From an uncultured Clostridia bacterium (GTDB lineage: Bacteria; Bacillota; Clostridia; Christensenellales; Borkfalkiaceae): a DNA stretch of 35,214 nucleotides. A model generated the notes under the pieces. That model saw nothing but the letters and a program-made list of their open reading frames with translations. It made no database searches and was not told the DNA's origin. Within the stretch, counting starts at the first letter, position 1; each line of letters begins with the position of its first letter. A program made the position numbers and the translations under genes. Positions 1 to 35,214 of this stretch are shown here, piece by piece. The DNA lies in contig CALVIN010000011.1 in NCBI GenBank assembly GCA_944330115.1, positions 1 to 35,214 on the forward strand. Direction: 5' to 3'.

Positions 1-2364
<2,364 letters not shown>

Positions 2365-2378
2365 TTTAAAGTAAAAAA

Positions 2379-2405
2379 ACGGGCGGCTAATGCCGCCCGT
2401 TTTTT
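2379..2405 (+). terminator. Intrinsic terminator of rpoC
   Basis: A perfect 9-bp stem (ACGGGCGGC and its complement) with a TAAT loop is followed by six T residues, 14 nt after the rpoC stop codon. Confidence 0.93.
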
Positions 2406-2411
2406 AAAAAG

Positions 2412-2439
2412 GTGCCCATATATGCCGCAACTACCGCAT
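2412..2439 (+). repeat. Intergenic ATATGCCGCAAC-motif repeat, copy 1
   Basis: This copy reads GTGCCCATATATGCCGCAAC followed by TACCGCAT. It belongs to a dispersed family of about 25-40 bp seen only between genes in this window; see the other copies at 2877, 8581, 8701, 27743-27896, 29983 and 31411. Confidence 0.55.
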
Positions 2440-2521
2440 ATTTTATGCCGTATGCCGCAGAGCGGCGCGACGGGCAGAAGCATATAAAAAAATGGCGGCG
2501 CAGGCCGCGTGGGAGGGGGAT

Positions 2522-2869
2522 ATGCCCGATTTTGAAGATCTGCGCATGGCAGACCTGATAAAAAAATTTCGCGCACCGATCGAAGAGGTGGCAAACAGCG
2601 GCAGCCTTTCAAAGCTAAAAGAGGCGTCGCCCAGACTGCAGGATATATATAACTTTCACCTTACGGCGAACAGCACCTTTTCGGCGCAGGAGGAGTATTT
2701 AAAAAATCTGTATTCCTCATTCAACTATGCCGCGCTGATAGTAAACGACGCCGTAAAAAACGGCGGCCTTGCCGCGGAGGATAAGGTAACGCTCACCGAG
2801 TGCATCCAGATACTTTTAAAGTGCTGCGACATTTTGATATCCTCCCTCACCGGCGAGGGCAAAAACTGA
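2522..2869 (+). CDS. Hypothetical protein, 115 aa, all-helical
   Basis: I do not recognise this small protein. The ATG at 2522 is chosen over an in-frame ATG at 2492 because a strong GGGAGGGGG ribosome binding site lies just upstream of it. The sequence is charged and probably alpha-helical, with no signal peptide, membrane segment or cysteine-metal motif. A lone CC pair near the C-terminus (ILLKCCDILIS) is the only cysteine feature. It lies alone between the rpoC terminator and a repeat-rich gap, so context gives no function. Codon use matches the neighbouring genes, and the ribosome binding site supports a real gene. Confidence 0.7.
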   Translation: MPDFEDLRMADLIKKFRAPIEEVANSGSLSKLKEASPRLQDIYNFHLTANSTFSAQEEYLKNLYSSFNYAALIVNDAVKNGGLAAEDKVTLTECIQILLKCCDILISSLTGEGKN

Positions 2870-2876
2870 AATTTTG

Positions 2877-2907
2877 CAATTGCCCCGCACATATGCCGCA
2901 ACTATTG
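2877..2907 (+). repeat. Intergenic ATATGCCGCAAC-motif repeat, copy 2
   Basis: This copy begins CAATTGCCCCGCACATATGC and continues CGCAACTATTG. It starts 7 bases after a stop codon. Same family as the copy at 2412. Confidence 0.6.
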
Positions 2908-2959
2908 TGTTTTTGCCGTTTGTCACCCGTTTAAAACGGAGGTGAATTTACCTTAATTA

Positions 2960-3014
2960 CCTCCCCTTTGAGGGGAGGAATTTGCCTTAATTGTACCTCC
3001 CCTTTGAGGGGAGG
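2960..3014. repeat. Two direct copies of a 19-bp palindrome
   Basis: CCTCCCCTTTGAGGGGAGG occurs at 2960-2978 and again at 2996-3014, a 36-bp period with similar flanks (CCTTAATT before each). Related copies occur at 19083-19098 (incomplete) and 19307-19325. The sequence GGAGGGGTTTCAC at about 3023 also recurs in complement near 19262, so this is probably a fragment of the same MITE-like element. Confidence 0.75.
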
Positions 3015-3059
3015 AATTAAAGGAGGGGTTTCACGACTGCGCATACGCCCGCCGCGTGT

Positions 3060-4049
3060 TTATTTATTCTCGCCGTGCGGTTTCTTGTAGACAGCCGCAG
3101 CGGAGGAGTGGAAGCGGCGCAGCTCTTCGCGCATGCTCTCGGGATAGAGTACCTCGGCGTCCTTGCCGAAGCGCTGCAAATACTGCTCTATCTGCGCGTG
3201 CGAGCAGTCGAACCACATAATGTTTTTTTCGCGCCGCAGCGGCATGGGGCGGTGCACATATATGCGCCTGAACTTCTCAAGCCCGCGCTCGGTGAACTTT
3301 ACGCACGCCTCGCCCTCGCCTTCGCGGCAAATAAATTGCGGCCCGTACTTTATCATCTTTTCGGCCGTGACTATCTGCCCGGGCGTGAACTGCGCGTCGC
3401 TGTCCAGAATCTTTACCTCGGCTATGCGCGAAAGCCTCACGGTAATGCACTGCGTGCGCACGCCTATAACATACAGGTGCAGCTCCTCTTTGGAGTTCGC
3501 CACGGCGTAGGGCGCAATTTCAAAGCCCTTGCCGCTGCCCGCCGTCGTTATAAATATCTTTTTCTTCTGCATTGCGGCGGCAGTCACGGCGTCGTACTGC
3601 GGCTTGAATATTATGCGCTCCCGTCTGTCCTGCGGCAGCGAGGCATAGGATGAGATCATCGCGCGGAAGTACTCCGAAAGGCTCCTGCCCGCAAGCAGGT
3701 AGTTTTCGATGTACTCTATCGCGCCCTCCGTAAGTTTTGTGGGCTTCAGCGAAAAGATAGCCTCAAACTTGCCGCCCTCCCCGCGCGAATATGCCGCCTC
3801 GGCAAGCAGCGCGCACATGTCGGCTATCTGCTCCTGCGTCGCCCCGCTGCCCTTCAGCGCCGCCTGCGCTATTTTTACAAATTTTTCCCGCTCGCGTGCA
3901 AAGGCTTCGCCATAGTTGAGTACCAGCCGCGTGAGCAACGCGTTTTTGTTGAGCGTAAGCCCGTCAGCCTTAAAAGATTCAAACGCCTCGGCGTCTTTGT
4001 CCAATATGTCTGCCGCATATCTCGGCAGATAAATTTTTATCTTTTCCAT
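3060..4049 (-). CDS. WYL-domain transcriptional regulator
   Basis: This 329-residue protein is a probable ligand-responsive DNA-binding regulator. The first 50 residues (KIKIYLPRYAADILDKDAEA...) resemble a ribbon-helix-helix-like DNA-binding segment. Residues about 145-235 match a WYL domain, including EIAPYAVANSKEELHLYVIG and VRLSRIAEV. The C-terminus (FDCSHAQIEQYLQRFGKDAE, then LYPESMREELRRF) matches the WCX extension typical of this family. WYL proteins act as repressors or activators, often of stress or defence genes, sensing nucleic acid or nucleotide ligands. The gene stands alone between two repeat-bearing gaps. The promoter lies so close that the transcript may start at or next to the ATG, and no Shine-Dalgarno sequence is visible. 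Family is confident; target genes are unknown. Confidence 0.85.
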   Translation of the reverse strand: MEKIKIYLPRYAADILDKDAEAFESFKADGLTLNKNALLTRLVLNYGEAFAREREKFVKIAQAALKGSGATQEQIADMCALLAEAAYSRGEGGKFEAIFSLKPTKLTEGAIEYIENYLLAGRSLSEYFRAMISSYASLPQDRRERIIFKPQYDAVTAAAMQKKKIFITTAGSGKGFEIAPYAVANSKEELHLYVIGVRTQCITVRLSRIAEVKILDSDAQFTPGQIVTAEKMIKYGPQFICREGEGEACVKFTERGLEKFRRIYVHRPMPLRREKNIMWFDCSHAQIEQYLQRFGKDAEVLYPESMREELRRFHSSAAAVYKKPHGENK

Positions 4050-4055
4050 ATTTCA

Positions 4056-4084
4056 ACTATACCATAAAAAGGGGTCAAAATCAA
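4056..4084 (-). promoter_or_regulatory. Sigma-A-type promoter of the WYL gene
   Basis: On the minus strand, a TTGATT -35 box (4079-4084) and a TATAGT -10 box (4056-4061) are separated by 17 bp. The predicted start site falls at or beside the start codon at 4049. Confidence 0.65.
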
Positions 4085-4189
4085 GGACATAAATAAAATA
4101 ATTTACCCGCTGTTTTGCCGCCTGATGGGGTATATTGCGGGGCAAATGCGGAATATAAAAGGGGGCGCAAAAAATAAAAAAACTGCGCA

Positions 4190-4218
4190 TTTACAAACGC
4201 GGTTTTTTGCCTTATAAT
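4190..4218 (+). promoter_or_regulatory. Sigma-A-type promoter of the DIP1984-family gene
   Basis: TTTACA (4190-4195) and TATAAT (4213-4218) have a 17-bp spacer and lie about 50 nt upstream of the start codon. Confidence 0.8.
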
Positions 4219-4270
4219 ATATGTGTAAATTAAATCACGCACAAAAAATACATTGTAAGAGGTGGATATA

Positions 4271-4753
4271 ATGAAGATATGTTTGAGCGAAGGAATGAAG
4301 AGGGTGAAGGAACTCAACGAGCGCAAGTCGGTTATACTCATCGACGAGCTGCGCCGCATGCAGGTGAGCTATAAAGAGGGCGAACAGCCCGTTCAGGTCG
4401 ACTACGACTACGCAAAAACGCGCGAAGAGGTGAAGAGCATAGATGACGAGGTGCGCAATATAAGGCACCTTACGGCGCTCGCCAACTGCACGGCCATGAC
4501 CGACGAGGGCTGCACCATAAGCGAGGCGCTCGTGCTGCTCGCCCAGCTCAACGCCGAAAAGGTGCGCGTGGAGCGCCTTGCCGCAGCCGAAAAACTTACC
4601 CGCAGGATAACGCCCAACGGCGTGCTCGAATACACCGTGTGCAACTACGATCCCGCGGCCGCCGCGGCCGACTGCGCCGAGCTCCGTTCGCGCATATACC
4701 GGCTGCAGCTCGCCATCGACAGGGCAAACCTGAATACCTTTATCGAAGTTTAA
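4271..4753 (+). CDS. DIP1984 family coiled-coil protein
   Basis: This 160-residue, mostly helical protein resembles the DIP1984 family (small proteins of unknown function in Firmicutes and Actinobacteria). The matching features are an N-terminal helix with KRVKELNERKS, a central conserved stretch (TISEALVLLAQLNAEKVRVE) and the C-terminal ending AELRSRIYRLQLAIDRANLN. Charged heptad-like helices suggest a coiled coil. No signal peptide or membrane segment is present, so it is cytosolic. ATG 4271 is preferred over the in-frame GTG 4262 because AGAGGTGG lies at the right distance upstream. It has its own promoter and stands alone. The biochemical role is not known. Confidence 0.8.
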   Translation: MKICLSEGMKRVKELNERKSVILIDELRRMQVSYKEGEQPVQVDYDYAKTREEVKSIDDEVRNIRHLTALANCTAMTDEGCTISEALVLLAQLNAEKVRVERLAAAEKLTRRITPNGVLEYTVCNYDPAAAAADCAELRSRIYRLQLAIDRANLNTFIEV

Positions 4754-4791
4754 TTGCCACATATGTGGCGGTTTAAGCCAATATAAGGGCC

Positions 4792-4822
4792 GCCGCGCGC
4801 CGCTTTTGTTACGGCGCGCGGC
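4792..4822. other. GC-rich hairpin after the DIP1984-family gene
   Basis: An 11-bp perfect inverted repeat (GCCGCGCGCCG) with a 9-nt loop. It lacks a T-run on either side, so it is a hairpin of uncertain terminator activity. Just upstream, 4755-4768 (GCCACATATGTGGC) is a perfect 14-bp palindrome that resembles a degenerate copy of the ATATGCCGC repeat. Confidence 0.5.
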
Positions 4823-4899
4823 CATACAAAAATATATTTAATTGCGTTTAAAAGCGGCATTTTGCCCTTTTAATATGTCCCGCGCACGCAAGGCAACTA

Positions 4900-5112
4900 T
4901 TTAAAAAATTGGAGCTTTGTTATCGTCTGTGTTTTCCGTTTTGGTTACAGGTCGTTTTTTGTACGTCGTGGCAGTATAGTTTATGGTCAGCCGTACTTAT
5001 CGTCAGATCGATGCAGGTAAAGGAAAATTCCTTAGCAGGCCATGCGCGCGCAAAAACCTGCGGCATATCGCCGCCGTGCGGCAAGGTTGGGTTTGGGCCG
5101 CACACCTTTTTT
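4900..5112 (+). ncRNA. Candidate structured non-coding RNA (unassigned)
   Basis: This about 210-base gene-free stretch ends in a terminator-like hairpin and T-run. Successive local stems are visible on the plus strand: GTACG...CGTAC with inner TGGC/GTCA pairing (about 4969-5004), AAGGAA-AA-TTCCTT (about 5019-5032), and GCAGG segments on both sides of that hairpin that can each pair with CCTGC (about 5056-5061), giving alternative folds. Nothing codes convincingly here: the plus-strand open frame needs a TTG start with no ribosome binding site. No downstream plus-strand gene exists, so a leader role is unlikely. I could not match it to tmRNA, RNase P, SRP or 6S RNA; raiA-type RNA is a guess only. 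Confidence 0.4.
5076..5112 (+). terminator. Terminator-like hairpin of the candidate ncRNA
   Basis: A 7-bp stem (GTGCGGC and its complement, 5076-5082 and 5097-5103) with a 14-nt loop is followed by ACC and six T residues (5107-5112). Confidence 0.6.
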
Positions 5113-5159
5113 AAAAAGCGCATATACGCATAATTTATTACCTTTCTTTTGATTTTGTA

Positions 5160-5199
5160 AAAGCCGCGCGGCGCAGGATATCCTGCGCCGCGCGGCTTT
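5160..5199 (-). terminator. Terminator hairpin after the DUF368 gene
   Basis: A 40-bp perfect palindrome (arm AAAGCCGCGCGGCGCAGGAT) lies 28 bp past the DUF368 stop codon. It can fold on both strands and may also insulate the upstream candidate RNA. Confidence 0.7.
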
Positions 5200-5227
5200 C
5201 TCTATATTATATGATATATAAAATCAA

Positions 5228-6349
5228 CTATTTCACGTTATTTTTGCGCTGCATGCGCACGAATGTATACGCCGCCGCGATGCCCGCAACAAACAGCAGG
5301 CTGCCGAGCGCAAGGTCGGGCCCGAACCGTTCGCCCGCCGCCCAGGCGGAGTATTCCGAGAGCATCTCGGGATTTAAAAACATCGTTACAACAGAGCCGA
5401 GCGCCAGCCCCGCAACGGCGTGGAAGGTGGCGGCGCGGTAGTTCTTCAAAAGCACCGTCAACAGTTTGGCAAAGCATAAAAGCCCCGCCACAAAGCCGGC
5501 GATAAGGCAGGCATATACGGCAAAAATCTGCGGGTGCAGCTGCCAGAACTCTATGCTCACCGAATTGATCAGCGGCACATAGTGCCCCGTCGCCATAAGC
5601 AGGGCGGTCGCCGAAAGCCCGGGCACGAGCTGCGTTATCGCCACGGCAAACCCGAGCAGCAGGTATATTACATATTCATACGCCTCCGGCGCGGCCACGT
5701 CGGCCTCTCCGCCGCCCGCGTATATCGAGATTAGCGAGAGCGCCACGGGCACCAACACGCCGAGTGCAAACAAAACTATGCGAAAGGCAGAGTGTTTTTG
5801 CCCCTTCACCTCGTCGGATATAGCGGGGAAGGCGCCGAGCATAAGCCCTGCAAACAGCGCCACTACCGCAAACAGCATGGCGTTGAGCAGCAGCTTCACG
5901 CCGAAAAAGCCGACTGCAAGCCCCACTATAACGCCAAGTATTATGGGCAAAAGGAAGAGCAGGCAGGCCTTGAACTGCCTGAAAAGGTTGCCCAAAGCGT
6001 ATAGCAGCCTGTCGTACAGCTTAAAAATTATCGCCACGGCCGAGCCGCTCACCCCGGGGATGATAATCGCAAGGCCAATAAAGGCGCCCAAAATGCCGCC
6101 CTTTACGGCCTCTTTCGCGCTCGCGTAGCCTATTTCGTCACCCGGCTTGCCTGCGCCCGTGTTTTGGTGCTCGGCATTTATTTCGGCCGCATTTACTTCG
6201 GCCGCGCCGTTTTCTGTCGCGCCGTTTTCAGCCGTATTGTTTTCGGCGGCGGCACTTTCGGTCGGGCCGCTGCGCCTTATTTCACGGTTGTCGTTATTCG
6301 GGCCGTCGCCCGTATTTTTGTATGGGCCGCTGCCCCTATCGTTGTCCAT
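5228..6349 (-). CDS. DUF368 membrane protein, PopT-like polyprenyl-phosphate translocase
   Basis: This is a 373-residue polytopic membrane protein of the DUF368 family. Two signature proline-glycine loops, IIIPGVSGSAVAIIFKLYDR and LVPGLSATALLM, sit in the inverted-repeat halves of the membrane domain. DUF368 proteins (PopT) have been shown in other bacteria to move undecaprenyl phosphate back across the membrane for cell-wall recycling; that role here is inference from family. About eight or nine hydrophobic segments follow residue 80. The ATG at 6349 is preferred to the upstream in-frame start at 6430 because AGGAG lies 5-6 nt before it and the intervening residues look non-coding. The first about 70 residues are an unusual hydrophilic Asn/Glu/Ala-rich extension made of degenerate repeats. 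Confidence 0.9.
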   Translation of the reverse strand: MDNDRGSGPYKNTGDGPNNDNREIRRSGPTESAAAENNTAENGATENGAAEVNAAEINAEHQNTGAGKPGDEIGYASAKEAVKGGILGAFIGLAIIIPGVSGSAVAIIFKLYDRLLYALGNLFRQFKACLLFLLPIILGVIVGLAVGFFGVKLLLNAMLFAVVALFAGLMLGAFPAISDEVKGQKHSAFRIVLFALGVLVPVALSLISIYAGGGEADVAAPEAYEYVIYLLLGFAVAITQLVPGLSATALLMATGHYVPLINSVSIEFWQLHPQIFAVYACLIAGFVAGLLCFAKLLTVLLKNYRAATFHAVAGLALGSVVTMFLNPEMLSEYSAWAAGERFGPDLALGSLLFVAGIAAAYTFVRMQRKNNVK

Positions 6350-6454
6350 AAAACTCCTGCCCGCGGGTTCTCTCTCATATCCGCCCGTTTGCGGGGCGGT
6401 GGCGCGGTGCCTTGCGGCACATATGCGCACTCTTGCAAAATTTCGGCCACCTAA

Positions 6455-6483
6455 ATTTTAACATACCCGGCCGCCGCTGTCAA
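6455..6483 (-). promoter_or_regulatory. Promoter of the DUF368 gene
   Basis: On the minus strand, a consensus TTGACA (6478-6483), a 17-bp spacer and TAAAAT (6455-6460) give a leader of about 100 nt. Confidence 0.8.
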
Positions 6484-6635
6484 TTACATATGTCATTGCA
6501 CATATCACTACATGTGTTACTGCACTTTTATGCCGAAGCGCGCCGCTTTATGCTTATTTGCGCATGTTTGCATGCCTTTGTGTGTGTTTGCGCCGCCATT
6601 TTGGCGCATGTATGCGGCCTTGCATGCCCGTTTGC

Positions 6636-6663
6636 TTGACAAGGCAGCGCAAAAAAATATAAA
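6636..6663 (+). promoter_or_regulatory. Promoter of the cobalamin-uptake operon
   Basis: TTGACA (6636-6641) and TATAAA (6658-6663) with a 16-bp spacer lie about 20 nt before the riboswitch aptamer. Confidence 0.8.
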
Positions 6664-6681
6664 ATATAGCAAAACTTGATA

Positions 6682-6851
6682 GCGCACGCAGGCACGCCCC
6701 GAAAAAGATAGGGGCGTTTAATAGGGAAGTCAGGGCCAATTGCCCCGCAGCCCCCGCTGCCGTTTCAGCGGTGCCGTCCGTCACTGTGTTAAATGGGAAG
6801 GCGGACGGCCATACAGCCGCTGTTTTAAGCCGGAAGACCTGCCGCGTGCGT
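6682..6851 (+). promoter_or_regulatory. Cobalamin (B12) riboswitch aptamer
   Basis: The conserved B12 aptamer elements occur in order: AATAGGGAAG (about 6720-6729), the B12 box with GCAGCCCCCGCTGC (about 6746-6759), and GGAAGACCTGCC near the 3' end (about 6832-6843). The ends pair as a P1 stem (GCGCACGC at 6682-6689 with GCGTGCGT at 6844-6851). A GCCCC...GGGGC hairpin (about 6695-6714) forms an early arm. Such aptamers bind adenosyl- or other cobalamins and shut off B12 uptake or synthesis genes when the vitamin is plentiful. The controlled genes are the two that follow. Confidence 0.92.
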
Positions 6852-6991
6852 GTTTTGTTTTGCGTTTCCGAGGGGATGCGGAAGGGCAGGACGGCCCGTG
6901 TTGCGGGTAAAATAAGGTGTGCCGGCGTGCGCAGACTTTGCGTAGGGCGGGCAGCGCCCATTTTGCCGTGCCGCTTTGTTTGCCAATTCCT

Positions 6992-7036
6992 TGCGCTCTT
7001 TTTCTCCTCTTACGGAGCTTTAAAGGCGCATTTTTT
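6992..7036 (+). terminator. Riboswitch-controlled attenuator terminator
   Basis: A stem built from TGCGC/GCGCA, CTTT/AAAG and CTCC/GGAG around a short loop is followed by six T residues (7031-7036). It lies between the B12 aptamer and the first gene and so is the probable expression platform. Confidence 0.7.
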
Positions 7037-7208
7037 ATGCCTAAAATTTATGTGCCGCGGCTGTTGCACGTATACGGCAGGTTTTGGCATATATAAAGTT
7101 ATATTTGCAAAAATCTGCGTATTTTTGCCGAATTTGTACATATATATTTGCATAAAATTTGCGCCCTACAATGACACCGAATTAAATTTTATAAAGGAGA
7201 AATTTATT

Positions 7209-7652
7209 GTGAAAAGGTTGATTTTTGCGGCTTGCGCCGCAGTACTTGCAGCCGCCGTGCCCCTTGCGGCGTGTAACAGCGGCGAGGCCTCTTTGTATAA
7301 GGCAGAGGTGAGCGACGGCGAGCTCGTCGTGTTTGTCGCGCCCGAAGTTTCGGGCGATATGTCGGTGAAAGATTATTTTGACGGCCTGGTGGAGGAGGGC
7401 GTGCTCACCTATACGATAGCCGACGGCATGGTCACCTCGATAAACGGCGTGCAGAACCCCGCCGACTACAGCTACTGCTGGATGTTCTATTCCGACCTCA
7501 TCGAGCTCGACGGCGTCATCTATTCCAACGCCGAGTGGGGCACCTATGATCACGAAGGCAAAACGCTGGCAAGTTGCGCCTACGGCGTGGAAGAGATGCC
7601 GGTGGTGGAGGGCTATACCTACGCCGCCGTATATCAGAGTTTGAGCTATTGA
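7209..7652 (+). CDS. DUF4430-domain lipoprotein, probable cobalamin-binding
   Basis: This is a 147-residue secreted lipoprotein. It begins at GTG 7209, 8 nt after AAAGGAGA; the longer in-frame ORF reaching back to 6771 runs through the riboswitch and is not real. A lipoprotein signal peptide ends in the lipobox LAAC with Cys22. The mature part (SVKDYFDGLVEEGVLTYTIA, VTSINGVQN, CWMFYSD, then Y-rich C-terminus) matches DUF4430, a fold akin to the C-terminal domain of transcobalamin. The B12 riboswitch upstream and the ECF S component downstream suggest that it captures cobalamin outside the cell and passes it to the transporter. The family is visible in the sequence; the ligand is inferred. Confidence 0.85.
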   Translation: MKRLIFAACAAVLAAAVPLAACNSGEASLYKAEVSDGELVVFVAPEVSGDMSVKDYFDGLVEEGVLTYTIADGMVTSINGVQNPADYSYCWMFYSDLIELDGVIYSNAEWGTYDHEGKTLASCAYGVEEMPVVEGYTYAAVYQSLSY

Positions 7653-7719
7653 GTATTGTCAGGCTCCGCGCGGCATAGGGCGCGCAGCCGAGATACTGTA
7701 ACCAAGAGGGAGGCAGGCC

Positions 7720-8577
7720 GTGAAACAACTTAAAAACAAAAGGCTGTCGCCCGCAAAGGAGATGGCGTTCATAGCCGTGCAAACGGCGTTGCTCATCGGC
7801 GGGCAGCTCGCGCTCTATCCCGTGGCGGGGGTGGAGGTAGTAACCGTGCTGCTTCTTTGCTTTTCGTGGGTGATGGGCCCGCGCGCGGGCGCACTTTCGG
7901 CGGTGTGCTTTTCGCTGCTGCGCTGTGCGCTGTGGGGCTTCTATCCCTCGGCGGTGGTGCTGTACCTTTTGTATTATCCGCTATTTGCGCTGCTCTTCGG
8001 CGCGCTCGGGCGGGTGAGCGACGATGTGTATGCGCACTTCCCCGTATGGGCGGCGGCCGCCGTAAATGCCGTGCTGCTTGCCGTGTGCGCGCTGTGCATA
8101 TGGTGCGTCGTCGGCGACGTGTTAAAGATATCGCGCCTTGCGGTAGTGCTCATAAAGTCGCTTTTAGGCGTTATCGCCGCACTCTCCGCCGCGCTCGCCG
8201 TGGCGCTCGATGTGGCCGTGGCTCTCTCCCGCAGGCAGGGCAAAAAGGCAAATACGGGCGGGGATATGGCCCAACTATCGGCACAAAACGCGGCAAACTC
8301 CGCCGCAAAAGCGGGGAATGGCAGGCTTAGCGGAGGCAGCGTTGTAAAGGTGATAATTGCCGCTTCGCTTGCAGCCGTGTGCACAATATTTTTTACTCTG
8401 CTCGACGACTTCATCTCTCCTGCGTTCTTGGGCTATCCGCTCTTTTCCGAAAGCTGGGCGGTATATTTTTACGGCTCCTTCCTCGCGCTCGCCCCGCAGA
8501 CGGTGTGCGCCATCGTCACCGTATCCACGCTCTTTCTGCCCCTCACCGCGGTGTTCAGACGCGCGGCCAAAATATAA
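7720..8577 (+). CDS. ECF transporter S component, probable cobalamin uptake (CbrT-like)
   Basis: This is a 285-residue integral membrane protein with about six hydrophobic segments. The N-terminal EMAFIAVQTALLIGGQLAL, then VVTVLLLCFSWVMGPRAGAL and YLLYYPLFALLFG are typical of energy-coupling-factor substrate-binding (S) subunits, which pair with shared EcfA/A'/T subunits encoded elsewhere. A hydrophilic Gln/Asn/Ala/Gly-rich stretch (residues about 172-207) interrupts the membrane region. GTG 7720 is preceded by AGAGGGAGG. The gene lies 67 bp after the DUF4430 lipoprotein gene behind the same B12 riboswitch, so cobalamin is the likely substrate. That assignment rests on regulation and neighbours rather than on a diagnostic binding-site motif. 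Confidence 0.85.
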   Translation: MKQLKNKRLSPAKEMAFIAVQTALLIGGQLALYPVAGVEVVTVLLLCFSWVMGPRAGALSAVCFSLLRCALWGFYPSAVVLYLLYYPLFALLFGALGRVSDDVYAHFPVWAAAAVNAVLLAVCALCIWCVVGDVLKISRLAVVLIKSLLGVIAALSAALAVALDVAVALSRRQGKKANTGGDMAQLSAQNAANSAAKAGNGRLSGGSVVKVIIAASLAAVCTIFFTLLDDFISPAFLGYPLFSESWAVYFYGSFLALAPQTVCAIVTVSTLFLPLTAVFRRAAKI

Positions 8578-8580
8578 TTA

Positions 8581-8617
8581 AAATGCCGTTGATTGCGGCA
8601 TATATCGGGGTCAATTT
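8581..8617 (-). repeat. Intergenic ATATGCCGCAAC-motif repeat, copy 3 (inverted)
   Basis: Read on the minus strand it begins AAATTGACCCCGATATATGC and continues CGCAATCAACGGCATTT. It starts 4 bases after the ECF S stop codon. It closely matches the full-length copies at 29983 and 31411. Confidence 0.65.
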
Positions 8618-8654
8618 GCATTTTCAGTTTAGTTTTATTCGCTATAATATAAGC

Positions 8655-8685
8655 ACGCCCGCGCTTTTTTCAAAAGCGCGGGCGT
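8655..8685. other. 14-bp perfect hairpin downstream of the ECF S gene
   Basis: Arms ACGCCCGCGCTTTT and its complement (8655-8668, 8672-8685) enclose a 3-nt loop. There is no T-run after the right arm. A TATAAT at 8643-8648 lies just upstream with only a weak -35, so this could be a terminator for the operon or the start of a very short transcript ending at 8750. Confidence 0.5.
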
Positions 8686-8700
8686 ACTCGTATAAATTTC

Positions 8701-8750
8701 AAATTGGTGGCCGCATATGGCCGATCTAACGCCCTTTAAGCGGCCTTTTT
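8701..8750 (+). terminator. Variant ATATGCC repeat folded into a terminator-like hairpin
   Basis: The repeat variant AAATTGGTGGCCGCATATGG...AACGCCCTTTAAG (8701-8740) carries GGCCGC (8709-8714) that pairs with GCGGCC (8740-8745) and is followed by five T residues. It lies 5 bp from the end of the converging PstS-like gene. Confidence 0.5.
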
Positions 8751-8754
8751 ACAT

Positions 8755-9918
8755 TCAGTTTATCGGCGCAAAGCCGCACTTTTGGGCGATCTCCTGCCCC
8801 TGGCTGCCCGTCACCCAGCTTATAAACTGTTGCACGTTTTCGCCGCGCGCGGCGTTGGTCGCCATATATATGCCGTCGCATATGGGGTAACTGCCGTCTG
8901 TAATGTTTTCATCTTCGGGCAGCACGCCCTCTATGGCAATAGCTTTAGTTTCGGCATATTCCTCGCCCATTTCGCTCTTCAGCGCAAATCCTATCGCGCC
9001 CCGCGTGTTGCGGTATTGCACGTCGTAATAGTCGAACATAAAGTATGGGAATACCATGCGCAGCTTGCTTACCTGCGCCGTTATATTGCAGTTCAGCGTA
9101 CTTTCAAGTATGTCGCTCGGGGTGGTGAGTTTGTGGCGGGCATACAGTTCTATCTCTCTGTCTTCGCCGCCCACCTGCGCCCAGTTGGTTATCTCCCCCG
9201 TGCATATGCCGCGCAGCTGCTCCAACGTCAGGTTCTCCACGGGGTTGCTCTCGTGCGTGAATATCACCAGTGCGTCAAGCGCTACAAGCGTTACCTGCGC
9301 GCCTTCGGGCGGCGCAGAATAGTCGTCTTTTAAGTTTATGCCGCGCTCAAGCAGTATGTCAAATTCGCCTTCGTCAAACACAAACGCGGGCGAGCGGTTT
9401 GCCTCTAAATAGGCGTTCATGCCGTACGCATCATAGTCAGTTTGGGTGCTGTTTGGATATACCGACTTTATGTACGAGGCCGCAAGGGGATAGGCGGAGT
9501 TTGCAAGTATCGTGGGCGCGTCGTCAAGGGCAAAGGTAAGTTCGCTGCCGCCCTCGGGCGTTATCGCCTGCGTGTCTTCGTCAAAGGGGTAATAGTCGCT
9601 CTTTGCTATATATCTGTCGTCTATAGTTATCGCCTGCTCGTATATAACCACGCCGCCCACGGCAAGCAGGGCAATTACCGCCGCCAGCGCAATGCAGCCG
9701 CCCGCTATCAGTACGCCCCTGCGCCTTTCTTTGGGTATGCACCAGCCCACGCACAGCACTATTGCAACAATTATAAGCGAAAGTACGGCTATCGCCGGCC
9801 GCAGGTCGAATATGGTCACAACGTATGCCGCAATCAGCAATATAAATATTATAAGCGCGCACAACAGCACTTTTACAAGCGTCAAAAATATTGTGCCGAT
9901 AACTTTCTTTTTATCCAT
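8755..9918 (-). CDS. Membrane-anchored PstS-like substrate-binding protein
   Basis: This 387-residue protein combines a membrane N-terminus with a periplasmic-binding-protein-like domain. Residues about 5-115 hold three or four hydrophobic helices (LVKVLLCALIIFILLIAAYV, then AIAVLSLIIVAIVLCVGWCI, then GVLIAGGCIALAAVIALLAV). The rest resembles PstS-type phosphate-binding proteins of the PBP-like family: VIFTHESNPVENLTLEQLRG, then GEITNWAQVGG, and an ending with QFISWVTGSQGQEIAQKCGF. Family members bind phosphate or related oxyanions outside the membrane. No pst transporter genes are adjacent, and instead of the usual signal peptide it has a multi-helix anchor, so a sensing role is as likely as transport. 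AAGGAGG lies just upstream of ATG 9918. Confidence 0.8.
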   Translation of the reverse strand: MDKKKVIGTIFLTLVKVLLCALIIFILLIAAYVVTIFDLRPAIAVLSLIIVAIVLCVGWCIPKERRRGVLIAGGCIALAAVIALLAVGGVVIYEQAITIDDRYIAKSDYYPFDEDTQAITPEGGSELTFALDDAPTILANSAYPLAASYIKSVYPNSTQTDYDAYGMNAYLEANRSPAFVFDEGEFDILLERGINLKDDYSAPPEGAQVTLVALDALVIFTHESNPVENLTLEQLRGICTGEITNWAQVGGEDREIELYARHKLTTPSDILESTLNCNITAQVSKLRMVFPYFMFDYYDVQYRNTRGAIGFALKSEMGEEYAETKAIAIEGVLPEDENITDGSYPICDGIYMATNAARGENVQQFISWVTGSQGQEIAQKCGFAPIN

Positions 9919-9934
9919 ATTTTTCCTCCTTATA

Positions 9935-10423
9935 AAAATATTTAATTTAAATTATTTAATTATTTTTTTGCGGCAATTTTCTATATATTTTGCGGCAGAT
10001 AATTTTTTAATTTTTAAGTTAGAGCTATTTTTTAAATTTTTAATTTTTTCTGATTTTTATTTTGTTGCAAATTTTATTATATTGAATAATCTCAAATCTT
10101 TATTATATCGCATGATCTCAAAGCTATCTTTTTTCTTTATTATACAGCAAAAAATAAAAAAAGTCTGCAACACCCCTGTTACAAATCGCGCAAACGCATG
10201 TTACATTTTTTGTTTTGCCGCATTTATTCAGAAGTTTGCATGCCTTAATAGGCTATTTTAAAGATGTCGCAATCAAATTTTGTTGTTAAATACACTCGTT
10301 TCTTGAGCGTGCGCTCCCGCCTCGGGAGTGGCAGGGTATTTATTTCCCGCGCTGCAAGGTTATAAAATTACAGCGATTAAAAAAATTTTTTTCTAATGAC
10401 GCCCGTAAAAAGCGTTTCTGCTA
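9935..10423. other. AT-rich gene-free stretch before the TIR gene
   Basis: About 490 bp with no credible coding frame. 9935-10160 is almost entirely A/T with runs of TTTAATTTT type, in sharp contrast to the GC-rich neighbours. Around 10305-10380 are short inverted repeats (CTCCCGCCTCGGGAG at about 10315-10329; CGCTG...CAGCG, about 10351-10374, followed by ATTAAAAAAATTTTTTT). Nothing here matches an RNA gene I recognise. The composition marks the left edge of an accessory region. Confidence 0.6.
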
Positions 10424-10452
10424 TTGTAATGGCAATAAAAATATGGTAAAAT
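10424..10452 (+). promoter_or_regulatory. Promoter of the TIR-PP2C gene
   Basis: TTGTAA (10424-10429) and TAAAAT (10447-10452) with a 17-bp spacer; the transcript would carry a leader of about 95 nt. Confidence 0.65.
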
Positions 10453-10487
10453 GGAACAGGTGCTGCCGGTGGCAAATTGTCTGTTCC
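10453..10487 (+). promoter_or_regulatory. Inverted repeat at the TIR-PP2C transcription start
   Basis: GGAACAG (10453-10459) and CTGTTCC (10481-10487) flank an inner TGCC-GGT-GGCA hairpin (about 10463-10473). The repeat begins directly after the -10 box, a position suited either to a repressor operator or to a stem in the 5' leader. Confidence 0.5.
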
Positions 10488-10551
10488 GGTTTGTATGATT
10501 TTAAAAATAATTCATCAATATTCTTAAAATATTTATACGGAGAAAAAGTTT

Positions 10552-12894
10552 ATGGCAAGTGTTTTCATCAGTTATGCAACGCCCGATCATGTGTATGCTT
10601 CACGCATATATGATGGAATGGTGCTCCGTCATATCGATGCATGGTATGCTCCGGTTTCTATAGCCCCGGGCAAAGACTTCGTCAACGAAATCAGTTGCGA
10701 GTTTGCGCGGGAAGAAACAGATGAAGAGATCGAAAATCGTGTTGAACAATTTAATTCGCGCAATGTGTTCGTGTTTTTGCTGTCGGCCAATTCAATGAAT
10801 TCTAAATGGTGTAAAAAAGAGCTCACATTGGCTATAAACGATAATAAGCAAATTTTTGTGTTGCGTCTGGATAACACTCCGCTCACCGGCGTCTTTCGCA
10901 GCATGTTGGTCGATATACAGATCATACCTGCATATCATTTGCCTTCAAATGTTCTTGCGGAACTTTTGGACGAGGTAGAAAAAATTGTCGGCGGTCACGC
11001 TAAAAATTATTTTCGCAGCACGGAAAGCCATTTATATTCTTTTGATATAGATATAAAACAAATTGCTCAGGGCGACCCGTATTTTAAAGAGGGGGCCACG
11101 CTGTTGACTTCACTTTCGGAACTTGAATTTTATCTTGCCCCGCCTGTTGATGGGCTGACGCCTGCGGAACTTAAACGAGTTGAAGAAATGGATTGTTTTG
11201 TAAAAGAGGATAAAATACTTGATACCTCCTTAGACGAAGTTTGCAAACAGACCGGGATAAGCGACCTTAAAGAGCGGATCGAGCGCAGCAAATTGAGTGT
11301 TATACGCGACTTTATATCCCAGCGTAACGGCTGTTATTTTAATAATCGTAAGTATGGCATCAACAACATAAATCCATTCTCGCGCACCGAAGATCTGAGT
11401 GAAAGGGCAAAGGTCCTCATTGAGTTCTACACTACAGACTATTACACGCACAGGGTAATGAAGGATGTTTGCAAACAGATGTATGCTGAGGGCAACGCTT
11501 TTCTTACCGAGCGCCTTTCTTTTGAAAATATGCATCCGTTCAGGATACTTATCACTTCGTTGGGCCTGAATATTTTACTTGTGGAAACACATAGAGACAT
11601 CGATGTGGCGGCATTGCTTACGCGGCGCTCCACCAATTCAACAGAAACTTACGGCAAAGTGAATTATTCGTTGTCCGTCGTCGAGGGCGTGTCGCTCAGC
11701 GACTACGATCCGTTTACAAACAGCATAAATCTGCGGTTGGGTGTTGAACGCGGCCTGATGGAGGAGTTGGGAATAAGTCAGGAAAAAATACGTGCCGACA
11801 GCATAAGATTTCTCGATGTGTTTGTAAATCTTAAAAATTTGGAAGTGGGGATAAGCTGCACCGTCGATCTCTGCAATGATATAAAGATTGATAGTGACGT
11901 ATTGGGCCTTCACGGCAAGGATGAGAAACTTGAGGTGTGCGACAAACTTATCTGCAAGGTGTCTGACTTGAGCATGTTTGTCGATAAGCACATAGATGAA
12001 ATGTTGCCGCAAGCCGCATATACCATAGGAAGATACCTGCAGACGAAGGGTAACAACTATCTCATAGACAATGTGTTTGCGGCAGGCATGAAGGAAGAGC
12101 AGTTTATTATGGGAAAAAACGGCTCTGAAATATGCGGCGACGCCATCTATAACGGTAAAAATTTTGTAGCCGTTATCGACGGAGCCACGCCTAAAGGGAA
12201 TCTTCTTTGGGATGGGCTTGCCGGTGACGTGTTTGTGGCCCGGCTGCTCAAAAAGGAACTTGACGATCTTCCGCCGGAGCTCGACGCCGATCAGGCTATT
12301 GAATGGTTGAATAATTCTATAATCTCGTGCTACAAGAGGATGTGTACCGGAGAGCTCAGCAGCGAGAATACATTGCAGGCGAGCGTGGTGATATATTCTC
12401 GCGCTAAGCGGGAGATCTGGAGTTATGGCGACTGTAAATTTATGGTAAACGGCGCTTTGCGCAGTACGACCAAGGCAGTTGATGAATTGCTTTCAAGAGT
12501 ACGAAGTTTCTATTTGCAGACAGAAATAATGTTGGGTAAAACGGAAGAAGAACTTATGCGCTTTGATACCGGCAGGGAATTTATTTTGCCTTTGCTCAAG
12601 CGGCAGAGTATGCTCATCAACTCGCAAGAGCCGTATGGCTATCCCGTACTTAACGGCCGCACTCTTTGCCATGACCAGCTCAGGGTGATCAAACTTAAAG
12701 CGGGCGATCACGTAGTTTTATCAAGCGACGGCTATCCGGAACTATATCCTACCCTCGGCAAGAGCGAGGAGCGGCTTGCTGAAATAATTAAGAGCGATCC
12801 CCTCTGTATGTGGAACCATGTCGATACAAAGGGCGTTAAAAAGGGCAATGTGTCTTACGACGACCGTTGCTATATCAGCTTCTTTATCAAATAA
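10552..12894 (+). CDS. TIR / Nudix-like / PP2C phosphatase multidomain protein
   Basis: This 780-residue protein has three parts. Residues 1-145 are a TIR domain: VFISYATPDHVYASRIYDGM, WYAPVSIAPG, and SKWCKKEL with Glu90 at the usual catalytic position of NAD-cleaving TIRs. Residues about 325-480 resemble a Nudix fold; ERGLMEELGI (399-408) matches most of the Nudix box, with Gly401 in place of a catalytic glutamate. Residues about 505-780 are a PP2C-type phosphatase keeping all main motifs: GDA (529-531), VIDGAT (541-546), YGDCKF (625-630), LSSDG (723-727) and YDDR (769-772), including the metal-binding aspartates. ATG 10552 follows ACGGAGA. It stands alone with its own promoter and terminator and has lower GC and different codon use from its neighbours. 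An immune or signalling role is inferred; the Nudix call is less sure than the other two. Confidence 0.85.
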   Translation: MASVFISYATPDHVYASRIYDGMVLRHIDAWYAPVSIAPGKDFVNEISCEFAREETDEEIENRVEQFNSRNVFVFLLSANSMNSKWCKKELTLAINDNKQIFVLRLDNTPLTGVFRSMLVDIQIIPAYHLPSNVLAELLDEVEKIVGGHAKNYFRSTESHLYSFDIDIKQIAQGDPYFKEGATLLTSLSELEFYLAPPVDGLTPAELKRVEEMDCFVKEDKILDTSLDEVCKQTGISDLKERIERSKLSVIRDFISQRNGCYFNNRKYGINNINPFSRTEDLSERAKVLIEFYTTDYYTHRVMKDVCKQMYAEGNAFLTERLSFENMHPFRILITSLGLNILLVETHRDIDVAALLTRRSTNSTETYGKVNYSLSVVEGVSLSDYDPFTNSINLRLGVERGLMEELGISQEKIRADSIRFLDVFVNLKNLEVGISCTVDLCNDIKIDSDVLGLHGKDEKLEVCDKLICKVSDLSMFVDKHIDEMLPQAAYTIGRYLQTKGNNYLIDNVFAAGMKEEQFIMGKNGSEICGDAIYNGKNFVAVIDGATPKGNLLWDGLAGDVFVARLLKKELDDLPPELDADQAIEWLNNSIISCYKRMCTGELSSENTLQASVVIYSRAKREIWSYGDCKFMVNGALRSTTKAVDELLSRVRSFYLQTEIMLGKTEEELMRFDTGREFILPLLKRQSMLINSQEPYGYPVLNGRTLCHDQLRVIKLKAGDHVVLSSDGYPELYPTLGKSEERLAEIIKSDPLCMWNHVDTKGVKKGNVSYDDRCYISFFIK

Positions 12895-12908
12895 ACAACT
12901 ATATTGAG

Positions 12909-12944
12909 GCGGGGCAGAGCTAATTTCGCTCTGCCCCGCTTTTT
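12909..12944 (+). terminator. Intrinsic terminator of the TIR-PP2C gene
   Basis: A perfect 12-bp stem (GCGGGGCAGAGC) with a 7-nt loop is followed by five T residues, 14 bp after the stop codon. Confidence 0.92.
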
Positions 12945-13013
12945 AAAATTCTTCAATATGGCGAAACAGCACAAGCGTTCTTTTTGTGACAAAGTAGTTC
13001 AAGTCATTAAACC

Positions 13014-13040
13014 TGGTGCAGATAACAGGAGTTGCGCCTT
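13014..13040 (-). repeat. tRNA-Leu 3'-end duplicate, distal copy
   Basis: Twenty-one bases identical to the 3' end of the tRNA-Leu gene at 13704-13724 (T-arm, acceptor strand and CCA; core GTGCAGATAACAGGAGTTG), followed by CGCCTT as in the copy at 13197. There is no complete tRNA attached to it. It is an attachment-site-like remnant of integration or partial tRNA duplication. Confidence 0.75.
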
Positions 13041-13056
13041 GAGCGGACGCGCACGG

Positions 13057-13080
13057 AAAACAGCGGGTGTCCGCTGTTTT
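13057..13080. repeat. GTGT-loop hairpin 1
   Basis: Perfect 10-bp stem (AAAACAGCGG and complement) closed by a GTGT loop. A second hairpin, GTCGGCGG...CCGCCGAC, follows at 13081-13102. Confidence 0.65.
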
Positions 13081-13154
13081 GTCGGCGGTAGAACCCGCCG
13101 ACCTGCGCAAGCAGAGCTTGCTTGCCTCCCCTCAACTCCTGCATTTACCTGCAC

Positions 13155-13197
13155 AAAAAAAATTCCGACGGCAAGGAAACCCTTGCCGCCGGAATTT
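13155..13197 (-). terminator. Terminator attached to a tRNA-Leu 3'-end duplicate
   Basis: A 17-bp stem with one mismatch (13160-13176 with 13181-13197) reads, on the minus strand, straight out of the CCA end of the duplicate at 13197-13217 and is followed by eight T residues (13155-13162). It looks like a genuine minus-strand tRNA terminator that has lost its tRNA body. Confidence 0.7.
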
Positions 13198-13223
13198 GGT
13201 GCAGATAACAGGAGTTGCGCCTT
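13197..13223 (-). repeat. tRNA-Leu 3'-end duplicate, proximal copy
   Basis: Same 21 bases of tRNA-Leu 3' end as at 13014 and 13704, again followed by CGCCTT and not by the rest of a tRNA. Confidence 0.75.
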
Positions 13224-13267
13224 TGGCGGCGCTTCTCGCCATGCGTGCGGTATATTCCGCATGGCTT

Positions 13268-13348
13268 GGTCACCGCTCGGGCGTGCATATGCCCTCGCTC
13301 ATCTCGCTGCGGCACGCACAGCGGGTGTCCGCTGTGCTATGAAATGCC
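13268..13348 (+). repeat. 81-bp dispersed repeat, copy A
   Basis: From GGTCACCGCTCGGGCGTGCA to CTATGAAATGCC. It is virtually identical to 13543-13623, and an inverted copy lies at 19106-19185. It contains a GTGT-loop hairpin (13316-13337, arm GCACAGCGG). Confidence 0.85.
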
Positions 13349-13359
13349 TTGCTCGTCCC

Positions 13360-13387
13360 ACTGAAAGGCAGGTGTCTGCCTTTCAGT
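13360..13387. repeat. GTGT-loop hairpin with unrelated stem
   Basis: Perfect 12-bp stem (ACTGAAAGGCAG and complement) closed by GTGT, the same loop as in the neighbouring hairpins despite a different stem sequence. Confidence 0.65.
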
Positions 13388-13542
13388 TTGCGTTAAGTTC
13401 TCCGCTCTCGTTTTTATCCGCACGCAAACCGCTCACTCCCGTTCTGCCGTTTCCACGCCTTGCGCGGAACCTCGGCAGAGTGTCGGAGCAAAGCTCCTCG
13501 CGCGCGCCTCTTCTCGCGCGGCGCAAGGTAAACGCCGCGCTC

Positions 13543-13623
13543 GGTCACCGCTCGGGCGTGCATATGCCCTCGCTCATCTCGCTGCGGCACGCACAGCGGG
13601 TGTCCGCTGTGCTATGAAATGCC
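13543..13623 (+). repeat. 81-bp dispersed repeat, copy B
   Basis: Direct copy of 13268-13348. Similarity to the inverted copy near 19106 extends about 30 bp further left (CTCGCGCGGCGCAAGGTAAA and following), which copy A lacks. Confidence 0.85.
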
Positions 13624-13664
13624 GCGCCTCCACCCTCAACTCCTGTTATGTTACAAATTTACAA

Positions 13665-13706
13665 CCAAACAGATAGGGATGGCGTTTGCCATCCCTATCT
13701 GTTTGG
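13665..13706 (-). terminator. Hairpin abutting the tRNA-Leu 3' end
   Basis: A perfect 19-bp stem (GCCATCCCTATCTGTTTGG and complement) with a 4-nt loop begins inside the encoded CCA of the tRNA. It would act as transcription terminator or 3'-processing signal on the minus strand. The T-run after it is weak. Confidence 0.65.
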
Positions 13707-13786
13707 TGCAGATAACAGGAGTTGAACCTGCACGGTTGCCCACGGGATTCTAAGTCCCGCGCGTCTGCCAATTCCGCCATATCTGC
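13704..13786 (-). tRNA. tRNA-Leu (anticodon UAG), CCA encoded
   Basis: Read on the minus strand the gene starts GCAGATATGGCGGAATTGGC (acceptor strand and D-arm), has the anticodon loop ACTTAGAAT with anticodon TAG, a class II variable arm (GTGGGCAACCGTG), the T-arm AGGTTCAACTCCT and the acceptor end TATCTGCACCA. The acceptor stem pairs over all seven positions. The long variable arm and UAG anticodon identify leucine (CUA and CUN codons). Its 3' end is duplicated at 13014 and 13197, typical of tRNA genes used as integration targets. Confidence 0.95.
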
Positions 13787-14141
13787 ATATGTCAAATTTT
13801 ATTGTGTGCACAATTTGCGCTTGTGCGGGTACAATCAATGTGCAAAACCGCTCATGCGGCGCGGTATGCGCTGCCCCGCCGCAGGGCGGTACCATAACGG
13901 ATAATATTTTATATGCGCGGCAGAAGTTTGTCAACTTAAATGGGCTGCGCGCGCATTGCAACTTTTGCGCGGCCGTATTTGCCTGCGGCGCGCATAAAAT
14001 TTGCCCGCCCGTACAAAAAACAACCGCCAAAAGTCAAGCGTCCGCTCAAAAACATACAGCCGCGGCAAATCTCTGTGCAAATGGCGGGTGCGGCGGAATA
14101 TAAAATTTTTCCACTTTATTTCTTTATTTTGTTAAAGTGCG
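13787..14141. other. Gene-free stretch between tRNA-Leu and the ABC operon
   Basis: About 350 bp with several open frames but no ribosome binding site, conserved motif or hairpin array. It must contain the minus-strand tRNA promoter, but I see no pair of boxes with proper spacing. A TAAAAT lies on the minus strand at about 13797-13802. Confidence 0.5.
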
Positions 14142-14170
14142 TTGACATACTCCGCCCGCTGTGATATTAT
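14142..14170 (+). promoter_or_regulatory. Promoter of the TrpXYZ-type ABC operon
   Basis: Consensus TTGACA (14142-14147), 17-bp spacer and TATTAT (14165-14170), about 27 nt before the Shine-Dalgarno region of the first gene. Confidence 0.85.
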
Positions 14171-14203
14171 TTACAAAATGTATTTTTTATGGGAGGCCGC
14201 AAT

Positions 14204-15193
14204 ATGCACAGCGGTATAAAGAGCCTCGCGGTCACCGTGGCCGTGTTCGGCGTATGCGTAACGGCGCTCGGCTTCGTCCCGTCGCAGTCGGCGGGGTATG
14301 ACTACACGGTGGGCGTAATTCAGCTCGTCCGCCACGACGCGCTCGACCAGGCCACGGAGGGCTTTACCGAGAGACTCACGGAGCTGATGGGGGACGCGGG
14401 CAAGACCGTTAAGATAGACTATCAGGACGCGCAGAACGACACGGTAAATTGTTCGGTAATAGTAAACAACTTTGTCGCGAAGGAGTATGACCTCATCATG
14501 GCCAACGCCACGGCGGCATTGCAGGCGGCCTATAACGCCACCGCCGACATACCCATTCTCGGCACGTCGGTCACGGTGTACGACGTCGCGCTCGGACTGG
14601 ATGATTACGTCGCCGAAGAGGGCACGGGCACCAACGTCTCGGGCACGTCCGACCTCGCACCGCTTGCAGAACAGGCCGAAATGATAGCTCAGCTCGTGCC
14701 GTCGGCGCGCAAGATAGGTATGCTGTACTGCTCCGCCGAGGCCAACTCGCGCTACCAGGTGGAGGAGGTAAAGCGCTGCCTCGAGGAGCGCGGCGAGGGG
14801 TATGAGTGCACGCTGTACGCCTTTTCCGACTCCAACGACATAAGCGCCGTCGTGCGGCAGATGGCGGCCGTGAGCGACGCCGTGTATGTTCCCACCGACA
14901 ACACCGTCGCCTCCAACACTCAGCTGATAGACAGTATCTGCCGCCCCGCGGGCATACCCATAGTCGCCGGCGAGGAGGGCATTTGCAGCGGCTGCGGCAT
15001 CGCCACCCTCTCGATAAGCTACTACGAGCTGGGCGTGATAACTGCCGAGATGGCTGCCGAGATATTGCTCGAGGGCGCCGACGTATCGTCTATGCCCGTG
15101 CGCTACGACGAGAGCCCCGTGCGCAAGTATAACGCCGAGTTGTGCGAAGCATTGGGCATAACGGTGCCCGAAGGGTACGCCCCGATAGAGTAA
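14204..15193 (+). CDS. ABC transporter substrate-binding protein, TrpX-like family
   Basis: This 329-residue exported protein belongs to the ABC_sub_bind (PF04392) family, the binding partner of TrpXYZ-type importers. A hydrophobic N-terminal signal (residues about 5-24) is followed by YTVGVIQLVRHDALDQATEG, and later by DLIMANATAALQAA, VSGTSDLAPLAEQAEMIAQL, KIGMLYCSAEANS and VPTDNTVASN, all characteristic of the family. Known members bind tryptophan, tyrosine or other small ligands; the ligand here is unknown. ATG 14204 is preferred over 14189 because GGGAGG lies 8 nt before it and overlaps the earlier ATG. No convincing lipobox is seen, although Gram-positive binding proteins are normally lipid-anchored. 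Permease and ATPase genes follow. Confidence 0.88.
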   Translation: MHSGIKSLAVTVAVFGVCVTALGFVPSQSAGYDYTVGVIQLVRHDALDQATEGFTERLTELMGDAGKTVKIDYQDAQNDTVNCSVIVNNFVAKEYDLIMANATAALQAAYNATADIPILGTSVTVYDVALGLDDYVAEEGTGTNVSGTSDLAPLAEQAEMIAQLVPSARKIGMLYCSAEANSRYQVEEVKRCLEERGEGYECTLYAFSDSNDISAVVRQMAAVSDAVYVPTDNTVASNTQLIDSICRPAGIPIVAGEEGICSGCGIATLSISYYELGVITAEMAAEILLEGADVSSMPVRYDESPVRKYNAELCEALGITVPEGYAPIE

Positions 15194-15370
15194 AAATGCG
15201 GCAATAAAAAATAAAAATAAAAATAAAATTAAAATAAATTAAAAAAATAAATAATTTAATTTTTAATTATTTGAAAAAATAATTTAAATTACGGCGCGGC
15301 ATATATCATACTTTTACGGCCAAACATATTTCACCGCCGCCCGCATTTATAAATTTTTGGAGGAAATTTT
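15194..15370. other. AT-rich low-complexity spacer in the ABC operon
   Basis: The spacer contains a run of AAATAAAAAT-type sequence (about 15206-15290), then CATATATC and an unremarkable stretch leading to the GGAGG of the permease. No hairpin terminator is visible, so the permease is probably cotranscribed. Confidence 0.5.
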
Positions 15371-16318
15371 ATGTTCTGGGATGCACTTCCGGGCGCGATA
15401 GCGCTCGGCATGATATGGGGCATTATGGCGATAGGCGTGTATATCACCTATAAAGTGCTCGACTTTGCCGACCTCACCGTCGACGGCTCTATATGCACGG
15501 GCGGCGCGGTTGCCGCCGTGCTCATGGCGGCGGGCGTGAATGCCTGGGTGGCCGTGCTCGTCGCAGTCCTTGCGGGCGCGCTTGCGGGGCTTGTCACGGG
15601 CATATTCCACACGCTCATGGGCATACCCGCCATACTTTCGGGCATACTCACCCAGCTCATCCTGTGGTCGGTCAACCTCAAAATTATGGGGCAGGCCAAC
15701 ACGGTTGTGGATACGCGCGGGCAGTATGTTATAGTTACGCAGCTCGAGACCGGCTTCACCATACTTAAATTGGTCGCCTTCCTCGTCGTGATAGTGGGCG
15801 CGCTGTATTGGTTCTTCGGCACCGAGGCGGGCTGCGGCATACGCGCCACGGGCAGCAACCCCAACATGAGCCGCGCGCAGGGCATAAACGTAAATCTGAA
15901 CAAGATAATAGGCCTCATGCTCTCAAACGCCCTCGTGGCGCTCGCGGGCGCGCTGCTTGCGCAGTATCAGGGCTTTGCCGATATAAATATGGGGCGCGGC
16001 GCAATAGTTATAGGCCTTGCGGCCGTAATAATAGGCGAGGCGATAGTAACGCACATCTCGCGCAACTTCGCCGTGCAGCTCATCGGCGTGGTGTTGGGCG
16101 GCATAATATATTACATAGTATATCAGTTCGTCATCTGGCTCGATCTCGATACCGAGTATTTAAAGATGTTCTCGGCGATAGTGGTGGCGATATTCCTCGC
16201 CGTGCCCTATTTAAAGGAGAAGTATTTCAGTAAAATAAAGTGGCGCAAAAAGCCGCCCAAGGGCGAAGATAAGGGCTCGCCCGGGCAGAGTGCGGGCGCC
16301 GCACAGGGAGGCGAGTAA
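15371..16318 (+). CDS. ABC transporter permease, TrpY-like (BPD_transp_2 family)
   Basis: This 315-residue membrane protein of the branched-chain amino-acid/ribose permease superfamily has about eight hydrophobic segments. Typical sequences are GMIWGIMAIGVYITYKVLDF and ADLTVDGSICTGGAVAAVLM near the N-terminus, then GHAL-equivalent GIFHTLMGIPAILSGILTQL, and GSNPNMSRAQGINVN in the cytoplasmic coupling region. The C-terminus is a charged, Gly-rich tail (KKPPKGEDKGSPGQSAG). GGAGG lies at the proper distance from ATG 15371. It forms the transmembrane channel for the binding protein upstream, and its stop codon overlaps the ATPase start by one base, showing translational coupling. Confidence 0.9.
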   Translation: MFWDALPGAIALGMIWGIMAIGVYITYKVLDFADLTVDGSICTGGAVAAVLMAAGVNAWVAVLVAVLAGALAGLVTGIFHTLMGIPAILSGILTQLILWSVNLKIMGQANTVVDTRGQYVIVTQLETGFTILKLVAFLVVIVGALYWFFGTEAGCGIRATGSNPNMSRAQGINVNLNKIIGLMLSNALVALAGALLAQYQGFADINMGRGAIVIGLAAVIIGEAIVTHISRNFAVQLIGVVLGGIIYYIVYQFVIWLDLDTEYLKMFSAIVVAIFLAVPYLKEKYFSKIKWRKKPPKGEDKGSPGQSAGAAQGGE

Positions 16319-17121
16319 TGAGCGAGAAGGCCATTTTACAGCTTGAAGGCATATGCAAAACCTTCAACCGCGGTTCGGTAAACGAAAAGCGCGCCCTGCA
16401 AAACCTCAATTTAACTGTCAACGAGGGCGATTTTATAACGGTAATAGGCGGCAACGGCGCGGGCAAGAGCACCATGCTCAACGCCATATGCGGCACCTTC
16501 GATATCGACGAGGGCAAGATAGTGCTCGGCGGCAAGGACATCACCAAGCTTCCCGAATATAAGCGCGCAAAATATTTAGGGCGCGTGTTTCAGGATCCCA
16601 TGATGGGCACCACGCCCAACATGGAGATACAGGAAAATCTGGCGCTCGCCGCCCGCCGCGGCAAAGTGCGCTCGCTCATGCCCGGCATAAGGCGGAGCGA
16701 AAAGGCGTTCTACCGCGAACAGCTCGCCCGCCTCGGCCTGGGGCTGGAGGACAGGATGACGGCAAAGGTGGGGCTGCTCTCGGGCGGACAGAGGCAGTCG
16801 CTCACGCTGCTCATGGCAACGCTCAACAGGCCCGAGCTGCTTTTGCTTGACGAGCACACCGCCGCGCTCGACCCCAAAACTGCCGCAAGGGTGCTTGAAT
16901 TTACCGAGGAACTTGCGGCGGAAAATCATCTCACCACCGTAATGATAACGCACAACATGCTCGACGCCATACGCTGCGGCAACCGCCTGATAATGATGCA
17001 GGAGGGCAAGATAATCTACGACGTGTGCGGCGAAGAGAAGAAGAGCCTGCAGGTAAAGGACCTTTTGGAGCGCTTCCGCGAGTCGGGCGGCGCCATAAAC
17101 GACAGAATGGTGTTGAACTGA
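16318..17121 (+). CDS. ABC transporter ATP-binding protein, TrpZ-like
   Basis: This 267-residue ATPase energises the importer encoded upstream. Walker A is GGNGAGKST (residues 44-52), the signature is LSGGQRQSL, Walker B is LLLLDEHTAALD and the H-loop is VMITHNM. The sequence LGRVFQDPMMGTTPNMEIQE, where the Q-loop lies, is typical of TrpZ-like subunits. Its ATG overlaps the permease stop (TAATG) and GGGAGG sits just before it. The length is normal for a stand-alone nucleotide-binding subunit. A GC-rich hairpin about 100 bp downstream closes the operon. Confidence 0.95.
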   Translation: MSEKAILQLEGICKTFNRGSVNEKRALQNLNLTVNEGDFITVIGGNGAGKSTMLNAICGTFDIDEGKIVLGGKDITKLPEYKRAKYLGRVFQDPMMGTTPNMEIQENLALAARRGKVRSLMPGIRRSEKAFYREQLARLGLGLEDRMTAKVGLLSGGQRQSLTLLMATLNRPELLLLDEHTAALDPKTAARVLEFTEELAAENHLTTVMITHNMLDAIRCGNRLIMMQEGKIIYDVCGEEKKSLQVKDLLERFRESGGAINDRMVLN

Positions 17122-17218
17122 AAAAATACGCCTTCTTTGCCGCTGCGGCAATGTATTTTGCATGCATGGCGGCATGTAAGCATAAAATTGTAAGTATTCA
17201 CAAGTGCCATATTTTATT

Positions 17219-17254
17219 AAAGGCGGCGCGGGCAAAATTTCCCGCGCCGCCTTT
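17219..17254 (+). terminator. Terminator of the ABC operon
   Basis: A perfect 14-bp stem (AAAGGCGGCGCGGG) with an 8-nt loop is followed by AACG and six T residues. Confidence 0.75.
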
Positions 17255-17373
17255 AACGTTTTTTGCGACGGCTTATTATATTTTTTAGCACGCCGCCTTT
17301 ACCGCTCGCCCGCGCCCTTATTTTGCATCCCTGCTTTTACCAAAAAATATGGCGGCATATGTGCGCTTAAAAA

Positions 17374-17402
17374 TTGCATTGAGGGTGCAAAGGTGATATA
17401 AT
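17374..17402 (+). promoter_or_regulatory. Promoter of the M18 aminopeptidase gene
   Basis: TTGCAT (17374-17379), 17-bp spacer and TATAAT (17397-17402). Confidence 0.8.
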
Positions 17403-17434
17403 ACTCGCGAATGAAAAATTTAAAGGAGCTACAT

Positions 17435-18841
17435 ATGGCTGATAAAAAAACCGAGGGGCAGGAGCGCTTCGACGAGCTTGCCTACAAGAGAAAGAACTAT
17501 TTTGAAGTTGCCTCCCAAGAGGAGAAGAAAGAGATGTTCGCCTATGCCGAGGGCTATAAGGCCTTCCTCGACGAGGCCAAGACCGAGCGCGAGGCGTGCG
17601 CGGTCGCCGTTGATATGGCCGAGAAGGCGGGCTTTACCGAGTATCATTTCGGCGACAAGCTGTCTGCCGGCGACAAAAAGTATTTTGTAAACCGCGGCAA
17701 GAGCGTCGTCGTATTCCGCGTGGGCACAAAGAACCTCGAGGAGGACGGCTTCCGTCTCATCGCGTCGCATATCGACGCGCCCAGGGTGGATATAAAGCAG
17801 AACCCGCTGTATGAAGATTCGGGCATGTGCTTTTTAAAGACGCACTACTACGGCGGCATCAAAAAATATCAGTGGACGACCATTCCCCTCGCGCTTCACG
17901 GCGTAGTCGTTTTAAAGGACGGCACCAAGGTCGAAATGAAGGTGGGCGAGGACGCGGGCGACCCCGTATTCTACATAAACGATCTGCTGCCCCACCTCGG
18001 CGCGGAACAGATGGCCAAGAGCGGCGCAAAGATCATCGACGGCGAGCAGCTCAACGTCGTTGTAGGCGGCATGCCCTACGACGATGAAAAGGTCGAAAAG
18101 AAGCTCAAGCTCAACATACTCAACATTCTCAACGAGAAATACGGCATGTGCGAAGAGGATTTCCTCTCGGCAGAGCTCTCGGCCGTGCCCGCCTTCAAGG
18201 CGCGCGACATCGGCTTCGACAGGGCATTTATCGGCGCCTACGGCCATGACGACAGAGTGTGCGCATATCCCGCGCTCACGGCCGTTTTAAATAACGAGAG
18301 CGAGCACACCGTGCTTGCCATGCTCGTCGACAAAGAGGAGATCGGCAGTGAGGGCAACACCGGTATGCAGAGCAAAATTTACGCCGATCTGATGGAGGAT
18401 ATCTGCGAGGCAATGGGCGCAAGCTACCGCAAAACGCGCTATGTTTCAAAGTGCCTTTCGTCCGACGTTACCGCCGCATACGATCCCAACTTCTGGGAGG
18501 TATTCGAAAGGCAGAAGATGAATTCGGCAATAGTATCCTGCGGCACCTGCATGAACAAGTTTACGGGCGCGCGCGGCAAGAGCGGCTCTAATGACGCCAA
18601 CGCCGAATTCGTGGGCGAAGTGCGCGCGATGTTCGCAAAAGAGGGCGTCGTATGGCAGACCGCCGAGCTCGGCAAGGTGGATGCGGGCGGCGGCGGCACC
18701 GTTGCAAAATATCTCGCAAATTTAAATATTGATACGGTAGATCTCGGCGTGCCCGTCATCTCCATGCACGCCCCCTGGGAGCTCATCTCCAAGGCCGACT
18801 TATACAGCAACTACAGGGCGTTTATGGCATTTATTAAATAG
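17435..18841 (+). CDS. M18 family aminopeptidase
   Basis: This 468-residue cytosolic metallo-aminopeptidase belongs to family M18 (aminopeptidase I / aspartyl aminopeptidase group). The zinc-ligand motifs are SHIDAPRVD near residue 112, DKEEIGSEGNTG in the middle and the C-terminal histidine in PVISMHAPWELISKADLY; other conserved stretches are THYYGGIKKYQW and GHDDRVCAYPALTA. It removes N-terminal residues from peptides in the late steps of protein turnover. ATG 17435 is preferred to the in-frame ATG 17411 because AAAGGAG lies 7 nt before it. The gene has its own promoter and is monocistronic. Length and motifs are normal for the family. Confidence 0.93.
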   Translation: MADKKTEGQERFDELAYKRKNYFEVASQEEKKEMFAYAEGYKAFLDEAKTEREACAVAVDMAEKAGFTEYHFGDKLSAGDKKYFVNRGKSVVVFRVGTKNLEEDGFRLIASHIDAPRVDIKQNPLYEDSGMCFLKTHYYGGIKKYQWTTIPLALHGVVVLKDGTKVEMKVGEDAGDPVFYINDLLPHLGAEQMAKSGAKIIDGEQLNVVVGGMPYDDEKVEKKLKLNILNILNEKYGMCEEDFLSAELSAVPAFKARDIGFDRAFIGAYGHDDRVCAYPALTAVLNNESEHTVLAMLVDKEEIGSEGNTGMQSKIYADLMEDICEAMGASYRKTRYVSKCLSSDVTAAYDPNFWEVFERQKMNSAIVSCGTCMNKFTGARGKSGSNDANAEFVGEVRAMFAKEGVVWQTAELGKVDAGGGGTVAKYLANLNIDTVDLGVPVISMHAPWELISKADLYSNYRAFMAFIK

Positions 18842-18843
18842 TT

Positions 18844-19010
18844 CACAAATTTTTTGCGCGGGCCGCGCGCAAAAAATTTCGTGAGGAGGAGGAACTAAGT
18901 TCCTCTGGCGGCATTTATAAGGGCCCCCGATTATTAGAAATGCCGCCATTCACCTCCAGTGAGCCTGCTGACCGCAGCAAATAGGGTCCTGCGGCGGCGG
19001 GAAACCCGCC
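18844..19010. other. Array of hairpins after the aminopeptidase gene
   Basis: Five stems lie in a row: 18844-18883 (14-bp core AAATTTTTTGCGCG), 18889-18905 (GAGGAAC-TAA-GTTCCTC), 18907-18947 (GGCGGCATTT with a 21-nt loop), 18972-18994 (CCGCAG with an 11-nt loop) and 18996-19010 (GGCGGG-AAA-CCCGCC). The first can serve as terminator of the aminopeptidase gene. The rest could be a structured RNA on either strand or a decayed mobile element. No coding frame of note and no recognised RNA family. Confidence 0.45.
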
Positions 19011-19082
19011 TTGCGACGTTTATTTATTTTAGAAAGTTTAATGACGTGCGTTTTGCGCACGGCATTTTCACCTCATTGGGCA

Positions 19083-19325
19083 CCTCCCCTTTGAGGGACG
19101 AGTGAGGCATTTCATAGCACAGCGGACACCCGCTGTGCGTGCCGAGCGAGATGAGCGAGGGCATATGCACGCCCGAGCGGTGACCGCGCGCGGTGTTTAC
19201 CTTGCACCGCGCGAGACGGTGAGTTGAGCGCAGCGAAACTCGGTGGGGTTTCACTTGCTCGATATGAAACCCCTCCGTCATATACTCGCGGTGCTCGTAT
19301 ATGCCACCTCCCCTCAAAGGGGAGG
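19083..19325. repeat. MITE-like composite repeat
   Basis: The element begins with an incomplete palindrome (CCTCCCCTTTGAGGGA, 19083-19098), continues with the inverted copy of the 81-bp repeat (19106-19185, including the hairpin 19117-19138 with loop ACAC) and its 30-bp extension, then an inverted pair GGGTTTCA/TGAAACCC (about 19247-19271), and ends with the full palindrome CCTCCCCTCAAAGGGGAGG (19307-19325). It carries no gene. Palindromic ends and scattered fragments at 2960-3030 and 13268-13623 suggest a non-autonomous mobile element family. Confidence 0.65.
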
Positions 19326-19343
19326 TAGGGGGAGGCCGGAAAG

Positions 19344-19379
19344 AAAGCTGCGGGCGATTTTTAAATCGCCCGCAGCTTT
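19344..19379 (-). terminator. Terminator of the HTH-membrane protein gene
   Basis: A perfect 17-bp stem (AAAGCTGCGGGCGATTT) with a 2-nt loop, followed on the minus strand by TTTCTTT. Confidence 0.75.
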
Positions 19380-19460
19380 ATTGTATTATGTAATTCTCCC
19401 GATATAGCCCGTAAATTTCAATGCAAAAAATTGCAAAAAATAATTATTAAATAATTTAAT

Positions 19461-20480
19461 TTAATTTTTATTTAATTTTTTGATGCGGGTGAAATACAGT
19501 ATGCAATACACCGCCGCGCCTGTTAGCCACTCAAAAAACATCGCCACTAGTGCGCCGGCTATCGCCGTTTCGGAATAGTCGGCTGCTAACATGCCGTCTT
19601 CAAAAATAAACAACGACGGGTTGTTTATAACTACAAGCATAAACACAAACAGCAATATATACAGTATGCCGCACACAAGCGATACAACAAGCAGCAGCTT
19701 GTTGTTCTTCGCCATAAAAGTCCGGTGCCCGCCGTCAAATTGCAGCCTGCCGGAAGAGATCATGCGCGGGCGTATGCCCTTGAAGTATATGCCGTACGCC
19801 GCCAGCGCAAACATGCAGCCCAGCCCCAGCCCGGGGAAGGGGAACAGCAACTGCATACTGTCGTATGGGTCGAGTATGCACAGCGGTATGCATATGCCGA
19901 ATATAAAGGCGTTTACCATTATTGCCGCCATGGCAAGCTTCATCACCTTTGCGTTGTGTGCAAATATCTTTTGCCCCGCAAGCTCGCCCAGCTCGTCGTC
20001 GGGCTTTACTATTGCGTTTAGCGCAAACACGGCCTCGCATATTACGGCCGCCACCGCCAAAAATGCGGGCAGCAAAAAGCCCAGCCAGCTCACGTCGTCC
20101 TCATAGCCGCAGACCGCGCATATCACCGCGACCACCGCGCCGAGCAGCGCCAGGCCGAAGGCTATGAACGAAAGGTTCCTGAAGAGCGAAAACTTTTTTG
20201 TAAGTATTGCGCCGGCGCGCCTCTCGCTCTGTTCGGCAACGTAGGTGGAGGGCTGCTCTTTGAGCGGGCTGTTCTTCTCGCCGCGCAACAGCTCGTCGCT
20301 CGTTATGCCGAAAATTTCGGCTATCGCCGGTATAAGGTACAGGTCGGGCAGGCACTCGTCGCACTCCCAGCGGCTTATCGTCTTGTCGGAGACGTACAGC
20401 ATATCGCCCAGCTCCTTCTGCGTAAGCCCCTTTGCCCGCCGCAGGGCGGATATAAATTTGCCTATGGTCTTTCTTTCCAT
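19461..20480 (-). CDS. XRE-type HTH protein with membrane domain (paralog 1)
   Basis: This 339-residue protein has an N-terminal XRE helix-turn-helix (residues about 6-60: ISALRRAKGLTQKELGDMLY, VSDKTISRWE, then LPDLYLIPAIAEIFGITSDE LL). A linker is followed by five or six hydrophobic segments from about residue 100 (FIAFGLALLGAVVAVICAVC and others). Such membrane-tethered HTH proteins are common regulators in Clostridia, probably sensing envelope state; the signal is unknown. It is a diverged paralog of the gene at 20769-21839, with nearly identical HTH regions and different membrane parts. AAGAGG lies 9 nt before ATG 20480. It has its own promoter and terminator. Confidence 0.88.
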   Translation of the reverse strand: MERKTIGKFISALRRAKGLTQKELGDMLYVSDKTISRWECDECLPDLYLIPAIAEIFGITSDELLRGEKNSPLKEQPSTYVAEQSERRAGAILTKKFSLFRNLSFIAFGLALLGAVVAVICAVCGYEDDVSWLGFLLPAFLAVAAVICEAVFALNAIVKPDDELGELAGQKIFAHNAKVMKLAMAAIMVNAFIFGICIPLCILDPYDSMQLLFPFPGLGLGCMFALAAYGIYFKGIRPRMISSGRLQFDGGHRTFMAKNNKLLLVVSLVCGILYILLFVFMLVVINNPSLFIFEDGMLAADYSETAIAGALVAMFFEWLTGAAVYCILYFTRIKKLNKN

Positions 20481-20564
20481 AAAAATTAACCTCTTATTTT
20501 TTGCTTAAAATTTACTTTCAGCGCGCTGTGCGGCGGGGTGCTTTTTGCCCCTGCTGCACTTTTT

Positions 20565-20592
20565 ATTATATACAATTCCGCCCTGCCGTCAA
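20565..20592 (-). promoter_or_regulatory. Promoter of HTH-membrane paralog 1
   Basis: On the minus strand TTGACG (20587-20592), a 16-bp spacer and TATAAT (20565-20570). Confidence 0.75.
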
Positions 20593-20690
20593 TAAATTCC
20601 CTCCGCGCGCCGCAGGAAAAACTCCCGCGCTGCGAGAATCTGCAAAAAATGCCGCCATCTTTTTATCGTGGAATTTTTCTTTAAAGGGGG

Positions 20691-20726
20691 TATGCCGCCC
20701 CGCCGCAAAAGCGGCGGGGCGGCATA
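20691..20726 (-). terminator. Hairpin downstream of HTH-membrane paralog 2
   Basis: A perfect 16-bp stem (TATGCCGCCCCGCCGC) with an AAAA loop; on the minus strand it is followed by CCCCCTTT. Probable terminator of the 20769-21839 gene. Confidence 0.65.
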
Positions 20727-20768
20727 CTGAAAAAAATAAAAAATCAAATTAAAAAAATCAATTTATTT

Positions 20769-21839
20769 TTAATTTATTTTATTATTGTTATTATTTTTAT
20801 TGTTATTGTTATTGTTTTTATTTTTATTTTTGCTCTCCGCTCTCTTCTGCCTGCTCTCCTTGCGCTTTGCAATGCAACTGCGGATAAATATTATCGCGTT
20901 GTATACGGCGGCGCAAATTATGCAGTCGGCAAACATGCACAGGTGCGGTATATCGCTGTAATCCCCGTCGGGGTATGCAAAAAGGCATATTATCGCCGCA
21001 ATCGCGGCCGAAACAAATATTATGCCTCCCACAAAGGCCGTTTTTGCCAGAATTTTCCGATATGTCTCTCTCTGCGCCGCGCGCTCGGGCGAAAAATACA
21101 GAGCGCCGCGGCCGATCAGCGCGGGGCGTATGAATACGCCGTATACGGCAAATATCACGGCGCCCGTGCAGCATGTAATTTCCAGCCCCGATGTCAGCCA
21201 CGACTCCGCGGCAAGACGCATTCCTCCTCCCGTCAGATATGCCGCGAGCGGCGTGCAGAATGCCACTATGCATATATCTGCGGCGATTATGCCCGCGGCG
21301 GTGCGCGTTATGATGTTCTGAACGGCGCGGACGCGCGTCGCGATGGCCGCAAATTCCTCGGTGCGGCGCAGCGAATATGTGATCGCCAGGCATACCTCGA
21401 TTATCGCGCTTCCCAGGCAGCAGCCTGCCGCAACAAAAAAGCCTATCAGCCCCTCATACAGCAGCAGATTGAGCAGCACCGCCGTCGTAAGCCCCGCAAA
21501 TGAGAGGACGGCAGGTATGGCCGTGAGCATGCTGAAATGTTTAAGTCGCCGCTCCACCATCACCAGCGCCCGCTTTTCGCCCTTGCCGAGCAGGTTTGAG
21601 GGGGTATTGTCTGCGTTTTCGGCGTTGTTCCGCTCGCCGCGCAGCAGTTCGTCGCTCGTAATGCCGAATATCTCGGCAATGGCGGGTATTAGCGCGAGGT
21701 CGGGCAGGCACTCGTCGCGCTCCCAGCGGCTGACCGTCTTGTTGGAAACATAAAGCATATCTCCCAGCTGTTTTTGAGTAAGCCCCTTGGCCTGCCGCAA
21801 TACCGATATAAATTTTCCTATGCTCTTTTTATCTTCCAT
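20769..21839 (-). CDS. XRE-type HTH protein with membrane domain and Asn/Lys tail (paralog 2)
   Basis: This 356-residue protein has the same plan as its downstream neighbour: an XRE HTH (residues about 6-60: ISVLRQAKGLTQKQLGDMLY, VSNKTVSRWE, IAEIFGITSDELLRGE) and then about six hydrophobic segments (for example GLTTAVLLNLLLYEGLIGFF and IIAADICIVAFCTPLAAYL). The last about 25 residues form an almost pure Asn/Lys tail encoded by an AT-rich microsatellite (20769-20835), which is not expected to fold and may vary in length between strains. The gene starts 58 bp after the LRR lipoprotein gene on the same strand and may be cotranscribed with it. No strong ribosome binding site is visible before ATG 21839. 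Confidence 0.85.
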   Translation of the reverse strand: MEDKKSIGKFISVLRQAKGLTQKQLGDMLYVSNKTVSRWERDECLPDLALIPAIAEIFGITSDELLRGERNNAENADNTPSNLLGKGEKRALVMVERRLKHFSMLTAIPAVLSFAGLTTAVLLNLLLYEGLIGFFVAAGCCLGSAIIEVCLAITYSLRRTEEFAAIATRVRAVQNIITRTAAGIIAADICIVAFCTPLAAYLTGGGMRLAAESWLTSGLEITCCTGAVIFAVYGVFIRPALIGRGALYFSPERAAQRETYRKILAKTAFVGGIIFVSAAIAAIICLFAYPDGDYSDIPHLCMFADCIICAAVYNAIIFIRSCIAKRKESRQKRAESKNKNKNNNNNNKNNNNNKIN

Positions 21840-21897
21840 ATCTCAAAAACGGGCGCTGCGCCCGCATAAGTTGCCGCCGCGCGCAGCCGGCCTCATA

Positions 21898-22968
21898 TCA
21901 GTTGTCATACGGGCCGTAGCCATCGCGGTACATGTCCTCTTCGGAGAGATGCGGGACGCCGTATTCCTGTTCCCTGCCGCTTAAAATTTCGGCCATCAGC
22001 TCGGAGTCGCTCATGTCAACGTCTACGGCAATGATATGAAGCCCGCCGTAAAACCAGCCCGTCGGCTCTTCAAACACCACTTCGTTCAGGTTGCTGCATT
22101 CTTTAAAGGCGTATCTCCCTAAATATCCCACGGTGGCGGGTATGGTTATCTCCACCAGCGTGTTGCAGCCGTAAAACGCGCGCGAATCTATGATCTCCGT
22201 GCCGTCGCCCATATCTATGTCAACAAGGCTTTGGCACCCTGCAAAGGCGTATGCGGGTATGGTATCTATGCTGCCCGGCAGATTTACGCTGCGCAGCATG
22301 CGGCAATCTTCAAACGCGCTCTCGCCAAGCTCGGTCACGGTGGAGGGGATGCGCAGTCTGGTCATGTCGTTTGCGGAGAATGCGTCTTCGCCGATGCTTA
22401 CCAGTCCCTCGTTCAGCTCCAGGCTTTCCATGCGGCAGCTGCTGAAGGCATAGTCGCACACATGTTTTACCGAAGAGGGCAAAACGACGCTGCCGAGCGA
22501 GGTGCCGAAAAAGCAGCGGGTGGGTATCTCTGTGAGTCCGTCAGGCAGATTTATCTCCTGCAGCGCCGAGCATTGGCAAAAGGCATAGCTTCCGATGCTC
22601 GTGAGGCTTTCGGGGAGAACGGCTTTGGTAAGCTCATAACAGTTGTTGAAGGCATATTGCCCTATATATTTCACTCCTTCGGCTATTTCAACGCTGCGCA
22701 CCGTGCCGTTTGAAAAGGCAAAGCTGTCGATGCCCTCCACGGGCAGCCCGTTATAGCTCGATGGCACCCTGGCGATATCTCCGCCGATCGCGGAGGTAAC
22801 TATATATGCGTCCCCTTCGTCGTTGAGCGCATATTCAAGCACGGCCTCAGTCTGTGGGTCGTCCGGGTCGTCCGGGTCGTCCGGGCGGAGCTCAACTTCC
22901 GCATGCGCGCAGGCGCACAGCGGCAGCAGCGCCGCGGCCGCAAGCGCGGCGGCTATAAGCTTTTTCAT
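21898..22968 (-). CDS. BspA-type leucine-rich-repeat lipoprotein
   Basis: This 356-residue surface lipoprotein has a signal peptide ending at LCAC (Cys20) and a short Asp-Pro linker (DDPDDPDDP) encoded by a 9-bp tandem repeat (about 22859-22888). About nine LRR_5 (BspA-like) repeats of 22-23 residues follow, for example IGQYAFNNCYELTKAVLPES, IGSYAFCQCSALQEINLPDG and LGESAFEDCRMLRSVNLPGS. The C-terminal about 45 residues leave the repeat pattern and are acidic. Such proteins are cell-surface adhesins or binding proteins common in gut Clostridia. AAAGGAG lies before ATG 22968. It may form an operon with the HTH-membrane gene downstream. Confidence 0.92.
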   Translation of the reverse strand: MKKLIAAALAAAALLPLCACAHAEVELRPDDPDDPDDPQTEAVLEYALNDEGDAYIVTSAIGGDIARVPSSYNGLPVEGIDSFAFSNGTVRSVEIAEGVKYIGQYAFNNCYELTKAVLPESLTSIGSYAFCQCSALQEINLPDGLTEIPTRCFFGTSLGSVVLPSSVKHVCDYAFSSCRMESLELNEGLVSIGEDAFSANDMTRLRIPSTVTELGESAFEDCRMLRSVNLPGSIDTIPAYAFAGCQSLVDIDMGDGTEIIDSRAFYGCNTLVEITIPATVGYLGRYAFKECSNLNEVVFEEPTGWFYGGLHIIAVDVDMSDSELMAEILSGREQEYGVPHLSEEDMYRDGYGPYDN

Positions 22969-23042
22969 TTATCTTTCTCCTTTATGTGCTCTGTCTGCGG
23001 TTTGCGCAACGCGTGCTTGCGTTTGCCGCTTTTACGCCTATA

Positions 23043-23071
23043 ATTATATGCCCGTTCCCTCGTTTTGTCAC
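23043..23071 (-). promoter_or_regulatory. Promoter of the LRR lipoprotein gene
   Basis: On the minus strand GTGACA (23066-23071), 17-bp spacer and TATAAT (23043-23048). Confidence 0.7.
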
Positions 23072-23143
23072 GCGTTTTATTGTCGCGAAAAGCGCGACCG
23101 TTCCCATATGCCGCGAATTATCTTGCCCGCGCGCCCCGCCCGC

Positions 23144-23172
23144 TTGACCTTTTTCCTCCGAACGGGTATAAT
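23144..23172 (+). promoter_or_regulatory. Promoter of the YcxB-like gene
   Basis: TTGACC (23144-23149), 17-bp spacer and TATAAT (23167-23172). Confidence 0.85.
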
Positions 23173-23174
23173 CT

Positions 23175-23199
23175 GTTATACATAACATTAAATGTTATG
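23175..23199 (+). promoter_or_regulatory. Operator-like overlapping palindromes at the transcription start
   Basis: CATAACATT-A-AATGTTATG (23181-23199) is a perfect 19-nt inverted repeat, and TGTTAT-AC-ATAACA (23175-23188) overlaps it, giving three TGTTAT half-sites. The sites cover the predicted start of transcription, the usual position for a repressor operator. Confidence 0.6.
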
Positions 23200-23279
23200 C
23201 GCTTCGTTTAAATGCGTGCCGCAAAAAAATGCGGCAAAAATTAAAAAATAAATTAAAAATTATTAAAGAGGAATTAAAA

Positions 23280-23750
23280 ATGACCTGCGTTACAAAGATA
23301 GACAGGCGCGCGCAAAAGGTGCTCTCGCGCAGCGTGCTTATATGCGCCATAGTTGCCGTGTGCCTGGGCGTTGCGCTCATAGCGCTGTGGGGCGTGCTGT
23401 ATCTTTTAAGGGGGGAGGCCGGGTATGATCTGCTCGTCATCTCGTTTGCGCCCGTGATCTTTGCCGTGGTGCTCTTTGTGCTCTACGCCCGCCAGCTGAA
23501 GCAGGCCAACGGCGACGAAAATTTTAACGTGTACGACTTCGGCAAAGTGACGTTCACCGTAAAGGGCACGCGCCGCGGCTCGTTCGCGGGCTCCTTCGAC
23601 GTGGAGTATGCCGACGTAAAGAGCGTAAAGGCGCGTTCGGGCTTCTTGGTGCTGTACGTCAAAAAGCTGGGCGCGTTTGTGGTCGACAGGGAGCAGCTCG
23701 GCGACTTTGAAAATACTTTAAAGCAAAACATCGCCGCCTGCCGCCGTTAA
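23280..23750 (+). CDS. YcxB-like two-helix membrane protein
   Basis: This 156-residue protein has two transmembrane helices (residues about 18-42 and 50-68) and a C-terminal cytosolic domain. The latter, with SFAGSFDVEYADVKSVKARS and FLVLYVKKLGAFVVDREQLG, resembles the YcxB-like family, whose function is unknown. ATG 23280 is preferred to an in-frame ATG at 23229 because AAAGAGG lies upstream at the right distance. It is monocistronic with a strong promoter and an operator-like palindrome, so expression is probably induced by a specific signal. The family assignment is by pattern and moderately sure. Confidence 0.75.
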   Translation: MTCVTKIDRRAQKVLSRSVLICAIVAVCLGVALIALWGVLYLLRGEAGYDLLVISFAPVIFAVVLFVLYARQLKQANGDENFNVYDFGKVTFTVKGTRRGSFAGSFDVEYADVKSVKARSGFLVLYVKKLGAFVVDREQLGDFENTLKQNIAACRR

Positions 23751-23779
23751 GGCGCGCAAGTCTTTGCCGTGCAAAACTC

Positions 23780-23805
23780 CGCCCGTCCGCAAAAGCGCGC
23801 GGGCG
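23780..23805 (+). terminator. Terminator-like hairpin after the YcxB-like gene
   Basis: CGCCCG pairs with CGGGCG around an imperfect inner stem and an AAAA loop; followed by TACTTTATAT, a weak T-run. Confidence 0.5.
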
Positions 23806-23923
23806 TACTTTATATATGCCGCAGGGCATGCCCTATTCGCGCCTCCGCGCACCCTTTCGCGCGCCGCAGGGCGCGTTTGTTATTTTTACGCATAAATTTT
23901 GGCTATAATATGGCCGATAAATA

Positions 23924-23952
23924 TTGCAAACGGTTATTCTTTATGTTATAAT
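23924..23952 (+). promoter_or_regulatory. Promoter of the hydrogenase-like gene
   Basis: TTGCAA (23924-23929), 17-bp spacer and TATAAT (23947-23952). Confidence 0.8.
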
Positions 23953-24009
23953 TTTAGCGCAAAAGCCGTCTGCTCGGCCTTTGCATATCAAACGAAAAAG
24001 GTGGTATTT

Positions 24010-25557
24010 ATGAAAAGTCAGAGCGTAGTGACCGATTTAAGGCGCAAAGTCTTTGCCGAAGTTGCTAAGGTGGCGTATAAGTCCGATTCCGTTGCCAGCG
24101 ATATCGAGGCCATACCCTACATAATCACGCCCGACGAAGAACCCAGGTACAGAGAGAATATTTACCGTGAACGCCAGATAGCGGCCGAGCGCGTGCGCCT
24201 TGCAATGGGCCTTTCGCTCCGTCCCGCAAACAAACCCGTGCACATCACCGAGGGACTCGACGCGAGCAACATCGCCGATAAGTATTACGAGCCCCCTCTC
24301 ATGCAGGTAATACCTTCCGCCTGCGACAAGTGCCCCGACAATGAGTATGTGGTAAGCGACCAGTGCCGCAACTGCGTATCGCACGCCTGCATGAAGGCCT
24401 GCCCCAGGGGCGCGATATCGGTGGTGAAGGGCCATGCCTTCATCGACCAGTCCAAGTGCATAAAGTGCGGCAGATGCAAGGCCGCCTGCCCCTACGACGC
24501 GATAGCGCACCATGTGCGCCCCTGCGCCAATGCCTGCGGCATAAAGTGCATCTCCTCCGACGAATACGGCAGGGCAAAGATAGATAACGAAAAGTGCGTG
24601 GCGTGCGGCCAGTGCATGGCTGCCTGCCCCTTCGGCGCCATTGCCGATAAATCGCAGATATTCCAGCTCATTCAGGCCATAAAGAAGGGCGATAAGGTTG
24701 TTGCCGCCGTCGCTCCCGCGATAGTCGGCCAGTTCGGCCCCAAGGTAACGCCCTACAAGACCAAGACCGCCCTTATGAAGCTGGGCTTTAAAGAGATATA
24801 CGAGGTAGCCTACGGCGCCGACATGGGCTGCATAACCGAGGCGCACCACTACGTAAAAAAGATAGCCACGGGCGAACAGCCCTTCCTGTTCACCAGCTGC
24901 TGCCCCGCATGGGTAGAGCTCACGCGCAGGCAGTTCCCCGACCTCGCTCCCGAGATCTCGCAGGAGCTCACCCCCATGGTGGCCACGGCGCGCCACATAA
25001 AGGAGCACGACCCCGAGGCGAGGGTGGTATTCATAGGCCCCTGCGCCGCCAAAAAGTTGGAGGCTTCGCGCACATATATAAGGAGCTATGTCGACTTCGT
25101 AATAACCTTCGAGGAGCTCGCCGGCATGTTCGACGCCCTCGATATCAAGCCCGAGGAGCTTGAAGACAGCCCCATCGACTTCGTTGCAACGGGCGCGGGC
25201 CGCGGCTATGCCGTATCGGGCGGCGTTGCAAACGCCATTGAAAAGTGCATAAACGAATATTACCCCGGCACCGAGGTGAAAATTCAGCACGCCGAGGGAC
25301 TTGCCGAGTGCAAAAAGATGCTCACCCTCTGCAAGGCCGGCAAGCTCAACGGCTATATGATAGAGGGCATGGGCTGCCCCGGCGGCTGCGTTGCGGGCGT
25401 CGGCACGATAATTCCCGTAGAGCGCGCCAAGGTAAACGTGGAGCAGATGGTCGCCAAGAGCACCCGTCCCGTTCCCGATAAGGAGCTCGAGGAGGAAGGC
25501 GCAAGGCTCACGCGCATGTCCCCTCCCAAACAGCCTACGGGCGAAATAAGCGAATAA
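24010..25557 (+). CDS. Monomeric [FeFe]-hydrogenase, group B-like
   Basis: This 515-residue iron-sulfur protein has an N-terminal cysteine-rich part. CDKCPDN and CRNCVSHACMKACPRGA (105-135) precede two ferredoxin-type 4Fe-4S motifs, CIKCGRCKAACPYDA (150-164) and CVACGQCMAACPFGA (196-210). The C-terminal H-cluster domain has TSCCPAW (295-301), GPCAAKK (343-349) and GMGCPGGC (453-460), with all four cluster cysteines present. GPC and GMGCPGGC replace the MPC and EMACPGGC forms of the classical group A enzymes, so this is closer to group B. The reaction would be reversible H2 formation with ferredoxin. ATG 24010 follows AAAGGTGG. A PFOR that could supply reduced ferredoxin lies in the same window. 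Physiological direction is unproven. Confidence 0.88.
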   Translation: MKSQSVVTDLRRKVFAEVAKVAYKSDSVASDIEAIPYIITPDEEPRYRENIYRERQIAAERVRLAMGLSLRPANKPVHITEGLDASNIADKYYEPPLMQVIPSACDKCPDNEYVVSDQCRNCVSHACMKACPRGAISVVKGHAFIDQSKCIKCGRCKAACPYDAIAHHVRPCANACGIKCISSDEYGRAKIDNEKCVACGQCMAACPFGAIADKSQIFQLIQAIKKGDKVVAAVAPAIVGQFGPKVTPYKTKTALMKLGFKEIYEVAYGADMGCITEAHHYVKKIATGEQPFLFTSCCPAWVELTRRQFPDLAPEISQELTPMVATARHIKEHDPEARVVFIGPCAAKKLEASRTYIRSYVDFVITFEELAGMFDALDIKPEELEDSPIDFVATGAGRGYAVSGGVANAIEKCINEYYPGTEVKIQHAEGLAECKKMLTLCKAGKLNGYMIEGMGCPGGCVAGVGTIIPVERAKVNVEQMVAKSTRPVPDKELEEEGARLTRMSPPKQPTGEISE

Positions 25558-25574
25558 CTCGCCACAAAATTTCC

Positions 25575-25602
25575 CGCCGCGAAGGTTTTATCTTTCGCGG
25601 CG
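25575..25602 (+). terminator. Terminator of the hydrogenase-like gene
   Basis: A 9-bp stem (CGCCGCGAA and complement) with a 10-nt loop, followed by TTCGTTTA. Confidence 0.6.
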
Positions 25603-25679
25603 TTCGTTTATAATAAAATATAGTGCCGTGCGCAGAAGTCTGGCGCGCGTGAAAAGAATAAATATATGGCGGTGAAAAT

Positions 25680-26534
25680 ATGCTTTACGACAGCATAATA
25701 ATAGGAACGGGCCCCGCGGGCGTCTCCGCGGCTCTAAATTTAAAGATACTCGGCAAAAACTTTCTGTGGCTGGGCAGCGGCTCGGGCTCAAAAAAGGTGG
25801 AGGCGGCCGAGCTAATACGCAACTACCCCGGCCTTCCCAACATTTCGGGCACGGAGCTTGCCGCGGCCTTCAAGGCGCATGCCGAGGGCATGGGCATAGC
25901 TCCCCAAAGCGGTGTCGTCACCGCCATATATGACCTCTCGGGCAGGTACGCTGTGCAGGCGGGCACCGAAACTTACGAGAGCAAGACGATAATTTTGTGC
26001 ACGGGCGTTGCGGCGGCAAAGCCGATCGCGGGCGAAGAGAACTTTTTGGGGCGGGGCGTGAGCTACTGCGCCACCTGCGACGGCTTTTTATACAGGGGCA
26101 AGACCATCGCCGTGCTGCTCTTCGATAAATCGTTCGAGCATGAGGCCGAATACCTCGCCACGCTCGCGCAAAAGGTATATCTCATGCCCATGTATAAAAA
26201 CTGCGAAGTGCAGGCAAAAAATGTGGAGATAATGCTCAAAATGCCGCGCGAAATTGCGGGCGGCATGAAGGCCGAAAGGCTCATCTTTTCCGACGGCGAG
26301 CTGGCCGTCGACGGCATCTTCATACTGCGCTCCTCCATATCCCCCGCAACGCTGCTGCGCGGATTAAAGACGGAGGGCGGGCACATTGCGGTAGACAGGC
26401 AGTGCCGCACCAACCTTGCGGGCGTGTTCGCCGCGGGCGACTGTACGGGCAGGCCGTATCAGTATGTAAAGGCCGCGGGCGAGGGCAACGTCGCCGCGCA
26501 CGCCGCCGTGGACTACCTCGCCGAAAATAAGTGA
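25680..26534 (+). CDS. TrxB-like flavoprotein lacking an NADPH site (possible ferredoxin-dependent thioredoxin reductase)
   Basis: This 284-residue FAD protein has the low-molecular-weight thioredoxin reductase fold. FAD motifs are IIGTGPAG (7-14) and AAGDCTGRPYQ (251-261); the redox-active disulfide is CATC (130-133). The NADPH-binding half is altered: where TrxB has GGGNSA-type and HRR-type motifs, this protein has AVLLFDKSFEHEAEYLA and MPMYKNC. It is also shorter than typical TrxB (about 305-315 aa). Ferredoxin-dependent flavin thioredoxin reductases (FFTR) described in clostridia lack the same motifs. The hydrogenase-like gene immediately upstream would fit ferredoxin as electron donor. 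The alternative is a DTR-type enzyme with an unknown donor. The ribosome binding site (GGCGGTG) is moderate. Confidence 0.85.
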   Translation: MLYDSIIIGTGPAGVSAALNLKILGKNFLWLGSGSGSKKVEAAELIRNYPGLPNISGTELAAAFKAHAEGMGIAPQSGVVTAIYDLSGRYAVQAGTETYESKTIILCTGVAAAKPIAGEENFLGRGVSYCATCDGFLYRGKTIAVLLFDKSFEHEAEYLATLAQKVYLMPMYKNCEVQAKNVEIMLKMPREIAGGMKAERLIFSDGELAVDGIFILRSSISPATLLRGLKTEGGHIAVDRQCRTNLAGVFAAGDCTGRPYQYVKAAGEGNVAAHAAVDYLAENK

Positions 26535-26572
26535 GGCGGCCGTTTAAGTTTAATTGTAATGTAAATTTTACA

Positions 26573-26610
26573 GGCGCCGCCGCGCGGCATTTTTTCCGCG
26601 CGGCGGCGCC
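26573..26610 (+). terminator. Terminator of the TrxB-like gene
   Basis: A perfect 15-bp stem (GGCGCCGCCGCGCGG) with an 8-nt loop, followed by ACTTTTATAT. Confidence 0.75.
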
Positions 26611-26697
26611 ACTTTTATATTTTATATATGTACCGCCGCAATACAGCGCATATATAGTGTGTATATTGCGCAGCGCCGTCCGCCGTAAAACAAATGC

Positions 26698-26726
26698 TTG
26701 CAAAACGGGCGGCGGGGTGTTACAAT
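26698..26726 (+). promoter_or_regulatory. Promoter of the prmA operon
   Basis: TTGCAA (26698-26703), 17-bp spacer and TACAAT (26721-26726). Confidence 0.75.
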
Positions 26727-26797
26727 ATTAAGTGAAATACAAAAAAACATTTATCGCCGCGCCGCAAACAGCACGGCTGCGGGCAAAGGGAAGCATC

Positions 26798-27742
26798 ATG
26801 AAGTTTACCGAAGTCACCGTTCACACCACAAGCGAGGGCAGCGAGCTCGTCGCCGACATTCTCTGGCGTTATTCAAACTACGGCGTCGCCATATCCGACG
26901 TAAAGGACGTCATCGCCCTTCAGCGCGACAAGGTGATGTATTGGGACTATATCGACGACGCACTCACGCGCGACACGGGCGAGGCACTCGTAAAGGCATT
27001 TATCACCGTTGAAGATACGCCCGCATATATGCCGCAAATACGCGCCGATATCGAGGAGATGAAGGTAAATTCGGGCGGCTGCATGCCGCTCGGCTCGCTC
27101 GAGATAACCACGCGCACGGTTGAGGGCGACGACTGGATAGAGATCTGGCGCAAGCACTTCCGCCCCATTCACATCGGCGGCAGGATAGTGGTGGTGCCCG
27201 AGTGGATAAAGTATGACCCCGCGCCCGGCGAAGTGATCGTAAAGCTCGACAGCAACATGGCGTTCGGCACGGGCGAGCACGAAACTACTTCTATGTGCCT
27301 GGAGCTCTTGCAGGAGTACCTCACAGAGAGCAGCGTCTGCCTCGACGTGGGCTGCGGCAGCGGTATTTTGGGCATATCTGCCGTCCTTTTGGGCGCAAAG
27401 AGCGCGTACCTCACCGATATCGACCCCGTCGCTACCGAGAGCGCCGCGCACAACTGCGCCTTGAACGGCGTTGCGGACAGGTGCGCGGTTATTCGCACCG
27501 ACCTCGTGGGCGAGGGCGAGGTAATAGCCGATATCGCGCTTGCAAACATAACTGCCGACGTGCTCTGCCGCCTCGCGCCCGAAATGCCCGCGCACGTCAG
27601 GGCGGGCGGAACGCTCATACTTTCTGGCATAATCGAAGAAAAGTTGCAGGGCGTATTGCAGGCATTCGGCGCAGTCGGCTTTGCACACAACAAAACTGTG
27701 CACAAGGGCGAGTGGTACGCCGTAAGCTTTACAAAGGAATAA
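26798..27742 (+). CDS. prmA: Ribosomal protein L11 methyltransferase
   Basis: This 314-residue SAM-dependent enzyme trimethylates ribosomal protein L11. An N-terminal substrate-recognition domain starts MKFTEVTVHTTSEGSELVAD. The linker contains DDWIEIWRKHFRPIHIGGRI, the diagnostic PrmA stretch. The methyltransferase domain has FGTGEHETTSMCLELL, LDVGCGSGILGISA (SAM-binding motif I) and ALANITADVLCRLAPEM (motif IV). ATG 26798 follows AAAGGGA; the longer in-frame ORF starting at 26732 lacks conserved residues. Length is normal. It is followed by rsmE and mtaB, a common Firmicutes gene order. The 171-bp gap to rsmE holds four copies of a short repeat. Confidence 0.95.
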   Translation: MKFTEVTVHTTSEGSELVADILWRYSNYGVAISDVKDVIALQRDKVMYWDYIDDALTRDTGEALVKAFITVEDTPAYMPQIRADIEEMKVNSGGCMPLGSLEITTRTVEGDDWIEIWRKHFRPIHIGGRIVVVPEWIKYDPAPGEVIVKLDSNMAFGTGEHETTSMCLELLQEYLTESSVCLDVGCGSGILGISAVLLGAKSAYLTDIDPVATESAAHNCALNGVADRCAVIRTDLVGEGEVIADIALANITADVLCRLAPEMPAHVRAGGTLILSGIIEEKLQGVLQAFGAVGFAHNKTVHKGEWYAVSFTKE

Positions 27743-27896
27743 TAGTTGCGGCATATGTGCGGGGCAATTACATTTTTACACCGCAAATGTATGCTTTTTG
27801 CGCGGTTATTTGGCGCATATTATAGGGGTAATTTGATGTTTGGCGCATATGTGCGGGGCAATGCAAATAGTTACGGCATATATGCGGGTCAATTTT
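27743..27896 (-). repeat. Cluster of four inverted ATATGCCGCAAC-motif repeats
   Basis: Copies lie at 27743-27770 (TAGTTGCGGCATATGTGCGG, then GGCAATTA), 27809-27835 (variant GCGCATATTATAGGGGTAAT), 27841-27862 (GGCGCATATGTGCGGGGCAA) and 27868-27896 (TAGTTACGGCATATATGCGG, then GTCAATTTT). All have the same orientation and fill most of the gap between prmA and rsmE. Confidence 0.7.
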
Positions 27897-27913
27897 AAGT
27901 ATCGGGATGGGAT

Positions 27914-28648
27914 ATGTCGGCACCAAAGAGGTTTTTAACTGAAAATATAATAGATTACCCCGCATGCGCGGAGGTGGCGCTCGAGGGCGAGCAGTTCAAC
28001 CATGCAAAAAACGTGCTGCGCCTTTCGGTGGGCGCCGAAATTACGCTTTTAGACGGCAGCGGCAGGGAGTATTCTGCCATAATCGCCGCCTGCGGCAAGC
28101 GTGACATGACGGCGCACATAACGGGCTACGTCGTGGGCGACAAGGAGCCGAAGACAGACGTCCGCCTGCTGTGCGGCGCGCTCAAGGGCGACAAGACCGA
28201 ACTTGTCGTGCAAAAGGCCACCGAGCTCGGCATAAGCTCTGTGGGCGTGTTCAATTCAAAATACTGCTCGGCCTATCTCACGCCCTCAAAGTGCGAGCGG
28301 CTCAACAAAGTCGCGCGCGAGGCCACCAAGCAGTGCATGCGCTCGGTCGCGCCCAAGGTAGAGATATTCGAGAGGTTCGAGGCCGCCCTCGCCTCTGCCG
28401 AAGGCTACCAAAACAAACTGTTCGCCTGCGAGTTTGAAAACTCTTCGCAGGCAGATATGCGCGCTCTTCGCGGTTCCACCTGCCTTGTGGTAGGCAGCGA
28501 GGGCGGCTTTGCCGAGGAGGAGTACGCGCTCGCGCGCGAAAAATACGGCTTTGCGGGCGTAACGCTCGGCAAGCGCATACTGCGCGCCGAAACGGCCGCC
28601 ATAGCCATGTGCGCCATAGTCCTCTTTTCGCTGGGAGAGCTGCAATGA
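27914..28648 (+). CDS. rsmE: 16S rRNA (uracil(1498)-N(3))-methyltransferase
   Basis: This 244-residue SPOUT-type methyltransferase modifies U1498 of 16S rRNA. It has a PUA-like N-terminal domain (HAKNVLRLSVGAEITLLDGS) and a knotted catalytic domain with KTELVVQKATELGISSVGVF, VGSEGGFAEEEYALA and LGKRILRAETAAIAM, the last two being the SAM-binding knot motifs of RsmE. ATG 27914 follows GGGATGGGAT. Its stop overlaps the mtaB start by four bases (ATGA), so the two are translationally coupled. Confidence 0.96.
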   Translation: MSAPKRFLTENIIDYPACAEVALEGEQFNHAKNVLRLSVGAEITLLDGSGREYSAIIAACGKRDMTAHITGYVVGDKEPKTDVRLLCGALKGDKTELVVQKATELGISSVGVFNSKYCSAYLTPSKCERLNKVAREATKQCMRSVAPKVEIFERFEAALASAEGYQNKLFACEFENSSQADMRALRGSTCLVVGSEGGFAEEEYALAREKYGFAGVTLGKRILRAETAAIAMCAIVLFSLGELQ

Positions 28649-29886
28649 AGGCGTGCGTTTTTACACTCGGCTGCAAGGTCAACGAGGTGGAGTCGGCCTC
28701 GGTGATGGCCGCGCTCAGGGAGTGGGGAGTGGAGGTCAGCGAGCACCTCTGCCCCGCGGATATATACGTTTTAAACACCTGCGCCGTCACGCGCGAGGCT
28801 GAAAAAAAGAGCCGCCAGCTCATCGCCCGCGTGCGCAAGTTCAACCCGAACGGTGAAATTTTCGTAGTTGGCTGCGCCGCACAGAAAGACGGGCAGGCCT
28901 TTATCGAAAGGGACGTGCACTATGTGGGCGGAGCGCGCGGCAAAAACGGGCTTATAGCCGCCCTTGCAAACAAATTGGGGCGGGAATATGCCGCAACCAA
29001 CAACGATCAGGGCTATGAAAATATGCCCGAACCGCTGCAACTGCGCACGCGCGCATTCATAAAGATAGAGGACGGCTGCAACAACTTTTGCAGCTATTGC
29101 GTGATACCCTACCTCCGCGGCAGGGTGCGCAGCCGCGCCGCCGAGGAGATCGTGTGCGAGGTAAAGCACACCGTCTGCCCCGAGGCCGTGCTCACGGGCA
29201 TAAACATTTCGGCATACAACTACGGCGGACTGGGCCTCGCGGGGCTTATAGCCGCGCTGCGCGGCATAAAAAAGCGCATACGCCTGGGCTCTATCGAGTG
29301 CAGCGTGATAGACGAAAACTTCCTTTCGGCGTGCAGGGAGCTTGAGGACTTCGCGCCGCAGTTCCACCTCTCGCTGCAGAGCGGCAGCGACGCCGTTTTA
29401 AAGCGGATGAACCGCCGCTACACGCGGGCGCAGTACCTCGAAAAGTGCGCGCTCATATACAAATTTTTCCCCGAGGCGGCCATCACCACCGACATAATCG
29501 CCGGCTTCCCCGGTGAGAGCGACGCCGACTTCGAGGACAGCCTCTCGATAATAGACGAGGCGGGGCTTGCCCGCGTGCACGCCTTCGCCTTCTCCCCGCG
29601 CGAGGGCACCGCGGCCTTTAAAATGAAGGACACCCCCGCGGATATAAAGCAGCAACGCCTTTCGCGCCTGCTTAAAGCGGGCGCCGCCGCCGAACAGAGG
29701 TATATCTCCCGCTTTATCGGCAGCATTCAGTCCGTAATTTTCGAGGATATGGAGGGCGGCTGCACCGCAGGCTACACGCCCAACTATATAAAGGTGTGGC
29801 TGCCGGGCGACCACTCGGGGCAAACGCTCAACGTGCGCCTTATTTCCGTGCGCGAGGGCGGCGCTTTTGCCGAGCTTGCCGAATAA
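28645..29886 (+). CDS. mtaB: tRNA t6A37 methylthiotransferase MtaB
   Basis: This 413-residue radical-SAM enzyme converts t6A37 to ms2t6A37 in tRNAs reading ANN codons. The N-terminal UPF0004 domain has the three auxiliary-cluster cysteines (FTLGCKVN, LNTCAVT, VVGCAAQ). The radical-SAM motif is CNNFCSYC, with CVIPYLRGRVRSR following. Later conserved parts are LTGINISAYNYG, HLSLQSGSDAVLKRMNRRY and TTDIIAGFPGES. A C-terminal TRAM-like segment is present but short. ATG 28645 overlaps the rsmE stop and is preceded by GGGAGAG; the ORF extended to 28609 only repeats the end of rsmE in another frame. Confidence 0.96.
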   Translation: MKACVFTLGCKVNEVESASVMAALREWGVEVSEHLCPADIYVLNTCAVTREAEKKSRQLIARVRKFNPNGEIFVVGCAAQKDGQAFIERDVHYVGGARGKNGLIAALANKLGREYAATNNDQGYENMPEPLQLRTRAFIKIEDGCNNFCSYCVIPYLRGRVRSRAAEEIVCEVKHTVCPEAVLTGINISAYNYGGLGLAGLIAALRGIKKRIRLGSIECSVIDENFLSACRELEDFAPQFHLSLQSGSDAVLKRMNRRYTRAQYLEKCALIYKFFPEAAITTDIIAGFPGESDADFEDSLSIIDEAGLARVHAFAFSPREGTAAFKMKDTPADIKQQRLSRLLKAGAAAEQRYISRFIGSIQSVIFEDMEGGCTAGYTPNYIKVWLPGDHSGQTLNVRLISVREGGAFAELAE

Positions 29887-29943
29887 ATATTGCCGCCCTT
29901 CGGCCTATGCGTCTTGCGGGATATGCGCCATGCGGCGGTCTAT

Positions 29944-29964
29944 GCGCCCGCTTTTTGCGGGCGC
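29944..29964 (+). terminator. Hairpin after mtaB
   Basis: A perfect 8-bp stem (GCGCCCGC and complement) with a TTTTT loop; no T-run follows (CAAAAATAC), so terminator activity is uncertain. Confidence 0.5.
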
Positions 29965-29982
29965 CAAAAATACAAAAAAGCA

Positions 29983-30020
29983 AATTGGTGCGGGGATATG
30001 CCGCAACTAACGGCCATTTA
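29983..30020 (+). repeat. Intergenic ATATGCCGCAAC-motif repeat, long copy
   Basis: AATTGGTGCGGGGATATGCC continues GCAACTAACGGCCATTTA. The 3' extension AACGGCC-TTTA is shared with the copies at 8581 (inverted), 8701 and 31411. Confidence 0.65.
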
Positions 30021-30065
30021 CGCACCTTAAAAATACAGCAAATTCAAATTAAAAAGGAGATAACC

Positions 30066-30407
30066 ATGCTTAAAGACGATTGCCTGTTCTGTAAGATAAT
30101 CAGGGGCGAGATCCCCTCGTCAAAGGTGTATGAAGACGACAAGATGCTCGTGTTCAAAGACATAGAGCCCAAGGCAAAGGTGCACCTTCTGGCAGTGCCC
30201 AAGGACCACTTCAAACTGCTCTCCGAAATGGATGGCGAGCGCGCCGAGCTTATAAAGTATATGCTCGAAAAGATACCCCAAATCGCCGCGCAGAACGGCT
30301 GCGAAAAGGGCTACCGCCTCGTCATAAACCAGGGCGAGGACGCAGGGCAGTCGGTATTCCACCTGCACATACACATTCTCGGCGGACAGACGCTGCCCTG
30401 GGAATAA
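30066..30407 (+). CDS. HIT family nucleotide-binding hydrolase (HINT-like)
   Basis: This 113-residue protein belongs to the histidine-triad superfamily, which hydrolyses nucleotide phosphoramidates and related adducts. CLFCKIIRGEIPSSKVYEDD carries the CxxC zinc motif of the HINT branch, and the active-site triad is HLHIHILGG near the C-terminus, with the catalytic histidine in the middle. ATG 30066 follows AAAAGGAG. The length is normal. It lies after mtaB with about 180 bp of hairpin and repeat between, and before an unrelated sugar-epimerase family gene. Confidence 0.95.
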   Translation: MLKDDCLFCKIIRGEIPSSKVYEDDKMLVFKDIEPKAKVHLLAVPKDHFKLLSEMDGERAELIKYMLEKIPQIAAQNGCEKGYRLVINQGEDAGQSVFHLHIHILGGQTLPWE

Positions 30408-30488
30408 TAACGATTTTGTAAGTAAAGCTGCACCGGCTGATAATAACGGTATTGCGCCGTAAACTATGATAATAAAAGGGGAAATATT

Positions 30489-31313
30489 ATGTTGCATTGC
30501 ATTGAAAACGAGTTTTTAAAGCTTACGGTAAACGACGAGGGCGGCTCTATGCACTCCCTCATATACAAGCCCGCGGGCGAGGAGAGGCTGTGGCAGGGCG
30601 GCGAGGCGTGGCGCAGCCGCGACATAGTCATCTTCCCCATAATCGGCCATGCCGCGCCCTTCGAGGTGTGCGGGCAGACTTACGAGCTCAAATCGCACGG
30701 CCTTGCGCGCTACACCCGCCTTGCCGCCGAGCGCGAGGGGGAGAACAAGATAACGCTCTCCTTTTCGTCAACCGAAGAGACGCTCAAAAGCTACCCCTTC
30801 GAGTTCGATTTTGCCATAAGATACGAGCTTGAAAAAAATACCGTAAAGGTGGGCTACTATGTGCGATCTAAGCGCGGGGTAATGCCCTTCTACGTGGGCG
30901 GCCACCCCGGCATGTACGCCCCCGGCGGCAGCGCCGTGATAGAGTTTGAAAACGAGGAACACCCCGTTATATACCCTCTCGAGGGGGGTGCGGCCGCCAT
31001 TCCTCACTTAAAGCGCTTTGTCGCCGACAAGGCCTTCTTCGCCGAGTGCAAAACCTTCCAGCTCGGCTCGCTCTCGGGCGGGGCTATCTATGCGCGCACG
31101 CAGGACGGCTATACCTACACATATAAGTCAGACTGCCCGCTGTTCGCATTCTGGTCGAACGAAAAGGGCGGCGACTATGTGTGCGTCGAGCCGTGGTGGG
31201 GCATAAACGACGAACCCGCTTTCCCCCGCGAATTTTCGTTGAAGCCGTTTGTGAATTTCGAGCGCGGCGCGGGCAGCAACTTCGGCTACACGCTCGCAAT
31301 TTCAAAGGACTGA
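30489..31313 (+). CDS. Aldose 1-epimerase family protein (LacX-like)
   Basis: This 274-residue cytosolic protein has the galactose-mutarotase-like beta-sandwich signature. Sequences typical of the LacX/YeaD-like branch include PIIGHAAPFEVCGQTYELKS with HGLAR shortly after, VGGHPGMYAP in the middle with the catalytic-site histidine, and CVEPWWGINDEPAFP near the end. Such enzymes interconvert alpha and beta anomers of sugars or phosphosugars; the substrate is not evident. AAAGGGG lies before ATG 30489. The gene lies 81 bp after the HIT gene and could be cotranscribed with it. A strong hairpin follows. Confidence 0.9.
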   Translation: MLHCIENEFLKLTVNDEGGSMHSLIYKPAGEERLWQGGEAWRSRDIVIFPIIGHAAPFEVCGQTYELKSHGLARYTRLAAEREGENKITLSFSSTEETLKSYPFEFDFAIRYELEKNTVKVGYYVRSKRGVMPFYVGGHPGMYAPGGSAVIEFENEEHPVIYPLEGGAAAIPHLKRFVADKAFFAECKTFQLGSLSGGAIYARTQDGYTYTYKSDCPLFAFWSNEKGGDYVCVEPWWGINDEPAFPREFSLKPFVNFERGAGSNFGYTLAISKD

Positions 31314-31352
31314 TATAAAATAAAGTTTGTTTTATTGTTTATAAACTTATAA

Positions 31353-31387
31353 GCGGCGGGCGCGGCAATTTTTGCCGCGCCCGCCGC
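31353..31387 (+). terminator. Terminator after the epimerase-family gene
   Basis: A perfect 16-bp stem (GCGGCGGGCGCGGCAA) with a 3-nt loop, followed by CTGTATTTTA. Confidence 0.7.
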
Positions 31388-31410
31388 CTGTATTTTATGC
31401 AAATAAATTA

Positions 31411-31450
31411 AATTGACCCCCATATATGCCGCAACCAACGGCCTTTTAAG
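31411..31450 (+). repeat. Intergenic ATATGCCGCAAC-motif repeat, long copy
   Basis: AATTGACCCCCATATATGCC continues GCAACCAACGGCCTTTTAAG. With the inverse of 8581-8617 this defines the longest form of the family, about 38-40 bp. Confidence 0.7.
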
Positions 31451-31585
31451 CGCGCCGCAATACATACGCGCCGCGCAGCCGCAGCTTTGGCGCCGATATT
31501 TCACGCCGCCCGAGCCGCGACCATTTCGTTTGCGCCGCTTGCCGCCATTCTGCCCGCGCCGCAAACATATACCCGCATAAAAATT

Positions 31586-31619
31586 TAAGGCCGTCCGCGC
31601 GAAAGTGCGGACGGCCTTA
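31586..31619 (-). terminator. Intrinsic terminator of the PFOR gene
   Basis: A perfect 13-bp stem (TAAGGCCGTCCGC on the plus strand) with an 8-nt loop; on the minus strand it is followed by AATTTTTATG. Confidence 0.85.
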
Positions 31620-31648
31620 TTACAAACATAAACGGAAGTTGTTATTGA

Positions 31649-34600
31649 TTATTCTTTGCCTGCAAGCTTTTTATAGCCTTCGAGCCTCTCTTTTGCCGAT
31701 TCCTCGGTCTGCTTGAACAGCTCGGTTGCAACTTCGGCGCCCTGCGTCTTAACGAGCGAAGAATACCTCGTCTCGCCGGTGAGGAAGGACTGATAGTTGT
31801 CGAAGTTGGGGTCGGCCTTGCTGTCGAGCGTGAAGGTCTCGCCGACGGGGTTGTACCTGTAGAGCTGCCAGTAACCGCAGTCAACGGCAGCCTTCTCTTC
31901 GAGCTGGCTCTTGGTCATGTTGATGCCGTGGTTGATGCAAGGCGCGTAGCAGATGATGAGCGAAGGGCCGTGGTAAGCCTCTGCCTCGCTTATCGCCTTT
32001 AAGAACTGCGCGGGATTTGCGCCCATAGAGCACTGTGCAACATATACGTAGCCGTAGGACTTGGCCATCATGCCGAGGTCCTTCTTCTTTACCCTCTTGC
32101 CTGCCGAAGCGAACTTGGCAACCGCGCCGATGTTGGTCGACTTGGATGCCTGGCCGCCGGTGTTGGAGTAAACCTCGGTATCGAGTACGAGAATGTTCAC
32201 ATCCTCGCCCTCGGCTATAACGTGGTCCAAGCCGCCGTAACCGATATCGTATGCCCAGCCGTCGCCGCCGAATATCCATATCGACTTCTTGGCAAGGCAG
32301 TCTTTGTCGGCAAGTATCTCGCTTACGAGCTTATCTGCCTCGCAGCCGCAGTCCTTGCAGCTCTCGAGCACCTTAACAAGCTCTTTGGTAGCCTTCTTTG
32401 AGGGCTCCCTGTCTTCAAATGCGGCAAGGTATGCCTCGCAGGCAGCCTTCTTGTCGCCGTCCCACATCTCGGCAAGTTTTTCAACTTTGCCCTTTATCGC
32501 ATTGCGCCTTGCGCTGTATGCAAGGTTGATGCCGTAGCCGAACTCTGCGTTGTCTTCAAACAGCGAGTTCGCCCATGCGGGGCCGTGGCCCTCTCTGTTC
32601 TTGGTGTAGGGGCATGTAGGCGACGAACCGCCGTAAATGGAGGAGCAGCCCGTTGCGTTGGCTATTACCATGTCTTCGCCGAACAGCTGGGTTATTACCT
32701 TAACGTAAGGGGTCTCGCCGCAGCCTGCGCACGCGCCCGAGAACTCGAACAGAGGCGTGCAGAACTGGCAGCCCTTAACAGTCTCTTTCTTGAACTTGGA
32801 GGTGTCTACGGGAGGAAGGTCTACCGCATAGTCCCAGTTCTTCTCTTCGCCCTTTTCCAGAGCTTCTGCAAGAGGTATCATCTTTATGGCACCGCCGTCC
32901 TTTACGGGGCAGACGGTAGCGCAAACGCCGCAGCCCATGCAGTCGAGGGGAGATACCTGCATCTTATAGCCGTAGCCGGGAAGGCCGATGGCGGGCTTTA
33001 AGGTGAGGGTCTCGGGCTTGTCCGTAGCGTCGTTGGCAACGAGTGCGGGACGCAGGCAGGCGTGAGGGCATACGAACGAGCAGGTGCCGCACTGTATGCA
33101 CTTGTCCTGCATTATCTCGGGAACGGTAACGGCAACGCCGCGCTTCTCGAACTTGGTGGTGCCGGTGGGAACGTGGCCGTCGGCGTTGAACTGCGAGGAC
33201 TTTAACTTGTCGCCCTGCAGATAGAGTATGGGCTTGATTATCTCCTGATAATACTTGTCGGCATGGCCCTCTATCATCTCGGCGCCCGTGGTGGCGGTAG
33301 CCCAGCTCTCGGGAACGTCTATCTTGATGAGGTTGTCGCCTGCGGCGGAGTCGATGGCGTCGTAGTTCATCTGAACGACTGCGTCGCCCTTCCTGCCGAA
33401 GGACTTTTTGGCCATGTACTTCATGTATTCGATGGCCTTGTCGTAGGGCATTATCTGGGGGTTAACGCGGAAGAACGCCGACTGAAGTATGGTGTTCGTC
33501 CTGCCCTTGAGACCCAGCTTGCCTGCGATGTGTATGGCGTCGATGACGTACAGGTTGATGTGCTTTTTGGCGATGTCCTGCTTAACCTTTGCGGGCAGGA
33601 ATTCCTCAAGCTTTTCAACGGTGGTGGCGTCGGTGTTCAGAAGGAAGGTGCCGCCCTCCTTGATGTCGCTCGTCATGTCGTAACGGGTAACGTACGAGGG
33701 GTTGGAGCACTGAACGAAGTCGGCGGAGTCGATGAGGTATTCGCTCTGTATGGGCGTATCGCCGAAGCGGAGGTGGGATACCGTTATGCCGCCCGACTTC
33801 TTGGAGTCATAGAAGAAGTACGCCTGAGCGTGCTTGTCGGTATGGTCGCCTATTATCTTTATGGAGTTCTTGTTTGCGCCAACGGTACCGTCGGAGCCGA
33901 GGCCGTAGAACTTGCAGGAGGTGGAGCCTGCGGGAGCCGCGTCGAACTTCTCGGAGAAGTCGAGCGAGCTGTTGGTAACATCCTCATAGATACCTATGGT
34001 GAAGTGGTTCTTGGGAGCGTCCTGTTCGAGGTTCTTATAAACTGCAAGCACCATCGAAGGGGTGAACTCCTTGGAGCCGAGGCCGTAGCGGCCGCCCACG
34101 ACCTTTGCCTTGGTTACGCCCTTTTCAAGCAGAGCCGAGCATACGTCGAGGTATAAAGGCTCGCCGAGGGAACCGGGTTCCTTGGTCCTGTCCAAAACGG
34201 CTATCTTCTTCACAGTTTCGGGAAGGGCCGCGATGAATGCGTCGGCAACGAAGGGACGGTACAGACGTACCTTAACGAGGCCGTATTTCTTGCCCATGGA
34301 GTTGAGCTTGTTGATAGATTCCTCTATGGTCTCGCAAGCCGAACCCATGCAAACCACAACTTCCTCGGCATCGGGTGCGCCGACGTAGTCGAAGAGGTGG
34401 TAGCTCCTGCCGCACTTTGCAGATACGATGTCCATCATCTTCTGCACGATGGCGGGGGTAGCCGCATAATAGCTGTTTGCCGTCTCCCTGTTCTGGAAGT
34501 AGGTATCGCCGTTCTGCGCGGTGCCCTTCTGGATGGGGTGCTCGGGGTTGAGCGAGCGGCTCTTGAAGTCGGCAACGTCTGCCCAGATGCCGGCCTCGTC

Positions 34601-35191
34601 GCAGATGGCCCTTATCTCGGCATAGTTGTCGGTCTCGTCCCACACGTCGATCTTTGCAACTTCGTGCGAAGTCCTGAAGCCGTCGAAGAAGTTGATGAAG
34701 GGAACTTTCGACTTGAGGGTAGAAAGGTGTGCAACGAGGGCGAGGTCCATAACTTCCTGCACGGACGAATCGCACAGCATTGCAAAACCGGTCTGGCGGC
34801 AAGCCATAACGTCGGCGTGGTCGCCGAATATGTTGAGCGAATGAGCGGCCAGGGCGCGCGCCGAAACGTGCATTACCATGGGCAGCAGTTCGCCGGATAT
34901 CTTATACATGTTGGGGATCATCAGAAGAAGACCCTGCGATGCGGTGAAGGTGGTGGTAAGCGCGCCTGCGGAGAGCGAACCGTGAACGGCGCCCGCAGCG
35001 CCGCCTTCCGACTGCATCTCGGCTATCCTTACTTTCTGTCCCCACATATTTGTCCTGCCCGCAGTTGCCCATTCATCGGCAACTTCCGCCATGGGGGAAG
35101 AGGGCGTAATGGGATAAATGGCCGCTACTTCCGAAAAGGCGTAGGCAACGTGGCTGGCGGCGGTATTACCGTCGATAGTCAACTTTTTCAT
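31649..35191 (-). CDS. nifJ: Pyruvate:ferredoxin (flavodoxin) oxidoreductase
   Basis: This 1180-residue single-chain PFOR oxidises pyruvate with CoA to acetyl-CoA, CO2 and reduced ferredoxin. The N-terminal pyruvate-binding domain opens MKKLTIDGNTAASHVAYAFS and continues AAIYPITPSSPMAEVADEWA. Two ferredoxin-type motifs occur near residues 695 and 750 (CIQCGTCSFVCPHAC and CMGCGVCATVCPVK). The C-terminal thiamine-pyrophosphate domain has SGACAGCGETPYVKV, the ATGCSSIYGGSSPTCPY stretch, GDGWAYDIGYGGLDHV and SNTGGQASKS. The order and length are those of the homodimeric clostridial type. ATG 35191 follows CGGAGG at 8 nt; an adjacent in-frame TTG is less likely. Codon choice (ATC/ATT rather than ATA for Ile near the start) fits high expression. 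Confidence 0.97.
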   Translation of the reverse strand: MKKLTIDGNTAASHVAYAFSEVAAIYPITPSSPMAEVADEWATAGRTNMWGQKVRIAEMQSEGGAAGAVHGSLSAGALTTTFTASQGLLLMIPNMYKISGELLPMVMHVSARALAAHSLNIFGDHADVMACRQTGFAMLCDSSVQEVMDLALVAHLSTLKSKVPFINFFDGFRTSHEVAKIDVWDETDNYAEIRAICDEAGIWADVADFKSRSLNPEHPIQKGTAQNGDTYFQNRETANSYYAATPAIVQKMMDIVSAKCGRSYHLFDYVGAPDAEEVVVCMGSACETIEESINKLNSMGKKYGLVKVRLYRPFVADAFIAALPETVKKIAVLDRTKEPGSLGEPLYLDVCSALLEKGVTKAKVVGGRYGLGSKEFTPSMVLAVYKNLEQDAPKNHFTIGIYEDVTNSSLDFSEKFDAAPAGSTSCKFYGLGSDGTVGANKNSIKIIGDHTDKHAQAYFFYDSKKSGGITVSHLRFGDTPIQSEYLIDSADFVQCSNPSYVTRYDMTSDIKEGGTFLLNTDATTVEKLEEFLPAKVKQDIAKKHINLYVIDAIHIAGKLGLKGRTNTILQSAFFRVNPQIMPYDKAIEYMKYMAKKSFGRKGDAVVQMNYDAIDSAAGDNLIKIDVPESWATATTGAEMIEGHADKYYQEIIKPILYLQGDKLKSSQFNADGHVPTGTTKFEKRGVAVTVPEIMQDKCIQCGTCSFVCPHACLRPALVANDATDKPETLTLKPAIGLPGYGYKMQVSPLDCMGCGVCATVCPVKDGGAIKMIPLAEALEKGEEKNWDYAVDLPPVDTSKFKKETVKGCQFCTPLFEFSGACAGCGETPYVKVITQLFGEDMVIANATGCSSIYGGSSPTCPYTKNREGHGPAWANSLFEDNAEFGYGINLAYSARRNAIKGKVEKLAEMWDGDKKAACEAYLAAFEDREPSKKATKELVKVLESCKDCGCEADKLVSEILADKDCLAKKSIWIFGGDGWAYDIGYGGLDHVIAEGEDVNILVLDTEVYSNTGGQASKSTNIGAVAKFASAGKRVKKKDLGMMAKSYGYVYVAQCSMGANPAQFLKAISEAEAYHGPSLIICYAPCINHGINMTKSQLEEKAAVDCGYWQLYRYNPVGETFTLDSKADPNFDNYQSFLTGETRYSSLVKTQGAEVATELFKQTEESAKERLEGYKKLAGKE

Positions 35192-35194
35192 CAA

Positions 35195-35214
35195 TAAAAC
35201 CTCCGTTTGAAATA
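35195..35214 (-). other. PFOR leader, cut by window edge
   Basis: Only the ribosome binding site (GGAGG on the minus strand, about 35200-35204) and a few leader bases remain; the promoter is outside the window. Confidence 0.6.

Follow-up and report, generated by a model that had tools for sequence, protein, structure and literature searches.

Results

The window, as we call the whole 35,214-nucleotide stretch of DNA analyzed here, comes from an uncultured Clostridia bacterium. On its plus strand a single gene (10552..12894) encodes a 780-residue product with no internal stop, in which a TIR domain, a NUDT22-like Nudix module and a PP2C phosphatase domain follow one another. The sequence GGAG, which resembles a ribosome-binding site, lies 9 nt 5' of the ATG (10539..10542, plus strand), and an intrinsic terminator consisting of a perfect 12-bp stem and a T-run is found at 12909..12944 (plus strand); both were read directly. 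Because the hairpin stands just 3' of the stop codon and the GGAG box precedes the gene, these signals suggest a one-gene transcript. The GC content of the gene is 0.45 and that of its flanks about 0.55. The region 12904-13617 was considered as a partner gene and rejected: it is repeat-rich, matches no family above cutoff and contains copies of a tRNA end. Comparison with the PDB by sequence, using the whole protein, two middle-domain alignments and a PP2C alignment, gave no significant relevant match.

The gene lies in a 5.1-kb stretch (8578..13703) bounded by a tRNA-Leu (tag) gene on the minus strand (13704..13786). In one syntenic relative, the left flank (five window genes including rpoC), the tRNA-Leu and three right-flank genes are found in the same order, and about 295 bp take the place of the 5,126 bp that separate 8577 from the tRNA. 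In three further relatives, the right flank alone was found in the piece examined. The same stretch holds a divergently oriented gene for a PstS-like phosphate-binding protein (8755-9918), relatives of which, with 24-44% identity, are present in 12 of the 60 other genomes of the genus searched. The 21 nt of the tRNA-Leu 3' end recur exactly at 13014..13034 and 13197..13217 (both plus strand). All three copies of this end are downstream of the gene, which excludes them as att sites flanking it, and no integrase family was recognized among the scanned ORFs of the stretch. An 85-nt direct repeat (13264-13348 and 13539-13623) clusters with the tRNA-end copies beside the tRNA (13014-13724). A similar 17-nt sequence with one mismatch is present twice on the genome's own contig C1, near 23 kb. 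Elsewhere in the window, 19461-22968 is occupied by three adjoining minus-strand genes of similar size, and the two that were scanned encode HTH_3 regulators.

The distribution of the protein is patchy. Of 396 genomes in the order, one, its own, contains a full-length match; 85 others match only parts, with the TIR domain in all but one. The middle module is present in one of 61 genomes of the genus and in 11 of 398 genomes of a phylum sample, own genome included. PP2C matches were found in seven of the same 398 genomes, again counting its own, and the other six are weak and partial. Because of this patchiness and the GC content, we favor a gain of the stretch here over a deletion in the syntenic relative, which would look alike. 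The genome that carries the gene also encodes a second TIR protein (L111 2201-3340, 380 residues in an open frame), whose C-terminal part is different. One more genome of the order has a lone terminal fragment of this PP2C subfamily (L113 3660-4016), seemingly a remnant.

Searched against about 5.8 billion proteins, the sequence had 40 matches. One of them (P0002) is the protein itself, and 35 have 731-847 residues with at least 94% query coverage. The remaining four (P0038-P0041, 552-629 residues), three without the TIR domain and one without most of the PP2C domain, possibly because contigs end there, were excluded for length, so that the family alignment consists of 36 rows. The identity to the query is 39-80%, and the order of the three parts is constant. 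The first-pass annotation had read three domains in one chain, a TIR glutamate at the putative NADase position, a nearly complete Nudix box with Gly401 in place of a catalytic Glu and a full set of PP2C metal-binding aspartates. The order recurs in all 35 homologues and, as described below, each of these residues is invariant in the family.

The TIR domain (residues 1-147; 10552..10992, plus strand) was identified by both fold and profile, with Pfam TIR_2 (3.3e-12) and ThsB_TIR (6.3e-5) above cutoff. Glu90 (codon 10819..10821, plus strand) and Trp86 are identical in 36 of 36 rows. We take Glu90 to be the catalytic glutamate on the basis of the TIR motif W-x-x-x-E, and NAD+ cleavage by this domain is predicted.

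The middle domain (residues 162-502; 11035..12057, plus strand) has a predicted Nudix fold that resembles NUDT22 along its full length at 13% identity. This result speaks against the domain being unrelated to Nudix, the outcome that would have weakened the earlier interpretation. The Pfam scan of the protein itself listed no NUDIX match, and the corresponding domain of the relative P0149 is above the Pfam NUDIX cutoff (21.7 vs 21.1 bits). With hhalign, the Nudix alignment A2 matched the single protein P0042 weakly (probability 35, register doubtful), and with the family alignments A5 (47 chosen sequences) and A6 (50 of 120 listed proteins) the match had a probability of 90 and an E value of 1.5e-6. 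The box region (residues 378-408, R400-G401-x-x-E404-E405-L-G; 11683..11775, plus strand) is not a complete R-E-U-x-E-E box, as its first Glu position is Gly401 in 36/36 rows. All pattern matches read R-[G/A]-x-x-E-E, with 29 Gly in the 41 proteins of the first search; among the 120 listed matches of the standalone module, 109 have Gly and seven have Ala at this position. Glu404, Glu405 and Glu461 (codon 11932..11934, plus strand) are likewise identical in every row. They align with three acidic residues, Glu150 in the case of Glu461, of X29, the best relevant row of the PDB sequence searches and a weak match (E = 0.58). With these residues invariant and so aligned, ligand cleavage by the domain is possible. 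The Nudix domain probably binds a nucleoside-diphosphate ligand and may slowly cleave it.

The C-terminal domain (residues 513-780; 12088..12891, plus strand) has the PP2C fold, including a conserved helical stretch at 642-688. Asp530, Asp543, Asp627, Asp719 and Asp726 are identical in 36/36 rows, and Asp770 and Asp771 in all 35 rows having letters there. These are presumably the metal-binding residues, as judged from PP2C motifs, and the domain is predicted to be a competent phosphatase. Its Pfam PP2C_2 match (E = 0.03, 14.3 bits) is below the gathering score of 24. MT838773.1, a 4.9-kb human-faecal record under the name 'Bacteriophage sp.', encodes a PP2C-like piece with 39.5% identity (57-527).

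Pairwise distances in the TIR, middle and PP2C parts (residues 513-720 for the last) correlate at 0.74-0.88 in the family alignment, and in each of the three tests none of 2000 permutations reached the value. The three parts have therefore mostly traveled together. The mean identity is 0.50 for the Nudix part, 0.49 for PP2C and 0.39 for TIR. The faster change of the TIR domain would be expected if the Nudix–PP2C half reads infection.

The middle module also exists without the other two parts. It stands alone in Nitrincola, Paenibacillus, Rhodoferax and other bacteria (five of 17 loci), and three loci are on contigs of a viral collection. A search with one standalone module gave 161 matches, of which 120 were listed. 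At least 170 residues precede the conserved TDY in 106 of the 120 listed matches, and 75 of these 106 pass a crude threshold for a hydrophobic segment near the N terminus (a mean of 1.6 over 19 residues; the remaining 31 score 0.89-1.59). One of the 31, P0149, carries a TIR domain of a different type before the same Nudix family. A second Nudix family, also with a predicted NUDT22 fold, has either membrane-type helices (P0201) or a TIR domain (P0203) in front. The same PP2C is fused to this second family in P0201, P0206 and P0218 (profile E values of 1e-65 to 1e-67). In Acetoanaerobium it is encoded by an overlapping next gene, and two neighbors of this gene pair had no PDB match. In the 16 standalone-module loci searched with our own profiles (3.3-21 kb each, several only 3-7 kb), neither a TIR ORF nor this kind of PP2C was found (0/16 for each). 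The module ORF of two loci (L018 and L096) is missing from the crude non-overlapping ORF list, where a longer overlapping frame displaced it. The second family had no match in the phages searched, and a search of 398 genomes with alignment A6, run without a positive control, gave no match.

Two distant relatives of the module (L098 4958-5977 and L099 5502-6743) are inside sugar-nucleotide/glycosyltransferase clusters with genes for UDP-glucose/GDP-mannose dehydrogenase, epimerase, and glycosyltransferase or sugar transferase. The first cluster was assigned by Pfam, and the second by one Pfam-scanned glycosyltransferase and by eye. These relatives are possibly bacterial counterparts of the UDP-sugar activity of NUDT22. 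Two viral contigs also carry a NUDT22-like gene (L023 9704-10849 and L024 9701-10858). The former is located just upstream of the genes for terminase small, terminase large and portal, and ORFs of the same sizes are present on the latter. The viral gene may encode a counter-defence function or a packaged enzyme.

The neighborhoods of 12 full-length loci were compared. High-identity neighbors recur only between near relatives (L006/L007 and L011/L013), which rules out a conserved operon partner; L006/L007 and L012 have a few genes in common, at 25-27% identity and in other positions. The 76 neighbors match 94 Pfam families, mostly metabolic among the 25 listed. In PADLOC, run with no control set alongside, they match 31 scattered families, and the 25 listed include PDC-S72, capP, capH, mad2 and RmrA. 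When 20 neighbors were scanned singly, two had PADLOC matches, both weak (L013 13963-16431 and L012 8505-11144), and each of these loci also has another TIR protein close by. An Arthrobacter plasmid carries a second-family relative and a gene whose annotation is TaqI-like C-terminal specificity domain protein; on a Lachnospira plasmid, roughly 3 kb separate a shorter second-family relative from a gene with the annotation Abi family. These plasmid and neighbor findings are no proof of defence enrichment. Consistent housekeeping surroundings would have weakened the immune interpretation, and the outcome was mixed.

Discussion

In this study, a gene encoding a TIR–Nudix–PP2C chain was analyzed. 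On balance, the gene is probably a self-contained sensor–effector, and most likely encodes an abortive-infection (anti-phage) protein. The NUDT22-like domain would be the sensor of a small nucleoside-diphosphate ligand whose level is altered on infection. The C-terminal PP2C would control the state of a partner or of the chain itself. Killing would be the task of the N-terminal domain: the TIR, once assembled, would cleave NAD+, and in relatives killing may fall to a membrane-spanning part instead. That outputs are swapped before a conserved sensor, and that the sensor and PP2C change more slowly, would be expected if the Nudix–PP2C half were the part that reads infection.

A sharper form of this sensor–effector explanation gives the phosphatase the leading part. 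The PP2C would silence the TIR by dephosphorylation or keep watch on a host kinase; a phage that disturbs phosphorylation or nucleotide-sugar pools would then release the TIR. The invariant metal-type aspartates are consistent with this proposal, and the same subfamily beside two effector types is what would be expected for a regulator of the shared Nudix part. However, the module can do without PP2C, as the 16 standalone loci indicate, and we regard the proposal as tentative.

The first-pass annotation had also suggested that an NAD-derived signal may be made, sensed and reset within one chain. In such a loop in cis, the TIR would make an ADP-ribose-type signal, the Nudix domain would sense or destroy it and the PP2C would reset the protein. 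Nudix enzymes are described as able to act on ADP-ribose compounds (PMC9503650), the three invariant glutamates would permit cleavage if their weak alignment with X29 holds, and TIR domains recur on the same module in P0149 and on the second family in P0203. On the other hand, TIR ORFs are absent from the standalone loci searched, and the second Nudix family and the same PP2C stand behind membrane helices; the ligand therefore need not be a TIR product. In addition, every pattern match of the clade has Gly or Ala where a Nudix box has its first Glu, and the fold comes closest to a UDP-glucose hydrolase. Output swapping and the slower change of the sensor and PP2C also count against a closed loop, with a Nudix domain that deals solely with what its own TIR produces. 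This part of the suggestion was not borne out, and the loop is unlikely.

Still less probable is a cell-envelope or sugar-nucleotide metabolic regulator unrelated to immunity, which the description of NUDT22 as a UDP-glucose hydrolase (PMC10101856) and the two relatives in sugar-nucleotide clusters would suggest, the latter pointing to metabolism and counting against the anti-phage reading, but against which stand the TIR effector, the single-gene unit, the patchy distribution and the finding of no sugar-nucleotide gene among the window neighbors scanned. The immune interpretation itself retains its ground outside the closed NAD-signal loop: the distribution is patchy and insertion-like, and effectors are swapped as in immune proteins.

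If the sensor–effector explanation is taken further, the protein might represent a new class of immune receptor, a speculative proposal, in which a NUDT22-like domain reads a phage-disturbed metabolite of the nucleotide-sugar type, gated by PP2C and connected to interchangeable TIR or membrane effectors. To our knowledge, this would be the first case in bacteria of TIR-mediated cell death linked to protein dephosphorylation, and the NUDT22 fold would gain its first role in immunity. The known triggers of bacterial TIR immune proteins are nucleotide signals, nucleic acids and partner proteins; to these the chain described here would add metabolite sensing and dephosphorylation. The module combinations, in which a TIR or a membrane part, either of two Nudix families and an optional PP2C occur, amount to a natural experiment: the shared parts must carry the shared sensing. 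All of the parts are encoded in one gene, and one plasmid suffices for testing.

The first-pass annotation knew of no characterized protein with this domain order, and we found no description of one in the full-text literature, most subscription papers aside; in the excerpts of PMC7159879, nudix, TIR domain and PP2C appear in other systems. Compared with the bacterial PP2C/PPM phosphatases tPphA, PstP, Stp1 and RsbX, the PP2C domain here forms a subfamily of its own, under the Pfam PP2C_2 cutoff. Human NUDT22, a UDP-glucose/galactose hydrolase, shares the predicted fold with both Nudix families, but differs from the present module in its low sequence identity and in the first Nudix-box Glu, which is Gly (or Ala) in this clade. 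SPARTA TIR-APAZ differs in its partners: neither Argonaute nor APAZ was found among the scanned neighbors, and no Retron-TIR/SPARTA partner (reverse transcriptase or Argonaute) was recognized among the 10 window proteins scanned.

The TIR domain is related to ThsB of Thoeris, as indicated by Pfam ThsB_TIR and by PADLOC ThsB (2e-6). The two are also alike in logic, as a TIR or TM part is paired with a nucleotide-sensing domain; in Thoeris type II, ThsA has the form TM–macro. The present system differs in that it is one gene with a Nudix sensor and an added PP2C, and ThsA is absent among the scanned neighbors: of the 10 window proteins, only the TIR–Nudix–PP2C protein matched any PADLOC model.

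By description, the nearest known parallel is probably CBASS Cap16, a NUDIX-containing TM effector (PMC10419184). The likeness lies in the pairing of an effector with NUDIX, as many relatives here join a hydrophobic segment to a NUDT22-like domain; the present protein differs in carrying TIR and PP2C. No PADLOC model matched five Nudix-module proteins at E<=1, and no CBASS CD-NTase was recognized among the 10 window proteins scanned, immediate neighbors included. With a predicted TIR output and a putative Nudix sensor in one chain, the protein would join the known single-protein effectors, of the TIR or membrane kind, that carry a nucleotide sensor.
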